A program made the position numbers and the translations under genes. From Flavobacterium sp. HSC-61S13 (GTDB lineage: Bacteria; Bacteroidota; Bacteroidia; Flavobacteriales; Flavobacteriaceae): 64,000 nt of DNA. The notes beneath the pieces are model-generated. The model was not told where the DNA came from. It saw only the letters and a list, made by a program, of their open reading frames with translations, and made no database searches. The stretch covers positions 310,001 to 374,000 of the forward strand of contig NZ_JALJZV010000001.1 of NCBI RefSeq assembly GCF_024171535.1. The letters are read 5' to 3'. Positions 1 to 64,000 of the stretch are shown piece by piece (position 1 is the stretch's first letter; each line of letters opens with the position of its first letter).

Positions 1-529
1 TAATGGGGTCGGGAGTGTCGGGATATACTTTGCTAAACCATTTTTGATACAGTTCGATTTGCTTTAGTTTGTCTACCAAATATTGTTCGTTCGGTATATT
101 GTGTTCTATAGGATTGAGTATCGGTCCTCCGGCTTGTTCTTCGACATCCTTTGCACGACCATCCCAGAATTGCATCTGATGCAGTGAAGCGTAAAATACA
201 GTAGGGGAGTTTCGGGCGCCAAAGGTACCGTTGTCTCCAGGAGAGGTGGCTAAATTGTCCACGCCAAAGGTATTTAGGTCATGGCACGAATTGCAACTGA
301 TGTTTTCTTTTTTGGATAAACGTTTGTCAAAATATAGCATTTTTCCAAGTTGAGCCTCATTGGGTTGAATCTCTTCGTAATCTTTCGCTTTGATTGATTT
401 AAAATAGGTGGTAGCTTTTTCTAGTAATTCTGACTTTGGAACGGAATTTTTTGGATCAAAAGAACTGTCCTTCTCTTTTTTACAAGAAACCGAAACTACT
501 AGTAAACTGAAAAATAGCAATTGTTTCAT
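1..529 (-). CDS. Di-haem cytochrome c peroxidase family lipoprotein (C-terminal part outside window)
   Basis: The reading frame starts with ATG at 529 and runs off the left edge, so only about 176 N-terminal residues are visible. The N-terminus is a lipoprotein signal (hydrophobic stretch ending VSVSC-KK). A CNSCH haem-c motif follows at about residues 79-83, then FGARNSPTVFYA and FWDGRAKDVEEQ, which are typical of the bacterial di-haem peroxidase/MauG family. Family members use two c-type haems to reduce hydrogen peroxide in the periplasm. The second haem motif would lie outside the window. Lipidation and envelope location are inferred from the signal. A MauG-like role other than peroxidase cannot be excluded. 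Confidence 0.85.
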   Translation of the reverse strand, partial: MKQLLFFSLLVVSVSCKKEKDSSFDPKNSVPKSELLEKATTYFKSIKAKDYEEIQPNEAQLGKMLYFDKRLSKKENISCNSCHDLNTFGVDNLATSPGDNGTFGARNSPTVFYASLHQMQFWDGRAKDVEEQAGGPILNPIEHNIPNEQYLVDKLKQIELYQKWFSKVYPDTPDPI

Positions 530-744
530 CTTAACTTAGGTATACATTTATTTTCTAAGTGATAAAATTAAAGAAACATCTATTTTTAAATTATAACATT
601 TATCATGTTAAAATTATAATTTTTGATGCATAATATTTTTTATATTGTGATTTTTTATTATATTACAGTATATGGAGTTACAGGAAAATAGCTAACGGCT
701 TATATGGCGCTAAGTTTTTTTGATGTTTATTTAGAGTTGAGTGT

Positions 745-1317
745 CTACGGTTTTAAATTTTTTAAGCCGCGATTTAAAGTTCGAATGGAAACTCCTAAGT
801 AGGCTGCTAGATCGTCTTTAGATATCGAAATATTTTGCTGTTTCTGAATTTCTAATAATTTGTTTAAATTGTGTTCAACGGTATAAAGTTGTTGGTAGGA
901 CGCGCGACTTGCTGTGTTGACTATCCGCTCTGAAAAGGCGAAAAGCAACAAATTGTTGAGTTGTAGGTCTTCTTGAATCAGTTTTTGGAAATAAGGAATC
1001 GAAAAGGCATAAGTAGTTACTGTAGTTAGTGCCTCAATGGTACACAGACAAGGAATTTTTTGAAAATACTCTATTTCGCCGATGACTTCGCCTTGTCCTA
1101 AAAATTCTAAAATATATTCCTTGCCATTATTTTCAGTAAAATAACACTTGGTAATGCCCTCTTTGATCAACATAATTTTAGAGGTAGGTTCATTTTGTAA
1201 GAATATTCTATCTCCGGGATTATAGTGTTTTATAATAATATTTTCTTTACGTTGCTGTTGCTCGTAGATTTTCTGCACATAAAGCAGAAAAGAGTCGTTG
1301 GTTCTTAACATAGTCAT
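745..1317 (-). CDS. Crp/Fnr family transcriptional regulator
   Basis: This 190-residue protein has an N-terminal cyclic-nucleotide-binding-like beta barrel (about residues 25-125, with PGDRIFLQNEPTSKIMLIKEG and LGQGEVIGEIEYF) and a C-terminal helix-turn-helix around LAAYLGVSIRTLNRGLKNL. The helix-turn-helix fits a DNA-binding one-component regulator. Residues needed for cAMP binding are not obvious, as is common in Bacteroidetes members. I prefer the ATG at 1317. An upstream in-frame TTG at 1326 would add three residues and ATG 1311 is also possible. It is divergent from the HAD phosphatase at 1386 with under 70 bp between them, so a shared control region is likely. The regulated genes are unknown. 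Confidence 0.85.
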   Translation of the reverse strand: MTMLRTNDSFLLYVQKIYEQQQRKENIIIKHYNPGDRIFLQNEPTSKIMLIKEGITKCYFTENNGKEYILEFLGQGEVIGEIEYFQKIPCLCTIEALTTVTTYAFSIPYFQKLIQEDLQLNNLLLFAFSERIVNTASRASYQQLYTVEHNLNKLLEIQKQQNISISKDDLAAYLGVSIRTLNRGLKNLKP

Positions 1318-1320
1318 CTG

Positions 1321-1332
1321 GGACAAATGTCC
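1321..1332. promoter_or_regulatory. Short palindrome at the start of the Crp/Fnr gene
   Basis: GGACA-AA-TGTCC is a perfect 5-bp inverted repeat with a 2-bp spacer in the divergent intergenic region. It sits just upstream of the preferred ATG (1317) and overlaps the alternative TTG (1324-1326). An autoregulatory operator is a reasonable inference, but there is only one copy and it differs from the classical FNR half-site TTGAT. Confidence 0.3.
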
Positions 1333-1385
1333 TTTATTAGATTAGTATATTTTGTGAATTTAGCCTTTTTAAAAGTACAAAAATA

Positions 1386-2087
1386 ATGAAGAGTAAAATA
1401 AAAACAATCGCTTTTGATGGGGACGATACGCTTTGGCACAACGAGACTTATTTTCAGCAAGCAGAACTAGCGTTTTGTGATTTGTTGGCTGATTATATGG
1501 ATCAAAGTGAAGTGTCCAAAATATTACTGTCGATAGAAGTAAAAAATTTACCACTGTACGGATATGGTGTTAAAGGTTTTGTATTGTGTATGATAGAAGC
1601 TGCTAATAAAATATCTAATTTTTCTGTCAGTGGTGAATCTATTGGTCGAATAGTGGAAATCGGTCAGGATTTATTGAATAAGCCCACAATGTTGTTAGAC
1701 GGAGTACAGGAAAGCCTTGATCAACTTCAACCAAATTATCGTTTAGTTTTGGCAACCAAAGGAGATTTGCTCGATCAGCAAAGCAAATTAAAAAAATCTG
1801 GATTAGGAGCTTATTTTGATCATGTAGAAATTATGAGTAATAAACGCGTTGATGATTATCAGAAGTTATTAAAGCAATTGAACTGCCAACCTGAAAGCTT
1901 CTTGATGGTAGGAAATTCTCTGAGGTCAGATATTCAACCAGTATTGGCATTGGGCAGTTCGACTGTTTATATTCCTTATCATATCACTTGGGCGCATGAG
2001 GAACAAGGTGTGTCAGATCATTTTTTTGATGAATTGAAGTCCTTTAAAATTAGTGAAGTCATCGAAATATTGCCCTTTTTGATTTAG
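1386..2087 (+). CDS. HAD family hydrolase (YjjG-like phosphatase)
   Basis: This 233-residue haloacid-dehalogenase superfamily protein has motif I at the N-terminus (AFDGDDTLWHNE: nucleophile Asp, second Asp two residues on), an alpha-helical cap (about residues 25-95), motif II LATKGD, a basic residue region around SNKRVDDYQKLL, and motif IV MVGNSLRSDIQP. The family hydrolyses small phosphorylated metabolites such as nucleotides or sugar phosphates. The substrate is not readable from sequence. It is transcribed divergently from the Crp/Fnr regulator and followed 50 bp later by the CAT-like gene. Confidence 0.85.
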   Translation: MKSKIKTIAFDGDDTLWHNETYFQQAELAFCDLLADYMDQSEVSKILLSIEVKNLPLYGYGVKGFVLCMIEAANKISNFSVSGESIGRIVEIGQDLLNKPTMLLDGVQESLDQLQPNYRLVLATKGDLLDQQSKLKKSGLGAYFDHVEIMSNKRVDDYQKLLKQLNCQPESFLMVGNSLRSDIQPVLALGSSTVYIPYHITWAHEEQGVSDHFFDELKSFKISEVIEILPFLI

Positions 2088-2137
2088 ATGATCAATCAAC
2101 ACAGTAAGTAATAATACGTTTTAATATACAATAAATC

Positions 2138-2773
2138 ATGAAAAAATTATTAAATATGGAATTGTGGAATCGAAAGGAGCACTTTCTTTTTTTTAAGCAA
2201 TTCGACGAACCTTTTTTTGGCATTACGGTTGTTATTGATTGCACAGTGGCCTATAAACACGCTAAGGAGCACAACATGTCTTTCTTTCTGTATTACCTCT
2301 ATCGAGCGTTAAAAGCAGCTAATACTATCGAAAATTTTCGCTATAGGATTTTGGATGAACAAGTTTTCGTTTATGATTATACGCATGCATCTCCTACAAT
2401 AAATAGGGCAAATAAAACTTTTGGATTTGCTTATTTTGATTTTAACATAGATGAACAACTTTTTATAAAAAACGCTTTAATGGAAATTGGTCGGGTGCAG
2501 ATTTCAAATGATTTAATGCCTGCAACATCTGGGGAAAACGTTATACATTTTTCGGCATTACCTTGGTTGAATTTTAGTGCATTGTCGCATGCGCGCAGTT
2601 TTTCACATAGAGACAGTGCTCCCAAAATATCGTTTGGTAAATTGACTGACTCTTCGAACGTCAAGCAAATGTCTGTTTCAATACATGTACATCACGCTTT
2701 GATGGATGCGTATCATGTAGCACAATTTGTAGAGGTGTTTCAAAATTTAATGAACGAAGGTAAAGTGGGATAG
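2138..2773 (+). CDS. Chloramphenicol acetyltransferase (CatA) family protein, atypical active site
   Basis: This 211-residue protein has the length and layout of type A chloramphenicol acetyltransferases: WNRKEHFLFF near the N-terminus, the FSALPWLNFSAL substrate-pocket region at about residues 140-151, and the C-terminal active-site segment SIHVHHALMDAYHVAQF. The catalytic His of HHxxxD and its Asp are kept, but the usual Gly after Asp (HHAxCDG) is Ala. CatA enzymes use acetyl-CoA and act as cytoplasmic trimers. Many chromosomal Bacteroidetes homologues have no shown resistance role, so acceptor and activity should be left open. Weak links to the upstream HAD gene only. Confidence 0.8.
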   Translation: MKKLLNMELWNRKEHFLFFKQFDEPFFGITVVIDCTVAYKHAKEHNMSFFLYYLYRALKAANTIENFRYRILDEQVFVYDYTHASPTINRANKTFGFAYFDFNIDEQLFIKNALMEIGRVQISNDLMPATSGENVIHFSALPWLNFSALSHARSFSHRDSAPKISFGKLTDSSNVKQMSVSIHVHHALMDAYHVAQFVEVFQNLMNEGKVG

Positions 2774-2814
2774 AGATATGAAGAACCGTTTAGTTTTTTT
2801 TTTTGAAAGTCAAC

Positions 2815-2854
2815 GGCATAAAAAAAGGACAAAGAAGAAAAATTCTTTGTCCTT
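2815..2854 (-). terminator. Intrinsic terminator downstream of tRNA-Val
   Basis: A perfect 12-bp stem (arms 2825-2836 and 2843-2854, 6-nt loop) is followed on the minus strand by a run of T (A-run at 2818-2826 on plus). It begins two bases past the encoded CCA of tRNA-Val. The A-T rich stem may also stop plus-strand transcription from the CAT-like gene. Confidence 0.8.
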
Positions 2855-2856
2855 AA

Positions 2857-2934
2857 TGGTGGGCGATGAGGGATTCGAACCCCCGACCCTCTCGGTGTAA
2901 ACGAGATGCTCTGAACCAACTGAGCTAATCGCCC
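2857..2934 (-). tRNA. tRNA-Val (anticodon TAC)
   Basis: Read on the minus strand, the sequence folds into a standard cloverleaf: 7-bp acceptor GGGCGAT/ATCGCCC, D arm GCTC...GAGC, anticodon stem TCTCG/CGAGA with loop TTTACAC giving anticodon TAC, and T arm with GGTTCGAATCC. Discriminator A is at 2860 and the 3' CCA is encoded at 2857-2859. An intrinsic terminator follows directly. Confidence 0.95.
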
Positions 2935-3004
2935 TTGTGTATCCTTGAATACGAGTACAAATATACGCTAAAAATCATATTCTGCAAGGGATTGCCGAAA
3001 AAAA

Positions 3005-3379
3005 TTAATCTTTTCTTACATCTTTTAAGACCACCTTATCGTCGTAATTAATCATTTCAACGGTAATCGGCTCATTTTTAGTATTCTTTCCCTTGATAAC
3101 GTAGATCTTTCCGTTTTCAAAATTTTTCTTACTATTTTCAAAATCAACTTTTCCATAGGTCAAACAGTTTCTAACATCGTCAATGTTTACCCAATCTTCT
3201 TTTAGTTCTTGTTCTGCACTAGCAGATAACATCAAAGGTTTGGTTCGTAAATCCTGTAAAACACGACAATTTGGCAAATAACAAAAAGTGGTTTTTTTCT
3301 GCCCAAATACAAAAACTAAAAAAAGCCCCCCAATTAAAAAACCAAATAAATAGTATGCTAAACGCTGTGTGAATTTCAT
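3005..3379 (-). CDS. DUF4258 family membrane-anchored protein
   Basis: This 124-residue protein has one N-terminal transmembrane helix (YLFGFLIGGLFLVFVFG, about residues 10-26) and a soluble domain that includes CYLPNCRVLQDLRTKP and VDFENSKKNFENGKIYVIKG. The architecture (helix, cysteine-containing strand, C-terminal small alpha/beta domain) matches short DUF4258 proteins that I recognise in Flavobacteriaceae. Function is unknown. It stands alone between tRNA-Val and the repeat block, and its start lies 40 bp from the repeats. Confidence 0.65.
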   Translation of the reverse strand: MKFTQRLAYYLFGFLIGGLFLVFVFGQKKTTFCYLPNCRVLQDLRTKPLMLSASAEQELKEDWVNIDDVRNCLTYGKVDFENSKKNFENGKIYVIKGKNTKNEPITVEMINYDDKVVLKDVRKD

Positions 3380-3462
3380 GTTGAATTGTTTTGTGCAAAA
3401 TTAGCAATTCAGAATTGGAAAACTAAGGTATTTTTGGAAAATTATTCTTTTAAGCCTATTCG

Positions 3463-3934
3463 CTGATACATCTATATGCTGATATGCTGATGGGCTGATG
3501 GGCGAATAGGCTTTTACGCTGATACGTCTATACGCGGATGGGCTGATACGCGGATGGGCTGATACGCGGATATGCGAATAGATTGAATGGCAGATCCTTT
3601 TTACGAGTAAGGGCGAATACGCGTATATGCGAATGTGCAAATAGGTTTTTACGCTGATACGTCTATACGCGGATGGGCTGATACGCGGATATGCGAATAG
3701 ATTGAATGGCAGATCCTTTTTACGAGTAAGGGCGAATACGCGTATATGCGAATGTGCATATAGGCTTTTATACGCGGATATGCGAATAGATTGAATGGCT
3801 GTTCCATTTTTATGTGTAAGGGTGAATGGGCGTATATGCGAATGGACATATAGGCTTATCTGGGGATAAGTTAGAAGTCTGATCCTTTTTTACGAGTAAG
3901 GGCGAATACGCGTATATGCGAATGGGCCTATAGG
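3463..3934. repeat. Tandem block of imperfect ~80-135 bp repeats built of short GCGAAT/GCGGAT words
   Basis: Four adjacent imperfect units can be followed: about 3512-3645, 3646-3764, 3765-3854 and 3855-3934. Units 1 and 2 are almost identical except for one extra GATGGGCTGATACGCG block in unit 1. Units share the ordered words TACGCGGATATGCGAATAG, ATTGAATGGCAGATCC, TACGAGTAAGGGCGAATAC, GCGTATATGCGAATG and end in ATAGG. Short frames here encode only translated repeat and are not credible genes. The same ordered words recur inverted near 33.5 kb. Function unknown. Confidence 0.85.
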
Positions 3935-3955
3935 CTTAAGAGCAATAGGCTAACA

Positions 3956-5152
3956 TCAAAACATAAACAAACCAATATCCTTATATTCCAAATCATACCA
4001 ATCCGCAACGGATTTATGAGTGATCAATCCTTTGTAAACATAAATTCCACTGCGGATGATGGATTCATACGTGATGGCTTGTTCAAGCGTACCGCTTTCT
4101 GCAAAATCTATAATAAAAGGCGTAATAATATTACTGATAGACATCGATGCTGTTTTGGAATAACGAGACGTTATGTTTGGCACGCCGTAATGCACCACAC
4201 CGCTTTTGATAACGATTGGATTTTCATGGGTAGTTATCTCGGAGGTTTCAAAGCAACCGCCGGTATCGATACAGACATCCATAATAATAGCACCTTGTTT
4301 CATATGGTCAACCATCGCTTCGGAAACCACAATTGGAGAACGGTGTTTACCGCGAATCGCTCCAATGGCTACATCGCAACGCATCAAGGCTTTTTGCAAT
4401 AGTTTTTCCTGTATGGTTGAAGTGAATATTCGATAGGGTAAATTGTTTTGTAGTCGTTTTAGTTTTTCAATGGAATTGTCAAATACCTTGACATTAGCGC
4501 CGAGTCCTATAGCGGCTCTGGCGGCAAATTCCGCGACGATGCCCGCTCCAATAATCACTACTTCCGTTGGAGGTACGCCGGTGATGTTTCCAAACAGCAA
4601 TCCCTTCCCGTTTTTTAACGAAGTCATCAGTTCTGCTGCAATTAATACGGATGAAGTACCTGCTATTTCACTTAAAGCGTGTACCGCAGGAAGCGAGCCG
4701 TTTTTGTCTTTCATAAAGTCAAAGGCTAGCGCGGTGATCTTCTTATTGGATAAGGCTTCAAAATAGGGCTTACATCGCGATTTAATTTGGATGGTCGACC
4801 AAAGACAACTACCCGGTATCATCCATTCGATTTGCTCGAAAGTAGGAGGAACCACCTTGATAATCATCGGACAGGAAAATACCTTTTTGGTGTCTTTAGT
4901 GATTTCTGCCCCAGCTTTACTGTATTCTAAATCAGAATAATTGGATGCCTCACCAGCGCCCGATTCAATTAAAACCCGATGACCATAAGAAGCCAGAGTA
5001 TGAACCGATTCGGGAGTCAAACAAATTCGCTTTTCATTTTTGATATCCTCTTTTGGAACACCTATAAATAGCGAAGATTTTGACTTTTGTACCAATAATC
5101 GTTCTTCCTGCGGGATTAATTCGTGTGAAGAAAAGGGTGTGGTTATAGCCAT
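3956..5152 (-). CDS. ald: Alanine dehydrogenase
   Basis: This 398-residue protein of the alanine dehydrogenase/PNT family interconverts L-alanine and pyruvate plus ammonia with NAD+. N-terminal substrate domain: GVPKEDIKNEKRICLTPESV (pyruvate-binding Arg) and MIIKVVPP (Lys). NAD-binding Rossmann domain: VVIIGAGIVAEFAARAA at about residues 198-214. The stretch where the mycobacterial enzyme has its catalytic His reads LWSTIQIK here, so that His appears replaced by Gln; as I recall, this is shared by Bacteroidetes relatives. ATG at 5152 is six bases after the tsaE stop, so it is probably the last gene of a porX-tsaE-ald transcript. PNT-like or lysine-pathway relatives are less likely alternatives. 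Confidence 0.82.
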   Translation of the reverse strand: MAITTPFSSHELIPQEERLLVQKSKSSLFIGVPKEDIKNEKRICLTPESVHTLASYGHRVLIESGAGEASNYSDLEYSKAGAEITKDTKKVFSCPMIIKVVPPTFEQIEWMIPGSCLWSTIQIKSRCKPYFEALSNKKITALAFDFMKDKNGSLPAVHALSEIAGTSSVLIAAELMTSLKNGKGLLFGNITGVPPTEVVIIGAGIVAEFAARAAIGLGANVKVFDNSIEKLKRLQNNLPYRIFTSTIQEKLLQKALMRCDVAIGAIRGKHRSPIVVSEAMVDHMKQGAIIMDVCIDTGGCFETSEITTHENPIVIKSGVVHYGVPNITSRYSKTASMSISNIITPFIIDFAESGTLEQAITYESIIRSGIYVYKGLITHKSVADWYDLEYKDIGLFMF

Positions 5153-5158
5153 GGCAAA

Positions 5159-5578
5159 TTAATTTAATCGATTTTTTAAAGTTATTTTTCGCTGCCCATC
5201 CGCTTGAAGGTCTAAATAAATCTCCGAACGAACTTCGGGTAGGAGGTCAGGCGTGTTGTCAGGCCATTCCACAAAACACCAATTTCCAGAATCAAAATAT
5301 TCATCCAAGCCCATATCATAAGCTTCTTCTTCATTTTCGATACGATACAAATCAAAGTGGTACAGTATCGTTCCCTGCTTCGACTGGTATTCGTTAACTA
5401 TGGAGAAGGTAGGGCTAGTCGTAGCACCTTCCACGCCCAATTGGGCTACTAATGCTTTAATAAGAGTCGTTTTTCCGACTCCCATACCCGCGTAGAATAA
5501 CACCACTTTATGCAAGTTGCTCGACAACAATTCCTTGGCTACATCATCAATTTCGTGCAGTGAAAAAATCTTTTCCAT
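5159..5578 (-). CDS. tsaE: tRNA threonylcarbamoyladenosine biosynthesis ATPase TsaE
   Basis: This 139-residue protein has Walker A GMGVGKTTLIKAL at about residues 31-43, followed by TSPTFSIVNEY and the late FVEWPDN motif, the standard TsaE/YjeE signature set. TsaE is the ATPase that works with TsaB and TsaD in making t6A37 on ANN-decoding tRNAs. Length is normal. It lies between porX (4 bp upstream) and ald (6 bp downstream), so the three are probably cotranscribed. The porX-tsaE neighbourhood is, to my knowledge, common in Flavobacteriia and need not mean a shared function. Confidence 0.95.
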   Translation of the reverse strand: MEKIFSLHEIDDVAKELLSSNLHKVVLFYAGMGVGKTTLIKALVAQLGVEGATTSPTFSIVNEYQSKQGTILYHFDLYRIENEEEAYDMGLDEYFDSGNWCFVEWPDNTPDLLPEVRSEIYLDLQADGQRKITLKNRLN

Positions 5579-5582
5579 CTTT

Positions 5583-7133
5583 TTATTTTGGATTTAGGAT
5601 AATAAACGGAACAATCATTTCCTCTAACGAGATACCACCGTGTTGGTAAGTGTTTTTAAAATAGCTGACATAATAATTGTAATTATTGATGTAAGCCAGA
5701 AAGTAATCGCTCTTGGCAAAAATAAAAGAACTGCTCAAATTAATGGCTGGTAATTGTATTTTTTTAGGATCTTTAATATGATAGACATCTTTGTGTTCAA
5801 AAGTCAAACTCTTCCCGGTTTTATAACGCAAGTTTAAACTCGTGTTTTTATCGCCAATTACTTTAGAAGGATTCTTGCAGTTGATCGTTCCGTGATCAGT
5901 AGTGATGATCAGTTTAAAACCGGCAGCCTGCCCTTGTTGTATGATTTCTAAAAGCGGTGAATTTTTAAACCAACTTTGAGTTAGGGAACGGTATGCTTTA
6001 TCATTTGAAGCGAGTTCTTTAATCACTTCCATCTCCGTTTTAGCATGAGATATCATATCGACAAAATTGTAAACCACCGTAACGAGTTTGTTCTCTTTTA
6101 GGGTTTTAAAATTATCGACCAGTTTTTTACCGTCTTTATAATTGGTGATTTTAAAATATTCGTGTTTGATGTCGAGGCGCAATCGTTTCAATTGCTCTGC
6201 CAAGAACTCTGCTTCATAAAGGTTTTTACCCCCCTCATCGACGTCATTTCTCCAATATTGAGGTAACTGTTGTTCCATTTGTAAAGGAGTTAATCCAGAA
6301 AAAATGGCGTTTCGTGCATACTGGGTCGCCGTTGGTAGTATGGAGTAAAAGATGTTTTCTTTAGCGGTCTTATAGTGGTTGTTGACCGTTTCCTCCAAAC
6401 TTCTCCATTGGTCAAAACGCAGGTTATCAATCACTATAAAAAGTACGGGTTTTTCCCCAAGTAATTCAGGTGCCACCCATTTACGGAAAATCTGATGTGA
6501 AAAAACAGGACCTTCCTCTGGATTGTTAATCCAAGATTCATAGTTCTTCTCGACAAATTTACCGAATTGTGTATTGGCCTCTGCCTTTTGACTTTCGAGT
6601 ATATCAATCAGGTTCTGATCGTCTATGTTTTCTAATTTCTGCTCCCAAAAAACCAATTTTTTATACAGATCACTCCAGTCTTCATGACTGTTAACCAACT
6701 GCATATCCATGGCTATTTTTCGAAATTCCTTTTGATAGTCCAAAGTTGTTTTTTCAGAAACCAAACGCGATACATCTAAGTTTTTCTTTAAGCTCAACAA
6801 GATCTGATTGGGGTTAACCGGTTTAATCAGGTAATCGGCTATTTTAGAACCAATCGCTTCTTCCATGATGTACTCTTCTTCACTTTTGGTGATCATGATT
6901 ACGGGAATAGCTGATTTGATCGCTTTGATCTCGGAAAGGGTTTCCAAACCACTAAGGCCTGGCATATTTTCATCTAGAAAAACCACATCGAAATTGGAGT
7001 CTCGAAACAGTTCTATAGCGTCTTGTCCGTTATTTGCAGTCGTAACTGCATAGTTTTTCTTCTCTAAAAAGAGAATATGTGGTTTAAGTAGGTCGATTTC
7101 ATCATCAACCCATAATATTTTTATTGTATTCAT
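5583..7133 (-). CDS. porX: PorX: response regulator with PglZ/alkaline-phosphatase-like domain (T9SS control)
   Basis: This 516-residue protein has an N-terminal CheY receiver domain (acidic pair at residues 10-11, phospho-acceptor Asp54 in VVFLDENMPG, Lys in DYLIKPVNP near residue 104) followed by a PglZ/alkaline-phosphatase-like domain from about residue 200 (FIVIDNLRFDQWR, LIITTDHGTINCKNPSKVIGDKN). This is the PorX architecture. PorX works with histidine kinase PorY and sigma factor SigP to control type IX secretion, and the PglZ domain is a metal-dependent phosphodiesterase acting on nucleotide signals. The T9SS cargo genes at 21.8-32.6 kb show that the pathway is in use. First gene of the minus-strand group. 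Confidence 0.95.
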   Translation of the reverse strand: MNTIKILWVDDEIDLLKPHILFLEKKNYAVTTANNGQDAIELFRDSNFDVVFLDENMPGLSGLETLSEIKAIKSAIPVIMITKSEEEYIMEEAIGSKIADYLIKPVNPNQILLSLKKNLDVSRLVSEKTTLDYQKEFRKIAMDMQLVNSHEDWSDLYKKLVFWEQKLENIDDQNLIDILESQKAEANTQFGKFVEKNYESWINNPEEGPVFSHQIFRKWVAPELLGEKPVLFIVIDNLRFDQWRSLEETVNNHYKTAKENIFYSILPTATQYARNAIFSGLTPLQMEQQLPQYWRNDVDEGGKNLYEAEFLAEQLKRLRLDIKHEYFKITNYKDGKKLVDNFKTLKENKLVTVVYNFVDMISHAKTEMEVIKELASNDKAYRSLTQSWFKNSPLLEIIQQGQAAGFKLIITTDHGTINCKNPSKVIGDKNTSLNLRYKTGKSLTFEHKDVYHIKDPKKIQLPAINLSSSFIFAKSDYFLAYINNYNYYVSYFKNTYQHGGISLEEMIVPFIILNPK

Positions 7134-7233
7134 CGATTTGTCGTTCTCTGGTTTATCAGCTGCAAGTTATAGTAAAAATAGTGGAGTTTTAGGTTTGAAA
7201 AAAGCTTTTTAACAACAAGAAAAGATACTTTTT

Positions 7234-7249
7234 ATGTGGAAAACCACAT
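7234..7249. promoter_or_regulatory. Perfect inverted repeat in the porX/glycosyltransferase divergent region
   Basis: ATGTGG-AAAA-CCACAT is a 6-bp perfect inverted repeat 100 bp upstream of porX and 170 bp upstream of the glycosyltransferase. The rest of the 287-bp divergent spacer is plain AT-rich sequence. It could be an operator or a small hairpin; the sequence alone does not decide. Confidence 0.3.
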
Positions 7250-7420
7250 TTAGTGAAAAAAAAGTAATTTCGCTCAACCTCCCATTTTTCAAGACTTCAC
7301 TGACGATTGTTGTAAAAAAAAATTCCTTTTATATTATTATTTATTATAAATATAACAATGAATTTCATAATTACAATACTTAATAATACATTTGTTGAAT
7401 GTTTTAATAAAACTTTATAA

Positions 7421-8419
7421 ATGCGTTATTCTTTTGTTATACCTATCTACAATCGTCCCGATGAAATGGATGAATTGCTTGAAAGTTTGTGTCACCAATC
7501 GTATACCTCAGAATTTGAGGTAGTTGTTGTAGAAGATGGCTCTACGATTGCTTGCAAACACATTATAGAGAAGTATCAACAACGATTGAATATCGCTTAT
7601 TTTTTAAAAACCAATTCCGGTCCTGGTGATTCTAGGAATTACGGTATGCGCAAAGCTCAGGGAGATTATTTTATTATACTGGATTCAGATTGTATACTTC
7701 CCGCTCCATATTTGGCTGTTGTAGATGCCAATTTGCGCAGGGAATATGTGGATTGTTTTGGAGGACCAGATCAGGCATTAGACAGTTTTACTCCCATCCA
7801 AAAAGCCATTAATTTTTCGATGACTTCTTTTATAACTACGGGCGGTATCCGTGGCGGTTCTGAGAAATTGGATAAGTTTCAACCGCGAAGTTTTAATATG
7901 GGTATCTCAAAAATAGCTTTTGAACAATCTGGGGGGTTTGGAAATATTCATCCCGGAGAAGATCCAGATCTGACCATTAGGCTGTGGAATTTGGGCTTTC
8001 AGACCAAACTTTTTCCAGATGCTTATGTGTTCCACAAAAGAAGAATTGATTGGAATAAATTTTATATACAGGTTAATAAGTTTGGAAAAGCACGCCCGAT
8101 ACTAAACGCACGCTATCCGGAACATACCAAAATAACCTTTTGGTTTCCGACTTTATTTATGTTAGGAGCTGTGATGAGTCTCGTGCTCGCAGTACTCGGT
8201 TTTTCCGTATTATTAGGTTTGTATATATTGTATTTTGTGATTTTGTTTTTTAGTGCTTCATTGAAAAATAAAAGTTTTTTGATTGGTTTTTTGGCAATTT
8301 TTTCAACAATAATTCAGTTTTATAGTTATGGTACGGGTTTTGCTATATCATATTATAGAATATTTATAATGAAGTTAAAACCAGAATTGGCATTTCCTGA
8401 ATTATTCTTTAAAAATTAA
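7421..8419 (+). CDS. Family 2 glycosyltransferase with C-terminal membrane segments
   Basis: This 332-residue protein starts with a GT-A fold domain: VIPIYNRPDEMDELLESL, VVEDGST (nucleotide-sugar-binding Asp), GPGDSRNYG and the DxD-like LDSDC at about residues 86-90, then GGFGNIHPGEDPDLTIRLW (acceptor/catalytic ED-like region) at about residue 170. Two or three hydrophobic helices fill about residues 243-310. It probably adds a sugar at the inner face of the cytoplasmic membrane, to an unknown lipid or glycan. The coaE gene follows after 3 bp. Confidence 0.88.
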   Translation: MRYSFVIPIYNRPDEMDELLESLCHQSYTSEFEVVVVEDGSTIACKHIIEKYQQRLNIAYFLKTNSGPGDSRNYGMRKAQGDYFIILDSDCILPAPYLAVVDANLRREYVDCFGGPDQALDSFTPIQKAINFSMTSFITTGGIRGGSEKLDKFQPRSFNMGISKIAFEQSGGFGNIHPGEDPDLTIRLWNLGFQTKLFPDAYVFHKRRIDWNKFYIQVNKFGKARPILNARYPEHTKITFWFPTLFMLGAVMSLVLAVLGFSVLLGLYILYFVILFFSASLKNKSFLIGFLAIFSTIIQFYSYGTGFAISYYRIFIMKLKPELAFPELFFKN

Positions 8420-8422
8420 GAA

Positions 8423-9016
8423 ATGAAACGAGTTATTTGTTTAACGGGTGGTATAGGTAGTGGAAAGACTACGGTATCGAATTTCTTTAAAGAAGCGGGG
8501 ATTCCGGTTTATATTGCTGATGAGCGTGCTAAGACAGTCATGGATAAACCTGACATTATTTCAGCTGTTCAACAATTGTTTGACGAAAATGTCATTTTGG
8601 ACAACAAATTACTTAATCGTCAAAAAATTAGGGAATTGGTGTTTGTGAATTCTGAATTATTAGGAAAATTAAATGCAGTTGTTCATCCGGCCGTTGCATT
8701 GGATTTTGAAAATTGGTTAAAACAACAAACAGATGCAGTATTTGTCATCAAAGAGTCGGCGATACTCTTTGAATCGCATACCGAAAAGAACTGTGATGAA
8801 ATCATATTAGTCACTGCTCCAGTGGATATACGTATCGAAAGAGTGATGAATCGAGATGGGGTAAATCGCGAAAATGTTCAAAATATTATGATAAATCAGA
8901 TGGACGACCGCGAAAAACAGAAGAATTGTCAGTATATCATTGAAAATATCGATAAAAACAAAACGAAATTAGAGGTAAAAAAAATTATCAATAACATTTT
9001 AACTAAAAATAAATAA
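8423..9016 (+). CDS. coaE: Dephospho-CoA kinase
   Basis: This 197-residue P-loop kinase has Walker A GGIGSGKTTVS at residues 9-19, YIADERAK (acceptor-binding region), VHPAV and FVIKESAILFES, typical of CoaE. It phosphorylates the 3'-hydroxyl of dephospho-CoA as the last step of coenzyme A synthesis. Length is usual. It starts 3 bp after the glycosyltransferase, so they are cotranscribed, probably for convenience. Confidence 0.95.
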   Translation: MKRVICLTGGIGSGKTTVSNFFKEAGIPVYIADERAKTVMDKPDIISAVQQLFDENVILDNKLLNRQKIRELVFVNSELLGKLNAVVHPAVALDFENWLKQQTDAVFVIKESAILFESHTEKNCDEIILVTAPVDIRIERVMNRDGVNRENVQNIMINQMDDREKQKNCQYIIENIDKNKTKLEVKKIINNILTKNK

Positions 9017-9084
9017 TTATTGTGTGTTAATTTTAAGTTAATCATTTACTTAGTAATGCATTTTAATGTTAATTTTGATATAGC

Positions 9085-10668
9085 ATGAATAAATTTAGGT
9101 TTCGTTTATTAGTACTGATTATGAGTTTCTCTTTGGTAGGGATCATTTTAGTTCAATTGTATTGGATTAATTCTTCCTATCAGAATAATGAGGAGCAGTT
9201 TAAATATCACGTTCAGCAGGTTATTGGAAATGTTGCTACAAAAGTACAACAGCGCGAAGCTTTGGAATTTTACCGCAAATACAACGAATTAAAAGATAGT
9301 ATTGGCGTTGCCCCAAAACAGAATGAACTCAAGCAGTTTATGTATGTGGAGCGCAACTTAAATACCAATGAGCAGATTATATATTCGAATACGCTGATTT
9401 TAGAAGATTACAATTTAAAGGGGGCGCTTTTTGATAAAAATGCAGATAGTATAAAAATAAAGAATTTTGTTTCCCAAAGGAAGACACAATTCTACAACGG
9501 AACTTCGGTGGATAAATCGGCCATGAACCAAGGAGGTTTACCCGATCAAACGGTGGAAAAAACGGAGAATCTAGACGTTCTAGATCGCGCTCAATTCGAT
9601 ATTTATTTTAAGGATATCGTCGCTTTAAAACCGATAGGAAATCGAATTTCAAAAAGCGAATTGCGAAATCTATTGACGGCAGAGTTAAAACAATATGGGG
9701 TAACAGCACCCTTTGAGTTTGGTATTTACAGCAATGGTTTAGCGACGAAGATTAAATCGGATGAGTTTGTATATAAGGAAAATGCTACGTATGGCGTTCC
9801 GATCTTGACAGAAAATGACGGTAAAAGTAAATACCAATTGTATATTACTTTTCCCAACAAAACAAAGTATTTGTTTTCCTCGCTGATCGGTATCACGTTT
9901 ATGTCAGTATTGTTTACGGTGGTGATTATCGCGGCGTATTTCAGTGCGATAAACCAATTGATCAAGCAGAAGCAGATCTCCGAGATCAAGACAGATTTTA
10001 TCAATAATATGACTCACGAGTTTAAAACCCCTATAGCGACGATAAATTTAGCTTTAGATGCGATTAAAAATCCGAAGGTCACCGATGATAAGGAGAAAGT
10101 TGCCCGGTATCTGCAGATGATACGGGAGGAGAATAAGAGAATGCATGCACAGGTGGAAAACGTATTGCGAATTTCCAAATTAGAAAAGCGAGAGCTGGAT
10201 ATATCTAAGGAAACCGTAAACGTACACGATGTCATTGAACACGCTTTAGATCACGTGGATCTGATTATTCAAGACAGTGGAGGGGAGGCGCGTTTGCACT
10301 TGGATGCAAAAAGAACAGATGTTTTGATGAATGAATTTCATTTCACCAGTGTTATCGTCAATATTTTAGATAATGCTATTAAATATTCTATTAAAGAGCC
10401 ACAAATAGATATTTATACAGAAAATGTAAAGGATTTTATTTTAATAAAAATAAAGGACCAAGGTGCTGGTATGAGTAAGATTGCTCAGAAGAGAATTTTT
10501 GAGAAGTTTTACCGAGAACACACAGGCGATTTACACAACGTTAAGGGCCATGGATTAGGTCTGGCCTACGTTCAACAGATCGTCGAAGATCACAATGCAC
10601 AAGTTTTTGTGGAAAGTGAGAAAGGTAAAGGAAGTACCTTTATCATTAAAATGCCATTAATAAATTAG
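9085..10668 (+). CDS. Sensor histidine kinase (RprX-like)
   Basis: This 527-residue kinase has an N-terminal membrane helix (about residues 8-28), a ~240-residue extracytoplasmic region, a second helix (about 270-290), then HisKA with the phospho-accepting His near residue 311 (NNMTHEFKTP). The HATPase_c boxes follow: NILDNAIKYS (N box), IKDQGAGMS (G1) and GHGLGLAYVQQIV (G2). No clear HAMP or PAS domain is visible. The adjacent OmpR-type regulator begins 4 bp later. The pair resembles RprX/RprY of Bacteroides and its common flavobacterial equivalents. The signal sensed is unknown. Confidence 0.9.
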   Translation: MNKFRFRLLVLIMSFSLVGIILVQLYWINSSYQNNEEQFKYHVQQVIGNVATKVQQREALEFYRKYNELKDSIGVAPKQNELKQFMYVERNLNTNEQIIYSNTLILEDYNLKGALFDKNADSIKIKNFVSQRKTQFYNGTSVDKSAMNQGGLPDQTVEKTENLDVLDRAQFDIYFKDIVALKPIGNRISKSELRNLLTAELKQYGVTAPFEFGIYSNGLATKIKSDEFVYKENATYGVPILTENDGKSKYQLYITFPNKTKYLFSSLIGITFMSVLFTVVIIAAYFSAINQLIKQKQISEIKTDFINNMTHEFKTPIATINLALDAIKNPKVTDDKEKVARYLQMIREENKRMHAQVENVLRISKLEKRELDISKETVNVHDVIEHALDHVDLIIQDSGGEARLHLDAKRTDVLMNEFHFTSVIVNILDNAIKYSIKEPQIDIYTENVKDFILIKIKDQGAGMSKIAQKRIFEKFYREHTGDLHNVKGHGLGLAYVQQIVEDHNAQVFVESEKGKGSTFIIKMPLIN

Positions 10669-10672
10669 TAAT

Positions 10673-11389
10673 ATGGAAACAACAAACAACAAAAAGATTT
10701 TACTTGTAGAAGATGACCCGAATTTCGGAGCCATTTTAAAAGATTATTTAGTAATCAACGATTTCGAAGTTACTCTCGCTAAGAACGGAATGGAAGGATT
10801 TGAAAAATTCAAAAGAGATACTTATGACCTATGTATCTTGGATGTGATGATGCCTTACAAAGACGGATTTACCTTAGCACGTGAAATCAGAGACAAAAAT
10901 AAGGATATTCCAATTATTTTCTTGACTGCAAAGTCTATGAAAGAAGATGTATTGAAAGGATATAAAGTAGGTGCAGATGACTACCTAAATAAACCTTTTG
11001 ATTCTGAAGTTCTTTTGATGAAAATCAAAGCGATTATTCACAGAAAAGCCTCTGAGGTTAAAACGGATAATACTAAATTTGAATTCCAAATTGGTAAATT
11101 CCATTTAAACTCTAAATTGCGATTTCTAACGTTTGAGAATGACGAGCCAATCAAACTCTCACCTAAGGAAAACGAGCTTTTAAAAATGTTAGCAATTTAC
11201 GAGAATGACCTAATGCCTCGTGAAGCAGCTTTGACCAAAATATGGAGAGATGATAACTATTTCACTTCTCGTAGTATGGATGTTTATATCGCAAAATTGC
11301 GTAAATATCTGAAACAAGACGAACAGGTGGAAATTTTAAATATTCACGGAGAGGGATTCCGTTTAGTTGTTAAAGAACTAAAACAATAA
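10673..11389 (+). CDS. OmpR-family response regulator (RprY-like)
   Basis: This 238-residue protein has a receiver domain (acidic EDDPN, phospho-acceptor Asp57 in CILDVMMP, Lys in DDYLNKPF) and a C-terminal winged helix (about residues 140-235: LSPKENELLKMLA, ALTKIWRDDNYFTSRSMDVYIAKLRKYL, NIHGEGFRL). It is the cognate partner of the histidine kinase 4 bp upstream. Homologues of this pair (RprXY) are general envelope-stress or metabolic regulators in Bacteroidetes. The regulon cannot be read here. An intrinsic terminator follows directly. Confidence 0.93.
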   Translation: METTNNKKILLVEDDPNFGAILKDYLVINDFEVTLAKNGMEGFEKFKRDTYDLCILDVMMPYKDGFTLAREIRDKNKDIPIIFLTAKSMKEDVLKGYKVGADDYLNKPFDSEVLLMKIKAIIHRKASEVKTDNTKFEFQIGKFHLNSKLRFLTFENDEPIKLSPKENELLKMLAIYENDLMPREAALTKIWRDDNYFTSRSMDVYIAKLRKYLKQDEQVEILNIHGEGFRLVVKELKQ

Positions 11390-11393
11390 TTTT

Positions 11394-11434
11394 AAAAAAA
11401 GGGTTTTACATGGGAAATGTAGGGCCCTTTTTTT
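11394..11434 (+). terminator. Intrinsic terminator of the two-component operon
   Basis: An A-rich arm (AAAAAAAGGG then TTTTACAT) pairs with ATGTAGGGCCCTTTTTTT. The TACAT/ATGTA and AAAGGG/CCCTTT parts are complementary around a small GGGAA loop and end in a T-run. It starts a few bases after the response-regulator stop codon at 11389. Confidence 0.8.
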
Positions 11435-11436
11435 AT

Positions 11437-11470
11437 TCGTAAATCGAAAGTCGTAAATCGAAAGTCGAAG
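11437..11470. repeat. Two copies of a 14-bp TCGTAAATCGAAAG repeat
   Basis: TCGTAAATCGAAAG occurs at 11437-11450 and again at 11451-11464, followed by a partial TCGAAG. The core TCGAAAGTCG is the reverse complement of CGACTTTCGA, the core of the longer array at 42.2 kb. It lies just after the response-regulator terminator, in a non-coding gap. Confidence 0.75.
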
Positions 11471-11534
11471 AACTCCGTAGTTTAAAAGTTGATGTGGCTC
11501 TTTTTATTAATCATGGAATACTGATTACTGATCA

Positions 11535-12281
11535 CTAAACATCCCAAGTCAATTGACAAATAAAATGCGTGATTCCTTCACTGCTGATGGTGTAAGTATC
11601 GCAATGAGTTTGTTCGCTAGCTAAATTAACTTCATAAGGCATACCGTATACCATTTCTCTTTTAAAAATCATTTCTATAGTGGAGAACTCGTGTTTCATG
11701 ATTTTTTCAAACGGTACTGTATCTAAAATCCATTCCACGTACTTGGTGTTGTTAACGTGATTAACCATATCCAGATCGGAGTAGAGCACGGTATTCTCGC
11801 GCACCTTATCAAAGGCTAGATCGGTTGGGATTTTGCTAAAATCGCCTTTAAGGGCTTTTTTGGAATTAAAGATGTCAAAATGGTCGTGTGGGATACTCAT
11901 GACATCGGGCCTGCGCTTTACGGTATTGATGATTACCCAAAGCGTACTGATTCCCATGATTTTTTCGCCGTTTAAGAAAATCTCAAAATTTCTTATCGAG
12001 CGCGAGCCTTCTAGGCTTTGAATCCAAGTGTGAATTTCGATGATGTCTTGCCATTGCGGAAGTCGATCAATTTCAACCTTCATTTTGTTTAATACCCAGG
12101 CCAAGTTGTTTTGTTGTAAATCTTCAAAACTAATACCTCCTAAGATGGAGTGGGTGTTGGCTACTTTTTGTAGAATTTGTCCAATAGCAGCTGTCTTTAG
12201 TTTTCCGCTGGGTGCGCATTCTAAAAAGTCCACTTCGTGGGTTTGTGTATAAAGAGAAGTAAAGTTGGGTGATATAGGCAT
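11535..12281 (-). CDS. Acyl-ACP thioesterase (FatA/FatB-type double hot-dog)
   Basis: This 248-residue protein is built of two hot-dog halves. The first contains AAIGQILQKVANTHS and a WIQSLEGSRSIRNFEIF stretch. The second contains the conserved DLDMVNHVNNTKYVEWILD, with the Asn/His residues used for catalysis in the family. It hydrolyses acyl-ACP to free fatty acid and ACP. Bacteroidetes usually carry one such gene. miaA lies 16 bp upstream on the same strand, so it is probably read as part of the channel-miaA-thioesterase run. Confidence 0.88.
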   Translation of the reverse strand: MPISPNFTSLYTQTHEVDFLECAPSGKLKTAAIGQILQKVANTHSILGGISFEDLQQNNLAWVLNKMKVEIDRLPQWQDIIEIHTWIQSLEGSRSIRNFEIFLNGEKIMGISTLWVIINTVKRRPDVMSIPHDHFDIFNSKKALKGDFSKIPTDLAFDKVRENTVLYSDLDMVNHVNNTKYVEWILDTVPFEKIMKHEFSTIEMIFKREMVYGMPYEVNLASEQTHCDTYTISSEGITHFICQLTWDV

Positions 12282-12297
12282 TAAATACGTATTTTAA

Positions 12298-13215
12298 TTA
12301 GGGTGCTGTTTGATGGTGTATTTTTTGTATAATATCTTTTAAAGGGGTATGAATATCAAACCAGTTTACTGCATCGAGTTTTTTAAACCAGGTTAATTGT
12401 CTTTTGGCAAATCGTCGGGTATTTTTTTGTATTTCTGCTTGCGCAAACTCCAAACTGATCTCGTCGTTGAAAAAGGAGAATAATTCACGATATCCAACGG
12501 TTTGTAAGGCATTCAGGCTTTGATGTGGATAGAGCTGTCTGGCTTCGTCCACTAAACCTTGTTCCATCATTAACTCCACGCGCTGGTTGATTCGCGAATA
12601 CAATTCTTGGCGATCTGCTTCGAGTCCGATAATTATAGGGGTAAAGTTACGCGTATTTTCCTTTTGTTTTAAAAAAGAAGAATAGGGTTGTCCACTGCCA
12701 ATACAGACCTCTAAAGCGCGGATTAGGCGTTGTGGGTTTTGCAAAGCGACCTTTTTATAATGTATAGGATCTAATTCCAGTAGGAGTGTTTGTAGGGATT
12801 CTAGTCCCTGCTCTTCGAGTTGCTGGTTTAGTTTTTCGCGTATTTCGGGATTGATTTCGGGAAATTCGTCCAAACCATTCAACACGGCATTGACAAACAA
12901 ACCCGAACCTCCAACCATAACTTGAATCGGATTTTGGGTAAATAACTGATCCAATTTAAGCAAGGCATCGCGTTCAAAGTCGCCAACTGAATAGGGATTG
13001 AATATGCTTTTGTCCTGAATAAAATGATGGGGCGCTGCGGCCAATTCTTCTAAAGAGGGTACAGCGGTTCCTATGGTCATCTCTTGATAAAACTGTCGAC
13101 TATCGCAGGAGATGATTTCGCAGTTGAAATGTTTGGCGATTGCGATGGCCAAGGCCGTCTTTCCAATTGCGGTCGGACCAACTACGGTGATTAAATAATT
13201 ATTATTTGTAGACAT
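12298..13215 (-). CDS. miaA: tRNA dimethylallyltransferase
   Basis: This 305-residue P-loop prenyltransferase has GPTAIGKTALAIA at about residues 13-25, CDSRQFYQEMTIGTA, HHFIQD and VGGSGLFVNAV, the standard MiaA motifs. It adds a dimethylallyl group to A37 of tRNAs reading UNN codons. Its start overlaps the 3' end of the upstream potassium-channel gene by 14 bp (13202-13215), implying translational coupling. Confidence 0.96.
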   Translation of the reverse strand: MSTNNNYLITVVGPTAIGKTALAIAIAKHFNCEIISCDSRQFYQEMTIGTAVPSLEELAAAPHHFIQDKSIFNPYSVGDFERDALLKLDQLFTQNPIQVMVGGSGLFVNAVLNGLDEFPEINPEIREKLNQQLEEQGLESLQTLLLELDPIHYKKVALQNPQRLIRALEVCIGSGQPYSSFLKQKENTRNFTPIIIGLEADRQELYSRINQRVELMMEQGLVDEARQLYPHQSLNALQTVGYRELFSFFNDEISLEFAQAEIQKNTRRFAKRQLTWFKKLDAVNWFDIHTPLKDIIQKIHHQTAP

Positions 13216-14047
13216 TTTTTAATTTTTGACCGCAATTATAGCAGTAGTTCGAATCTTCATCATAAATAATTGTGGTACAAGACGGACAATTGCGGTTTTT
13301 ATTCTCTAACCTATTTCTCTTGGCATTGGCAAATTCAGCGGTCACAATTCCCGTTGGCACAGCAATGATACCATAACCCATGATCATGATAAAAGATGCG
13401 ATGATTTGTCCTAAGGTAGTGACCGGAGCGATATCGCCATATCCAACAGTAGTCAAGGTTACAATACACCAATAAATACTTGTTGGGATACTGGTAAAAC
13501 CACTTTCTTTACCTTCGATAACATACATTAACGCACCCAGCAAAACAGAAACGATCAAGATAAAATAGACAAAAACTATAATCTTTGTTCGACTGGCGAT
13601 TAAAGCCAGCTTCAAGTGGGATTCCTGACCGACATACGGCATTAAATTCAATATGCCAAACAATCGTAGCAAACGCAAGGCTCTTACTACCGATAAAATG
13701 CGGGAACCCGGTATAAAAAACGATAAATACATCGGTAATATCGAAATCAAATCAACGATTCCATAAAAGCTAAATATATATTTTAGCGGTTTTTTATTAC
13801 AAATGATTCTCAGGGTGTATTCAATCGAAAAGAACACCGTAATGATCCATTCCGATACGATGATAAACGTATGGTATTTGGTGTCTAGTTGTTCGATTGA
13901 TTCCAGCATCACCAGTAATACGCTGAGTAAAATGACACCTAATAAAAGTAGATCAAATAACTTTCCTGCAAAAGTATTGGAACCGTAAATGATGATGTAG
14001 ATTTTCTGTCTAAGAATATCGTATTTATTTTTAAACTTTTTCTCCAT
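13202..14047 (-). CDS. Voltage-gated-type potassium channel with C-terminal zinc ribbon
   Basis: This 281-residue six-helix ion channel has S1-S4 in about residues 28-130, with an Arg-rich S4 (RILSVVRALRLLRLFG). The S5-pore-S6 region contains the K+ selectivity filter TLTTVGYGDI near residue 205, then GYGIIAVPTGIVTAEF in S6. After S6 the tail carries CPSCTTIIYDEDSNYCYNCG, two CxxC knuckles that form a probable zinc ribbon. It conducts K+ across the inner membrane. What the zinc ribbon does is not known. It overlaps miaA by 14 bp. Confidence 0.9.
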   Translation of the reverse strand: MEKKFKNKYDILRQKIYIIIYGSNTFAGKLFDLLLLGVILLSVLLVMLESIEQLDTKYHTFIIVSEWIITVFFSIEYTLRIICNKKPLKYIFSFYGIVDLISILPMYLSFFIPGSRILSVVRALRLLRLFGILNLMPYVGQESHLKLALIASRTKIIVFVYFILIVSVLLGALMYVIEGKESGFTSIPTSIYWCIVTLTTVGYGDIAPVTTLGQIIASFIMIMGYGIIAVPTGIVTAEFANAKRNRLENKNRNCPSCTTIIYDEDSNYCYNCGQKLKNVYK

Positions 14048-14070
14048 GAGTTAGTGCGTTTCTTAAACAG

Positions 14071-15420
14071 TTAAAATTTCAGCAGTTTATAACCGCGGCG
14101 TTTATTCATGTAGTTCAGAATAATATTTCTGTGGTTTCTGTGAAAGGCCAAGGGGATCAATATACTATGTAGGCGTTCTTTAGAGGTAATTTGAAAATTG
14201 AGGTCATAATAACAGTAGCCTAGCAATTTGCCGTTTTCAATAACCACAGCACTCTTTTCTTCAAGTTTGCGTCCCTTGTCGACTAAAAGTACATTTTTAT
14301 CGTCCAAGACATAATCTTGTACGGCTTCTAATAGTCGCGGGTTGTATTGATCGAAAGCTTCTATACTGTCATCCGAGAAGGTTTCCGTATTTATTTTTTT
14401 ATTGTTTTTGGCATTGAACTGAGCGATAAAAGGATTTAGATTGTGATCTAAGATGATTTTCTCAGTAAATTTTATCCCTTCAGCAGGGGAGTTGAATGCC
14501 ATAACATTTTTTTTGCGCCCGTCGGTTTTTTCTATAGAAAAATACAAAAAACCTGCTGTATTGGTTTTGATGTATAGTGAATACGGGTAAATCGCTTTGG
14601 GACTTACTCGATTGTATATCGGTTTGTTAATTGCTATTTCTTCGGATTCTTTGAGTAAAGCAATTAATTCATTACCGGTTTTTTCAAAGGTAACGGTATA
14701 TACTTCCTTTTGTATTTTTTTAAAGACCGCGGTGTTGCTGGTAAAGTTTTGGCTGACTTTCTTTTTGATATTTGTACTCTTACCGATAAATATAATATTG
14801 CCTTGTTCGTTGTGTATATAGTAGATACCAGTTGAAGAGGGTAGTTGTTCAACGATATCCAATAATTTTGGAGCAATACCGATTTTGATATCGGACTTGA
14901 TCATCTCTTTGAGTATGTTTTTCTCCAAATCCTTAGACAATAAAAGTTGGAATAATTTTAGTGTGGCAATCGCATCGCCGTTTGCGCGGTGTCGGTCGGC
15001 AATGGGAATTCCCAATGATCGCACCAATTTGCCTAAGCTATAGGATTGTTGCTCTAAAATAAGTTTTTTAGACAATTCTACCGTACAAAGTGTAGAACGT
15101 CTAAAATCGTATCCTAAACGCCTAAATTCAGTGCGTAGAATACGATAATCAAATTCGGCATTATGGGCTACTACCACACAGTCCTCCGTGATTTCTATAA
15201 TGCGTTTGGCTACTTCATAAAATTTGGGAGCAGAGCGCAACATCGCATTATTGATGCCTGTAAGTTTAACCACAAACGGCTGTATCTCAATTTCGGGATT
15301 GACTAAGCTTATGAATTGATCAACCACCTCAGTGCCATCAAATCTATAAATGGCAATTTCGGTAATGCCTTCTTCATTAAATTGTCCCCCTGTGGTTTCA
15401 ATATCTAATATGGCGTACAA
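14071..15420 (-). CDS. DEDDh exonuclease (DnaQ/PolC epsilon type) fused to a UvrC-like GIY-YIG domain
   Basis: This 449-residue protein has an N-terminal 3'-5' exonuclease domain (about residues 1-170) with all DEDDh motifs: AILDIETTGG, VVAHNAEFDYRIL and HRANGDAIA. A GIY-YIG nuclease-like domain follows at about residues 193-270 (TGIYYIHNEQGNIIFIGKST). In the position of the UvrC catalytic Arg (NLRKRV-like segment) it has NIKKKV, so the second nuclease site may be impaired. The remainder (about 180 residues) resembles no domain I recognise. The fusion is common in Bacteroidetes and in mycobacterial relatives linked to DNA repair. YggS lies 19 bp upstream. Confidence 0.88.
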   Translation of the reverse strand: MYAILDIETTGGQFNEEGITEIAIYRFDGTEVVDQFISLVNPEIEIQPFVVKLTGINNAMLRSAPKFYEVAKRIIEITEDCVVVAHNAEFDYRILRTEFRRLGYDFRRSTLCTVELSKKLILEQQSYSLGKLVRSLGIPIADRHRANGDAIATLKLFQLLLSKDLEKNILKEMIKSDIKIGIAPKLLDIVEQLPSSTGIYYIHNEQGNIIFIGKSTNIKKKVSQNFTSNTAVFKKIQKEVYTVTFEKTGNELIALLKESEEIAINKPIYNRVSPKAIYPYSLYIKTNTAGFLYFSIEKTDGRKKNVMAFNSPAEGIKFTEKIILDHNLNPFIAQFNAKNNKKINTETFSDDSIEAFDQYNPRLLEAVQDYVLDDKNVLLVDKGRKLEEKSAVVIENGKLLGYCYYDLNFQITSKERLHSILIPLAFHRNHRNIILNYMNKRRGYKLLKF

Positions 15421-15439
15421 ATTCTTACAAGATTATATA

Positions 15440-16111
15440 TTAATAATTACGACTGCCAAAAATAGTACTACCAATTCGTATCATGGTGCTTCCAGAGCTT
15501 ATAGCCGTGATATAATCGTTACTCATCCCTATTGAGAGCTCTTTAAAGTCTACATTTTCAAGTTCTTTATACTGAAGTTGTACCCGATGAAAGATCGTAT
15601 TCAAATGGTCAAATTCCCCTTTTATTTTGGTCTGATCATCTGTAAAGGTGGCCATGGCCATCAAACCAACAATCTTAATGTTTTTTAATTCTCTTAATGC
15701 TGGCGAAGATAAGATCTCATCGAGTTCGGATTCTTCGAGCCCAAATTTGGATTCTTCGTCGGCTATATATACTTGTAACAAACACGGAATGACGCGTTCG
15801 TTTCGCTTGGCTTGTTTATCAATTTCTCTAAGCAGTCTAAAACTATCCACACCGTGGATTAAACTGACAAAAGGGGCCATGTATTTTACTTTATTAGTTT
15901 GGACATGCCCAATCATATGCCACTGAATGTCTCTCGGTAAAACCTCGAATTTATCTGACATTTCTTGAATTTTGTTCTCTCCAAAGATTCTTTGTCCAGC
16001 TTCGTATGCTTCCAAAATATCTTCCACCGGTTTGGTTTTTGAAACCGCAACCAAGGTTACCCCAACAGGTAACGCCTTTTTAATTTCCAATAAACGAGAT
16101 GCTATAGTCAT
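15440..16111 (-). CDS. YggS/PROSC family PLP-homeostasis protein
   Basis: This 223-residue protein is a fold-type III PLP-binding protein. VAVSKTKPVEDI carries the PLP Lys (K25), with FGENKIQEM, WHMIGHVQTNKVKY, SIGMSNDYITAI and STMIRIGSTIFG, the full YggS signature. It binds pyridoxal 5'-phosphate and maintains vitamin B6 and amino-acid homeostasis without known catalysis. It sits 6 bp after the DUF1015 gene and is probably cotranscribed with it. Confidence 0.95.
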   Translation of the reverse strand: MTIASRLLEIKKALPVGVTLVAVSKTKPVEDILEAYEAGQRIFGENKIQEMSDKFEVLPRDIQWHMIGHVQTNKVKYMAPFVSLIHGVDSFRLLREIDKQAKRNERVIPCLLQVYIADEESKFGLEESELDEILSSPALRELKNIKIVGLMAMATFTDDQTKIKGEFDHLNTIFHRVQLQYKELENVDFKELSIGMSNDYITAISSGSTMIRIGSTIFGSRNY

Positions 16112-16117
16112 GATTCT

Positions 16118-17335
16118 TTAAATTTCATAGATGATTAACCCACTTCTAAATTTGGGTTCAATATAAGTACTTTTTGGTGGCATAATTTGATTATTGTCCG
16201 CAAGTTCTTTAATTTCTGTCACATTTGTTGGATATAACATAAATCCAACCTCAAATTCGCCACTATCAACCATTTCTTTGATGGTGATGATCGATTCTGT
16301 ACCCGGAACATATTCGATACGGCCATCTGTACGTAAGTCTTCAACACCCAAAATAGGATGTAGCAGTTCGGTATACAGTACTTGTGCGTCTAAATTATTT
16401 AAAACCCCTTCGGAATTGCCGGCACTCTTTAACTGCAGCGAATAAAATTCACCGTCGAGATACATCCCAAACTCTGTTTTTTTAGTCGGCTTCCACAAAT
16501 GTTGCTTTTTGTTTTTTACGACAAATTTTTCATTTAATAACTGTAGAAAATCCGTTTTTGAATGTTGATTTAAATCGTGAATTAAACGATTGTATTCATA
16601 AATTTTAATGTTGTTTTCCGCGATCAGGAAACTCATAAAATAATCCAGATGTGGATTATTGGATTCGTGATCTTGTTTGTACAACAGCTCTGCAGAAGCT
16701 GAACGGTGGTGACCATCAGCTATATACAATTGATCAATAGAACCAAAGGTTTCAATGAGCCAATTTTGATCACTGATTTGATCGATTTTCCAGAAGGTAT
16801 GTTTTTCCTTGTTGGAAGTAGTAAAATGGTATAAAGCCTGCTTTTGCTTAAATTCGTTTATCCAAGTATTCAGCGCTTTATTTTCGGGATACATCAACAA
16901 AACCGGTTCGGTATTAAATCGCGTAAAATGCAAATAATCTTTAAAAGTATGAACGCGGTATTCGAGGGTATCTTCGTGTTTTTTAATTAAGTTATTCTGA
17001 TAATCTTCAATAGCAGTACCTGCTAAAATACCGGTAAATTGATGGTTTTTAGATTCGATTTGGTACAAATAAAAAACGGGATTATCTTCTTTTACAAAGA
17101 TGCCCTCTTTTTTAAAATCCATAAATTTGGTTGCTACGGCCTTATACCGCTTTTCAATATTCACTTTTTGCTGATTGGCGTAGGCCGGATTCAGTATGTG
17201 TAAAAACGAAAAGGGGTTAAATTCTAAAGAATAAGCGAGTTCTGTGGTGCTGTAGTCGTCATAAGAACGGGTAGTCACCAAACTGACTTTATCTGAGGTA
17301 GGTCGCAAGCCTTGAAATGGAGCAATTTTTGCCAT
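16118..17335 (-). CDS. DUF1015 family protein
   Basis: This 405-residue protein matches the DUF1015 family in length and in landmarks: an N-terminal MAKIAPFQGLRPT, LHILNPAY, the central QLYIADGHHRSASAELL (conserved DGHHR) at about residue 205-220, and C-terminal VGFMLYPTNVTEIKELAD with MPPKSTYIEPKFRSGLIIY. The family is cytoplasmic and, in some organisms, sits near serine or phosphoserine metabolism genes. A function in this organism is not established. It starts 24 bp after an intrinsic terminator for the upstream dehydrogenase gene and leads into yggS. Confidence 0.88.
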   Translation of the reverse strand: MAKIAPFQGLRPTSDKVSLVTTRSYDDYSTTELAYSLEFNPFSFLHILNPAYANQQKVNIEKRYKAVATKFMDFKKEGIFVKEDNPVFYLYQIESKNHQFTGILAGTAIEDYQNNLIKKHEDTLEYRVHTFKDYLHFTRFNTEPVLLMYPENKALNTWINEFKQKQALYHFTTSNKEKHTFWKIDQISDQNWLIETFGSIDQLYIADGHHRSASAELLYKQDHESNNPHLDYFMSFLIAENNIKIYEYNRLIHDLNQHSKTDFLQLLNEKFVVKNKKQHLWKPTKKTEFGMYLDGEFYSLQLKSAGNSEGVLNNLDAQVLYTELLHPILGVEDLRTDGRIEYVPGTESIITIKEMVDSGEFEVGFMLYPTNVTEIKELADNNQIMPPKSTYIEPKFRSGLIIYEI

Positions 17336-17358
17336 TGTAAAGCAGATTATAAAGGTGA

Positions 17359-17392
17359 AAAGTCAGCCGACACGAAAGTCAGCTGACTTTTT
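17359..17392 (-). terminator. Intrinsic terminator after the 3-hydroxybutyryl-CoA dehydrogenase gene
   Basis: AAAAGTCAGC (17359-17368) pairs perfectly with GCTGACTTTT (17383-17392) around a 14-nt loop. T-runs are present on both strands, so it can act in either direction. It separates the dehydrogenase (ends 17413) from the DUF1015-yggS unit on the minus strand. Confidence 0.7.
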
Positions 17393-17412
17393 TGTTTTAG
17401 TATAGGGGTGGA

Positions 17413-18300
17413 TTAAGAAAACATCTTGGCCACTTTTTCAGCCTTTTTGCTTTCGGAATAATCATAGAATCCCTCGCCAGATTTAACGCCTAATTTCCCT
17501 GCCATTACCATGTTTACCAACAGCGGACAAGGAGCGTATTTTGGGTTTTTAAAGCCATCATGCATCACATTAAGGATGGATAGACAAACGTCTAATCCAA
17601 TGAAATCTGCCAATTGTAAGGGTCCCATTGGATGCGCCATTCCCAACTTCATCACCGTATCGATTTCTTCCACACCAGCAACGCCGTTGTATAACGTTTC
17701 GATGGATTCGTTGATCATCGGCATCAAGATTCTATTGGCTACAAATCCTGGATAGTCATTGACTTCAACAGGAGTTTTATCCAATTGTTTAGACAAGTCC
17801 ATGATTTGTTGAGTAACCGCATCAGAAGTGTTGTAACCGCGGATGATTTCAACCAATTTCATAATCGGCACTGGATTCATAAAGTGCATACCGATAACGC
17901 GCTCTGGATTGGATACGACAGAAGCGATTTGAGTAATGGAGATAGATGATGTATTGGTAGCAAGTATGGTGTCTTTAGAACAAACCTGGCTTAATTCTTT
18001 AAATATATTTAACTTCAAAGTGCTGTTTTCCGTAGCTGCTTCAACCACCAAATCCGCATTGATTACACCGTCTTTGATGTCGTTGTACGTAATGATGTTT
18101 TCGATAGTCGCTTTTTTATCGGCTTCAGTAATAGCGCCTTTTGCAATCATTCTATCCAAGTTTTTAAGAATGGTATTCATTCCCATTTCAATTGATTTTT
18201 CAGAAATATCAATTAAAAATACTTTAAATCCTTTTTGAGCAAAAGTATGAGCAATTCCATTTCCCATAGTTCCTGCACCGATTACAGCTATATTCTTCAT
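17413..18300 (-). CDS. 3-hydroxybutyryl-CoA dehydrogenase
   Basis: This 295-residue protein has an N-terminal NAD(P)-binding Rossmann fold (IAVIGAGTMGNGIAHTFAQKG), DLVVEAATENSTLK, ATNTSSISIT (catalytic Ser) and GMHFMNPVPIMKLVEI (catalytic His), and a C-terminal helical dimerisation domain with NDYPGFVANRILMPMINE and HPMGPLQLADFIGLD. It oxidises (S)-3-hydroxybutyryl-CoA to acetoacetyl-CoA, or the reverse, in short-chain fatty-acid metabolism. Length is that of the stand-alone Hbd/PaaH-type enzyme, not the FadB fusion. It stands 113 bp from the upstream oxidoreductase gene. Confidence 0.93.
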   Translation of the reverse strand: MKNIAVIGAGTMGNGIAHTFAQKGFKVFLIDISEKSIEMGMNTILKNLDRMIAKGAITEADKKATIENIITYNDIKDGVINADLVVEAATENSTLKLNIFKELSQVCSKDTILATNTSSISITQIASVVSNPERVIGMHFMNPVPIMKLVEIIRGYNTSDAVTQQIMDLSKQLDKTPVEVNDYPGFVANRILMPMINESIETLYNGVAGVEEIDTVMKLGMAHPMGPLQLADFIGLDVCLSILNVMHDGFKNPKYAPCPLLVNMVMAGKLGVKSGEGFYDYSESKKAEKVAKMFS

Positions 18301-18413
18301 ATGTTTTTATTTAATTTTTATTTAATTCAATAACAACCGTTTTAACAGTGATTTGCCTGTTAAGCAAAGGTGTGATTGCGGTCAATTTTCTAATTTATAG
18401 GTTGATTTTACGG

Positions 18414-19379
18414 TTATTTTTTAAAACACCCGATGATTTGTTGAGCCAATCGTAAAGCGGCTGCACCATCTTCTAAGGTAACTACCGGGGTAGTTTGGTT
18501 GTTGATGGCATCAGCAAAGGTTTCAAGTTCTTCTAAAATCGCGTTATTACTACCGACTTTAGGGTTGTCGTAATAGATTTGTTTAGAAACCCCTTCGGCA
18601 TTTTGGAAGATCAAATCAAAATCGCCCGGCGTTTTCGGAGCTTCTTTCATTTTGACTACCTCACAGATTTTTTCTAAATAATCTACCGAGATATAGGCAT
18701 CTTTTTGAAAGAAACGCGTTTTGCGCATGTTTTTCATCGAAATTCTACTGGCGGTAATATTGGCAACGCAACCGTTTTCAAATTCTACACGGGCATTGGC
18801 GATATCTGGTGATTCACTTAAGATGGACACCCCGCTAGCGCTAACCGTCTTAACTGGGGAGTTGACCACACTGAGTATAACATCGAGGTCGTGTATCATC
18901 AAATCCAAAACAACGGGAACATCAGTTCCGCGTGGATTAAATTCAGCCAATCGATGGGTTTCAATAAACATCGGTTGCTCGATTTTTCCTTTAATCGCTT
19001 GAAATGCGGGGTTAAATCGTTCCACATGTCCAACCTGTCCTTTTACATCGTACTGTTGAGCTAGGGCAATGAGTTCCTCAGCCTCTTCAACGGTATTGGT
19101 AATCGGTTTTTCAAGAAAGACGTGTTTACCTTGTTGAATCGCTTGTTTGGCACAATCAAAATGCGAAAGTGTTGGTGTAACGATATCCACAACATCAACT
19201 GCTGCTATCAATTCGGCTATGCTTTCGAATGATTTATAGCCAAACTCTGCGGCTACTTTTTTGGCATTTTCCTGAAAAGGATCATAAAATCCTACTAATT
19301 CATATTTATCTGATTGATTTAGTAAACGAAGGTGAATTTTACCTAAGTGTCCCGCTCCCAATACCCCAATTTTCAACAT
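18414..19379 (-). CDS. Gfo/Idh/MocA family NAD(P)-dependent oxidoreductase
   Basis: This 321-residue protein has the Gfo/Idh/MocA architecture: Rossmann motif IGVLGAGHLGKIHLRLL, VDIVTPTLSHFD, the catalytic-Lys motif HVFLEKPITNT near residue 93, and a C-terminal alpha/beta domain with VGHVERFNPAFQAIK and LDLMIHDLDVIL. The His of HDLD is the expected acid/base. The family oxidises or reduces sugars, inositols or related ketones. Relatives with VGHVERFNPA are often in LPS sugar or UDP-sugar modification, but the substrate cannot be assigned. It is divergent from pcm. Confidence 0.85.
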   Translation of the reverse strand: MLKIGVLGAGHLGKIHLRLLNQSDKYELVGFYDPFQENAKKVAAEFGYKSFESIAELIAAVDVVDIVTPTLSHFDCAKQAIQQGKHVFLEKPITNTVEEAEELIALAQQYDVKGQVGHVERFNPAFQAIKGKIEQPMFIETHRLAEFNPRGTDVPVVLDLMIHDLDVILSVVNSPVKTVSASGVSILSESPDIANARVEFENGCVANITASRISMKNMRKTRFFQKDAYISVDYLEKICEVVKMKEAPKTPGDFDLIFQNAEGVSKQIYYDNPKVGSNNAILEELETFADAINNQTTPVVTLEDGAAALRLAQQIIGCFKK

Positions 19380-19530
19380 AAAAATTCAATTTGGAACAAA
19401 AATAAAACATATTTACTTAATCCCTAAGATTTAAAGTCTAAACTTTTGGCCATTCTTTATTCCACTTGGGTTTTTGGCTGTTTTTATACTGAAATATTGC
19501 GTAATTTTACGCAAATTAATATATGCAATA

Positions 19531-20172
19531 GTGAGAGATTCTGCCAAACATCAAGGACTTCGAAATCAATTAGTAGCCGTTTTACAACAAAAGGGAATTA
19601 CCGACAAAAATGTACTTCAAGCCATCAAATCCATTCCTCGACATCTGTTTTTAGACTCGAGTTTTGAGGATTTTGCTTATCAGGACACGGCTTTCCCAAT
19701 TGGTGCAGGACAGACGATTTCGCAGCCTTATACGGTAGCTTTTCAATCGCAACTATTAGAACTGAGCAAAGATGATAAGGTGTTGGAAATCGGCACTGGT
19801 TCGGGTTATCAAACCGCAGTATTGTATGCCATGGGGGCTCGTGTATTTAGTGTGGAAAGACAAAATGAATTGTATAAAAAAACATCGCAGCTGTTGCCAA
19901 AATTAGGAGTACGTGCCCGCCATTTAACCTTTGGAGACGGTTATAAAGGACTGCCGAATTTTGCGCCTTTTGATTCGATTATCGTCACTGCCGGAGCTCC
20001 TTTTATCCCGCAACCCTTAATGGCACAACTCAAAATCGGTGGTCGATTGGTGATACCTGTAGGGGAGGATGTACAAATCATGACTTTACTGATTCGCAAA
20101 TCGGAAACCCAATTCGAAAAACACGAATTTGGAGATTTTCGCTTTGTTCCAATGTTGGGAGATAAAAATTAA
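19531..20172 (+). CDS. pcm: Protein-L-isoaspartate O-methyltransferase
   Basis: From the GTG at 19531 the protein is 213 residues (starting MRDSAKHQGLRNQL), which matches family length. The longer frame back to 19474 adds 19 hydrophobic residues that homologues lack. Family motifs: IPRHLFLDSSF, DTAFPIGAGQTISQPYTVA, the SAM-binding VLEIGTGSGYQTAVL, and the late GGRLVIPVG. It methylates isoaspartyl residues in damaged proteins using S-adenosylmethionine. The accessory secreted-protein block begins just downstream. Confidence 0.92.
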   Translation: MRDSAKHQGLRNQLVAVLQQKGITDKNVLQAIKSIPRHLFLDSSFEDFAYQDTAFPIGAGQTISQPYTVAFQSQLLELSKDDKVLEIGTGSGYQTAVLYAMGARVFSVERQNELYKKTSQLLPKLGVRARHLTFGDGYKGLPNFAPFDSIIVTAGAPFIPQPLMAQLKIGGRLVIPVGEDVQIMTLLIRKSETQFEKHEFGDFRFVPMLGDKN

Positions 20173-20255
20173 AATTACAGCATCATAAACTGAAGTCGGG
20201 AATATAGAAGCTCTACAAGCAGACTATAGTTCCCGAGCTCAGTGAGTTCTTCTGA

Positions 20256-21482
20256 TTACTCCATCTCTTGAGTGAATCGTGCTAAATACTGAGAAAGGGG
20301 TATGTGCATGACTTTAACGAAGGCTTTTGAAAAACTGCGTGCGCTAGAAAAACCCAATTCTTGACCAATAGCCGCAATTGTTAAACAGCGAAACCTCTTG
20401 TGGTTTTCTTCTAGGTTTTCAATGAAGTGTTTTATTCTCAGATCGTTGACATAGTCAATAAAACTTTTTTCTTTATAGGTGTTGATGCAATTAGAAAGGT
20501 AGTTGCGGTTGGTGTGCCATCGCTCAGCCAAGTTGTTTAAATGGATGCCCTGGCTTAAAAATTCTTTGTTCTTTTCAAAATCCTCTAAATGTTGTAATAT
20601 TTTCGATACGATACTTTCTTTAAGAGTAAGTGTATGGGGCTTCTTTGAGGCATCGCTCAATTCTAAAGTTGCAATCGCAAGTTTATTTCTTTGTTTTTTA
20701 AGTAGTTGGTATTTTAGGTAGATAAAAATTAAACAGACAAAGAGGTGGTCTATAAGCAAAAGGACAAAGACTACAGCAGTCCTTACAAAGGTACTGGAAT
20801 CTTCGAAGCGTTTTTCTTGATTTATGACATCTACAGTGGTTTGCTGCTGTTTCCATATCGAGCTTATCCGTGTTCTTGTGTCGTTGTACTTCCTTTCCAA
20901 ATGCACGGATACTGCGGGTAGTTGCTTGTTTATGTTTAAGATTTTTTCTCCATTCCCGTTTTTCTCCAACTGGTCGTTAAAGTGGCTATAGTTATCGTAG
21001 TGATGAGGGTGTTTTAGTTTGGTAGCTAACAGATCTTTAATACCTGTGAAATCCATTTCGATTTGTTTGTTTCTGTATAAGCCCTTTTGCAGTTTTTTAA
21101 TGAGTTTTGCGGAATTGTTTTGCGGACTAAGAAAGGGAAGTGTATTGTCACTGATTTTAATTGTCTCCAAGCAACTCCGTAGAGGTAGCGCCTTCATCAA
21201 TCTCTTGTTGTAATTCCACGGTTTGCTGTTAAACTGCTCTTTATAATTCCCAAAATAGTTATCAAACAAAAATGAATGTTGAATTCGTTTTATCGTTACA
21301 GCTTTAACCCAAAGGTATCTTAAGGATCTCTTATCGGGCAGCGATGTTGTTTTAGCTGAAACTTTCATTGTCTTAGATCGAATTTCGAATGAAAAATGAA
21401 GGAAGATACTCTTGTATGTTGGCTCGATACAGCTAAGATAAGCGTTTAAGTAGGTCAGTAAAGTGAGGTAATATAATTTCAT
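20256..21482 (-). CDS. Membrane-anchored AraC-type transcriptional regulator
   Basis: This 408-residue protein has a C-terminal AraC-type double helix-turn-helix (about residues 295-403: IHLNNLAERWHTNRNYLSNCINTYK, then IAAIGQELGFSSARSFSKAF). A transmembrane helix lies just before it (about residues 235-258, VVFVLLLIDHLFVCLIFIYL), followed by a basic linker. Flavobacterial proteins of this build normally carry an N-terminal TPR sensor outside the membrane. Here the first ~230 residues show no TPR pattern or other domain I recognise. ATG 21368 is a plausible alternative start. It is divergent from the PKD cargo gene and is the natural candidate regulator of the cargo block. Confidence 0.78.
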   Translation of the reverse strand: MKLYYLTLLTYLNAYLSCIEPTYKSIFLHFSFEIRSKTMKVSAKTTSLPDKRSLRYLWVKAVTIKRIQHSFLFDNYFGNYKEQFNSKPWNYNKRLMKALPLRSCLETIKISDNTLPFLSPQNNSAKLIKKLQKGLYRNKQIEMDFTGIKDLLATKLKHPHHYDNYSHFNDQLEKNGNGEKILNINKQLPAVSVHLERKYNDTRTRISSIWKQQQTTVDVINQEKRFEDSSTFVRTAVVFVLLLIDHLFVCLIFIYLKYQLLKKQRNKLAIATLELSDASKKPHTLTLKESIVSKILQHLEDFEKNKEFLSQGIHLNNLAERWHTNRNYLSNCINTYKEKSFIDYVNDLRIKHFIENLEENHKRFRCLTIAAIGQELGFSSARSFSKAFVKVMHIPLSQYLARFTQEME

Positions 21483-21599
21483 AATTGTTAAGAAAAGATT
21501 AAAGTTTTAGGTGTTTAAAAATCTGATTTTTTTTGTAATATTTTGATTAGCAGTATGTTGAATTATAAATGTATGTAAAATGATCAATGTGCACAACAA

Positions 21600-21607
21600 T
21601 ATTTTTG
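21600..21607 (+). promoter_or_regulatory. Candidate Bacteroidetes -7 promoter element for the PKD cargo gene
   Basis: TATTTTTG matches the TAnnTTTG -7 consensus used by the primary sigma factor in Bacteroidetes. No convincing TTTG is found at the usual spacing for the -33 element. Transcription from here would give a leader of about 160 nt before the ATG at 21773. Confidence 0.35.
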
Positions 21608-21772
21608 CATAATTAATCATAAAGTTTAGATTTGAGTTCTATTATTATGAATGTATTAGTAGTTAATAAATGTTAATTGTGTGAAAAAGAACCATTATTT
21701 ACAAGTATTCAAATGGTGTTGCTCCATTTTAGTCACAGGGAGAAAATAAATAATCGTATTAAAATTAAAATT

Positions 21773-24700
21773 ATGACAAAAAAAAACATATATCCGCTAA
21801 CAGTGCAGACGGCATGCCTGTTATTTTTGTTGCTGTTCTATTCTATTTTAGTTACGGCGCAAAGCAACCATCCTTCCTTATCTTGGAATCAGCAGGTGGG
21901 CTGTATTGAATTTGACGACAGTAATGTTGCTTATACCGATTTTGGCTTGAGTGCAGATCTGATTGAAGCGATGAACGGCAGTAAGTGCTTGCGTTTTTGC
22001 GGGGGCAGTCGGGTTACTTACAAGTTGGAAGACGCTAATGTCAAGAGTGTTCAATGGCAGGTTGCAGGGGGAACCATAGAGACTAGCAACAATATCAATG
22101 CGGTGGTAATATGGGGTCTTCACGGTCATGGAGCCTTAACGGTCAACGTGACCTATACCAACGGTACCAGTAGTACATTTAGTTATTGTATTGAAAAAAT
22201 CACCAGCCCCGAAGCCTTATTTCGAGTGAATAGCCCATACCCTGATCAGTTGGAGTTTTGTACAGGTAGCCCGATATCGTTTGACAACTTATCCAACAAC
22301 AGAGGTGGTACAGCCATAATTAACTATAATTGGGATTTTGGAGATGGAAATACCTCCAATCTTTCTGCTCCGGTACATACCTATCAATATTCAGGTATCT
22401 ATAAGGTGGTCTTAACCGTTACCAACAGTTGTAATTGTAGTTCAAGTTATGCTATATCAATTCATGTAGTAGGCGTTAATCCTACAGTGATTACTTGTAA
22501 TAGTGTGACCTGCGAAGGCAATATAGAAACCTATAGTGTCAACACAGGTTGTGGGGGTGAATGGCAGGTTGAAGGTGGAACTATAATTAAAAACTACGGA
22601 AATTCTATTGATGTTAAGTGGAATAAAGTGGATTGGGAAAAGGGATTTGGAACTGTAAGTTATAGATCTCACTGCAGCTGTCCATTTTGGAATACGATAA
22701 AAGTACCCATAATTCTAAAAACGGGTATTATCAAAGGTCCCCATGTCATTTGTATGAATAGTCAGGGGCGTTTTACTTTACCGCAGTGGCCGAGTACAGA
22801 GTTTAAATGGCAAATCAATGGGGATCCAATTCATCCGGCATTGGTACTGACCGATCAACACAATGAAATTGTGATTAATGGGGCAGATTTAACTCCTGGT
22901 CTTCATCAATTAACTGTTGAATATCGGAATACCTTGATTGATAATTTCAGTTGTATGGGCTATGCGACTACTTCCTTACGAGTAAAGCCGACGGTTGAAA
23001 TTCATACCGATCCGGCCCTAACCGTTTGTCAAGGCACGGTCAAAACTTTTAATACAACAGATGGAAGTTCTATAAATTGGATCGTCAGTTATAATAAAGG
23101 ACTGATTCACAGCTCTATTGGAAGGCAACTTACCTATACCTTTGATCAAGGTGGGAGTTATGTGGTCGGAACCAATAGTAATTGGTGTATAGATGCGCCG
23201 ATTGTGGTTGATGTTATCGATAAACCGACTATAAGCGGACGTATTGTAGGGCCGCAATACCTATGTTTGAATACGCCTTATACTTATAAAATAACGGATA
23301 TCTCCCCCGATGTGACTTTTGTCTGGAGTGTAAGTGGAGGGACAATTATTGGAAGTAATGCCGGAACTGAGGTTTCTCTGTGTATTTCAAATCCATCGGC
23401 TGTGATTTCGGTTGTAAAACAAGTGGTCAAAGATGGCGTGATTTGTGTATCTGATCCGCTAACTTATTCCGTTAACGAGGTGGATGTGGATCCCTTTATC
23501 GTCAATAACAATATGGTCAATGAATTCTGCCCGAGTAATGTATATAAATTCTCAGCAAATCTAAACGGTATTAAAGTAGATCATATCGAATGGAGTATTA
23601 AAAGCTCTACGAACCAAACTAACTTTGGAAACATTGTCAGCGGAATCAATGCTCCAAACGTAGAAGTCAGTTTTAATGAAGTCAGTAGTTCCTATACAGG
23701 TATACTCACCTTAAAAGTGACCAAATGTAATGTGATAACGACTACCACCAGAACTATCAACTTGCTGAAAATGCCGGTTCTAACTATTGCACCCATAGCT
23801 GATGTTTGTCCGGGTTCTGGCACAATTACCTTGAATATTAAGAGTTCACCTCCGGTTAGCGGTATTATCAAAGTGGGTTTTGACGGGGCAGTTCCTTCGG
23901 GATCCTATTCGTTCACCAGCGGTGTTCCTTTAACAGTAGGTAATGGTTTTGTCAACAATAGCACGACAAATATTACAAAATCCTTGTCAATCAGGTTAGA
24001 AAAACCCAACGGTTGTAATTATGTGGCTGTAGCTTCGCAAAATGTAACCATATTTCCATCTACTAAAATAGATATTACACCGGGATATCGCCATTTGGTA
24101 TGTCCAGCCACCTATACTTCGATTCCCTTATCTGCTACGATATCCACCGGAGTTACCGCTTCAGTATCGTTTCAATGGTTTAAAAACGGCAATTGGATTC
24201 CAGGAGCCAATACGTCCAATTACACGATTAAGGGAGCTCATCCTGAGGGATTGTATCGCTTGGATGTGCGGGATAAAAACGGCTGTACTGTAAGTTCGAA
24301 ATCGGTTTATGTAGAAATTAAATGCAATACGAATCCGGGTTGTACCGTTACCCCAGATCCGAATATGAAAGTAAGTGCAAATTGGGATAGCTGTGATGTG
24401 ATCAAAGCTCAGGTTACTTATGTCGGTACACCGACCAATATCACTTGGCAAGGCAGTACTGGTGTTACATCGGCTGGTGCTAACCATACGGCAAATGCGA
24501 CCTTTAATGTGTCGATTGCTGGAAACCATACGATCACCGCAATACTGAATTACAACGGTTGTTTTGTTCACAAATCCGTACAAGTCAGTAAAAGTTACGA
24601 GCCTATTTTAAAGAGCAGTATTACTTGTAATGCAGACGGTACTTACAACGTCGTATTATTAAATAACACCAACATTTACGGCGTGACAGCGGGCTCTATG

Positions 24701-26695
24701 AAGTATAGTTATTCTGGATATGGGATTACTGGAACGGCAGGGGGAAACAGCCATACGATTAACAATGTGCCACCGGGCGATTATACCTATACCCTTAGCG
24801 CAAGGTCTGGAAACCTGCCGCTTTGCAGCACACAGTTAAACATCACATTGGATCCAAAACCCGAAACGGCTTTTAGCGTATCGGGTCCTTTCTGCTCGGA
24901 ATCGGCTATCAGTTTGACCGTGCCGGGAACCTATAAACCCGAAAACCGCTATGAATGGCATTTTAGTAGTACACATTATGTTGCCAGTGGACCGACTTCA
25001 TTGATAAATTTTGGTAGTAGTGGTCAAAAAACAGTTTATTTAAAAGTTATTACTCCTTATGGTTGTGTGTATCAAACGTTGAATCCCGTGGATATTGTAA
25101 TTAGCAAAGCGAAGTTTAATGGAGATATTTTACCGGATATAGTCAATTATTGTGAAGGATCGCCTTTTGTTTTGAGTTATATTCCTGTAGGAGGAACTAC
25201 GATACCAGTAGACATCCTTTGGATGCGCGACGATGAACCGATGGGTGACGGTCTCACTTATACTCCAACGGTTAGCGGTTCCTATTGGCCGGTTTTGCAA
25301 GATATTAAGGGCTGTAAGGATTACAGTATGGCTACTAAAACGCGTAATGTAATTATCCGCAAACCGCCTTTTGTCAGCATTAACGGCAATACCAGTATCT
25401 GTGCTGGCGAACGCGTCAGTCTAAGCGGTATGATTACCGAGGCAGATGTTGAGCACCGGTGGATCGGGCCTTATTTACCGGCAGGTTATAGCAATTGGGT
25501 TACGGGCAATACCAACTTGCTGATTGAATACCATACTCTACCAGCCGGCACCTATACCTATACCTTAAGTGCGCGGGCGCCTCAAGATCCCATTTGTGTA
25601 AATAATGTCAGTGTTACGGTAGTAGTACACGAAGCGGTAAAACCACCTGTAATTCAATATAAATTAGTGAATTGTAGACCATATACCTTACAATTAACGG
25701 CAAGCGGACCCGCTAAAGGTGTTTACAATTGGAGCAACGGTCAAACGGGACGCAGCATAGAGGTTACTCATGGTGGTGCTTATGGGGTCACCTATACCTC
25801 ACCGACGGGTTGTAGGGCTACTAGTAGCATTCAAGCACCAAATAGTCCCGAACGTGCCCTATGGGTGGTTCCAACGGGTTGTTATGACCTGTGCTTGGGA
25901 ACTGGAGCCTATTTGATCGGACCTATTGGTATCTATAACGGCAATCGTTGGAAGGTTGATGGCAATACGGTGCAAAGCGGTAACAATACCTTTGTGCATA
26001 CACAACCGATTAATGCGATGGGTGATTATCGATTGGAGATTGATTATACCTCCTGTACATTTGGTAGTGGAACGATGAATGTGACTCCGGCTTATCCAGC
26101 TTGTCCGAGTATCCCATGTCAAGTAGATATGCGTATGATTATGGTTGGCCATGTTCAAAACGGTTTTATTTATCAATTGTGGATATATAATACGGCTGCA
26201 ACAGCCGTGACCATGCATTTGAGTAGTCAAAATAATTTGGGGGTGTTTTCTCCAACGACGGCAACGCTAAATCCAGGTTTCAATACTATTATGCTCGAGT
26301 TTTATCTAAATGCGAATTACCAACCGGGTGCACAAGATGTATTTGTCATTCAAATGGCAGGTTGCCATATCAATGTATCGACGCAAACTTATGGTCTTTT
26401 GGACAAATCATTGGCAGGAAAAACAGCAATCGCACCGAGTTTACCGCAATTGACTTTAACGCCAAATCCGGCAACGGAAAATACCGCAGCTCATTTTGAT
26501 ATCGGTAGCGAATACATCAAGGCTCAAAATTTGGTGATTTACGATTTACTCGGGATGCAACGCGCCAAGTTTAAACTGAGCGGAACCACCGGAGCATTGA
26601 ACGTGTATGTGGGGAATCTGGTACCCGGTACCTATCTGATTAGTTTGGAAGCCGACGGTAAGCGTATAGCCGAACAAAAACTAATAAAGAAATAA
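21773..26695 (+). CDS. Giant PKD-domain secreted protein with T9SS type A sorting domain
   Basis: From ATG 21773 this is 1640 residues; the frame from 21677 would put 32 polar residues before the signal peptide. Signal peptide: residues 1 to about 30, ending LVTAQ. A PKD domain lies near residues 165-240 (YNWDFGDGNTSNLSAPVHTYQYSGIYKVVLTV), within a long series of beta-rich Ig/PKD-like modules with recurring VxWxxxGGTI or WFKNGNWIPGA strands and paired cysteines. The last ~75 residues (LTLTPNPATENTAAHF...VPGTYLISLEADGKRIAEQKLIKK) are a T9SS type A C-terminal sorting domain. The product is therefore predicted to be secreted or anchored on the cell surface. A role in adhesion is only inferred. 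Neighbours are three other T9SS cargo genes. Confidence 0.88.
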   Translation: MTKKNIYPLTVQTACLLFLLLFYSILVTAQSNHPSLSWNQQVGCIEFDDSNVAYTDFGLSADLIEAMNGSKCLRFCGGSRVTYKLEDANVKSVQWQVAGGTIETSNNINAVVIWGLHGHGALTVNVTYTNGTSSTFSYCIEKITSPEALFRVNSPYPDQLEFCTGSPISFDNLSNNRGGTAIINYNWDFGDGNTSNLSAPVHTYQYSGIYKVVLTVTNSCNCSSSYAISIHVVGVNPTVITCNSVTCEGNIETYSVNTGCGGEWQVEGGTIIKNYGNSIDVKWNKVDWEKGFGTVSYRSHCSCPFWNTIKVPIILKTGIIKGPHVICMNSQGRFTLPQWPSTEFKWQINGDPIHPALVLTDQHNEIVINGADLTPGLHQLTVEYRNTLIDNFSCMGYATTSLRVKPTVEIHTDPALTVCQGTVKTFNTTDGSSINWIVSYNKGLIHSSIGRQLTYTFDQGGSYVVGTNSNWCIDAPIVVDVIDKPTISGRIVGPQYLCLNTPYTYKITDISPDVTFVWSVSGGTIIGSNAGTEVSLCISNPSAVISVVKQVVKDGVICVSDPLTYSVNEVDVDPFIVNNNMVNEFCPSNVYKFSANLNGIKVDHIEWSIKSSTNQTNFGNIVSGINAPNVEVSFNEVSSSYTGILTLKVTKCNVITTTTRTINLLKMPVLTIAPIADVCPGSGTITLNIKSSPPVSGIIKVGFDGAVPSGSYSFTSGVPLTVGNGFVNNSTTNITKSLSIRLEKPNGCNYVAVASQNVTIFPSTKIDITPGYRHLVCPATYTSIPLSATISTGVTASVSFQWFKNGNWIPGANTSNYTIKGAHPEGLYRLDVRDKNGCTVSSKSVYVEIKCNTNPGCTVTPDPNMKVSANWDSCDVIKAQVTYVGTPTNITWQGSTGVTSAGANHTANATFNVSIAGNHTITAILNYNGCFVHKSVQVSKSYEPILKSSITCNADGTYNVVLLNNTNIYGVTAGSMKYSYSGYGITGTAGGNSHTINNVPPGDYTYTLSARSGNLPLCSTQLNITLDPKPETAFSVSGPFCSESAISLTVPGTYKPENRYEWHFSSTHYVASGPTSLINFGSSGQKTVYLKVITPYGCVYQTLNPVDIVISKAKFNGDILPDIVNYCEGSPFVLSYIPVGGTTIPVDILWMRDDEPMGDGLTYTPTVSGSYWPVLQDIKGCKDYSMATKTRNVIIRKPPFVSINGNTSICAGERVSLSGMITEADVEHRWIGPYLPAGYSNWVTGNTNLLIEYHTLPAGTYTYTLSARAPQDPICVNNVSVTVVVHEAVKPPVIQYKLVNCRPYTLQLTASGPAKGVYNWSNGQTGRSIEVTHGGAYGVTYTSPTGCRATSSIQAPNSPERALWVVPTGCYDLCLGTGAYLIGPIGIYNGNRWKVDGNTVQSGNNTFVHTQPINAMGDYRLEIDYTSCTFGSGTMNVTPAYPACPSIPCQVDMRMIMVGHVQNGFIYQLWIYNTAATAVTMHLSSQNNLGVFSPTTATLNPGFNTIMLEFYLNANYQPGAQDVFVIQMAGCHINVSTQTYGLLDKSLAGKTAIAPSLPQLTLTPNPATENTAAHFDIGSEYIKAQNLVIYDLLGMQRAKFKLSGTTGALNVYVGNLVPGTYLISLEADGKRIAEQKLIKK

Positions 26696-26723
26696 CGAAT
26701 AATTAAAATTCACATGAAATACG

Positions 26724-26772
26724 AAAACGATGTTGAATTATTGTATCAAAATGTTTTGGCATCGTTTTTTTG
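26724..26772 (+). terminator. Probable terminator between the PKD gene and the first tandem cargo gene
   Basis: AAAACGATG (26724-26732) is the exact complement of CATCGTTTT (26760-26768). The 27-nt loop contains a smaller CAAAA/TTTTG stem, and the second arm runs into a T-run. It separates the PKD gene from the tandem paralogues, which would then have their own promoter before 26799. Confidence 0.55.
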
Positions 26773-26798
26773 TTTTAAACTATATAAAGCTTACAATT

Positions 26799-28688
26799 AT
26801 GAAAATACAACTACAAAAAACAATGTTTTTTTTAATAGGCTTGTTGTCAATTCTAGTATCGCCTTTAAATATTCAGGCGCAAACCAACGATCCTTTGGTT
26901 TATAATTGGCAATGGGCTTTCAACGGTGGTGGATCTTTGGGAAGAGGGAGTTGGGATTATAGTGTAGAGCAAATTCTCGATGTGGTTGTCGACAGTCAAA
27001 ACAATTATTATTTTTTGGCGAACATCACCAACGGCAGTCCCAAACTCGCTGGTGAACCGGTTACGGTTTATGGGAATCTTGCAGGGGGAAACGACGTTTT
27101 TATCTTTTCAACTACTTGTGAAGGGGAAGTGCGTTGGAGTCAAGCGATAGGTGGAGGAGGATTATTTGATGCAGGATATAAATTATCATTGGATAGTAAT
27201 GACAATGTTTATGTGGGGGTACGACTAAATTTTTCGAACTCAGATTTTCCTGTTCATTTTAGCCCTAAGGATATAGTCCCACCACTCGTATACGATTTTA
27301 ACGATCCCTTTGGTCACATCCCTCAGGAGGGGTATAGAACATCTTATATCGCAAAATATAATACCAACGGAGTGTTTCAATGGAAAAAAGCCTTGCAAGG
27401 CGAGGTAAATCAGTTTAATTATGATTCTACAGTTCAGAATATTTTAATCGACAGTAAGGATGACATTCACTTTATAGTAGGTTTATCCGAAGGTACTCAT
27501 TTGGATAAAAAGGTTACCGTTGCCAACGGCAAGTATCAGTATTTTTTGGTTCAAATGAATTCAACTACCCAAGTTTTTGAAAAAGTCATGTTGTTGCCCA
27601 CCGAGGGGTTTTTAGTACAACCGAGTATACAGTTTAATTTGGATGAAAAACTGGGACGGTATTATATCTCGGGCTTTCGTTCGTGGGTTAATGTCGATGA
27701 AAACGTTGCACTGAGTTATCAAGGTGACGCCTTTACTAAAAATGCTTATATTTTGGCCATAGACGCCAAGACGGGTACAGAATTATGGCGTCGTGAAATG
27801 GATTCGGGTACTAATGTCGATGATTGTCGTATTTACGATCTCGATCTCGATAGTAACGGTGATTTGTTTATTGGAGGTAAGTTCGCAGTAGGTTCATCTA
27901 ATGGTGGAGGAGCTGTAAAATTTATTAATCCAAAAAATCCAACACTAAATCCATATACATTCAAATTAAATATCACAGGAAATATGCCGTTTATTGCCAA
28001 ACTCAATAGCAGTGGAGATGTAATATGGGCGCAAACTCCTACGGGTTATAATTGGAGAACAGCAATAACTGGTCAATACCATGCTTTTGGTGTCGCATTA
28101 AACGGTGATGAGGTGGTTTTGGCTATGAATGGAAACAATACGATATGGGATGATTTTCAGATTGATCGACCGATGAATCATAAAGCGGATCCGATGTTGG
28201 TTCGTTTTAATAAAAAGACAGGAGCTGTACTGGGCATGCATGATATAATGGGATTACACGGTTCTTATCAGTTAATGACGGCAGTTGAAACGGATAAGGA
28301 TGGTAATTATGTAGTGGGCGGTGCTATGGAAGGTAGTCTTTTTAACGATAATGCGGGGGGTATTGAAACCCTATATTGCAACGGGCATTACGATTTTTAT
28401 GTTGCCAAATTAGCCGCAGGACCTTGTGGTAAAAATCTAAATACCGAAACCTTTAATCCTATGGGGTTACAGTTGTATCCCAATCCAACTAGGGGTATGT
28501 TAAATGTAGTCAGCGAGGAACAGCTTCAAAGTTATGTGATACACAACTTACTGGGTCAACAAGTGCAAAACGGTCTGTTTAACGGTAGTTCACAAGTGAA
28601 TATACAGGACTTAGCCGCTGGGACGTATTTTATAACGATCCAAACGCAACAGGAAATTAATAATACTTTGAAAGTGATAAAGAATTAG
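26799..28688 (+). CDS. Tandem T9SS cargo protein, copy 1 (SBBP-like propeller repeats)
   Basis: This is 629 residues from ATG 26799, which places a signal peptide at the N-terminus (MKIQLQKTMFFLIGLLSILV to NIQAQ). The mature part repeats a Dx(D/V)DSxxNxY/F motif (DVVVDSQNNYYFL, SLDSNDNVYVGV, LIDSKDDIHFIV, DLDSNGDLFIGG, TDKDGNYVVGG), as in SBBP-type beta-propeller proteins. The C-terminus LQLYPNPTRGMLNVVSEEQ...AAGTYFITI is a T9SS type A sorting domain. It should be exported and surface-attached or released. Function unknown. Its signal peptide is unlike those of copies 2 and 3, whereas its last ~130 residues are nearly identical to copy 2. Confidence 0.85.
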   Translation: MKIQLQKTMFFLIGLLSILVSPLNIQAQTNDPLVYNWQWAFNGGGSLGRGSWDYSVEQILDVVVDSQNNYYFLANITNGSPKLAGEPVTVYGNLAGGNDVFIFSTTCEGEVRWSQAIGGGGLFDAGYKLSLDSNDNVYVGVRLNFSNSDFPVHFSPKDIVPPLVYDFNDPFGHIPQEGYRTSYIAKYNTNGVFQWKKALQGEVNQFNYDSTVQNILIDSKDDIHFIVGLSEGTHLDKKVTVANGKYQYFLVQMNSTTQVFEKVMLLPTEGFLVQPSIQFNLDEKLGRYYISGFRSWVNVDENVALSYQGDAFTKNAYILAIDAKTGTELWRREMDSGTNVDDCRIYDLDLDSNGDLFIGGKFAVGSSNGGGAVKFINPKNPTLNPYTFKLNITGNMPFIAKLNSSGDVIWAQTPTGYNWRTAITGQYHAFGVALNGDEVVLAMNGNNTIWDDFQIDRPMNHKADPMLVRFNKKTGAVLGMHDIMGLHGSYQLMTAVETDKDGNYVVGGAMEGSLFNDNAGGIETLYCNGHYDFYVAKLAAGPCGKNLNTETFNPMGLQLYPNPTRGMLNVVSEEQLQSYVIHNLLGQQVQNGLFNGSSQVNIQDLAAGTYFITIQTQQEINNTLKVIKN

Positions 28689-28760
28689 TTAATATCCGTC
28701 TTTATTCTGAATGGGATAGTGGATTGCATCGGGAATCCGACTGCTATAAAAAATGAAAAA
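28689..28760. repeat. 72-bp intergenic spacer, first of two identical copies
   Basis: The spacer between cargo copies 1 and 2 (28689-28760) has the same sequence as that between copies 2 and 3 (30648-30719). This shows that the duplication unit was gene plus spacer. No terminator or strong promoter is visible in it, so the copies are probably transcribed together. Confidence 0.9.
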
Positions 28761-30647
28761 ATGAAAAAAATATTTTATATAAAACTAATTTTATTATTAG
28801 GTTTCTGGTCAGTTTTGTTGACGCCTTTAAATATTCAGGCGCAAACCAATGATCCTTTGGTTTATAATTGGCAATGGGCTTTTAACGGTGGTGGATCTTT
28901 GGGAAGAGGACCGTGGAGTTATAGTGTAGAGCAAATTCTCGATGTGGTTGTCGACAGTAAAAACAATTATTATTTTTTGGCGAACATCACCAACGGCAGT
29001 CCTAAACTCGCTGGTGAACCGGTTACGGTTTATGGGAATCTTGCAGGGGGAAACGACATTTTTATCTTTTCAACTACTTGTGAAGGGGAAGTGCGTTGGA
29101 GCCAAGCTATTGGAGGAGGGGGATTGTTTGATAAGGCTTTTAAAATAGCTTTAGACAGTAAAGATAATATCTATGTCGGTGCTTTTGTGAATTTTTCGGA
29201 GCCTGACTTTCCAGTCCATTTTAGTCCTGAGGATATTGTGCCTCCAAATGTATATGATTCTAAAGATCCGTATGGTTATTTACCTCAAGAAGGTTACAAA
29301 ACTTCTTATATCGCAAAATATAACAGCAGTGGAGTGTTTCAATGGAAAAAAGCCTTACAGGGCGACGTAAATCGGTATAATTACGGTTCGAGTATGCATA
29401 AAATCCTAATCGACAGTAAGGATAATATTCACTTTATAGTTGGACTCACGGAGGGAGTTCATTTGGATAAAAAAGTCACGGTCGCTAAGGGCAAATACCA
29501 GCTTTTTTTGGTTCAAATGAATTCAACTACCCAAGTTTTTGAAAAAGTCATGTTGTTGCCCACCGAGGGGTTTTTAGTACAACCGAGTATACAATTTAAT
29601 TTGGATGAAAAACTGGGACGATATTATATCTCGGGCTTTCGTTCGTGGGTTAATGTCGATGAAAACGTTGCACTGAGTTATCAGGGTACTGCCTTTACCA
29701 AAAACGCTTATATTTTGGCTGTAGACGCCAAAACGGGTGCAGAGTTGTGGCGACGTGAAATGGATTCGGGTTCTATAGATGATTGTCGCATTTACGATCT
29801 GGATATCGATAGTAACGGTGATTTGTTTATTGGTGGTAATTTTTTTAGAGATCCTGCTAACGGTGGTGGATTCGTGAAATTTATTAATCCAAGAAATCCT
29901 ACATTAAATCCATATACATTTAAATTAAATTTTATAGGTAACATGCCTTTTATCGCCAAACTCAATAGCAGTGGAGATGTAATATGGGCGCGAACTCCTA
30001 CGGGTTATAATTGGAGTACAGCAGATTCTGGTCAATACTATGCTTTTAAAGTGGCATTAAACGGTAATGAGGTGGCATTAGCTACACACGGCATGAATAC
30101 GATTTGGGATGATTTTCAGATAGATCGCCCCAAGAATCATTTAAATGATCCGATATTAATGCGATTTAATAAAAAGACAGGTGCTGTATTGGGCATGCAC
30201 GACATAATGGGATTACACGGTTCTTATCAGTTAATGACCGCTGTGGAGGTAGACAATGATGGTAATTATGTAGTGGGCGGTGCTATGGAAGGCAGTCTTT
30301 TTAACGATAATGCGGGGGGTATTGAAACCCTATATTGCAACGGGCATTACGATTTTTATGTTGCCAAATTAGCCGCAGGACCTTGTGGTAAAAATCTAAA
30401 TACCGAAACCTTTAATCCTATGGGGTTACAGTTGTATCCCAATCCAACTAGGGGTATGTTAAATGTAGTCAGCGAGGAACAGCTTCAAAGTTATGTGATA
30501 CACAACTTACTGGGTCAACAAGTGCAAAACGGTCTGTTTAACGGTAGTTCACAAGTGAATATACAGGACTTAGCCGCTGGGACGTATTTTATAACGATCC
30601 AAACGCAACAGGAAATTAATAATACTTTGAAAGTGATAAAGAATTAG
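28761..30647 (+). CDS. Tandem T9SS cargo protein, copy 2 (SBBP-like propeller repeats)
   Basis: This is 628 residues from ATG 28761; the frame from 28719 adds 14 residues of spacer translation. Signal peptide MKKIFYIKLILLLGFWSVLL to NIQAQ. Five D-S-x-x-N repeats and the T9SS sorting domain match copy 1. Where it departs from both siblings is mainly the segment at about residues 350-475: SGSIDDCRIYDLDIDSNGD, GNFFRDPANGGGFVKF, STADSGQYYAFKV and MNTIWDDFQIDRPKNHLNDP. Copies 1 and 3 agree with each other over the same segment. The 72-bp spacer before it is repeated before copy 3. Predicted cell-surface protein of unknown function. Confidence 0.85.
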   Translation: MKKIFYIKLILLLGFWSVLLTPLNIQAQTNDPLVYNWQWAFNGGGSLGRGPWSYSVEQILDVVVDSKNNYYFLANITNGSPKLAGEPVTVYGNLAGGNDIFIFSTTCEGEVRWSQAIGGGGLFDKAFKIALDSKDNIYVGAFVNFSEPDFPVHFSPEDIVPPNVYDSKDPYGYLPQEGYKTSYIAKYNSSGVFQWKKALQGDVNRYNYGSSMHKILIDSKDNIHFIVGLTEGVHLDKKVTVAKGKYQLFLVQMNSTTQVFEKVMLLPTEGFLVQPSIQFNLDEKLGRYYISGFRSWVNVDENVALSYQGTAFTKNAYILAVDAKTGAELWRREMDSGSIDDCRIYDLDIDSNGDLFIGGNFFRDPANGGGFVKFINPRNPTLNPYTFKLNFIGNMPFIAKLNSSGDVIWARTPTGYNWSTADSGQYYAFKVALNGNEVALATHGMNTIWDDFQIDRPKNHLNDPILMRFNKKTGAVLGMHDIMGLHGSYQLMTAVEVDNDGNYVVGGAMEGSLFNDNAGGIETLYCNGHYDFYVAKLAAGPCGKNLNTETFNPMGLQLYPNPTRGMLNVVSEEQLQSYVIHNLLGQQVQNGLFNGSSQVNIQDLAAGTYFITIQTQQEINNTLKVIKN

Positions 30648-30719
30648 TTAATATCCGTCTTTATTCTGAATGGGATAGTGGATTGCATCGGGAATCCGAC
30701 TGCTATAAAAAATGAAAAA
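30648..30719. repeat. 72-bp intergenic spacer, second identical copy
   Basis: Identical by eye to 28689-28760, including GGATTGCATCGGGAATCC and the AAAAAATGAAAAA run before the ATG. It is absent before copy 1 and after copy 3. Confidence 0.9.
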
Positions 30720-32597
30720 ATGAAAAAAATGTTTTATATAAAACTAATTTTATTATTAGGTTTCTGGTCAGTTTTGTTGACGCCTTTAAATATTCAGGCG
30801 CAAACCAATGATCCTTTGGTTTATAATTGGCAATGGGCTTTTAACGGTGGTGGATCTTTGGGAAGAGGGGGTTGGGATTATAATGTAGAGCAAATTCTCG
30901 ATGTGGTTGTCGACAGTAAAAACAATTATTATTTTTTGGCGAACATCACCAACGGCAGTCCTAAACTCGCTGGTGAACCGGTTACGGTTTATGGGAATCT
31001 TGCAGGGGGAAACGACATTTTTATCTTTTCAACTACTTGTGAAGGGGAAGTGCGTTGGAGCCAAGCTATCGGAGGAGGGGAATTGTTTGATAGTGCTTAT
31101 AAAATAGCCTTAGATAGTGAGGACAATATCTATGTGGGGGCTTATGTGAAGAATACTTATGAAACGGATTTTCCAACGCATTTTAGCCCGACCGATTTTT
31201 TACCTCCTTATCCGTTTGATCCAACAACAATCAGTGATGCCTATAAAACTTCTTACATCGCAAAATATAATACCAATGGAGTGTTTCAATGGAAAAAGGC
31301 TTTGCAAGGTGATATTAGTTATGATTTCCGAGACTCTAGTATGCATAAAATCCTAATTGACAGTAAGGATAATATTCACTTTATAGTAGGACTCACGGAG
31401 GGAGTTCATTTGGATAAAAAGGTAACCGTTGCTAAGGGCAAATACCAGCTTTTTTTGGTTCAAATGAATTCAATTACCCAAGTTTTTGAAAAAGTCATGT
31501 TGTTGCCCGCCGAGGGGTTTTTAGTACAACCGAGTATACAGTTTAATTTGGATGAAAAACTCGGACGATATTATATCTCGGGCTTTCGTTCGTGGGTGAA
31601 TGTCGATGAAAACGTTGCACTGAGTTATCAGGGTGCTGCCTTTACTAAAAATGCTTACATTCTGGCTATAGACGCCAAAACGGGTGCAGAGTTGTGGCGA
31701 CGTGAAATGGATTCGGGTACTAATATCGACGATTGCCGTATTTACGATCTCGATCTCGATAGTAACGGTGATTTTTTTATTGGTGGTAAGTTTGCTGTAA
31801 GTTCATCTAATGGTGGAGGAACTGTAAAAATTATTAATCCAAAAAATCCAACACTGAATCCGTATATATTCAAATTAAATATCACAGGAAATATGCCGTT
31901 TATTGCCAAACTCAATAGCAGTGGAGATGTAATATGGGCGCGAACTCCTACGGGTTATAATTGGAGAACAGCAATAACTGGTCAATATCATGCTTTTGGT
32001 GTCGCATTAAACGGTGATGAGGTGGTTTTGGCTATGAATGGAAACAATACGATATGGGATGATTTTCAGATTGATCGACCAATGAATCATAAAGCGGATC
32101 CGATGTTGGTGCGTTTTAATAAAAAGACAGGAATTGTATTGGGCATGCATGATATAATGGGATTACACGGTTCTTATCAGTTAATGACCGCTGTGGAGGT
32201 AGACAATGATGGTAATTATATAGTGGGCGGTGCTATGGAAGGCAGTCTTTTTAACGATAATGCGGGGGGTATTGAAACCCTATATTGCAACGGGCATTAC
32301 GATTTTTATGTTGCCAAATTAGCCGCAGGACCTTGTGGTAAAAATCTAAATACTGAAACCTTTAATCCTATGAGGTTACAGTTGTATCCCAATCCGACTA
32401 GCGGTATGTTAAATGTAGTCAGCGAGGAACAGCTTCAAAGTTATGTGATACACAACTTACTGGGTCAACAAGTACAAAACGGTCTGTTTAATGGTAGTTC
32501 TCAAGTGAATATACAGGACTTAGCCGCTGGAACGTATTTTATAACGATCCAAACGCAACAGGGAACTGATAAGACTTTAAAAGTGGTGAAACAGTGA
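30720..32597 (+). CDS. Tandem T9SS cargo protein, copy 3 (SBBP-like propeller repeats)
   Basis: This is 625 residues from ATG 30720. The signal peptide is the same as in copy 2 apart from one residue (MKKMFYIKL). The central-to-late region (SGTNIDDCRIYDLDLDSNGD, GGKFAVSSSNGGGTVKI, RTAITGQYHAFGVALNGDEV, MNHKADPMLVRF) follows copy 1 instead of copy 2. The region after the second repeat is unique (TYETDFPTHFSPTDFLPPYPFDPTTIS) and shorter than in the others. The T9SS sorting domain has a few own changes (NPTSGMLN, ending TLKVVKQ). Predicted secreted surface protein of unknown function. It is the last of the cluster; smpB follows on the other strand. Confidence 0.85.
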   Translation: MKKMFYIKLILLLGFWSVLLTPLNIQAQTNDPLVYNWQWAFNGGGSLGRGGWDYNVEQILDVVVDSKNNYYFLANITNGSPKLAGEPVTVYGNLAGGNDIFIFSTTCEGEVRWSQAIGGGELFDSAYKIALDSEDNIYVGAYVKNTYETDFPTHFSPTDFLPPYPFDPTTISDAYKTSYIAKYNTNGVFQWKKALQGDISYDFRDSSMHKILIDSKDNIHFIVGLTEGVHLDKKVTVAKGKYQLFLVQMNSITQVFEKVMLLPAEGFLVQPSIQFNLDEKLGRYYISGFRSWVNVDENVALSYQGAAFTKNAYILAIDAKTGAELWRREMDSGTNIDDCRIYDLDLDSNGDFFIGGKFAVSSSNGGGTVKIINPKNPTLNPYIFKLNITGNMPFIAKLNSSGDVIWARTPTGYNWRTAITGQYHAFGVALNGDEVVLAMNGNNTIWDDFQIDRPMNHKADPMLVRFNKKTGIVLGMHDIMGLHGSYQLMTAVEVDNDGNYIVGGAMEGSLFNDNAGGIETLYCNGHYDFYVAKLAAGPCGKNLNTETFNPMRLQLYPNPTSGMLNVVSEEQLQSYVIHNLLGQQVQNGLFNGSSQVNIQDLAAGTYFITIQTQQGTDKTLKVVKQ

Positions 32598-32621
32598 GCA
32601 ATTAAACAATTGACTTAAGTA

Positions 32622-33074
32622 TTAAAATGCTTTTTTAATTCGATCGATATCTCTTTGGTTATCGCGGTCTTTGATGCTATCTCTTTTATCGTAATTCTTT
32701 TTACCCTTACACAAACCGATTTCAAGTTTGGCTAAACCTTTCTCATTGGTAAACAATCGAAGTGGGATGATAGTTAAACCTTTGTTTTGAACGCTTTTTA
32801 AGAGGCTTTTAAGCTCTTTTTTATTCAATAGTAACTTTCTTTCCGTTTTGGGTTTATGATTGAAGTGCTTGCTAAATGCATATTCTTCTATATGGGTGTT
32901 GATCGCGAATAATTCGTGACCCTGAAATTCGCAAAAACTTTCCGTGATACCTGCTTTGCCCAAGCGTATTGATTTGATTTCGCTTCCAGCCAGTACCATA
33001 CCAGCAGTATATTTTTCGAGGATTTCATAGTCGTACCTCGCTCGCTTATTTAAAATGTTTACTGTTTTTTGCAT
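32622..33074 (-). CDS. smpB: SsrA-binding protein SmpB
   Basis: This 150-residue protein has the SmpB pattern: NKRARYDYEILEKYTAGMVLAGSEIKSIR, GKAGITESFCEF, LFAINTHIEEYAFS, RKLLLNKKELKSLL, and the basic C-terminal tail with KGKKNYDKRDSIKDRDNQRDI. It binds tmRNA and brings it to stalled ribosomes for trans-translation. The tmRNA gene itself is not in the window. It converges with the third cargo gene, with 24 bp between them. Confidence 0.97.
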   Translation of the reverse strand: MQKTVNILNKRARYDYEILEKYTAGMVLAGSEIKSIRLGKAGITESFCEFQGHELFAINTHIEEYAFSKHFNHKPKTERKLLLNKKELKSLLKSVQNKGLTIIPLRLFTNEKGLAKLEIGLCKGKKNYDKRDSIKDRDNQRDIDRIKKAF

Positions 33075-33188
33075 AAAACAAATGTAGTAAAAAAATTGCT
33101 AATTAGTGTATGGGTCTGTTTGTGTATCGGCATTTAGATGAATTTACCTATTGGCCTATAGACGCGTTCATGTACTTGAGTGTTTTCC

Positions 33189-33219
33189 AAAAAAAAACAG
33201 ACCATAAATGGTCTGTTTT
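33189..33219 (-). terminator. Intrinsic terminator of tRNA-Tyr copy A
   Basis: AAAACAGACCA pairs perfectly with TGGTCTGTTTT around a TAAA loop and is followed on the minus strand by a T-run (plus-strand A at 33189-33197). It begins two bases beyond the tRNA 3' end. Confidence 0.8.
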
Positions 33220-33220
33220 G

Positions 33221-33301
33221 TGGGGAGAGTAGGATTCGAACCTACGAAGGTTTCCCAACGGATTTACAGTCCGTCCTCGTTGGCCGCTTGAGTATCTCCC
33301 C
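33221..33301 (-). tRNA. tRNA-Tyr (anticodon GTA), copy A
   Basis: On the minus strand: acceptor GGGGAGA/TCTCCCC, anticodon loop CTGTAAA giving GTA, a long variable arm as expected for class II tRNA-Tyr, and T arm with GGTTCGAATCC. Discriminator is A at 33221; the next bases are CAA, so CCA is not encoded, in contrast to the tRNA-Val here. Identical in sequence to the copy at 33633-33713. Confidence 0.95.
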
Positions 33302-33345
33302 AGTAAGCGACTCGCCTATGTTTTTCAACGGTGCAAATATACAGT
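33302..33345. repeat. Conserved 5' flank of tRNA-Tyr copy A
   Basis: The ~44 bp upstream of copy A (AGTAAGCGACTCGCCTATGT, then TTCAACGGTGCAAATATA) recurs with single changes upstream of copy B (33714-33757). Because it contains the expected promoter position, duplication included regulatory DNA. Confidence 0.8.
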
Positions 33346-33449
33346 AGTTTTTGTAATCTGCAAGTGTTTGTCGCTAATATATGCTGTGATTTTTGATTTT
33401 TTATACGGTTTTTTTGTAAGGGTGAAGAGTATCAGTTAATTAGTGTTTA

Positions 33450-33580
33450 TGCTTATTTGCACATTCGCACATTCGCACATTCGCACATTCGCACATTTGC
33501 ACATTTGCACATACGCCCATTCGCTCTAACTCGTAAAAATGGAACAGCCTTTCAACTTATTCGCCTATCTGCGTATGGGT
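33450..33580. repeat. Inverted, diverged member of the 3.5-kb repeat family
   Basis: Seven head-to-tail CACATTCG/CACATTTG octamers are followed by the ordered words CATACGCCCATTCG, ACTCGTAAAAATGGAACAGCC, TTCAACTTATTCGCCTAT. These are the reverse complement, with a few changes, of the unit at 3765-3854 (GGCTGTTCCATTTTTATGTG and neighbours). It lies between the two tRNA-Tyr genes. An apparent frame at 33457-33807 runs through the repeat and the tRNA and is not a gene. Confidence 0.75.
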
Positions 33581-33593
33581 ACCAAAAGTTTTT

Positions 33594-33630
33594 CCAAAAA
33601 AAAAACAGACCAAGTAAACTTGATCTGTTT
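33594..33630 (-). terminator. Intrinsic terminator of tRNA-Tyr copy B
   Basis: Arms 33603-33615 and 33618-33630 pair with one mismatch, and a long minus-strand T-run follows (plus-strand A at 33596-33605). It resembles the copy A terminator but carries its own loop. Confidence 0.75.
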
Positions 33631-33632
33631 TG

Positions 33633-33713
33633 TGGGGAGAGTAGGATTCGAACCTACGAAGGTTTCCCAACGGATTTACAGTCCGTCCTCGTTGGCCGCT
33701 TGAGTATCTCCCC
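33633..33713 (-). tRNA. tRNA-Tyr (anticodon GTA), copy B
   Basis: The 81-nt gene is identical to copy A, with GTA anticodon, long variable arm and no encoded CCA. It lies 331 bp upstream of copy A in the direction of transcription, and each copy has its own terminator. Upstream flank 33714-33757 matches that of copy A. Confidence 0.95.
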
Positions 33714-33865
33714 AGTAAGCGACTCGCCTATGTCTTTCAACGGTGCAAATATAAGGCAGTTTTTCGATTCTACAAGGGTTACAGAGATTTTTTTTAAAAA
33801 TAATTAACAGCAAATGCTTAACTGTTTGAGTATTAAAATTGTAAGAAAAATCTTTTTTTAGCTTT

Positions 33866-34684
33866 TTAGAATTGAATGATCGTTTGACGAATAGCTACCA
33901 ATTTTTTCATCAGATCTTCGAAATAATCTAGGTGAAGCATGTTGGCACCATCGCTTTTTGCGTGTGCAGGATCAAAGTGCGTTTCGATAAAAATTCCATC
34001 GACTCCAACGGCAATTCCCGCTTTGGCAACCGTTTCAATTAAATCGGGTCTTCCTCCGGTAACTCCAGAAGATTGATTGGGTTGTTGTAGGGAATGTGTA
34101 ATGTCTAATACGGTTGTTGCATATTGTTGCATGGTTGGTATGCCACGATAATCCACAATCATGTCTTGGTAGCCAAACATGGTTCCACGGTCGGTAATCA
34201 TCACGTTTTCGTTGGCGCAATCCAATACTTTTTGCACGGCGTGTTTCATGCTTTCCGGACTCATGAATTGACCTTTTTTTAGATTGATGGTCTTTCCGGT
34301 TTTGGCCGCTGCAACAACTAAATCGGTTTGACGTACCAAAAAGGCCGGAATCTGTAAAATATCTACATATTCCGCGGCCATAGCAGCATCGGAATTCTCG
34401 TGTATATCCGTTACTGTAGGTACATTAAATGCTTGACCGACCTTTTGAATGATCTTAAGGGCTTTTTCGTCACCAATTCCAGTAAAACTATCTATTCTCG
34501 AACGGTTGGCTTTTTTGAATGAACCTTTAAATACAAAAGGAATCTTTAAGTCGTCGGTAATTCGAACCAAACGCTCGGCAATTTTAAAGGCCATTTCTTC
34601 GCTTTCGATGGCACATGGACCGGCGAGTAAAAAGAAATTTCCACTGTCTGTATTCTTTATTAAGGGGATGTTATTGATATCCAT
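33866..34684 (-). CDS. kdsA: 3-deoxy-8-phosphooctulonate (KDO-8-P) synthase
   Basis: Taken from ATG 34684, the protein is 272 residues, starting MDINNIPLI; an ATG at 34708 would add eight residues. Motifs: FLLAGPCAIESEEMA, FVFKGSFKKANRSRIDSF, GTMFGYQDMIVDYRGIP, DITHSLQQPN, SSGVTGGRPDL and IFIETHFDPAHAKSDGANML. These are KdsA signatures for binding phosphoenolpyruvate and arabinose-5-phosphate. The product feeds the KDO of lipopolysaccharide inner core, consistent with a Gram-negative organism. The DUF4199 gene lies 41 bp upstream on the same strand. Confidence 0.96.
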   Translation of the reverse strand: MDINNIPLIKNTDSGNFFLLAGPCAIESEEMAFKIAERLVRITDDLKIPFVFKGSFKKANRSRIDSFTGIGDEKALKIIQKVGQAFNVPTVTDIHENSDAAMAAEYVDILQIPAFLVRQTDLVVAAAKTGKTINLKKGQFMSPESMKHAVQKVLDCANENVMITDRGTMFGYQDMIVDYRGIPTMQQYATTVLDITHSLQQPNQSSGVTGGRPDLIETVAKAGIAVGVDGIFIETHFDPAHAKSDGANMLHLDYFEDLMKKLVAIRQTIIQF

Positions 34685-34725
34685 TATTTGAGTATTTTGT
34701 ACTATCAAAGATAGTGAATTTTCAA

Positions 34726-35214
34726 TTATTTTTTGACGTTTTTCGTTTGAATAAAATAAGCAACTGCAGCCGAGGTGACAACTCCTAATGAAAGGTTGTT
34801 GTATGCGCCTTGTCTCAAATAATTATCAAATGAAAAATAAGTAGTTGCGGTTTCTATATTCATGCTGCCTTTGGCCACAATCACAGCGGCTAACTTACTA
34901 AAGAATTCCGGCGAGATCTGCGTATAAGTAATATATTGAACCAAGGGAAAGAAAATCGTAATCATCAAGGTTAACACCATACCCGAAAAGAACGCTTGTT
35001 TCCATGTGATTAGGGAGTTAAAAAAGTGTTTTTTCTTCTCTTTTAAGGCAAGTATATACACCGCGATTAGGATGATAGAAAACAAATTGGTAAACAAAAT
35101 CTGAATCCCGATTTTCTCGTCGTGATATCCTAGGGTTTTTTCTAAATACATCCAGGCTATCGCTAAAACAGTACTGATCGCAGCCCATTTGAATTCAATA
35201 GAATAGTTTTTCAT
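34726..35214 (-). CDS. DUF4199 family membrane protein
   Basis: This 162-residue protein has four predicted transmembrane helices (about residues 7-23, 32-52, 70-95 and 136-155). A short soluble loop contains ITYTQISPEFFSKLAAVIVAKGSMN. Length and helix pattern fit DUF4199, a family of small inner-membrane proteins nearly restricted to Bacteroidetes. No function is known. It lies between kdsA and the divergent polyphosphate operon. Confidence 0.72.
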   Translation of the reverse strand: MKNYSIEFKWAAISTVLAIAWMYLEKTLGYHDEKIGIQILFTNLFSIILIAVYILALKEKKKHFFNSLITWKQAFFSGMVLTLMITIFFPLVQYITYTQISPEFFSKLAAVIVAKGSMNIETATTYFSFDNYLRQGAYNNLSLGVVTSAAVAYFIQTKNVKK

Positions 35215-35378
35215 GCTCAGGTTTTTAATAAAAAATCAAAATTAAACTAATTATCTCGTTATAAAAAAATAAAGTTCTAATGTATTTTTCAACTAAAATT
35301 GATTATATTTAAAGGAATAAAAAAAGAAATTACCTACGAGATTGTCATTATAATAGTAGAAAACTTAAAATTATACCG

Positions 35379-35867
35379 ATGATGAAATTAATTTTAATAA
35401 GACATGCCAAATCCAGTTGGAATACTCCAGTTCAGGATCATGATAGGCCGTTATCTAAGAAAGGGATTAATGACGCTCATATCGTTTCGGATAAACTAGC
35501 AGAAAACTTACCGAAAACCTCAATAATTTGGACCAGTACAGCAAAAAGAGCGCGAGAAACTGCGGTTATTTTTGCGCAAAATTTTTTAATTCCCTTGGAG
35601 TCTCTGATTCAAAAGCCCGAATTATATACTTTTGAACCAGCGGAATTAGAAAAAATCATAAAAAGTTGTGAAAATGCTCATTCCAATCTAATTCTTTTTG
35701 GACACAATGATGCTATAACGAAATTTGTTAATAAATTTGGTGACCTTTCGATTGAAAACGTCCCCACTAGTGGAGTGGTTGAAATTAATTTCGACACGGA
35801 TCAATGGAGCAAAATCTCGAAAGGTAAAGTTGTGCAAACTATTTTCCCAAGAGATTTACAAGTATGA
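35379..35867 (+). CDS. SixA-like histidine phosphatase
   Basis: This 162-residue protein of the histidine phosphatase (phosphoglycerate-mutase-like) superfamily has the catalytic LIRHAKSSWNTP at the N-terminus (RHxxS), then TSTAKRARETAVIF (second Arg) and LILFGHNDAIT (second His). SixA of E. coli removes phosphate from histidine-phosphotransfer domains. The gene overlaps ppk1 by 4 bp, so the two are translationally coupled; a role in polyphosphate or phosphate-related signalling is an inference from this. Other phosphomonoester substrates are possible. Confidence 0.85.
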   Translation: MMKLILIRHAKSSWNTPVQDHDRPLSKKGINDAHIVSDKLAENLPKTSIIWTSTAKRARETAVIFAQNFLIPLESLIQKPELYTFEPAELEKIIKSCENAHSNLILFGHNDAITKFVNKFGDLSIENVPTSGVVEINFDTDQWSKISKGKVVQTIFPRDLQV

Positions 35868-37957
35868 GTCCAAAACCTATTAAGTTTAGATATTTAGATC
35901 GCGAAAAAAGCTGGTTAGCTTTTAACGAAAGAGTATTACAAGAAGCAGGAGATCCCTCCGTGCCTTTATTAGATCGGCTTCGGTTTTTAGGAATTTTCTC
36001 AAATAATTTAGATGAGTTTTTCAGGGTTCGCTATGCAGCTGTACGTCGCTTTACCTTGTCGGGTAATGCGCATAAAAAGCTAGAAAGTGGTATTACCGCT
36101 CAAGATTTGATTGCGCAAATCACCAAGATTGTGATCAATCAGCAAACGGAGAGTTTGAGGATTCTTAAGGAAATCGAAGACAAACTTCAGCATCACGGCA
36201 TATTCGTGTTGGATGAAACTCAAATCAATAAACAACAACAGAATTTTGTTAAGGAATTTTTCCTTCATCAGGTAAGTCCCGATTTGGTGACGATTATCTT
36301 AAATGATTTGGCAGAGTTTCCTTTGTTAAAAGATACATCAGGTTATTTGGCCGTTAAATTGGTGATGAAACAACCGTCGGAAATCAATCCTCTTAAAAAG
36401 GAAATTCGATATGCCATAGTTGAAATACCCAATACGATCAACCGCTTTGTCGAATTACCATCGCAAGACAATCAGAAGAATATTATATTATTAGACGATA
36501 TCATTCGATTTAATCTCCATCATATTTTTAGTATTTTTAATTATGAGAGTATTTCGGCTCACATGATTAAGATCACTAGGGATGCTGAGTTGGATTTTGA
36601 TACCGATTTGCATAAATCCTTTGTTGAAAAGATCTGGACCAGTGTTCGCGATAGACGCGACGGGGAATTGGTGCGTTTTGTTTATGACCAATCGATGGAC
36701 AATGACACTTTGGTATTTTTATTAGGGCGGGTTAAAATTGAAGCGATCGATAGTATTATTCCTGGAGGACGTTATCACAATAGGAGGGATTATATGAATT
36801 TTCCAACCTTGGGACGAACGGATTTGATCTCGCAAAACGATGCTCCATTACCCGTTCCGGGTTTGAGTTTTGAAGGTAGTGTGATCGATGAAATTCAACG
36901 TCGCGATTTTATGATACACACTCCGTATCAGTCCTTTTCGTATATCGTCAGATTTTTGCGTGAGGCGGCATTAGACCCGAGAGTGCTGTCGATTAAAATC
37001 ACCTTATACCGACTGGCTAAAAATTCTCAAGTGATTAGCTCGCTGATCAATGCTGCTAAAAATGGTAAAAAAGTCATTGTGCAAATCGAATTGCAAGCTC
37101 GTTTTGACGAGGTTAGTAATATTTACTATGCGGAATTGATGCAAACCGAGGGAATCGAGCTGATTTTTGGAGTTCGTGGTCTTAAGGTACACAGTAAGAT
37201 TTGTGTCATAGAACGTATGGAAAACAAAAAGGTTAAGCGTTATGGATTTATATCAACCGGAAACTTTAATGAAAGTACGGCCAAGATTTATACCGATGTT
37301 ACCTTATTGACCAGTCATTCCCAAATATTAAAAGACGTATCCAAGATTTTTGACTTTCTACAGGTCAGTTATCGCGTACATAAATACAAGCATTTGTTGG
37401 TATCGCCTCATTATACGCGTTCCAAATTTTATAAATTGATCGAACGAGAAACCAAAAATGCCCAACTGGGTAAGGAGGCTTATATTAAGTTGAAGATGAA
37501 CAGTTTGTCGGATATTAAAATGATTGACCGATTGTATGAAGCCAGTAATGCAGGAGTTAAGATTCAATTGATTGTGCGAGGTATTTGTTGTTTGATTCCC
37601 GGTGTTCCTGGAATGAGTGATAATATCGAAGCTATAAGTATAGTCGATAAATACTTAGAACATTCAAGAGTGTATATTTTCGGAAACGAAGGCAATCCGG
37701 ATATTTATATTTCTTCAGCAGATTTTATGACGCGAAATTTAGATGATCGCGTCGAAGTTTCCTGTCCTATTTACGACAACAATATTAAAAAAGAATTGTT
37801 AGATACCTTCGCCATAGGATGGAAGGGCAATATAAAAGCGCGTATACATTCGGAAGATCTATCCAATGAATACCGCCACGAAGGAGAATCTGCCTTTCAA
37901 GCGCAAACGCAAACCTACAGATATTTTAGAGACCAATTAGATGTAAATTTAGACTAG
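35864..37957 (+). CDS. ppk1: Polyphosphate kinase 1
   Basis: This 697-residue protein has the usual Ppk1 length and domains: N-terminal RYLDREKSWLAFNERVLQEA, the head domain with LDEFFRVRYAAV, and two phospholipase-D-like C-terminal domains. These hold VHSKICVIER, with the His that is autophosphorylated in the family (about residue 440), GFISTGNFNESTAKIYTD, and ISSADFMTRNLDDRVEVSCP with the second His/Arg region. It reversibly builds polyphosphate from ATP. It overlaps the SixA-like gene by 4 bp and precedes ppx by 4 bp, forming one operon. Confidence 0.96.
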   Translation: MSPKPIKFRYLDREKSWLAFNERVLQEAGDPSVPLLDRLRFLGIFSNNLDEFFRVRYAAVRRFTLSGNAHKKLESGITAQDLIAQITKIVINQQTESLRILKEIEDKLQHHGIFVLDETQINKQQQNFVKEFFLHQVSPDLVTIILNDLAEFPLLKDTSGYLAVKLVMKQPSEINPLKKEIRYAIVEIPNTINRFVELPSQDNQKNIILLDDIIRFNLHHIFSIFNYESISAHMIKITRDAELDFDTDLHKSFVEKIWTSVRDRRDGELVRFVYDQSMDNDTLVFLLGRVKIEAIDSIIPGGRYHNRRDYMNFPTLGRTDLISQNDAPLPVPGLSFEGSVIDEIQRRDFMIHTPYQSFSYIVRFLREAALDPRVLSIKITLYRLAKNSQVISSLINAAKNGKKVIVQIELQARFDEVSNIYYAELMQTEGIELIFGVRGLKVHSKICVIERMENKKVKRYGFISTGNFNESTAKIYTDVTLLTSHSQILKDVSKIFDFLQVSYRVHKYKHLLVSPHYTRSKFYKLIERETKNAQLGKEAYIKLKMNSLSDIKMIDRLYEASNAGVKIQLIVRGICCLIPGVPGMSDNIEAISIVDKYLEHSRVYIFGNEGNPDIYISSADFMTRNLDDRVEVSCPIYDNNIKKELLDTFAIGWKGNIKARIHSEDLSNEYRHEGESAFQAQTQTYRYFRDQLDVNLD

Positions 37958-37961
37958 TGCT

Positions 37962-38873
37962 ATGTTAAAAATAAAGAGATACGCAGCCATTGATATTGGT
38001 TCTAATGCCATGCGCTTATTGATTATGAATATTATTGAAGAAGAAGGTAAACCCACTATCTTTAGTAAGAGTTCGTTAATTCGTGTTCCGATTCGTTTGG
38101 GACAAGATGCCTTTACGGTAGGCGAGATATCGGAAGAGAATATTTCGCGTATGCTCGATGCTATGAAAGCCTTTAAGTTGTTGATGCGCGTATATAAAGT
38201 CGAGCGATTTATGGCCTGCGCTACGTCGGCCATGCGGGAAGCTTATAACAGCCAGGATATCGTCGATTTGATTTTGGAAGAAACCGGAATTAAAATTGCC
38301 GTGATCGATGGTAAAAAAGAGGCGAGTATTATCGCTTCGTCGGATTTAAAACAATATATCACTTCTGATAAAACGGTCTTGTATGTTGATGTGGGCGGTG
38401 GAAGTACTGAATTCACCTTGTTTACCAACGGAAAAGCTTCTGTATCTAAGTCGTTTAAAAATGGTACCGTGCGTTTAATCAATAATATGGTGACGGATTC
38501 CGTTTGGAGTGAAATAGAAAAATGGTTAAAAATTCAGACCGAACAACACAAGGATATCTTGCTTATTGGTTCTGGTGGAAACATCAATAAAATTTTTAAA
38601 ATGTCGCGTAAGGCACAAGACAAGCCTTTGGGATATCTTTATTTGATGACGCAACTAAATCTGCTAAAATCACTGACTTACGAGCAACGAATAGCTACTT
38701 TGGGATTAAATCCCGATCGTGCTGATGTGATCATACCAGCTTTAAAGATTTATGTCAATGCGATGAAGTGGAGTGGTGCTAAACAAATTTTTGTTCCCAA
38801 AATAGGGCTTTCGGATGGTGTAGTTAAAGCGATTTACTACAACAGCATTCCTCTGGATTATCAGGATCTTTAA
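37962..38873 (+). CDS. ppx: Exopolyphosphatase, Ppx/GppA family
   Basis: This 303-residue ASKHA-fold phosphatase has YAAIDIGSNAMRLLI (phosphate 1 motif), FMACATSAMREA, VLYVDVGGGSTEFTLF (phosphate 2) and LLIGSGGNINKIF. It is of the short two-domain Ppx/GppA form without the extra C-terminal HD-like domains of E. coli Ppx. It hydrolyses terminal phosphates of polyphosphate, or possibly pppGpp. Placement directly after ppk1 makes polyphosphate the likely substrate. Confidence 0.92.
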   Translation: MLKIKRYAAIDIGSNAMRLLIMNIIEEEGKPTIFSKSSLIRVPIRLGQDAFTVGEISEENISRMLDAMKAFKLLMRVYKVERFMACATSAMREAYNSQDIVDLILEETGIKIAVIDGKKEASIIASSDLKQYITSDKTVLYVDVGGGSTEFTLFTNGKASVSKSFKNGTVRLINNMVTDSVWSEIEKWLKIQTEQHKDILLIGSGGNINKIFKMSRKAQDKPLGYLYLMTQLNLLKSLTYEQRIATLGLNPDRADVIIPALKIYVNAMKWSGAKQIFVPKIGLSDGVVKAIYYNSIPLDYQDL

Positions 38874-38973
38874 ATGAACAACTAAGAGCACCGCTGTATT
38901 CGATACACTTGGAGTAGCTATTCTCTTGAAAGTATTGTTATACATGGAGTTGTGGGAGTTTGGGGCGCGTTCT

Positions 38974-39027
38974 AACCATTAAATTTAGAGACAAATTTTT
39001 AAAAGTTTGGATCTAAATTTAGTGGTT
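38974..39027. other. Long AT-rich hairpin in the gap after ppx
   Basis: AACCATTAAATTTAGA pairs with TCTAAATTTAGTGGTT (one G-U) around a loop that can itself fold (CAAA...TTTG). The gap (38874-39188, 315 bp) otherwise holds AT-rich sequence rich in TTTTG words and no open frame. It lies 100 bp past ppx, far for a simple terminator and without a T-run at the base; it may be an mRNA 3'-end structure. Confidence 0.45.
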
Positions 39028-39188
39028 ATGCGATCGTTTAACTGTTTTTATCAAAATGCTAAAAGGTCTATTTTGTTTTTTTTGATGTTTTGATGTGTTT
39101 ATTTGTGTTTTTGTTTGTTTTTATAGCTAGTTAATGTTTATTATTGTGTAATGTACAATCTTTGAGTTCGGAGATTTATTTTTATACA

Positions 39189-40187
39189 ATGGGACTAGTT
39201 AAAAATGTTTTATATGCCGCTTCACATAAAAAATTCTTAAAACTTTTTAAGAGCCAAATTATCCTTCCTTATTATCACATCGTAAAGGATAATCCTGTGG
39301 CACATATAGAAAACTTATATAAGTATAAGACCTGCCAGCAATTTGAAACGGATATAGACCTTTTATTAGCACATTATAAACCGGTAGATCCTAAAGATTT
39401 AATAAGCGGTCAAACCCTTTTATCCAATTCTTTTTTACTGACTTTTGACGACGGTTTACAGGAGGTTTACACGCATATTTATCCGATTCTCAAGAAGAAA
39501 AATATCAAGGCTATTTTCTTTATTAATCCTGATTTTATAGACAATAAGGTGGGATTGTACAAACATTATATTAGTTTTATCCTTTCTCACTTAGATAGCT
39601 TATCCTTTGAGAATACAATTTTAGAGAAAATCGGTAACGTATTTGGTTTTTCCTTTTATAGTATTGAAGATTTCAAAAAAAAAATTTTAAATATTGATTT
39701 TTCCGATAGAAATAAAGTCCATAAGGTCTTTGAACTTTTAGGTTTGGATGTTAAGCAGTATCTTGATCGGCATCAACCGTATCTTACTTGCGTACAAATA
39801 GAAGAAATGATGGCGGATGGTTTTTATTTTGGAGGGCATACGATGTCGCATGCGACGCTAAATCGACTGAGTCATCACGAGCAGAAAGGCGAGATTATCG
39901 AATCTGTAGATTGGATAAAGAAACGTTTTCAAGTTGATTATAGTTTATTTGCTTTTCCCTATTCGGATAAATCTATATCAAATCAATTGATTAGAGAGTT
40001 ATTTGAATACGATAGCAACATCAAGCTTTTTGGAAACTCCGGTATAAAAAGTGATGTGGATCATAGAATCTTTCAGCGTTTTTCTTTGGAAAACCCTGCA
40101 AGGGAGACGGGTAAACAAATTGTCACAGAAAATTTATATAAATACTACAATAAAATAGTCGGCAAGTATCATATCAAAAGAGCATGA
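39189..40187 (+). CDS. Polysaccharide deacetylase family protein
   Basis: From ATG 39189 this is 332 residues (MGLVKNVLYAASHKKF), without the 15 upstream residues of the longest frame. It has a NodB-homology domain: ILPYYHIV, SFLLTFDDGLQEVYTHIYPIL (catalytic Asp and metal-binding Asp of TFDDG), and GGHTMSHATLNRLSH (metal-binding His pair), then FAFPYSDKSIS. Family enzymes remove acetyl groups from GlcNAc-containing polymers or act on other carbohydrate amides. No signal peptide, so it probably acts in the cytoplasm or on a lipid-linked intermediate. The next gene overlaps it by 4 bp. Confidence 0.88.
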   Translation: MGLVKNVLYAASHKKFLKLFKSQIILPYYHIVKDNPVAHIENLYKYKTCQQFETDIDLLLAHYKPVDPKDLISGQTLLSNSFLLTFDDGLQEVYTHIYPILKKKNIKAIFFINPDFIDNKVGLYKHYISFILSHLDSLSFENTILEKIGNVFGFSFYSIEDFKKKILNIDFSDRNKVHKVFELLGLDVKQYLDRHQPYLTCVQIEEMMADGFYFGGHTMSHATLNRLSHHEQKGEIIESVDWIKKRFQVDYSLFAFPYSDKSISNQLIRELFEYDSNIKLFGNSGIKSDVDHRIFQRFSLENPARETGKQIVTENLYKYYNKIVGKYHIKRA

Positions 40188-41296
40188 TAGAAATTAAGAA
40201 AATACATAAAAGGGATATTCCTGAACTCCTAGATAATGAGGACTTTTGGAATCATTCGTTTTTGGCTACAAGCAAACACAGGCTGTTGGCACATTTTAAA
40301 AATCCGCATTTAGAGGATGGAGATCTGGTATTGTTATTGGCTTATAAACAAGGCGAGCTACTTGGATATATGGGCTTATTTATCGATCAGATAACGATCA
40401 ATAATAAAATAGAAAAAATCGGATGGCTTTCTACCTGGTGGGTTGATCCCAAAACAAAAGGAACGGGAATTGGTCGGGATTTACTCAATACGATGTACGC
40501 AGAAAATCATGGAAAAATAGGCATTTCTCAATTTACTCCAAGTGCTAAACGCGTTTATGATAAATCGGGTTATTTTACCACCTTAAAAACCAATAGGGGA
40601 ATAAAGGCGGTATTGCGTAGTAACCTCAGTTTTGTGATGCCCCAGCTGTTGCCAGAAAGTAGTAAGCTAGCGGGTCTCTTGAACAACGCCGATCACTTTT
40701 TGAATTTCTTTATCAATATAAAACTGTGGATTCAAAGTAGTTCAATCACCAATCGATTAAAAGACATCGAGTTAACATACTTAAATTCGCTTGATCAAGA
40801 AACCTTATTACTGATTAAACAATATAATACTAAGGATTTATCCGATAAAGGCAGCGCTTTTTTTGAATGGCTCAAAGCGTATAATTGGGTACAAAAGGCC
40901 CCTTTATTAGCGCTGACCAATCATCGTAAATATGCCTTTTCGATTTACGATAAAGCGTTTGAATTTTCGCTTATAAAAGTCAATAAGAATAACCGTTGTA
41001 TCGGTTTTATAGTTTTGCAGAAGAGAAATTACGTGACCAAAGTATTGTTTACTTATTACGATGCAAACTTACACAGTAAGGAGATCGCCGACATCATCAA
41101 ACTACAAGCAGTCAAACAAAATACACGAGAAATCATTTGTTATGATGATGCCCTATGCGCAAATTTCAACAAATCGAATTTGTTTTTGTATAAAACCACA
41201 AAAGTGAAACATTCGATTATATCGAAGGCATTTGATAAAATTGATTTTGCAGATATTAAAATGCACTTTGGCGATGGCGATTGTTCCTTTGCTTGA
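40184..41296 (+). CDS. GNAT family N-acetyltransferase
   Basis: This 370-residue protein has an N-terminal GNAT fold (about residues 1-150): LLAYKQGELLGYMGLFI, STWWVDPKTKGTGIGRDLLNTMY (the acetyl-CoA pyrophosphate-binding R/Q-x-x-G-x-G/A-like motif here KGTGIG), and SAKRVYDKSGYF. The C-terminal 200 residues are not recognised and may be a second, degenerate acyltransferase domain (CIGFIVLQKRNYVTKVLFTYYDA). It overlaps the deacetylase gene by 4 bp, and the pair suggests coupled deacetylation and re-acylation of an amino sugar. That is inference. Confidence 0.8.
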   Translation: MIEIKKIHKRDIPELLDNEDFWNHSFLATSKHRLLAHFKNPHLEDGDLVLLLAYKQGELLGYMGLFIDQITINNKIEKIGWLSTWWVDPKTKGTGIGRDLLNTMYAENHGKIGISQFTPSAKRVYDKSGYFTTLKTNRGIKAVLRSNLSFVMPQLLPESSKLAGLLNNADHFLNFFINIKLWIQSSSITNRLKDIELTYLNSLDQETLLLIKQYNTKDLSDKGSAFFEWLKAYNWVQKAPLLALTNHRKYAFSIYDKAFEFSLIKVNKNNRCIGFIVLQKRNYVTKVLFTYYDANLHSKEIADIIKLQAVKQNTREIICYDDALCANFNKSNLFLYKTTKVKHSIISKAFDKIDFADIKMHFGDGDCSFA

Positions 41297-41360
41297 TTTT
41301 TTTGCGAGCTATTCTAATGTACTCCTAAGGACGTTTCTCTTATATTAGTTTCAAACTACT

Positions 41361-41368
41361 TATCTTTG
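41361..41368 (+). promoter_or_regulatory. Candidate -7 promoter element before the TIGR02757 gene
   Basis: TATCTTTG is an exact TAnnTTTG match 32 bp upstream of the ATG at 41400, a sensible distance for a Bacteroidetes promoter. The upstream TTTC at about 23 bp spacing is only a weak -33 element. Confidence 0.4.
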
Positions 41369-41399
41369 TATTCTAATATGTTAGAACGTTTATTACATC

Positions 41400-42170
41400 A
41401 TGGTCATACCTGAAAATGAGTTAAAGGATTTTTTGGACTCCAAAGTTTTACAATACAATACGCTAGATTTTATCGAACCCGATCCGATTAGCGTACCACA
41501 TCGATATACTTTAAAAGAAGATATTGAGATTGCGGGGTTTTTAGCCTCAACTATAGCCTGGGGAAATCGTAAGATGATTACTAAAAACGGCCATCGGATG
41601 ATGGATTTGTTGGGTAACTCCCCTTATGATTTTGTAATGGAGCATCGCGAAGATCAATTGCAACAGTTGGAAGGTTTTGTACATAGGACTTTCAATGCTA
41701 CGGACTTTGCTTATTTTATAAAAGCCTTAAAACACATCTACACCGTACACGGTGGATTAGAACGTGTCTTTACAACCTACCAAACCGAGGACTCTCTACA
41801 ACCCGCTATCGAACATTTTCATGAGCTGTTTTTTGAAATACCTCATCAATTGAGAACGCGAAAACACGTAGCAAATCCTGCTAAAGGTTCGGTTGCAAAG
41901 CGGATTAATATGTGCTTACGTTGGTTTGTTAGAAACGACAATAACGGTGTTGATTTGGGAATTTGGAAAGATATAAACCCTTCAAAGTTATCTTGTCCCT
42001 TGGATGTACATTCTGGTAATGTCGCTCGGAAATTGGGACTGCTAACGCGAAAACAAAACGATGGGAAAGCTTTACTAGAGTTGGATAGCAGTCTGAGGAT
42101 TTTGGATAAAAATGATCCCGTGAAATACGATTTTGCCCTCTTCGGATTGGGAATATTTGAAGGTTTTTAA
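41400..42170 (+). CDS. TIGR02757/DUF2400 family protein
   Basis: This 256-residue protein is recognised by its N-terminal LDSKVLQYNTLDFIEPDPISVPHRY, then EIAGFLASTIAWGNRKMIT, NMCLRWFVRNDNNGVDLGIW and LSCPLDVHSGNVARKLGLLTRKQNDGKALLELD. This is the TIGR02757 (DUF2400) family, widespread in Bacteroidetes and some other bacteria, with no assigned function. The HhH-GPD-like central segment hints at nucleic-acid interaction, but this is a guess. It has its own candidate promoter. Confidence 0.88.
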   Translation: MVIPENELKDFLDSKVLQYNTLDFIEPDPISVPHRYTLKEDIEIAGFLASTIAWGNRKMITKNGHRMMDLLGNSPYDFVMEHREDQLQQLEGFVHRTFNATDFAYFIKALKHIYTVHGGLERVFTTYQTEDSLQPAIEHFHELFFEIPHQLRTRKHVANPAKGSVAKRINMCLRWFVRNDNNGVDLGIWKDINPSKLSCPLDVHSGNVARKLGLLTRKQNDGKALLELDSSLRILDKNDPVKYDFALFGLGIFEGF

Positions 42171-42180
42171 GAATAATTTC

Positions 42181-42269
42181 GTGATTCGTGATTCGTCGTG
42201 ATTCGATTTTCGACTCCCGACTTTCGACTCCCGACTTTCGACTTTCGACTCCCGATTTTCGACTCCCGA
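42181..42269. repeat. Array of GTGATTC and CGACTTTCGACTCC repeats
   Basis: Three GTGATTC words are followed by about five units of the form CGA(C/T)TTTCGACTCC, some truncated. The core is shared, in reverse complement, with the small repeat at 11437-11470. It begins 10 bp after the TIGR02757 stop codon in a 354-bp gap; the rest of the gap (42270-42524) is AT-rich with a candidate TAATTTTG promoter element at 42334-42341. A frame on the minus strand here encodes only repeat. Confidence 0.85.
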
Positions 42270-42524
42270 AAAATATAGCTTTATATTGTGTTTTCAGGAA
42301 GAATTGGAGGCTTCTTAACAAAGTCAAATGCTATAATTTTGCATAGGTATTAGTAAGTTAAACTCATAACAATAAATTTTAATCCATTTTTATTGAGAAC
42401 CGTGGAAATGAAATTTAGATAGCTAAGAAATAAAAGGATTTTTTTTGTGGATATCTTTAAGATTAAAAGAAGTTTATAGTGAGCACTAATTTACTTGTAG
42501 TTTAATGAATAGTAGATGAAATAA

Positions 42525-43178
42525 ATGGATGTAAACGATTTAATACTAGAGTTTCAACCTATTGTTTCTTTAACCTTAGTTAGGCAGCAAAATTTTGTAA
42601 AGAAAATAGGAGCAACGATGCGTGAAGAGAGTAAGATGCGTTTTAGTAAGGAGAAACCGCGTGGTTTTGGTCATTTTTTGGAAATGTCTCCCGAGATATC
42701 GGTATATGTTTTAGATGTAGAAACCGATGAGACTATTCGGCTAATAAGTGTACCTTCTCAGCAAGAATTTTGGGTTATTAACTATCAGATTCAATGTGAT
42801 ATCACCGAGCAGGATATAAGCCAGGTGAACGCAGATCATTTTGAACATGTCTTTACGATAATCGATAGTCAGCATAAGGGTAATTTGATATGTGAAAAAG
42901 GATTGAGAATGTTTTCATTGCGATTGTTCGTTAGTAAACCTTATTTTGAAAACCCAGATTTGAGAATTGATTTAAAAAAGATATTTCGAGAGGATCATTT
43001 CTACAGAGGAGTTATGGATGATAAAAGCCTATCTATAGTAAAGGAACTGATGCAAAGAAGTTATAATCAATTCAATTTTGATGCGGTATTCAAGCCGGTG
43101 GTATATAATTTAGTTGCTTTATTGGTGGAGCGTTTAACGAGTGCTGATCTTGATGATTTTGTTGTTTCTGGTAATTAA
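42525..43178 (+). CDS. Unknown protein resembling an AraC-type sensory domain without helix-turn-helix
   Basis: This 217-residue soluble protein has no signal peptide or membrane helix. The N-terminal part (MSPEISVYVLDVETDETIRL, REDHFYRGVMDDKSLSIVKELMQRS) has a feel of the cupin-like plus linker region found before the DNA-binding domain in some Bacteroidetes AraC regulators, yet the frame ends where the helix-turn-helix should begin. There is no such domain in the 60 bp downstream in any frame that I could see. It converges with the polyketide operon. I do not recognise the family with certainty. Confidence 0.6.
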   Translation: MDVNDLILEFQPIVSLTLVRQQNFVKKIGATMREESKMRFSKEKPRGFGHFLEMSPEISVYVLDVETDETIRLISVPSQQEFWVINYQIQCDITEQDISQVNADHFEHVFTIIDSQHKGNLICEKGLRMFSLRLFVSKPYFENPDLRIDLKKIFREDHFYRGVMDDKSLSIVKELMQRSYNQFNFDAVFKPVVYNLVALLVERLTSADLDDFVVSGN

Positions 43179-43239
43179 TACTTGTTAATAGTTCGTTGTG
43201 TGGTTAAATGGAAATATTTCCTGTCTGTGAACGAGTTAT

Positions 43240-43761
43240 TTATATCGAAATAGTATAGTGAGGTGTCAGAGCAACTGTTTTTTTATAGCGGCCGTGATGA
43301 CTAATGGAAACGGCTTGCCGATCAAGTTGATTCGCATTGATCCGGTAGGGAATACCGTATTTATCTTTTAAAATGACTTGATTTTCGATTTCGCTTACTC
43401 GGTTAAAATCACTGATTGCTGTGACTGCAACACTGTGTATACACGAATCGGATAGTGTGGTTTGGGTATAATAGACCGTGCCTTCACAGTACACTTTTCC
43501 ACAAGCCATTTCGCTGTTATGTAAATGTAGACTACATATTAGTTTTATGGGTATATACTGTCTTATTTTGGTTTGTCTGTGATGTATCTTATAAGCAGCT
43601 TCCTTCATACTCCACAGTAACCACAAGGTGATTTCTGAGTCTTTACTAGTTGCAATTAGCTGTTGTTCGTGTAGGGTAAAAAGCTTTTCGCGTAAACCTT
43701 TGCGTTGCCAGTTGCTTTCCACACGACTCTGTCTGATATCGATTACATCATTGCCAATCAT
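43240..43761 (-). CDS. 4'-phosphopantetheinyl transferase superfamily protein
   Basis: This 173-residue protein has the two family signatures: MIGNDVIDI at the N-terminus (Mg-binding Asp) and LLWSMKEAAYKIHHRQ (W-x-x-KE-x-x-x-K) at about residues 47-62. It transfers phosphopantetheine from CoA to a carrier-protein serine, most likely the ACP encoded immediately upstream (4-bp overlap). The short AcpS-like length is that of stand-alone, cluster-linked enzymes. It is the last gene of the seven-gene operon. Confidence 0.88.
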   Translation of the reverse strand: MIGNDVIDIRQSRVESNWQRKGLREKLFTLHEQQLIATSKDSEITLWLLWSMKEAAYKIHHRQTKIRQYIPIKLICSLHLHNSEMACGKVYCEGTVYYTQTTLSDSCIHSVAVTAISDFNRVSEIENQVILKDKYGIPYRINANQLDRQAVSISHHGRYKKTVALTPHYTISI

Positions 43762-44012
43762 TTGGTTTCTAATTTAGTTTGAATGATTTCGACTGCGGTT
43801 TGTACGTCAAGCATACGCTCCATAGATTCATTATCGATGATGATGTCAAAGGCACTTTCAATATCTAATACGATATCGACTAGATTTGCCGAATTAATTT
43901 GTAAATCCTTGATAAAATCGGTTTTCTCTGTAAGGTTCTGATGTGCTTCGGACTGTTCGGTATAGGGTTTAACGATCACTTTTAGCTGTGCAATGAGTTC
44001 TTCTTTTGTCAT
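43758..44012 (-). CDS. Acyl carrier protein
   Basis: This 84-residue acidic helical protein has the ACP landmarks: DFIKDLQINSANLVDIVLDIE, with the attachment Ser at residue 41. The usual D-S-L triplet is N-S-A here, then a normal helix II/III (FDIIIDNESMERMLDVQTAVEIIQ). It carries the growing acyl chain on a phosphopantetheine arm. It sits between the ketosynthase (25 bp upstream) and the phosphopantetheinyl transferase (4-bp overlap), so it is the dedicated carrier of this cluster and not the housekeeping AcpP. Confidence 0.9.
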   Translation of the reverse strand: MTKEELIAQLKVIVKPYTEQSEAHQNLTEKTDFIKDLQINSANLVDIVLDIESAFDIIIDNESMERMLDVQTAVEIIQTKLETK

Positions 44013-44037
44013 GAGTACTTTTTTAGATTGTATTGTT

Positions 44038-45315
44038 TTATTTTACTTCGTCGTATTTTTTAAAAATAAGACACGCATTTACATCGCCAAAGCCAAAACT
44101 TGCTTTGGCTATGATATTCAAATTGATATTGGTCGTCTGTAAAGGTATTTTAGACGGATGAATAAGCGAGGCTATTTCCGGATTCAAATCAGTGCAATTG
44201 GTATTTCCAAATAAAAAACCGTGATGAATCTGCAACACTGTTGCTACGCTTTCGATACTACCGGCGGCACTAAGGCAGTGACCTGTCATACTTTTTAAGG
44301 AATTGATATATGGAAAATCATCATGATGACGATTCAATGCCTTGGTCCAGTTTTCGATTTCCAAACTATCTTTGGACGTTGCAGTGAGATGGCCATTGAT
44401 CGCGTCAACCGCTGAAGCTTCTATACCCGAATTTTTCAGGGCATCCGTTATACAGCGTTGAACTGCGATGCTGTTAGGTGCGGTCATACTGCCTGTTCCG
44501 CGTTGTCCACCAGAATTTACTTGTCCGCCCAATATTTCGGCATAGATTGTAGCACCGCGTTGTAGCGCGCTTTGGAGTTCTTCAATAACCAAGGCACCAG
44601 CGCCACTGCCGGGTACAAATCCCGAGGCTGTTGCGCTCATTGGACGAGAGCCTTGTTCTGGATCGTCGTTAGATTTTGAATTGCACACACGTAGCGCATC
44701 AAAGCCAGCCCAAATATAAGGACCGCTATCTGAAGTACTACCAGCCAATATGCGCTTGGCTTTGCCAGATCGGATGCGGTCATACGCCATTAGTATAGCC
44801 TCTGTTCCCGTAGCGCAGGCCGATGAATTCGTCGTTACTTGATTGCCAAGTCCGAGTTTTCCGCCCAGATAAGCACTTATACCGCTATTCATCGTTTGAG
44901 CCACAACGGTGCTGCCTAATCTACGGGTTTGTAAATCGTCTATTTTATAAATGCTTTCTCGAAATTTATCAATACCCGAAGTACCCGCTCCAAAAATTGT
45001 ACCGCTGTCATAGTCGGGTTCTTCGGTGACTTCGCCGTGTAGTCCCGCATTTTCCCAAGCTTCTATACCTGCTATCACCCCATATAAGATGCCCGTGCTG
45101 TTGAAAGCCCGAAGTTCAAGCTCGGTAAAATACTGCGATTTTAGGTCAGCTGTAATTTGAGGTTGACCGGCTATTTGACAAGAAAATTGCAATTGTTGTA
45201 ATTGTTCCTGATGGCGGATACCCGAAAGTCCCTTTTTGAGGGCCTGAGTAAAGTCCTTAATTCCAATCCCATTTGGGGCGACTACCCCCAAACCCGTGAC
45301 AACTACGCGATTCAT
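44038..45315 (-). CDS. Beta-ketoacyl-ACP synthase (FabF/KS-II type)
   Basis: This 425-residue ketosynthase keeps the Cys-His-His triad: TNSSACATGTEA (Cys), INGHLTATSKD (first His, in the usual NAHGT position but reading NGHLT) and SLKSMTGHCLSAAGSIESV (second His). The N-terminal RVVVTGLGVVAPNGIG is typical. It condenses malonyl-ACP with an acyl starter. The overlap with the upstream dehydratase is 4 bp. No chain-length factor or acyltransferase is nearby, so FabD/FabG from primary metabolism would be needed. It probably extends the acyl chain used by the type III synthase. Confidence 0.92.
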   Translation of the reverse strand: MNRVVVTGLGVVAPNGIGIKDFTQALKKGLSGIRHQEQLQQLQFSCQIAGQPQITADLKSQYFTELELRAFNSTGILYGVIAGIEAWENAGLHGEVTEEPDYDSGTIFGAGTSGIDKFRESIYKIDDLQTRRLGSTVVAQTMNSGISAYLGGKLGLGNQVTTNSSACATGTEAILMAYDRIRSGKAKRILAGSTSDSGPYIWAGFDALRVCNSKSNDDPEQGSRPMSATASGFVPGSGAGALVIEELQSALQRGATIYAEILGGQVNSGGQRGTGSMTAPNSIAVQRCITDALKNSGIEASAVDAINGHLTATSKDSLEIENWTKALNRHHDDFPYINSLKSMTGHCLSAAGSIESVATVLQIHHGFLFGNTNCTDLNPEIASLIHPSKIPLQTTNINLNIIAKASFGFGDVNACLIFKKYDEVK

Positions 45316-45749
45316 AGCCTAGCAGTAATCATACCGGACAATATGCCTTTGCAGACTTCCTGCCCAGCTTCATTTTTCATAACTACAGTACACTTGAGTT
45401 TTCCAAATCGAAAAAATGTCTTTTCAGAGCTCACCGTTACTTTTTCGTTGGGGTATACCGGTTTTAAAAACTGCACATCTGCAGATGTAAATGCGATCAC
45501 CGTATCCTTTTTTAAGTCGTTATTTAGTAAGTAGATACCCAAACAAACCATACCAATTTGCGCCATGGTTTCCGTTAATATCACTCCTGGAGTAACCGGA
45601 TTACCATTAAAATGGCCGCGGTAAAAGTCGAGGTTTTCATCATAGGTATAGGTACCTATGGTACCGTTTTCATCGGCATGTAGCAATTCATCTACAAATA
45701 AAAATGGTTTGCTATAAGGTAGTTGTGCAATAATATCGTTTAAGTTCAT
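45312..45749 (-). CDS. FabZ/FabA-like hot-dog 3-hydroxyacyl-ACP dehydratase
   Basis: From ATG 45749 (145 residues, MNLNDIIAQLPYSKPFLFVDEL); an ATG at 45773 would add eight residues and overlap the type III synthase gene by 7 bp. The FabZ active-site region is FYRGHFNGNPVTPGVILTETMAQIG: His of HFxG and Glu of the long helix are both present. It should remove water from 3-hydroxyacyl-ACP made by the cluster ketosynthase and a reductase from elsewhere. It overlaps the ketosynthase by 4 bp. Confidence 0.85.
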   Translation of the reverse strand: MNLNDIIAQLPYSKPFLFVDELLHADENGTIGTYTYDENLDFYRGHFNGNPVTPGVILTETMAQIGMVCLGIYLLNNDLKKDTVIAFTSADVQFLKPVYPNEKVTVSSEKTFFRFGKLKCTVVMKNEAGQEVCKGILSGMITARL

Positions 45750-45766
45750 CGTTTTTTTTTTAGTGA

Positions 45767-46819
45767 TTACCATTGTAATAAAACCCGTTGTGCAGAGAAT
45801 CCAGGACCGAAGCTCAGCATCAATCCCTTTTCTCCAGGTTTGGGTTTGTTCTCCATAATTTGCTCCAATACATAAAGTACCGTAGCGCTAGACATATTGC
45901 CGTAGTTCATTAGGACTGCTTTCGTATGGTCGATATTTTTGCCCAAACCAGAGAATAACTCCTCAACAGTAGCTACGATTTTTTTGCCGCCGGGGTGAAA
46001 TATCATATGGTCTATATCTTTGATTTCCAGTCCATTTTTCTGTAGGAAAGGATGGATGATCGCATCAAAATGGGATGCTATGGTGTTGGGGACCTCAATA
46101 TCCAAGACCATCTGTAAACCGCTGTTGGTCAATTTAAAACCCATCATCTGTTCGGCATCATAAAAGTGATACATTTGCTCGTCGATAATTGCAGGTCCGT
46201 TGTCTTCCTGATTTGATGACAACAAGCAACAGGCTGCACCATCACCAAAGATAGCGGCACTGACTATATTGGGCATCGAAAAATCATCGAGCTGAAAGGT
46301 TGCAGTAGGGGCTTCTACGGCAATGACTGCAGCGCGTTTGCCCGGATTGGCCTTAAGAAAGTTTTTGGCATATAAAACACCCGATACTCCCGCGGCACAA
46401 CCCATCTCAGTAACGGGCAATCGAACGATGTCCTGACGCAGTTTCATTTTGTTGATCAGATAAGCGTCTAGTGACGGAATCATGATGCCCGTACAACTCA
46501 CGGCAATAATAAAGTCCAGGGATTGCGGGTCCCAAGCCGCTTTGTCAAGCGCTTTTCTCAGGACTTGTTCTCCTAAAATTATCGCTTCACGACAATAAAT
46601 ATTGTTTTTATCTTCAAAAGAGGTTGCTGTAAAAACTTCAACAGGATCCATGATCGAGTAGCGTCTATGTACGGCGGCACCCTCAAATATCTTTTTTACT
46701 TTTTTTATAAAGCGTTCGTCTTGTCCCTGTAACCAAGTATCCAGTAAAGGAAGTATCTCTGCTGTGCTGCGGGAATATGGTGGTAGTTGCTTGGCAACCG
46801 TAACTATTTTTACTTTCAT
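45767..46819 (-). CDS. Type III polyketide synthase (chalcone/stilbene synthase family)
   Basis: This 350-residue type III synthase has the complete Cys-His-Asn triad: Cys141 in VTEMGCAAGVSG, His275 in MIFHPGGKKIV and Asn308 in LMNYGNMSSATVL. GPGFSAQ near the C-terminus is the conserved CHS loop. Such enzymes load an acyl-CoA or acyl-ACP starter, extend it with malonyl-CoA without a carrier protein, and cyclise to pyrones, resorcinols or phloroglucinol. A bacterial flavobacterial member (Zobellia) is known to make phloroglucinol. With methyltransferase and FAD enzyme genes directly upstream (4-bp overlap) and fatty-acid-like genes downstream, an alkyl-pyrone or alkylresorcinol-type product is likely. 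Confidence 0.93.
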   Translation of the reverse strand: MKVKIVTVAKQLPPYSRSTAEILPLLDTWLQGQDERFIKKVKKIFEGAAVHRRYSIMDPVEVFTATSFEDKNNIYCREAIILGEQVLRKALDKAAWDPQSLDFIIAVSCTGIMIPSLDAYLINKMKLRQDIVRLPVTEMGCAAGVSGVLYAKNFLKANPGKRAAVIAVEAPTATFQLDDFSMPNIVSAAIFGDGAACCLLSSNQEDNGPAIIDEQMYHFYDAEQMMGFKLTNSGLQMVLDIEVPNTIASHFDAIIHPFLQKNGLEIKDIDHMIFHPGGKKIVATVEELFSGLGKNIDHTKAVLMNYGNMSSATVLYVLEQIMENKPKPGEKGLMLSFGPGFSAQRVLLQW

Positions 46820-47529
46820 ATCTTAAAGATTAACCATTGGTAACGAAAAGCCCATTTCCACTTAATGTTGTATTTTTTTAACTGTGCTATTTCGGAGAAA
46901 TTTTGCAATTCCCGTTTTTTAAACCCCCTTAATATAGAGGTCAGTCCATCTTCTCTCGACATGCGGTTTAAGCTAATAACAACAGCTATGATGGCAAATA
47001 GCCTATAGGCCAGTTTACTGCGTTGTAGATCATTGATTACAATACCCATACGGGCATTGGTCTTAAATATAGTGATTAAATCGATTACTTGCTCGTTGGT
47101 AAAATGATGTAAAGTCAATGTACACAAGACGATATCGTAAGTTGTTTTTTGAAATTCATCGCTAAAGATATCCATACAACGGTAGTCAATGTTGGGATAA
47201 TCTGCGGATAATTTTTGTGCATATTGGATTGTAAAAGCATTGGCATCTAGGCCGGTTAGTTTTAGACTTAAATGATTTTTGTAGCCATAATCGGCGAGCA
47301 TCCGCAACATATCGCCATTACCACAACCGATGTCGGTAATGTGAATGACTTCATGAGCAGTTGCTTGTTTGAGTAGTTGTTTAATACCGTCAAGAGTGAG
47401 TTTATTACCACCTAAGAGTTGATTGATTCTCGCAATTTTATCCAAAGCCTCGACTAGTTCTTCGCCTTCAAGCGAAAAATCGTCCATGATTTCGGTTTTT
47501 TCGGTTCGGTCTTTAGTGTTGATGCTCAT
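46816..47529 (-). CDS. SAM-dependent methyltransferase (class I)
   Basis: This 237-residue class I methyltransferase has motif I ITDIGCGNGDMLRMLADYG near residue 73, an acidic end of strand 2 (LTGLDANAFTI), CMDIF, and motif IV VLCTLTLHHFTNEQV. A hydrophobic helix (LFAIIAVVISLN) in the C-terminal half may touch membrane or a lipid substrate. Overlaps of 4 bp at both ends tie it to the FAD enzyme and the type III synthase, so it most likely methylates their aromatic or pyrone product. The acceptor atom is unknown. Confidence 0.88.
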   Translation of the reverse strand: MSINTKDRTEKTEIMDDFSLEGEELVEALDKIARINQLLGGNKLTLDGIKQLLKQATAHEVIHITDIGCGNGDMLRMLADYGYKNHLSLKLTGLDANAFTIQYAQKLSADYPNIDYRCMDIFSDEFQKTTYDIVLCTLTLHHFTNEQVIDLITIFKTNARMGIVINDLQRSKLAYRLFAIIAVVISLNRMSREDGLTSILRGFKKRELQNFSEIAQLKKYNIKWKWAFRYQWLIFKI

Positions 47530-48653
47530 GAACTGGATACGGGTTTACCGTGGGTTTGTTTGATGATCCAAGGCAATATGGATGGGATGGATACAGCTGC
47601 GTATAGTACGATTGCCGTAATGGTTTCGTACTGTAAAGTCGTAGCTAATAACCTGCCGATAAATAAACGTTTGGCGAAATGGTTTTTCCAATATTGGGTA
47701 TATTTTTTTTCTAAATCGATGCGGGATCTTGTTTTACTTGTATAGTATTCCACGACGAGTTCTGAAGCGATTTTAGCACTGTGAATGGCCATAGCCATCC
47801 CGTTGCCACAAAGCGGGTGAATTAGTCCGGCGGTATCGCCAATCATCAGTATATGGTTTTCTATGGTGGATTTTTGATCAAAGGAAATTTGACCTATCGT
47901 CAGTGGTTTCTCAAAAAGAAGGCTACTGTTTTCAAAAACTTTCTTTAAGTATTTGTTTTTATAGAGTACTTCTTGTTGATAATCAGCAATGTTTTTATAC
48001 TTCTTAAACGTTTTATAATCGGCGAGATAACAGATGTTGATGCTGTTGTTTTCGACTTTAGATATACCGCAATAACCGCCTTTAAAGTTGTGTAAACCCA
48101 CCATATCGTTGGGGAAATCGCCAGAATAATGCGCTTTTACCGCTAGCCATGTTGAGGGCTTGCGCATAAAATCGCGGGTTAAAACCTGATCGATATTAGA
48201 GCGTTTGCCATAGGCACCTAATAGTATATTGGCTGTTAATGTTTGCTTGTTGGTCGTAACTTGAAATACATCATCGATAAAGGCGATGTCGGTAACGGTT
48301 TCCATTAGTATAGTACAGCTGTTTTTTACGGCTTTTTGGTATAGAAAGTCGTCCAATGTATAACGACTGATTCCAAAACCTCCTAGTGGTAGTGTTGTAG
48401 TAACGATCTTTCCACGACGGTTACTGAATTGCAGTTTTGTAATCTGCGTTGGATTCAATTGAAATACATCAACATCTAAGTCTTGGAGGTAGTTTAAAAT
48501 TTCATTCGAAACATATTCGCCGCAAACCTTATGACGCGGATAAGCGGTTTTTTCGATCAAAGTCACGGCTAATCCCGCTTTGGATAAATGTATAGCGGCT
48601 ACCAAACCGGCAAGTCCTCCACCAACAATAACTACCTCGGGATTTGTTTTCAT
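47526..48653 (-). CDS. FAD-dependent oxidoreductase (geranylgeranyl-reductase/hydroxylase-like)
   Basis: This 375-residue flavoprotein has the N-terminal dinucleotide-binding VVIVGGGLAGLVAAIHLSKAG, ending with an acidic ribose-binding ELVEKT-like LIEKT. RHKVCGEYVS is the group-specific motif, and ILMIGDTAGLIHPLCGNGMAMAIHSAKIA is the second FAD-binding motif. The C-terminal tail includes a hydrophobic stretch (AIVLYAAVSIPSILPWII), perhaps membrane-associated. Related enzymes hydroxylate aromatics or reduce prenyl chains. Hydroxylation of the cluster product is the simplest proposal. First gene of the seven-gene operon, starting 72 bp after the YdeI gene on the same strand. Confidence 0.88.
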   Translation of the reverse strand: MKTNPEVVIVGGGLAGLVAAIHLSKAGLAVTLIEKTAYPRHKVCGEYVSNEILNYLQDLDVDVFQLNPTQITKLQFSNRRGKIVTTTLPLGGFGISRYTLDDFLYQKAVKNSCTILMETVTDIAFIDDVFQVTTNKQTLTANILLGAYGKRSNIDQVLTRDFMRKPSTWLAVKAHYSGDFPNDMVGLHNFKGGYCGISKVENNSINICYLADYKTFKKYKNIADYQQEVLYKNKYLKKVFENSSLLFEKPLTIGQISFDQKSTIENHILMIGDTAGLIHPLCGNGMAMAIHSAKIASELVVEYYTSKTRSRIDLEKKYTQYWKNHFAKRLFIGRLLATTLQYETITAIVLYAAVSIPSILPWIIKQTHGKPVSSS

Positions 48654-48725
48654 ATAGCAATTTAACTAAAAAAATATAATATTCTTAGTTCTCATTGCTT
48701 ATAATTTATTTTTTTTAGTATGGAT

Positions 48726-49307
48726 TTACTGTAAGTGTTTTGGTTTTTGTTTGAGTTCGGCACAACGGACTATTTCGTCGATGCGTTTTTGCCTTGTTTC
48801 GGCTCTTTTGGCGAGTATAAGCCATTGTAATATGGCTTTTTTTACGGATTTACTCAAGCTTTCAAAATATTCCTTGGCTGTTGATTTGTTGATAAAGGCC
48901 GTTTCTAGGTCTGTTGGAACAATGAGTTCTTCTACTTCATCGAGTATCGTCCACGAACCGTTTTGTTTGGCGATGTCAATACTTTCGTATCCCTTTGCAG
49001 TCATCTGACCTGAAGCGATCAATTGTTCGATTTTCTTTTTGTTGATTTTTGACCAGGTGCTTTGTGCTTTTCGTTTGCTGAAAAACTGTTGAGAGGATTC
49101 CGCATCGATCTTGATTTTTTTGCTGTCGATCCAACCAAAACACAACGCAACATCAACTGCCTCACTCCAGCTTATAGAATTTTTAGCAGAACTTTTATTA
49201 TAGAATACCAACCACACTGAAGCTTTGCTTAAGTGGTTTTTTTCTAACCATTCTCTCCATGCGATAAGCGTGGTCGGGTGAAATATTTCGCTTTCTGTTT
49301 TTTGCAT
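48726..49307 (-). CDS. YdeI/OmpD-associated family protein
   Basis: This 193-residue protein matches the YdeI family: TTLIAWREWLEKNHLSKASVWLVFYNKSS, VDVALCFGWIDSKKIKID, FSKRKAQSTWSKINKKKIEQLIASG and the basic tail LAKRAETRQKRIDEIV. The family is soluble, with no firm molecular function; E. coli YdeI is linked to stress and antimicrobial-peptide resistance phenotypes. It stands on the same strand as the polyketide operon, 72 bp before it, but its family gives no reason to count it as part of the pathway. Confidence 0.85.
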   Translation of the reverse strand: MQKTESEIFHPTTLIAWREWLEKNHLSKASVWLVFYNKSSAKNSISWSEAVDVALCFGWIDSKKIKIDAESSQQFFSKRKAQSTWSKINKKKIEQLIASGQMTAKGYESIDIAKQNGSWTILDEVEELIVPTDLETAFINKSTAKEYFESLSKSVKKAILQWLILAKRAETRQKRIDEIVRCAELKQKPKHLQ

Positions 49308-49420
49308 GTTTGGTTTGTTAGAATTTCGAAATATAATGAAATGTTCGTTACTTAGACAAGTAAATGAAAAGGAGGTTAACTAATTGAAAAAGTTTATATT
49401 CGCAAAAAAGGAATCTAATC

Positions 49421-49921
49421 ATGAGTGTCATCTTATTTGAGGAAAAACAACGTTTTAACCAATGGTGGTTAGTCTTAATCTTATTGATTCCCTTTGGTAT
49501 AATGCTTTACATCGCTTCTAGATCATTGTTGTTTAATGAAACAGTTGGTACTACATTCATCAACAATACAGCCTTGCTTATATTTATGGGTTTCTACCTA
49601 ATTTTTTTATTTTATTTTTTCAACATTCAATTGGTTACTCAGATAAAAACCAATGGAATACAATTTGTTTTTAGACCGTTTTCCGATCCGCAATTTTATC
49701 GATGGGAGGAAATCAAAAGTATTTCTATGGTTCAATATGCCCCCATAAAGGACTATATGGGTTGGGGGATTCGCAGTGGAAAGAACGGTGAAGCATTTAC
49801 TGTAAAGGGTAATAAGGCGATAAAAATAGTTTTGACCAATAACCGCAGTTTGCTTATCGGGACACAGCTTCCTCATGAAATAGAAGTTATTTTAAATGCT
49901 AAAGGAAAAAATATACACTAG
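49421..49921 (+). CDS. Two-helix membrane protein with PH-like domain (DUF6141-like)
   Basis: This 166-residue protein has two transmembrane helices (about residues 16-33 and 49-70) and a C-terminal soluble domain. The domain contains FRPFSDPQFYRWEEIKSISMVQY and GKNGEAFTVKGNKAIKIVLTNNRSLLIGTQLPHEI, a beta-strand pattern like bacterial PH domains. I believe the family is DUF6141, but cannot confirm. Function unknown. It is separated by 65 bp from the following lipoprotein gene. Confidence 0.7.
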   Translation: MSVILFEEKQRFNQWWLVLILLIPFGIMLYIASRSLLFNETVGTTFINNTALLIFMGFYLIFLFYFFNIQLVTQIKTNGIQFVFRPFSDPQFYRWEEIKSISMVQYAPIKDYMGWGIRSGKNGEAFTVKGNKAIKIVLTNNRSLLIGTQLPHEIEVILNAKGKNIH

Positions 49922-49924
49922 ATG

Positions 49925-49965
49925 CATAATCGATGAATCTGCGAATGGGCGTATTCATAAAATAA
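49925..49965. repeat. Short fragment of the GCGAATGGGCGTAT repeat family
   Basis: ATAATCGATGAATCTGCGAATGGGCGTATTCAT lies in the 65-bp gap after the PH-like gene. The words GCGAATGGGCGTAT occur at 3825-3838 (GTGAATGGGCGTAT) and 3920 region, so this is probably a remnant or seed of the same family. Confidence 0.45.
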
Positions 49966-49986
49966 ACTATTAATAAATATATTATA

Positions 49987-50889
49987 ATGTCAAAATACCT
50001 TTTAGCTGTTCTTGCCTTATTATTTTTGGCGTGTAAAAATTCGGACTTTGATGATGCTTCTAAGCGCAATGTGGATTGGACGTATTGGATTGATGACAAG
50101 ACAGGAGAAGGATCTTGGATACGTATAAGCAACAAAACCACAGTTGAAGATGGTGTTTATTATATGTTTTACTATAACGGTAAAATCTATGAAAAAGGAA
50201 AACTAAAAGACAAAAAAAATATAGACACCGTTTTCGTGTATGGAATTAATGAAGAATTGATAAGATATAAAGTCATCACTGCCGATACAACCCGTGAGAT
50301 CTATGTGAAAAATGGTGCATTTATTGAATATTATCAAAATGGCAATGTATACCAAAAAGGCACGGTAACGGATAATAAGTTTAAAGACGATTGGATACGA
50401 TATTATAAAAATGGACAACCCGAATGGGTTCAAGATTTCGTTAACAATACGGGCATGGTGACTTGGTACTACGAAAATGGTAATATGAAAGATATTTCAA
50501 ATTGGAAAGATGACTTAGAAGATGGTGTAAATGCTTCTTTTTTTGCCAACGGTCAAATGGATATAAAATTAAATTGGAATAAAGGAACCAAAGAAGGTAT
50601 AAGTGAAATATGGTATGACAGCGGGATCAAAAAATCTATTCGTTATTTTAAAAATGATACCTTGGAAGGTCCGTACCAACAGTGGACAAGCAAAGGTCAA
50701 ATCGAGGCTGAAGGTACTTACGTTAAAGGGCAGTTTAACGGTGTATCGTGGCTTTACCATGATAATGGAGCGGTAGCTATTAGGGGAAATCGCAAAGGTA
50801 ATCAACTAGATGGAATTTTGGAAAAGTTTGATGAAAAGGGAAATCTTATCGAAAGTTTTTATTTTGAAAACGGCGTAAGGATGGAGTAG
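49987..50889 (+). CDS. Lipoprotein with YwqK/MORN-like repeats
   Basis: This 300-residue protein has a lipobox (VLALLFLACKN, lipidated Cys16) and then at least seven MORN/YwqK-type repeats of about 22 residues with the pattern Y-x-N-G-x-x-x-x-G/K-x-W (EYYQNGNVYQKGTV, WYYENGNMKDISNW, SFFANGQMDIKLNW, WYDSGIKKSIRYF, WLYHDNGAVAIRGN). Some YwqK proteins are annotated as antitoxins, but no toxin partner is visible here. Predicted outer-membrane lipoprotein of unknown function. Confidence 0.85.
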   Translation: MSKYLLAVLALLFLACKNSDFDDASKRNVDWTYWIDDKTGEGSWIRISNKTTVEDGVYYMFYYNGKIYEKGKLKDKKNIDTVFVYGINEELIRYKVITADTTREIYVKNGAFIEYYQNGNVYQKGTVTDNKFKDDWIRYYKNGQPEWVQDFVNNTGMVTWYYENGNMKDISNWKDDLEDGVNASFFANGQMDIKLNWNKGTKEGISEIWYDSGIKKSIRYFKNDTLEGPYQQWTSKGQIEAEGTYVKGQFNGVSWLYHDNGAVAIRGNRKGNQLDGILEKFDEKGNLIESFYFENGVRME

Positions 50890-50947
50890 CGGGATTACCA
50901 TTTTATACTAAAGTAATTCACTTTGCTGTCTACAACCCGTTATAATT

Positions 50948-50980
50948 AAAAAACAGTAGTAAACGCCTGTCTACTACTGT
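50948..50980 (-). terminator. Intrinsic terminator of the ferritin-like operon
   Basis: ACAGTAGTA (50953-50961) pairs with TACTACTGT (50972-50980) around a 10-nt loop, followed on the minus strand by TTTTTTAATT. It lies 66 bp past the stop of the second ferritin-like gene and opposes the YwqK-type gene on plus. Confidence 0.75.
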
Positions 50981-51046
50981 AATGATAATTGGGTTTATTT
51001 AATTTGTGGGGCAAGTCAAAATAAATTTTCAGGAAATATTCGCGAT

Positions 51047-51868
51047 TTATACAATAAACAAACCGGCTATTGCCGCGGCATCGCTTCCGCTTAGTACTTC
51101 ATCATAAGCAGCAGAGCCAGCAGCTGCACCAAACGCATTAGCCGTATTAAAACCAGCTTGATTGGTATTTTCTTCTCCTGCATACACGGCATCGGTTGCT
51201 GTGGGCATGTTTCCGCCATTTCCCAATTCTATCCAACCTTTATTGGCACGCATTCGTCTAACTTGAGAGGCATGTCGTGCTTCGACTGAGTGAATTTGAA
51301 GCGCAGCTTGTAAAACTTGTTTATTACTCATTACATTACCAGCTTGACCTTTATAAGCACGCACACCAGTATCTTCAAAAGCTTGTGCTAGTATCAAAAA
51401 TTGATTATAATCTGTAAAAGGACTAAAGTTTCCGCTTACTGTAAAGTCAAAAGTGGGTTTGTTTGTAGGTAATTCTCCTAGAGATGTTAAGGTTGATTTT
51501 AAAAAGGCGACATGTGCTGTTTCGTGCTTGGATATTTGCATAAAAACGGTTCTATCATCCGAAGGGATTAATCCTGATTTACTTAAGCCCATTCTGTAAA
51601 ATTCATCTTCCAAATACTCTAAAGTTAAAGCTAATTGTAAAGCGTCGGTCAGTGCACTTGCCAAGAATGTAGGAGCAAATATTTTTGAAGGGTTTGTATT
51701 ATCCGCTTTTGCGGGTGTAGATAACATTGCACCTAAACCAAATGGTACAGCTGCTAGAGCGGTGTTTTTACCAAAGTTTGCTATACTGGCTATAGCGTCT
51801 GATCTTGAAGCTTCTTTTGAGAAAAAATTATCATCAGAAAGTTTGTCTAATAATCTAAGAATGTTCAT
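51047..51868 (-). CDS. Ferritin-like domain protein B
   Basis: This 273-residue protein has an N-terminal segment of about 50 residues with a hydrophobic stretch (TALAAVPFGLGAMLSTPAKA) that looks like an export signal. A four-helix ferritin-like domain follows (DALQLALTLEYLEDEFYRMGL, ISKHETAHVAFLKSTL, LAQAFEDTGVRAYKGQ and IHSVEARHASQVRRM). E-x-x-H and E-x-x-x-H pairs at the expected helix positions suggest a di-iron site. This is the desiccation-related/Ferritin_2 group. The ending is Gly/Ala/Asp-rich. Cotranscribed with the sibling 24 bp upstream. Confidence 0.85.
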   Translation of the reverse strand: MNILRLLDKLSDDNFFSKEASRSDAIASIANFGKNTALAAVPFGLGAMLSTPAKADNTNPSKIFAPTFLASALTDALQLALTLEYLEDEFYRMGLSKSGLIPSDDRTVFMQISKHETAHVAFLKSTLTSLGELPTNKPTFDFTVSGNFSPFTDYNQFLILAQAFEDTGVRAYKGQAGNVMSNKQVLQAALQIHSVEARHASQVRRMRANKGWIELGNGGNMPTATDAVYAGEENTNQAGFNTANAFGAAAGSAAYDEVLSGSDAAAIAGLFIV

Positions 51869-51892
51869 AATAGTCGATTTAAAGATGAAAAA

Positions 51893-52606
51893 TTATTGAA
51901 TTCCCTGTTCTTTCCAGGTGAATGATGTTTTTATAAAACCTGCAGCGACCATTATAATATCTTTGGGTTCTTTGGCTAAGTCTAAGCCATTGGCATCTAT
52001 AACATCATCACCCGAAAAATCGGAAGAACTGGGATTGATCATGTCCCTTATCGCTGCGGCATGTCTTGCTTCGACGGAAACAATCTTTCCAGCAATTACG
52101 AGATAGTCAGGATTGGAAATGTATTTACCTGCACCATTATATGCTGCTACACCGGTATCTTCTAAAGCTTTTGCAGTGGCAAGAACAGAGCTTCTATCGT
52201 TGAAATTAACATGGTTATATTGGAATTCTAATTTGGGTAGTACCTGAGATGTAACACCGCTAATGGCGGCCTTAAAGAAGTCTCTATGTATAATCTCATG
52301 ATGATACAAATCTGTAAATAATTCGCGTTCTTTACTAGAAATACCGTTATAAAAATTATTTACAACTTTGCTGTAAAAATCCGCTTCTAATTGTTCTAAA
52401 GCATAAGCATAGTTCAAAACTCCGACATCGCCACTACCCAAATCAAATTTTCCATTTGGTTCTATTATTGTGGTTGAATCATCTTCACATCCGACCAAGG
52501 CCAATCCTGCTATGGCCAGTCCCAAACCACTGAATTTTAAAAATGTTCGTCTGCTGTTATCCAGTGTTGCATGTTCACCAGATACATTTATAATTGCTTT
52601 TTTCAT
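51893..52606 (-). CDS. Ferritin-like domain lipoprotein A
   Basis: This 237-residue protein starts with SRRTFLKFSGLGLAIAGLALVGC: a twin-arginine-like signal and a lipobox, so it is probably a folded-exported lipoprotein (Cys40). The four-helix ferritin-like domain contains NYAYALEQLEADFYSKVV, LYHHEIIHRDFFKAAI, ALEDTGVAAYNG and VSVEARHAAAIRDM, with Glu/His ligand pairs as in the sibling. It is likely to bind two metals in the periplasm or at the membrane. A peroxide-protection role is inferred from the linked MsrB and sigma factor. The fasciclin gene lies 45 bp upstream. Confidence 0.85.
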   Translation of the reverse strand: MKKAIINVSGEHATLDNSRRTFLKFSGLGLAIAGLALVGCEDDSTTIIEPNGKFDLGSGDVGVLNYAYALEQLEADFYSKVVNNFYNGISSKERELFTDLYHHEIIHRDFFKAAISGVTSQVLPKLEFQYNHVNFNDRSSVLATAKALEDTGVAAYNGAGKYISNPDYLVIAGKIVSVEARHAAAIRDMINPSSSDFSGDDVIDANGLDLAKEPKDIIMVAAGFIKTSFTWKEQGIQ

Positions 52607-52650
52607 AATGATTGATTAACTTGTTGAAGAGGTTAAAAATTAAAAGAGCG

Positions 52651-53220
52651 TTAAGGCATTAATACCGCATCAATTACGTGTATCACACCATTAGATTGAT
52701 TTACGTTGGCAATGGTTATCTTGGCGTTGTTTCCCTTTGCATCTTTTACGTATAAATCTTTTCCTTTTGTCCAAAAGGTCAGTTCTTCTCCTTCAACTGT
52801 TTTAATCATCGCTTTGCCATTTCCAGCTGTTACTGCCTCCCATATTTTTTTTGCACTATAATTACCTGAAATTACGTGGTATGTTAAAATCTTGGTCAAC
52901 ATCGCTTTGTTTTCGGGCTTTACAAGATTAGCAACAGTACCTTCGGGTAATTTTGCGAAGGCTTCATCTGTTGGAGCAAAAACGGTAAACGGTCCTTTAC
53001 TTTCTAAGGTTTCTACTAATCCAGCGGCTTTAACAGCGGCAACTAAGGTTTTGTGATCTTTAGAATTAACAGCATTTTCGATGATGTTTTTAGAAGGGTA
53101 CATCGCAGCGCCACCGACCATAACCGTTTTTTCTTTATTGGTTTGTGCGGCTACATTTTCACAACAAACAAAAGCTAATGAAATCATTAGCAATGCGGCG
53201 AGTTTGGAATTCGTTTTCAT
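52651..53220 (-). CDS. Secreted fasciclin (FAS1) domain protein
   Basis: This 189-residue protein has a signal peptide (MKTNSKLAALLMISLAFVCCENVAAQ) and one FAS1 domain. H1 box: GPFTVFAPTDEAFAKLP. Conserved YHVISGNYSAKKI. C-terminal H2 box: NGVIHVIDAVLMP. FAS1 domains mediate weak adhesion in the envelope. In Bacteroidetes, genes like this often accompany ECF sigma factors and ferritin-like proteins. It precedes the two ferritin-like genes and starts 173 bp from msrB, where a minus-strand promoter can be expected. Confidence 0.92.
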   Translation of the reverse strand: MKTNSKLAALLMISLAFVCCENVAAQTNKEKTVMVGGAAMYPSKNIIENAVNSKDHKTLVAAVKAAGLVETLESKGPFTVFAPTDEAFAKLPEGTVANLVKPENKAMLTKILTYHVISGNYSAKKIWEAVTAGNGKAMIKTVEGEELTFWTKGKDLYVKDAKGNNAKITIANVNQSNGVIHVIDAVLMP

Positions 53221-53392
53221 AATTAGATTTTTTAAAGGTTAAATGATTGGTTTATAGAAATCACTTACGAGGGAAAGTTGTGTTTTGGTTTTGTTATTTC
53301 TAATTTTTTTTAGTAAAATTTTTGCTGTTGCTTTTGTTTAATTTGTTTTAGTTTATTAATCATTTAATATTCAGGATGTTTGGTTGTGAATT

Positions 53393-53917
53393 TTATTTTA
53401 AACTTATTGGAGAAAATGGAACAAAATCTAAACAAATGGAATTCATACAATAACGTTTTCCAGTAGGTGGGGGGCCGTCATTAAAAATATGACCGAGATG
53501 CGAATTGCATCGTCCACAAAGGACTTCTAGACGTTCCATATTATATGAGTTGTCGTTTTTAAAAGTAATGGCCTCTTTTCTCAAAGCTTTATAAAAGGAA
53601 GGCCACCCACAAGTGGAAGCAAATTTTGCCGTAGAAAGAAAAAGAGGATTACCACAAACTGCACAATAGTAAGTACCGTTCTGATCAAATTGATCATATT
53701 TTCCTGTAAATGCAGTCTCTGTGGCTGCCTCTCTTGCAACTTGGTAGAGTTCGGGTTTTAATATTTTCTTCCATTGAGAATTTGGCACACTTAAAATACG
53801 GGTATCAGTTTGAGAATAATAAGGATTTTTCGCTTTGAATTTTTCAGTTTGCGCCAAGCAATTGCTGGTGATCAAAATTAATAGATAGCTGGTGATTATT
53901 TTAAATAGCGGATTCAT
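53393..53917 (-). CDS. msrB: Exported peptide-methionine (R)-S-oxide reductase
   Basis: This 174-residue protein has an N-terminal signal (KIITSYLLILITSNCLAQ), then an MsrB domain. It has zinc-binding CAVCGNPLF and CGRCNSHLGH, STCGWPSFY with the conserved Trp, and the catalytic Cys in GKRYCMNSICLDF. It reduces methionine-R-sulfoxide in proteins. The signal peptide puts it in the envelope, not the cytoplasm. It is divergent from the ECF sigma gene with a 91-bp gap, a likely control region. Confidence 0.93.
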   Translation of the reverse strand: MNPLFKIITSYLLILITSNCLAQTEKFKAKNPYYSQTDTRILSVPNSQWKKILKPELYQVAREAATETAFTGKYDQFDQNGTYYCAVCGNPLFLSTAKFASTCGWPSFYKALRKEAITFKNDNSYNMERLEVLCGRCNSHLGHIFNDGPPPTGKRYCMNSICLDFVPFSPISLK

Positions 53918-54008
53918 ATTGTTAAATTTTAGATTTTATACTATAGTATTTACGATAAAAAAGATTTTATGGTTTTTGTTTTATCGCTGTATTATTTGTT
54001 TACATTTG

Positions 54009-54572
54009 ATGAGAAAAATCAGCACTATTAAAACAACCTATTCAGAAGAAGAACTTGTCGTTTTACTTAAAGAAAAGAACGAAACAGCATTTAATTACCT
54101 GTATGACAACTATTCAGGTGCATTGTATGGTGTTGTTTTACGTATAGTACTATCAAAAGAGTATACAGAAGAAGTTATTCAGGATGTTTTTGTCAAGGTT
54201 TGGAATTCCATTTACCAATACGATACTTCTAAAGGTAGATTTTACACCTGGATGATTAATATTGCTCGAAATACCGCAATTGATTATCTCAAATCTAAAG
54301 GCTTTAAAAACGAGTTAAAAAACCAAACACTTCCTGATTTCGTATATAATTCTACCAAGCTATCCGTTTCTAGTACAACTGATTTTATCGGTTTCAATAA
54401 AGTTTTAGAGGGTTTGGAATTAGACAAACAAGAATTGATTAATCTTGCCTATTATCAGGGATTTACTCAAATTGAGATTTCCGAGAAGTTAAAGATACCT
54501 TTGGGAACCGTCAAAACAAAAATGAGAAACGCCCTAATAAAATTAAGAGAATTACTTAAAGAATTTCAATAA
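54009..54572 (+). CDS. ECF RNA polymerase sigma factor
   Basis: From ATG 54009 (187 residues, MRKISTIKTTYSEEELV); the longer frame from 53892 would overlap msrB and adds a hydrophobic 39-residue lead. Region 2: ETAFNYLYDNYSGALYGVVLRIV, EEVIQDVFVKVWNSI, GRFYTWMINIARNTAIDYLKS. Region 4: LINLAYYQGFTQIEISEKLKIPLGTVKTKMRNAL. It initiates transcription under anti-sigma control. The next gene, 1 bp away, encodes the anti-sigma factor. Likely targets include the divergent msrB-fasciclin-ferritin group. Confidence 0.92.
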   Translation: MRKISTIKTTYSEEELVVLLKEKNETAFNYLYDNYSGALYGVVLRIVLSKEYTEEVIQDVFVKVWNSIYQYDTSKGRFYTWMINIARNTAIDYLKSKGFKNELKNQTLPDFVYNSTKLSVSSTTDFIGFNKVLEGLELDKQELINLAYYQGFTQIEISEKLKIPLGTVKTKMRNALIKLRELLKEFQ

Positions 54573-54573
54573 A

Positions 54574-55401
54574 TTGAACAGTAAAGAATACATATCATCC
54601 GGAATCATAGAATTGTATATTCTAGGACTTGCATCTGTTGAGGAGGCAGGGATTTTGGAATGTGTTATGAAAAATAATACAGAAGTAAGAGCGGCTTTTG
54701 AGGAAACTCAAAAAATCATGGAAGACCTTGCGACTGCACAGGCCATAGCTCCGCCTGTGGAGTTAAAAGCAAAAATTTGGGATAAGATAAATCAAGAAAA
54801 CAAACTTGATAAACCCGTGTCAAGTGATTGGATATATACTAAAGATTTGAAATCGGATGAGATTCAAATAGATAATCCAATCGCCACAGTTGTAAAAACG
54901 ACGAATTGGAAGCATTTTGCAGTAGCTGCTTCAGTGCTGTTTTTAATCAGTACTGTTGGAAATGTATTTTGGTTTGCTAGTCAAAAAAACAAACGGGATG
55001 AACTGGCAAAATTGGAATTTGAAAATGAAACCCAAAGTTTAGCTTTACAGAAAATACAACAAAAGTGGAATTTGGTTTCCAGTACCAAAATGCAAACCAT
55101 CGCATTAAATGGGGTTGAAAAACATGCCGACTTAAAGGCTATGGTGTTTTGGAATAAGGAGTCAAAAGAAGTTTATTTAACTGCGGAAAATTTACCTGCA
55201 GCTCCTGAGGGAATGCAATACCAGTTATGGGCAATTGCCGATGGAAAACCCGTAAGTGTAGGAATGTATACCTATGAAATAGATAGTGAAGTACCTCTTT
55301 CCAAAATATCCAATGCGCAAGCTTTTGCCATTACATTAGAAAAGGTAGGAGGCGTAGAATCTCCTACAATGGAAAATATGTATGTGCTAGGGAATGTTTA
55401 G
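54574..55401 (+). CDS. Membrane-anchored anti-sigma factor (RskA-like)
   Basis: This 275-residue protein starts at TTG 54574, right after the sigma stop codon; no better ATG is present near the conserved N-terminus. The N-terminal cytoplasmic zone (YISSGIIELYILGLASVEEAG) lacks the Zn motif of ZAS proteins and resembles RskA-type binders. One transmembrane helix (about residues 108-127, HFAVAASVLFLISTVGNVFWF) is followed by a coiled-coil and an RskA-C-like periplasmic domain (AVVFWNKESKEVYLTAENLPAAPEGMQYQLWAI-like segment). It sequesters the ECF factor and releases it on an envelope signal. Confidence 0.88.
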   Translation: MNSKEYISSGIIELYILGLASVEEAGILECVMKNNTEVRAAFEETQKIMEDLATAQAIAPPVELKAKIWDKINQENKLDKPVSSDWIYTKDLKSDEIQIDNPIATVVKTTNWKHFAVAASVLFLISTVGNVFWFASQKNKRDELAKLEFENETQSLALQKIQQKWNLVSSTKMQTIALNGVEKHADLKAMVFWNKESKEVYLTAENLPAAPEGMQYQLWAIADGKPVSVGMYTYEIDSEVPLSKISNAQAFAITLEKVGGVESPTMENMYVLGNV

Positions 55402-55431
55402 ATAAATTAGTCTGTTTGGGTAAATCTTTTA

Positions 55432-55944
55432 TTAGATTTTTTTTGCTGATTTTGCATATCCGTGATGCGTATCAAACTCTTCAGTGATAAGCCATTTAGT
55501 TTGACATTTCTTGCATTGATACATTTCTTCTTTAATACTAGAGCAACCTCCATTTTCTTCCTTTATAATTTCGAGTAAAATCAAGGTTTTTGGAGTGCAT
55601 CTCAGATTATGAATCGTTTTAGTCTCTTGCGGATTTCCACAGTATATAGTGTTATCATAATAGTAGGCCTCGTCTGTAGTAAAATATTCAATCGGGTAAT
55701 AGCCGTATTGATCAAACGGAATATAGTTTTCTTGAGCTACGGTTACTTCACCGACTTCTAACCATTTATCGATTTCATTAAACGTCGTTCTCTTCCATAA
55801 ACCATTGCAGCAGCTGCATTGATAGATTTGTATATGCATTTGGTCATTTCTCAAATAATAAGCATCGATTTTTACAAGTAAGTCTTTGTTGCAAGTCAAA
55901 TTGTTATTTGTGTAATTGGTTAGATGGCAATAGTTATAAACCAT
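55432..55944 (-). CDS. Unknown protein with duplicated zinc-ribbon-like modules
   Basis: This 170-residue soluble protein has no export signal. Two matching modules are visible: YQCSCCNGLWKRTT (about residues 41-54) and YQCKKCQTKWLITEE (about 141-155), each a Y-Q-C-x-x-C-x-x-x-W knuckle. A second Cys partner lies earlier in each half (NLTCNKDLLVKIDAYYL and NLRCTPKTLILLEII). Each half may therefore form a zinc site. I do not recognise the family. The gene stands alone, convergent with the anti-sigma gene. Confidence 0.7.
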   Translation of the reverse strand: MVYNYCHLTNYTNNNLTCNKDLLVKIDAYYLRNDQMHIQIYQCSCCNGLWKRTTFNEIDKWLEVGEVTVAQENYIPFDQYGYYPIEYFTTDEAYYYDNTIYCGNPQETKTIHNLRCTPKTLILLEIIKEENGGCSSIKEEMYQCKKCQTKWLITEEFDTHHGYAKSAKKI

Positions 55945-56027
55945 AGTAAGTATAAGGTTTCTGATTAGGCATTTTATTATGAATAGGGTATTTCTTGCTA
56001 CGATTAAAGTTACAAAATAAGCAATAA

Positions 56028-56061
56028 TAAAAAAACCGCTCTAAAATAAAATTTGAGCGGT
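56028..56061 (-). terminator. Intrinsic terminator of the DUF5074 lipoprotein gene
   Basis: ACCGCTC (56035-56041) pairs with GAGCGGT (56055-56061) around an AT-rich 13-nt loop, followed on the minus strand by a T-run of eight. It lies 44 bp past the stop codon at 56105. Confidence 0.75.
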
Positions 56062-56104
56062 CGTATAGTGTTTATTTTTTGCACTTGAATTTTGGCTTTA
56101 AAAA

Positions 56105-57523
56105 CTACTTCACAAAAAGGTCTATTTGTTTGGTAGTGATTTTCCCATTGGAATTGGCTTTTATGGTAAAAGTTGATTTTCCAGCTTTTTGCAAGGCTTT
56201 AATTTGCAATTTACCGGCTACTAGTTCAATGCTGGCAAAAGTAGGATCGACGTTTTCAAGGCTAACTTCTATTAATTTTTGAGGATTGTCTTGATCGATG
56301 ATGCTTCTTTCTAACTCGATTGTTTTGGTTTCGTCAAGTTTTAGCCCAATCTGATTTAAGGTGATTTGCGGTGCATTATTATCTTGAAATAGTGGAATGG
56401 CTGGAAACCAGTAATGTCCATTAGATGGATTTTGGGTTCCACCAGCTATAAAAATCTCTTTCTTTTTTACTCCGGTATTGGAAACTATTTGCGCCCAATT
56501 ATAACTACCGTTGATACCGTAATTTTCTCTTTTCACCATCAACACCAAATCATCACTGACCGGATCAACTCTTAAACCCGCACCGTAAAAAGAAAGTTTG
56601 ACATCGTCAGCATCCGTACCTAAGGTGTAGAAACTATTATTGATGTTAGCCGTTGTTATATCAAAAGATACAATATTTTTTCCACTTGTCCAATATAATA
56701 TGTCGTGTTTTGAGCTGGAAGATAAGGATCCCGCATTCCAAGCTCCCGCGCTTGAAGGTATAGGTGCTGTGCTGGTGTCGTAGCTAATCGATGCTGCGAT
56801 TTGCTGGTCTACTGCTAGTGAAGTGTCGTACTTTCTTAAAGTGTTAGCGGTACCTGCCCAGATATTTCCCTGTCTATCTATAGTCAATTGATTAACTCTT
56901 TCTTTAGTGTCTGCCACAATCTCATCGGTTTGGCTATCTATGATCAATAGTCCATCCATTGTAGCGGCATATACATAGTGGTTTCTATAGATTAGTGTTC
57001 CGACCTCCTTATTATATCCCGAGATGGTTTTAACTAGATGAATTTGGTTTGCGCTAATGTCCAATACGGAAATTCCCTTTGAAGTGGAAATATAAGCTTT
57101 GTTCTCGTTGATACCCGTGAAAGACCTTCCGTCTCCTCCGATATCGGTTAAGATGGCTTGACTTTTAAATTTCTTATCCATCATTACCAAGCGATTTTCC
57201 ATTTTGGATACCGCGAAATAATGCTGTCCATAGGCCGTAGCAAATTGAGTAGTGACTCCCAATTCCAGTCCTGGATTGGTGTTTTCGAATATGCGATAGT
57301 TGATGTTTAGGTCGGAATCGATACCGTTAATACTTCCGTTTTCGTGACCGAACCAACCTTCATTGACCAGGTAAAAAGAAGTCGGCTGGATTAGGGCTTC
57401 AATTTGATCATCAGGTTTTAATTCGTTGGTTTTTTCTATAACACTATTGTCGTCAGAACTGCAAGAAATACTGATAGAAAGAAGTCCGAGACAAAGGAAC
57501 TTCACATAATTTGATTTGTACAT
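56105..57523 (-). CDS. DUF5074-family beta-propeller lipoprotein (BtuG-like)
   Basis: This 472-residue protein has a lipoprotein signal (LGLLSISISCSSDDN, Cys about residue 21) and a long beta-propeller-like region. Landmarks are FYLVNEGWFGHENGSINGID, FAVSKMENRLVMMD, VLDISANQIHLVKTI, VNQLTIDRQGNIWAG and FYTLGTDADDVKLSFYG, as in the DUF5074/YncE-like surface lipoproteins. The final ~90 residues form a cadherin/Ig-like domain. In Bacteroidetes such proteins pair with TonB receptors, and BtuG binds vitamin B12 extremely tightly. No receptor or B12 riboswitch is present here, so the B12 link is only a family suggestion. Confidence 0.72.
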   Translation of the reverse strand: MYKSNYVKFLCLGLLSISISCSSDDNSVIEKTNELKPDDQIEALIQPTSFYLVNEGWFGHENGSINGIDSDLNINYRIFENTNPGLELGVTTQFATAYGQHYFAVSKMENRLVMMDKKFKSQAILTDIGGDGRSFTGINENKAYISTSKGISVLDISANQIHLVKTISGYNKEVGTLIYRNHYVYAATMDGLLIIDSQTDEIVADTKERVNQLTIDRQGNIWAGTANTLRKYDTSLAVDQQIAASISYDTSTAPIPSSAGAWNAGSLSSSSKHDILYWTSGKNIVSFDITTANINNSFYTLGTDADDVKLSFYGAGLRVDPVSDDLVLMVKRENYGINGSYNWAQIVSNTGVKKKEIFIAGGTQNPSNGHYWFPAIPLFQDNNAPQITLNQIGLKLDETKTIELERSIIDQDNPQKLIEVSLENVDPTFASIELVAGKLQIKALQKAGKSTFTIKANSNGKITTKQIDLFVK

Positions 57524-57811
57524 TATACTGTTTTGTTGGTTTTATACAATCGCAAATTTAAGTTTTATTGAAGGCTAAAACAAGGTTTAGTTATTGACAG
57601 AGGCAAACAGCAGACCCATGCAACCTTAACTTGTAGATTTGCTTTAATTTAGGGTGTTATAAACCCAAAAGAAGTTCCTAGCAGTGGTTTGATAAAGCAT
57701 AATAACTTTATGCATTGGAATGTAAATAGTGGCTAAATAAGGTGCTCACAGCTTTTAGTTGATAAATTATTGGTTGACCTATTTTTATTAAATTTTTTTA
57801 AAGTGTACGGC

Positions 57812-58738
57812 TTAATAATACAGATCGTGTTTTGGAAGTAACGCTTGTAATTCCTCGTATTGAGACTGGGTAAAGCCTACATCTGCTAAATACAATAGAC
57901 CCCGCCAACTGATCCCTTTTAGGGATTTTTTATAGGCTTGAAAATCGAGTGGATTATTACTCATACCAAAGACTTCTAACTTGGGAAGCTTTTTGACCGT
58001 ATAAGGAAAAACGAGCAGTTTATTTCCATCGAGATACAATTCGGATAGTTTTGTTAATGAAACTATTGAACTCGGTAGTTCTGACAGTTCCGTATTGGAA
58101 ATATTAAGCGTTTTTAGTTGGGATACTTGTTGGAATAAGTCGGGAATAGCAAGTATTCTATTGGAGCCATCTCGATTGAAATGCCCGCTTATCAATAGGG
58201 TTTCTAAAGAGGGAATTTCAAAGATAACTGTTGGAAATTCTTTGAAATTGGTAACTAATAAGGATAAATACTTCAAGTTTTTAAGCGCACTTAAACTTTG
58301 AGGTAACTGTTCAAAGTGAGGGTTTTGTAACAAACTAAGCTCTTCTAGTACCTTTAAATTAGATAGGCTTTCAGGTAGTGTTTTAAGATCATTATAAGCT
58401 AATTCTAGGGTCTTTAAAGAAGTGTTTTGGTGAATGATCTCTGGAATAACTGTGATATTATGGCTGATGCTCAACTTTTGAAGTTTGGGCATTTCATTTA
58501 AAAATAAGGATAAGATTTCTTGATTGAGTATTTCTTTAGAACCCGGTTGTGCTTGCAGCTTTGCTTCTCTGACAGCATTGTAATCGATGTTTTTGAGTTG
58601 ATCAATATCGTTAAATGACACGATTTGGTTGTCGAGCATCGTCAAGCGAAAAGATTTTGCTGCTAGGGTCGGTTCTATTTGGGCTTGAGCATCATAAAAA
58701 AACAAAAGAGCAACTATCAAAAACATGAATTTGTTCAT
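57812..58738 (-). CDS. Secreted leucine-rich-repeat protein
   Basis: From ATG 58738 (308 residues), which exposes the signal peptide MNKFMFLIVALLFFYDAQAQ; an upstream ATG at 58771 would bury it. From about residue 75 to 270 it has LRR units of 22-24 residues with L-x-x-L-x-L-x-x-N/S-x-L-x-x-L-P (LKTLELAYNDLKTLPESLSNL, LEELSLLQNPHFEQLPQSL, LKTLNISNTELSELPSSIVSL, LSELYLDGNKLLVFP). No T9SS sorting domain follows, so it is expected in the periplasm. Function unknown; protein-protein contact is likely. Confidence 0.82.
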   Translation of the reverse strand: MNKFMFLIVALLFFYDAQAQIEPTLAAKSFRLTMLDNQIVSFNDIDQLKNIDYNAVREAKLQAQPGSKEILNQEILSLFLNEMPKLQKLSISHNITVIPEIIHQNTSLKTLELAYNDLKTLPESLSNLKVLEELSLLQNPHFEQLPQSLSALKNLKYLSLLVTNFKEFPTVIFEIPSLETLLISGHFNRDGSNRILAIPDLFQQVSQLKTLNISNTELSELPSSIVSLTKLSELYLDGNKLLVFPYTVKKLPKLEVFGMSNNPLDFQAYKKSLKGISWRGLLYLADVGFTQSQYEELQALLPKHDLYY

Positions 58739-59128
58739 AGCAGTATGGTATAATTGGAACGGGTAAAACAACGAATTTAAGTCTTTAGGAAATACAACAA
58801 CATTATTTATTCCAAATTGTTTTCAAAATTATCATTTTGCGATTAATTCATAAATAGTAATAGATTTATTTACAGTATATGAGTGAAAATTTCAATTATT
58901 AATTTTTGTTATGTGTTCAGTACCTGCTGAAAATTTCTGTAGTACGTTTTTTTAATTAATTTTATTTTTAGTTATGACTATATTTTAACAAAAATTATGT
59001 GATTTTGGTAATCCAATAATCTTGATTAATCCTATTTAGATTAAGTAAAAAACAATTTTTGGCAGAATATTCAGAATATATGTAAAAATTTTTAGCTTTT
59101 TTGACTTGAATTGATAAAATTTTTTTAT

Positions 59129-59146
59129 CTTTAATCTGAATTAAAG
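59129..59146. promoter_or_regulatory. Palindrome upstream of aspA
   Basis: CTTTAAT-CTGA-ATTAAAG is a perfect 7-bp inverted repeat with a 4-bp spacer, 290 bp upstream of aspA. It overlaps TATCTTTA, a near match to the TAnnTTTG promoter element. A regulator-binding site is plausible. The surrounding gap (58739-59436, about 700 bp) also contains TTAATC-CTATTTA-GATTAA at 59024-59042 and no long frame. Confidence 0.4.
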
Positions 59147-59292
59147 CAATAATTTAACCATTGATTATTTTTTGAAGAGCGCCTTGATAACATAGGGGGT
59201 GTTGTGTTCTTAATTTTAAATTTTTAACGGTTTTGTTTTTTTCTAATATCAGCTTACATTTTGTACCCATAAATTTAGATGATGGTATAATC

Positions 59293-59361
59293 ATGAAGTT
59301 CTCAAGGCTGCTGGTCATGAAGTTGCAAAAACTTAGAACGCGATTTGTAGTCGTATTCTAA
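59293..59361 (+). other. Possible 22-residue leader ORF upstream of aspA
   Basis: ATG 59293 to TAA 59361 would encode a basic-hydrophobic peptide, MKFSRLLVMKLQKLRTRFVV plus two residues. It contains two similar MKF/MKL words from the DNA repeat TCATGAAGTT. No ribosome binding site is apparent. It could be chance in AT-rich DNA or a small leader or membrane peptide. Confidence 0.2.
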
Positions 59362-59436
59362 GTGTTATGATGCTTTGTGCAGGGCTGTTTATTTTACCTT
59401 TTAATAAATCTTTATAAACTATATAATACTGTCATT

Positions 59437-60846
59437 ATGAAAGCAACAAGAAGAGAACATGATTTTTTAGGGGAATTGGATATTCCAGATCATTTGTACT
59501 ATGGGATCCAAACTTTTAGAGCCGTTGAAAATTTTAATATAACAGGATTACCCATTTCCAAAGAGCCTTTGTTTATTAAGGCCTTGGGTTACGTAAAAAA
59601 AGGAGCGGCCATGGCAAACAGAGATTGTGGCGCTTTGGATCCAAAAATTGCTGAAGCCATTTGTTATGGGAGTGATCAGGTAATAGCAGGAAAATTTAAT
59701 CAAGAATTTGTTAGTGATCTTATTCAAGGTGGTGCAGGTACTTCTGTGAATATGAATGCCAATGAGGTGATTGCCAATATAGGTTTAGAATATTTAGGTC
59801 ATAAAAAAGGGGAGTATAATTTTTTACATCCCAACAACCACGTGAATTGTTCTCAATCGACTAACGATGCCTATCCTTCAGCGTTTAGAATCGCGTTATA
59901 TCTGAAGATGGATAGTTTTATTAAAACTTTAGAAAAGCTAGAAGTGGCTTTTAGAGCAAAAGGAAAAGAGTTTAACAGAGTTTTGAAAATGGGAAGAACT
60001 CAATTGCAAGATGCTGTACCGATGACTTTAGGGCAAGAATTCAATTCGTATGCCACTACCATCGGTGAGGATGTTAAGCGATTAAAAGATGCTCAGAGTT
60101 TGCTGTTGGAAATCAATATGGGTGCTACGGCGATTGGTACAAAAGTCAATGCTCCAGAAGGATATCCTGAAATATGTGTAAGTTATTTAGCTAAGGAAGT
60201 GGGTATCCCGTTGACTTTAGCACCTGATTTGATAGAGGCTACTGTAGATACAGGTGCTTATGTACAAATTATGGGGACGATGAAGAGAACGGCAGTTAAG
60301 GTTTCGAAAATCTGTAACGACCTCCGACTTTTAAGTTCAGGACCCCGTACTGGTTTTAATGAAATTAATTTACCAGCGCGTCAACCGGGTTCTTCTATTA
60401 TGCCAGGAAAAGTAAATCCAGTAATACCGGAAGTAGTTAATCAAACTTGTTTTTATGTGATTGGTCAGGATTTAACTGTTACTATGGCCGCAGAAGCCGG
60501 ACAATTGCAATTAAACGTTATGGAACCGGTTATCGCTTTCGCGATGTTTACATCCTTGGATTACCTAGGTAAAGCCATTGAGGTATTGATCGATAAATGT
60601 ATTAATGGAATCACAGCAAATGAAACACATTGTTTTAATATGGTGATGAACAGCATCGGGATCGTGACCCAGTTAAATCCGATATTGGGATATGAAGAAA
60701 GCGCTAGTATAGCGGGAGAAGCATTAAAAACCAATAAAAGTGTACACCAGATTGCCGTGGTTGAACGCAAGTTGATTACCCAAGAAAAATGGGATGAAAT
60801 TTATTCTTTAGAGAATTTAATCAATCCGAAATTCATCACTTCTTAA
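59437..60846 (+). CDS. aspA: Aspartate ammonia-lyase
   Basis: From ATG 59437 (469 residues, MKATRREHDFLGELDIP), matching family length; a GTG at 59377 would add 20 residues. It is a class II fumarase/aspartase fold: YYGIQTFRAVENF, the conserved GGAGTSVNMNANEV, HVNCSQSTNDAYPSAF, MGRTQLQDAVPMTLGQEF, and the mobile signature loop GSSIMPGKVNPV. It converts L-aspartate to fumarate and ammonia. Downstream lie asparaginase and a Dcu carrier, so the module degrades Asn/Asp. Confidence 0.95.
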   Translation: MKATRREHDFLGELDIPDHLYYGIQTFRAVENFNITGLPISKEPLFIKALGYVKKGAAMANRDCGALDPKIAEAICYGSDQVIAGKFNQEFVSDLIQGGAGTSVNMNANEVIANIGLEYLGHKKGEYNFLHPNNHVNCSQSTNDAYPSAFRIALYLKMDSFIKTLEKLEVAFRAKGKEFNRVLKMGRTQLQDAVPMTLGQEFNSYATTIGEDVKRLKDAQSLLLEINMGATAIGTKVNAPEGYPEICVSYLAKEVGIPLTLAPDLIEATVDTGAYVQIMGTMKRTAVKVSKICNDLRLLSSGPRTGFNEINLPARQPGSSIMPGKVNPVIPEVVNQTCFYVIGQDLTVTMAAEAGQLQLNVMEPVIAFAMFTSLDYLGKAIEVLIDKCINGITANETHCFNMVMNSIGIVTQLNPILGYEESASIAGEALKTNKSVHQIAVVERKLITQEKWDEIYSLENLINPKFITS

Positions 60847-60903
60847 ACGCTTTATAGAGACTTTAAGTTTTCCATATAATAGGTTTAATTAAAATATACA
60901 ATT

Positions 60904-61959
60904 ATGAGAAAAAGCATTCTTTTATTACTACTGTTTGTAGTAAGCATTCAAGTACATGCTCAAGAGCAATCCAAAGGGTCTCCTAGAATAATTATATTAG
61001 CTACTGGTGGTACTATTGCCGGTTCAGGAGAGTCGGCTACCAAAGCAGCTTATACTGCGGGTAAAGTTCCCATTGATGATTTGCTTAATGCTGTTCCGCA
61101 GATTCACAATTACGGAAAAATTAGCGGGGAACAGATCGCTTCTATTGGTAGCCAAGACATGAACATTGCTACTTGGTTAAAATTGACCAAGCGTATCAAT
61201 GAAATTTTTGCAAAAGACGAAGCGGATGCTGTTGTGGTTACCCACGGAACAGATACTCAAGAGGAGACCGCTTATTTTTTAGATCTTACGGTAATGTCTG
61301 ACAAACCCGTTGTAATTGTAGGTGCTATGCGCCCTTCAACGGCAATGAGCCAAGATGGTAATAGAAATTTATTAGATGCTATTGTCGTTGCTGCAGATCC
61401 TAAGAGTGTTGGCAAAGGCGTGCTGGTTGCAATGAACGAAAAGGTTTTTGACGCTAGAGATGTCACTAAAACCAGTACAACGGATTTAGAGACTTTTAAA
61501 TCTAAAAATTTCGGACCGGTAGGTTTGATTTACGACGGTAAAGTGCAATACTACTACCAATCGTTGAGAAGTCCGTTGAAAAAATTTGATGTGACTAAGT
61601 TAAATTCTTTACCACAAGTAGAGATTATCTACGGCTATGCGGATGCCAATCCAAACAGTGTGTACTGTGTCACCAATTCTGGTCCAAAGGGAGTGGTCTA
61701 TGCTGGTATGGGTAACGGTAATTTTAATGCTCCAGTAGGAAAAGCCTTAGCGGAAGCTGCTAAAAAAGGGATCATCGTATGCCGTTCTGGTCGTGCGGGT
61801 TCTGGTCGTATCACCTTGGATAATGAGGTTAAAGATGCCGAACTGGGATTTGTAGTTTCCGATGATTTAAATCCACAAAAAGCTAGAGTTTTATTGATGT
61901 TATCCCTGACGGAAACTTCTAATAGAGCCAAAATTCAGCAAAATTTCTTTGATTATTAA
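60904..61959 (+). CDS. Exported type II L-asparaginase
   Basis: This 351-residue protein has a signal peptide (LLLLLFVVSIQVHAQ) and the asparaginase fold. TGGTIAGSGES carries the first catalytic Thr near residue 34. VVVTHGTDTQEETAYFLD carries the second Thr with Asp. PVVIVGAMRPSTAMSQDGNRNLL and GRAGSGRI are conserved. It hydrolyses asparagine to aspartate and ammonia outside the cytoplasm. It lies 57 bp after aspA in a likely operon and is followed by a hairpin before the transporter gene. Confidence 0.93.
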   Translation: MRKSILLLLLFVVSIQVHAQEQSKGSPRIIILATGGTIAGSGESATKAAYTAGKVPIDDLLNAVPQIHNYGKISGEQIASIGSQDMNIATWLKLTKRINEIFAKDEADAVVVTHGTDTQEETAYFLDLTVMSDKPVVIVGAMRPSTAMSQDGNRNLLDAIVVAADPKSVGKGVLVAMNEKVFDARDVTKTSTTDLETFKSKNFGPVGLIYDGKVQYYYQSLRSPLKKFDVTKLNSLPQVEIIYGYADANPNSVYCVTNSGPKGVVYAGMGNGNFNAPVGKALAEAAKKGIIVCRSGRAGSGRITLDNEVKDAELGFVVSDDLNPQKARVLLMLSLTETSNRAKIQQNFFDY

Positions 61960-61970
61960 TATCCTTAAGA

Positions 61971-62008
61971 AAGAGAATCTGTAGTTTGATATAGATTCTC
62001 TTTTTTTC
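61971..62008 (+). terminator. Hairpin with T-run between asparaginase and Dcu genes
   Basis: AAGAGAATCT (61971-61980) pairs with AGATTCTCTT (61993-62002) around a 12-nt loop, and a T-run follows. It lies in the 87-bp gap. It may be a partial terminator that lowers transporter expression relative to the enzymes. Confidence 0.7.
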
Positions 62009-62046
62009 ACCAACAACAAAGTAGTCATTAACTTAAAATTCTAACT

Positions 62047-63387
62047 ATGATCTGGATTGAATTTGCTATTCTCATTGCTATGATCCTTATAGGATCGCAA
62101 ATGAAAGGAATTGGCTTGGGTGTTATGGGAATGGTCGGACTTTTTATCTTTATCTTTATTTTTAAGATGAAGCCGACGGATCCTCCTCTAGATGTGATGC
62201 TGATTATTATGGCTATTGTTACTACAGCAGCTACGCTACAAGCGAGTGGTGGTTTGGACTATTTAGTCAGTTTGGCCGAAAGAATCATTCGTAGCAATCC
62301 ATCCAACATAACTTTTATCGCACCATTTACCGTCTATTTTTTATGCCTGTTTGCAGGTACTGCCCATATTGTTTATTCCTTATTACCGATCATTTCAGAA
62401 GTATCTGCTAAGAAGCGTATTCGTCCGGAACGCCCTTTAAGTATATCGGTTATTGCTTCACATTTGGCACTAACGGGAAGTCCGATGAGTGCTGCTACTG
62501 CTGCCTTAGTTGTTATTTTGGCTTATCACGGTGCCATGGTTGACATCATGATGATCTGTATACCAGCTAGTATTATCGGTTTATTAATCGGCTGTTTTTC
62601 GGTAGTAAAAAAGGGGGTCGAACTCAATGACGATCCAATTTTTATTGAAAAAATGAAAGACCCTGAATTTGCCAAATCGATGAATAGTGGTATGGAAGGT
62701 AAAGAGGTTGCCTTAAAACCGGGTGCTAAAACATCCGTTTTAATATTTGGTGTAGCGATATTGTTAATCGTAATTGCTGGAGCATTTCCCGCTATCGTTC
62801 CGAGTTTTGAGGCCGGTACTGAATCTCTGGCCGTAAAAGCTGATGGTTCGTTAACCATGGTTAGCATAATCAGTGTGATCACACTAACGGCCTCCGCCGC
62901 GATGATGTTGATTACGAAAACCACTACTACGGAAGTTACCAAAGCCAGTTTATTTGTCTCGATGGCTTCGGCCGTAGTGTCGGTATTTGGAGTGGTATGG
63001 ATGAGTTCTACCTTTATGTCGTCAAATAACGATATCATACAAAAGGCATTAGGAGGAATCGTTTCAGAGTATCCTTGGACTTTTGCAATTGCCGTGTTTA
63101 TCATGGGTGCTCTAATGTTTAGTCAGGCCGCAACAACCAAAACCATGATGCCATTGGGGATTGCCCTAGGTTTACCACCATCGGCATTAATTGCAATTTT
63201 CCCCGCAGTCAATAGTGATTTTGTTTTGCCGGGTTATCCTACTTTACTTGCGGCGATCAATTTTGACAGAACGGGAAGTACCAAAATCGGGAAATTCGTC
63301 ATCAATCACAGCTTTTTTGTCCCTGGAGTGGTCACCATATCTGTAGCCATTGCCGCAGGATTTTTACTGGGTTCTTTTTTGTTATAA
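62047..63387 (+). CDS. Anaerobic C4-dicarboxylate transporter (Dcu family)
   Basis: This 446-residue inner-membrane protein has about ten to twelve hydrophobic helices. Dcu-type landmarks are IVTTAATLQASGGLDYLVSLAERIIRSNP, TVYFLCLFAGTAHIVYSLLPI, SVIASHLALTGSPMSAATAAL and the late SQAATTKTMMPLGIALGLPPSALIAIFPAVNSDFVLPGYPT-like region. DcuA/DcuB exchange aspartate, fumarate, malate or succinate. With aspartase upstream, aspartate uptake against fumarate or succinate release is likely. Whether it is DcuA- or DcuB-like cannot be told by eye. Confidence 0.92.
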   Translation: MIWIEFAILIAMILIGSQMKGIGLGVMGMVGLFIFIFIFKMKPTDPPLDVMLIIMAIVTTAATLQASGGLDYLVSLAERIIRSNPSNITFIAPFTVYFLCLFAGTAHIVYSLLPIISEVSAKKRIRPERPLSISVIASHLALTGSPMSAATAALVVILAYHGAMVDIMMICIPASIIGLLIGCFSVVKKGVELNDDPIFIEKMKDPEFAKSMNSGMEGKEVALKPGAKTSVLIFGVAILLIVIAGAFPAIVPSFEAGTESLAVKADGSLTMVSIISVITLTASAAMMLITKTTTTEVTKASLFVSMASAVVSVFGVVWMSSTFMSSNNDIIQKALGGIVSEYPWTFAIAVFIMGALMFSQAATTKTMMPLGIALGLPPSALIAIFPAVNSDFVLPGYPTLLAAINFDRTGSTKIGKFVINHSFFVPGVVTISVAIAAGFLLGSFLL

Positions 63388-63497
63388 ATCTGTAAAAGTA
63401 TCATCATGTTATCGCTATAGTAAAGCGTTTGACTCCCCCAAACCCCCTGAAGATGAAGCGATTTCATATGAGTATAAATATTTAAAAAAATCAACAT

Positions 63498-64000
63498 ATG
63501 AAAAAATTTTTCTTCTATTTGATAATCGGATTACTTCCGGTTATTGTACTTGGACAAGTAGATCAAATGCAAAAGCAGACAGATCTAGGGAATTTTATTA
63601 TTACGGATTCCGCCAAATCGCTAATTCCCATTTCAAAGCAGTCGCTTTTGAGGGACGTAGATGTCATTTTCAATACGCGGATGGCTTTTAATAGTTCTTT
63701 TACCGATGGTAGCCATACGGGTTCAAAATTTAATGCCGACCAGTTTCGGTTTGAAATCAAAGGTAAGATCCACGATAGAGTGTATTTTAGGTTTCGAAAT
63801 CGATACACTAGAGAGCAACTTCCCGGAGATCTAGATAATATTAGTAGATCAGTGGATTTGGCTTTTATCAAAGTGGATTTGTCGCCAAGAACAAATATAT
63901 CTGTTGGAAAACTATGTGCAGATTGGGGTGGATATGAATTTGATCTCAATCCGATTGATATCATTACCTACAATGATATCATCGAATATGCCGATAACTT
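63498..64000 (+). CDS. Outer-membrane porin (phosphate-selective porin O/P family), 3' end outside window
   Basis: ATG 63498 opens a frame that runs off the right edge, so 167 residues are visible. Signal peptide: MKKFFFYLIIGLLPVIVLGQ. Alternating aromatic/charged strands follow (DVIFNTRMAFNSSFTDG, FRFEIKGKIHDRVYFRFRNRYTREQLP, VDLAFIKVDLSP, ISVGKLCADWGGYEFDLNP), the start of a beta-barrel like OprO/OprP-type porins. It begins 111 bp after the Dcu gene and probably lets dicarboxylates or amino acids through the outer membrane. A rigid fit to phosphate specificity is not implied. Confidence 0.82.
   Translation, partial: MKKFFFYLIIGLLPVIVLGQVDQMQKQTDLGNFIITDSAKSLIPISKQSLLRDVDVIFNTRMAFNSSFTDGSHTGSKFNADQFRFEIKGKIHDRVYFRFRNRYTREQLPGDLDNISRSVDLAFIKVDLSPRTNISVGKLCADWGGYEFDLNPIDIITYNDIIEYADN

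Follow-up and report, generated by a model that had tools for sequence, protein, structure and literature searches.

A Flavobacterium operon that pairs a type III polyketide synthase gene with its own acyl-chain-building genes and may make a phenolic lipid

Seven genes on the minus strand, at positions 43240-48653 of the 64-kb window analysed here (64,000 nucleotides of Flavobacterium sp. HSC-61S13), place a type III polyketide synthase (T3PKS) together with genes for chain building and for ring modification. We think the balance tips slightly towards an operon that carries out the whole synthesis of a phenolic lipid, in which a dedicated acyl chain would be built, closed into a ring, and converted to a methylated and oxidised product.

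An ORF check of the window found all seven ORFs with the location, order and strand proposed by the first-pass annotation. The first encodes an FAD-dependent oxidoreductase of 375 aa, a probable ring monooxygenase (47526..48653; Pfam FAD_binding_3), followed by a PRK06202-like SAM methyltransferase (MT) of 237 aa, probably acting on a ring carbon or oxygen (46816..47529; Methyltransf_25), and by the T3PKS of 350 aa with C141-H275-N308 (45767..46819; Chal_sti_synt_N and _C). Then come a FabZ-like 3-hydroxyacyl-ACP dehydratase (DH) of 153 aa with H54/E68 (45312..45773; Pfam FabA), a FabF-like beta-ketoacyl-ACP synthase (KS) of 425 aa with C167-H309-K341-H346 (44038..45315; ketoacyl-synt, Ketoacyl-synt_C), a putative dedicated acyl carrier protein (ACP) of 84 aa with S41 (43758..44012), and a 4'-phosphopantetheinyl transferase (PPTase) of 173 aa with W50, K53 and E54 (43240..43761; Pfam ACPS). 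The Pfam matches of the six genes other than the ACP gene are above gathering score, that of the PPTase reaching 43.4 bits against a cut-off of 25, while the ACP gave no Pfam match at E 0.001 and scored under the cut-offs of the NCBIfam ACP models that it matches. The KS is 26-32% identical to the genome's five other KS matches. Neighbouring genes overlap by 4 bp at the FAD/MT, MT/T3PKS, DH/KS and ACP/PPTase junctions, and by 7 bp at the T3PKS/DH junction if the longer DH start is taken (residue 9, at coordinate 45749, offers another Met); a gap of 25 bp separates KS and ACP. The five overlaps of 4-7 bp and the single gap claimed earlier were thus all reproduced, and the residues reported as intact (T3PKS triad, KS triad, DH His/Glu) are present as described.

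The catalytic triad and two chalcone/stilbene synthase domains over cut-off (PF02797, 75.8 bits; PF00195, 69.4 bits; cut-off 27 for both) identify the central enzyme, as judged by sequence, as a type III polyketide synthase. C141, H275 and N308 are invariant in the 23 rows of our alignment A1, F228 is likewise invariant, and the T3PKS motifs occur in 80/80 loci (the best 80 of 557). The type of ring is less readily assigned. By sequence the nearest solved structure is Pks11 (E 2.7e-51), titled as an alpha-pyrone enzyme, which favours an alkylpyrone operon, in which the dedicated chain would be closed by the T3PKS into a pyrone, with the MT and FAD enzyme acting on that pyrone or on the chain. 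We hold this to be possible but doubtful: the predicted fold of the FAD enzyme matches phenol-acting enzymes, and pairs of T3PKS with an ICMT-type methyltransferase, the pattern of characterised alkylpyrone clusters, make up a class of their own in this phylum, where 12 of 15 type C loci combine a T3PKS with a small ORF labelled as an ICMT-type methyltransferase and have no FAD gene. Through the numbering of chalcone synthase, the T3PKS residue that we take to pair with ArsB W281 is F in window-type enzymes and W in Pks11, which counts against our main reading. We dropped W281 as a rule for ring type because it depends on chalcone synthase numbering and because Pks11, despite its alpha-pyrone title, shares this W in the alignment; a search for ArsC with a closer query gave nothing at E 1e-60.

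Two other products were rejected. The flexirubin or DarA-DarB dialkylresorcinol clusters are likewise found in Bacteroidota, specify an aromatic lipid and have ACP and KS genes nearby. The flexirubin-type ring is made by DarB and not by a T3PKS, and we rejected a flexirubin resorcinol because the window T3PKS lies far under the DarB cut-off (19.7 bits versus 550) and the genome holds a separate DarB match over cut-off (C9:100356-101480). An assignment as DpgA, the 3,5-dihydroxyphenylacetyl-CoA synthase, fails at 180.8 bits against the NF042429 cut-off of 425.

The gene-neighbourhood search proposed with the first-pass annotation shows the order FAD-MT-T3PKS-(SDR)-DH-KS-ACP-(PPTase) to be kept in 80 named Bacteroidota loci, the best 80 of 557 relatives from a pattern search, 3/80 being cut by contig ends; these loci were kept for their likeness to the query and could be more uniform than the remainder, and the scoring uses the best match per gene, a few loci having additional ORFs in between. 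Within this set FAD, MT and T3PKS are consecutive in 79/80 loci, the remaining one being cut at a contig end, the PPTase was not detected in 9 of the 77 uncut loci, and frame-broken genes occur in two (KS in L175; FAD, MT and KS in L233). Such conservation of gene order is more than chance. Active-site residues are equally constant: DH H54 and E68 in 81/81 rows, KS C167, H309, K341 and H346 in 78/78 filled rows of 79, ACP S41 in 79/79, and PPTase W50, K53 and E54 in 70/70.

A wider survey of 119 window-type loci, which includes two genome repeats (L059 = L204 and L089 = L180), bears on whether the chain-building genes belong to the T3PKS. Every locus on a long enough contig has DH, KS and ACP genes after the T3PKS gene, except L090, where ACP and PPTase were not detected; the DH of L067, unlabelled in the survey, was seen in a separate search. 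Absence of KS and ACP genes from conserved neighbourhoods, part of a counter-argument named in the first-pass annotation, is not the pattern found. For five further genes of the operon, sequence distances track those of the T3PKS at r 0.61-0.88, compared with at most 0.25 in 500 permutations. Two unrelated clusters likewise place KS and ACP genes next to a T3PKS, which supports a coupling of chain-builder and T3PKS: L158 has AcpS, KS, FabG-like and FabL-like reductases, a DH match, an ACP-like ORF and two T3PKS-like genes, and L256 (Novosphingobium pLA3) has ACP-KS-T3PKS-FAD with a nearby MT matching NF004851 below cut-off. Retention, correlated divergence and this pairing all favour the earlier suggestion that KS, ACP and DH are probably dedicated to the T3PKS starter.

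The same genes could instead supply a separate acyl group, for example a ring ester, with the T3PKS using ordinary acyl-CoA or malonyl-CoA, as might be suggested by other lineages, in which the T3PKS-MT-FAD trio stands without a chain-building module. We consider this quite unlikely, given that the window-type clusters (119 loci) contain no recurring further gene besides the SDR and that the DH gene lies close behind the T3PKS or SDR gene, often within 30 bp. Upstream genes of marine relatives were discarded as pathway members, since on reading by eye they look like neighbourhood genes (such as LepA-like and OmpA-like), YceI excepted.

The trio without a chain-builder occurs in other Bacteroidota and in Alphaproteobacteria, including Paracoccus and Falsirhodobacter; some trio clusters carry a UbiA prenyltransferase, and in type B loci MT and FAD are both near the T3PKS in 12/20. 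The MT/FAD pair is thus not unique to the window type, as related genes accompany the T3PKS in trio-only clusters, and because the trio occurs elsewhere without it, the chain-builder seems to be an addition to a type of cluster already known for phenolic lipids or polyketide quinones. The neighbours of about seven type B loci without MT/FAD (GHMP kinase, Rce1-like, MazG, NurA, SWIM, SPFH and others) gave no further pathway gene. In a search of 296 Bacteroidota genomes with the L094 T3PKS (E 1e-22 or better), 134 gave matches, 133 with exactly one and G205 with two; a second match was found in 0/25 window-type genomes (our own counted, the divergent G156 left out). The naive probability of 5e-6, which ignores kinship, makes mutual exclusion of T3PKS types in Bacteroidota only a hint, because shared ancestry is not corrected for.

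The operon holds no ketoreductase, which counts against our main reading, and no enoyl reductase. The first-pass annotation had said as much, correctly for this operon but not for its relatives, 43 of 94 window-type loci (one genome repeat included) having a FabL-like SDR of the enoyl reductase type directly after the T3PKS gene. This SDR aligns to the enoyl-ACP reductase 3oic and has the Y-x6-K pair in 38/38 rows; its best model is NF005975 (140.6 and 151.4 bits), under the cut-off of 328. Because so many relatives encode it, the unsaturated starter suggested earlier is not the default reading. Among the 94 loci the gene is missing from most Flavobacterium and all Pedobacter sampled, and present inside the cluster of Flavobacterium GT3R68; the missing enoyl reductase is a lineage feature. 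FabL-bearing loci occur in Winogradskyella and Chitinophaga. Relocation of the gene in Flavobacterium was rejected: the genome of the window itself gave no match with an E-value of 1e-20 or lower, and a search of 37 genomes found only SDRs of 29-32% identity, in 5/37, all same-genus. Only L062 of the 119 loci has a further SDR-like ORF near the cluster, on the opposite strand.

This gap raises the question of whether the FAD enzyme might be a geranylgeranyl-type reductase that saturates the chain in place of the enoyl reductase and leaves the ring unoxidised. Its best NCBIfam model is indeed GG-red-SF (TIGR02032), at 123.1 bits below the cut-off of 158.8, and the FabL-like gene is missing from most Flavobacterium loci and from the Pedobacter loci. 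Yet the FAD gene accompanies 36 of the 37 FabL-bearing loci (from the best 80 of 557), the last being cut at a contig end, it is present in trio clusters that have no chain-builder, and the W.FP motif of geranylgeranyl reductases is not seen at GGYCGIS, the GGY.G columns being kept in 80/80 rows. We therefore regard a chain-saturating role as unlikely.

A predicted model of the FAD enzyme (pLDDT 86.9) falls among phenol halogenases and hydroxylases, with PltA, ChlB4, Mpy16, FasV and Bmp2 nearest (Z 35.6-36.6), then squalene epoxidase (Z 34.0) and 3-hydroxybenzoate 6-hydroxylase (Z 33.0). The fold matches fit both hydroxylase and reductase types. Because the protein has GAYGKR in place of the GADG motif usual in flavin hydroxylases, and because the geranylgeranyl-reductase-like 3oz2 also matches (Z 31.9), the enzyme could alternatively be a reductase or a halogenase. 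To the first-pass annotation the modifying enzymes looked unrelated to those of SrsABC; with a predicted fold among phenol hydroxylases, the FAD enzyme would not be plainly unrelated in kind to the flavin hydroxylase SrsC. The MT scores 136.9 bits with NF004851, under the cut-off of 243, and its predicted model (pLDDT 92.5) has CouO (Z 21.7), BpumL (21.6) and NovO (21.0) as nearest folds, tied between C- and other methyltransferases.

In the phenolic-lipid reading that we prefer, the PPTase would arm the ACP, on which the KS and DH, going by their families, would extend an acyl chain with borrowed housekeeping enzymes for malonyl loading and ketoreduction, and in Flavobacterium for enoyl reduction as well. 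The T3PKS would take this chain as starter, probably straight from the ACP, add malonyl units and close a ring, most likely a resorcinol. By analogy, the MT would then methylate this product and the FAD enzyme oxidise the ring, giving a methylated alkyl-hydroquinone, an alkylquinone or a related phenol. A product already assigned to identical clusters, which the first-pass annotation named as a counter-argument, was not found among the matches listed from the open-licence literature.

Among the closest known systems are the polyketide quinone cluster pkqABC of Mycobacterium smegmatis and Streptomyces MNU77, and the srs genes of Streptomyces griseus for phenolic lipids (PMC8730385). T3PKS, MT and flavin oxidoreductase share one operon here as in the Srs/Pkq/Hid three-gene type, a likeness of function, whereas no dedicated ACP, KS, DH or PPTase is described for their three-gene operon. 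The Streptomyces polyketide-quinone starter is given as acetyl-CoA and not as a built acyl chain in a figure legend of PMC9927152, which counts against our main reading. The trio of functions is also common to hidABC (hierridin, picocyanobacteria) and a planctomycetal operon, where, unlike here, the order is mostly MT-oxidoreductase-T3PKS, and where the passages cited describe CoA-activated fatty acid starters and mention no acyl-chain module (PMC10896814, PMC8086630). Excerpts of PMC10896814 report that the planctomycetal T3PKS yields pentadecyl- and heptadecylresorcinols heterologously, and that its MT-oxidoreductase pair, when co-expressed, adds a single methylation, probably on carbon. The Azotobacter vinelandii ars system provides a precedent for direct transfer, ArsA acyl-ACP feeding the type III synthases ArsB/ArsC; its fatty acid synthase, called type I in a cited title, has an ACP domain, and no MT/FAD pair such as that found here is mentioned in the extract (PMC6274091). 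Unlike the Ars type, the window operon has separate DH, KS and ACP genes and no multidomain fatty acid synthase. The cyanobacterial cylindrocyclophane enzyme CylI is likewise a T3PKS, and its chain is begun on a free-standing carrier protein but elongated by the type I PKSs CylD and CylH, again with no MT/FAD pair in the portion cited (PMC8086630).

Where 2,680 genomes of Flavobacteriaceae and related bacteria were surveyed, T3PKS clusters make up 10.74% of the biosynthetic clusters counted (PMC10734526). We put forward only tentatively, as a doubtful reading, that Bacteroidota share one redox or membrane lipid head made by T3PKS, MT and FAD enzyme, whose tail can come from different sources: a UbiA prenyltransferase in certain trio clusters and a private type II chain-builder in window-type ones. 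If this were true, such lipids, made in a major phylum of soil and sea, would be polyketide quinones occurring outside Actinobacteria and acting as conditional electron carriers or membrane protectants. A private, carrier-bound starter would be the discrete-enzyme counterpart of Azotobacter ars, useful for making chosen alkylphenols, and if the product is a quinone, an alternative respiratory lipid would become testable in a major environmental phylum.

The seven minus-strand ORFs proposed in the first-pass annotation (window 43240-48653; the window spans contig C1:310001-374000) are all borne out in strand, order and junctions: FAD-dependent oxidoreductase (FAD), SAM methyltransferase (MT), type III polyketide synthase (T3PKS), FabZ-like dehydratase (DH), FabF-like ketosynthase (KS), ACP and PPTase. 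The FAD/MT, MT/T3PKS, DH/KS and ACP/PPTase pairs overlap by 4 bases and T3PKS/DH by 7 bases, given the longer DH start, while 25 bases separate KS from ACP. Pfam calls agree with the names originally assigned except for the ACP, for which the Pfam search returned no match. No listed NCBIfam match of any of the seven proteins reaches its curated cut-off (FAD with the GG-red superfamily, 123.1 bits versus 158.8; MT with NF004851, 136.9 versus 243; KS with fabF, 276.9 versus 493.75), meaning that the operon proteins are divergent members of their families. Past the operon end lies a plus-strand ORF of 217 aa (window 42525-43178) that matches neither Pfam nor NCBIfam at E 0.001, and upstream, on the operon's strand, a YdeI/OmdA-domain protein (window 48726-49307) that has no match in the 40 related loci scanned.

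The cluster is widely conserved in Bacteroidota. The T3PKS is found at E < 1e-100 in 19 of 36 same-genus genomes, and at E 1e-60 or better in 26 of 296 Bacteroidota genomes drawn evenly (own genome included), 25 of which carry a locus of the window type; the exception (G156) has a T3PKS of 36% identity partnered by an ICMT-like ORF. For the species-genome scan we took the best 80 of at least 557 relatives, all Bacteroidota by title. Within these best 80, the gene-neighbourhood check recovered the predicted seven-gene set, FAD-MT-T3PKS-DH-KS-ACP-PPTase, in 42 loci, the same set with an SDR inserted after the T3PKS in 26, and an SDR with PPTase undetected in nine; contig ends interrupt the cluster in three, and a few loci have an additional ORF between cluster genes. 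Two of the best 80 have frame-broken genes, with KS split in Spirosoma telluris (L175) and FAD, MT and KS split in Lacinutrix neustonica (L233), reflecting either errors in sequencing or clusters in decay. Among the 119 loci of the wider set (two genomes entered twice), one (L090) shows neither ACP nor PPTase after KS.

The active sites initially described as intact proved to be kept throughout: the T3PKS triad C141, H275 and N308 is invariant, with its motifs in 80/80 of the best 80 of at least 557 relatives, as are KS C167, H309, K341 and H346 (78/78 filled rows) and DH H54 and E68 (81/81 rows). The same holds for ACP S41 (79/79 rows) and PPTase W50, K53 and E54 (70/70 rows). T3PKS distances correlate with those of FAD, MT, DH, KS and ACP (r 0.81, 0.80, 0.81, 0.88 and 0.61; 77 loci), against a maximum of 0.25 among 500 permutations. 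The operon parts have travelled together; such a correlation could also arise from vertical descent alone.

An eighth gene of about 265 aa directly follows the T3PKS gene in many loci outside Flavobacterium and Pedobacter; in all, it occurs in 43/94 window-type loci and in 37 of the best 80 of at least 557 relatives. Its top NCBIfam model is FabL (140.6 and 151.4 bits in the two tested, below the cut-off of 328), and among solved structures its sequence is nearest to the enoyl-ACP reductase 3oic, FabL of B. subtilis. The Y-x6-K pair is invariant (38/38 rows), with S or A where the lysine of a Y-x3-K ketoreductase would sit. On the T3PKS tree, a quick tree in which 44 of the 108 inner branches are drawn open, its presence changes seven times: it is present in Spirosoma, Chitinophaga, Dokdonia, Aequorivita and Winogradskyella and missing from Siphonobacter, every Pedobacter sampled, Polaribacter irgensii and all Flavobacterium on the tree but one. 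Early presence followed by repeated loss would be the simpler, if unproven, history. No ketoreductase was seen inside window-type clusters, the sole other SDR-like ORF labelled near one (L062) being on the opposite strand. The operon's own genome contains 20 SDR matches, 19 above cut-off, and a second ACP with a KS close by (C9:19096-20769), any of which could assist the operon in trans.

Could the chain-building genes (KS, DH and ACP) adjoin the T3PKS by chance? This is unlikely, because a discrete chain-builder is paired with a T3PKS in two further clusters. Plasmid pLA3 of the alphaproteobacterium Novosphingobium pentaromativorans (L256:76-5059) carries ACP-KS-T3PKS-FAD, with a PRK06202-like MT nearby on the opposite strand (NF004851, 151.0 bits, below cut-off) and a KS 26.5% identical to that of the window. 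In the same phylum, L158:3895-12074 (G174) is a separate, fuller cluster with AcpS, KS, FabG-like and FabL-like SDRs, two T3PKS-like genes, a DH-matching ORF, an ACP-like ORF, an ABC-type ATPase (by reading) and a 249 aa ORF read as KS-like with no NCBIfam match. The operon KS (window 44038-45315) has GFGD (D411) in 78/78 filled rows, the equivalent site being GFGG in the L158 KS and AFGG in that of L256; this loop is a gating loop of elongating KS.

Distant T3PKS of other Bacteroidota accompany homologous MT and FAD genes in loci that have no chain-builder. In L094:3030-6839, from same-genus genome G016, a UbiA prenyltransferase, T3PKS (26-28% identical), MT and FAD stand in one row, possibly a prenylated polyketide quinone cluster. 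Among 20 further loci of this kind, judged by the two genes closest to the T3PKS on each side, MT and FAD are both present in 12, MT alone in one and neither in seven (one, L130, has a FAD homologue at greater distance), and four (L129, L135, L141 and L148) have a UbiA homologue; across this group, FAD homologues are 22-50% identical to the best-matching reference FAD. In another group, 12 of 15 loci pair the T3PKS with a small ORF labelled ICMT-type by reading, and plasmids of Stenotrophomonas, Rhizobium, Nitrobacter and Phyllobacterium carry annotated pairs of this kind. Plasmids of the Alphaproteobacteria Paracoccus and Falsirhodobacter have T3PKS-MT-FAD monooxygenase in a row (MT 28% and FAD 27-30% identical to the operon's). 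F228 of the operon T3PKS (window 45767-46819; motif MGF) occurs in all 80 of the best 80 of at least 557 relatives, and six aligned T3PKS from these three other groups have W there. On a Hymenobacter swuensis plasmid (L254:2060-7074), a FAD-gene homologue (36.5%) adjoins an isonitrile synthase and a TauD/TfdA dioxygenase, with no T3PKS annotated within the 13 kb shown.

The predicted FAD model (pLDDT 86.9) is closest to PltA, ChlB4, Mpy16, FasV and Bmp2 (Z 35.6-36.6), followed by the Cytophaga flavoprotein 3nix (34.7), squalene epoxidase (34.0), 3-hydroxybenzoate 6-hydroxylase (33.0), p-hydroxybenzoate hydroxylase (about 32) and a geranylgeranyl-reductase-like protein (31.9). This modelled fold fits a phenol-acting enzyme, and hydroxylase, halogenase and reductase would all be compatible with it. 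The MT model (pLDDT 92.5) has CouO (21.7), BpumL (21.6) and NovO (21.0) tied as closest folds; the structure title of CouO reads C-methyltransferase, the BpumL substrate is a peptide antibiotic, and ring C-methylation is plausible, no more. According to PMC10896814, a planctomycetal MT and oxidoreductase expressed in Corynebacterium gave one methylation, probably on carbon, and the role of the oxidoreductase was left unclear.

In the proposed pathway, the PPTase would arm the ACP, KS and DH with borrowed enzymes would make an acyl chain, and the T3PKS would accept it and close a ring, to be modified by MT and FAD; we infer the order of these two, the ring type and the tail. ArsA to ArsB/ArsC (PMC6274091) is a precedent for direct ACP-to-T3PKS transfer. 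Of 164 scanned T3PKS loci, 13 have a YceI-family gene close to the cluster; in 12 the two are immediate neighbours, with YceI upstream in ten cases and downstream in the other two, both Polaribacter (copies at L188:5453-6043, checked with Pfam, and L250 near 12122-12619). The YceI family binds lipids such as polyprenyl compounds, and these neighbours would fit a greasy product.

The trio of T3PKS, MT and FAD resembles, by what it does, the Srs, Pkq, Hid and planctomycetal T3PKS operons, from which the present operon differs in having its own chain-builder of separate proteins. Surveys counting T3PKS clusters in Flavobacteriaceae or Bacteroidetes contain, in the passages covered, no product attributable to this gene set (PMC10734526, PMC7440613, PMC9100364), and a table row in PMC9100364 ties the T3PKS of Spirosoma and of Flavobacterium to the synthesis of hypocrellin and kanamycin. 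Of the 134 genomes that gave a T3PKS match, 133 carry a single one. Because of this near-exclusive single copy, the shared MT/FAD core and the UbiA gene in some trio loci, we tentatively raise the rather unlikely idea that the product may be a polyketide quinone whose tail can come from exchangeable suppliers.
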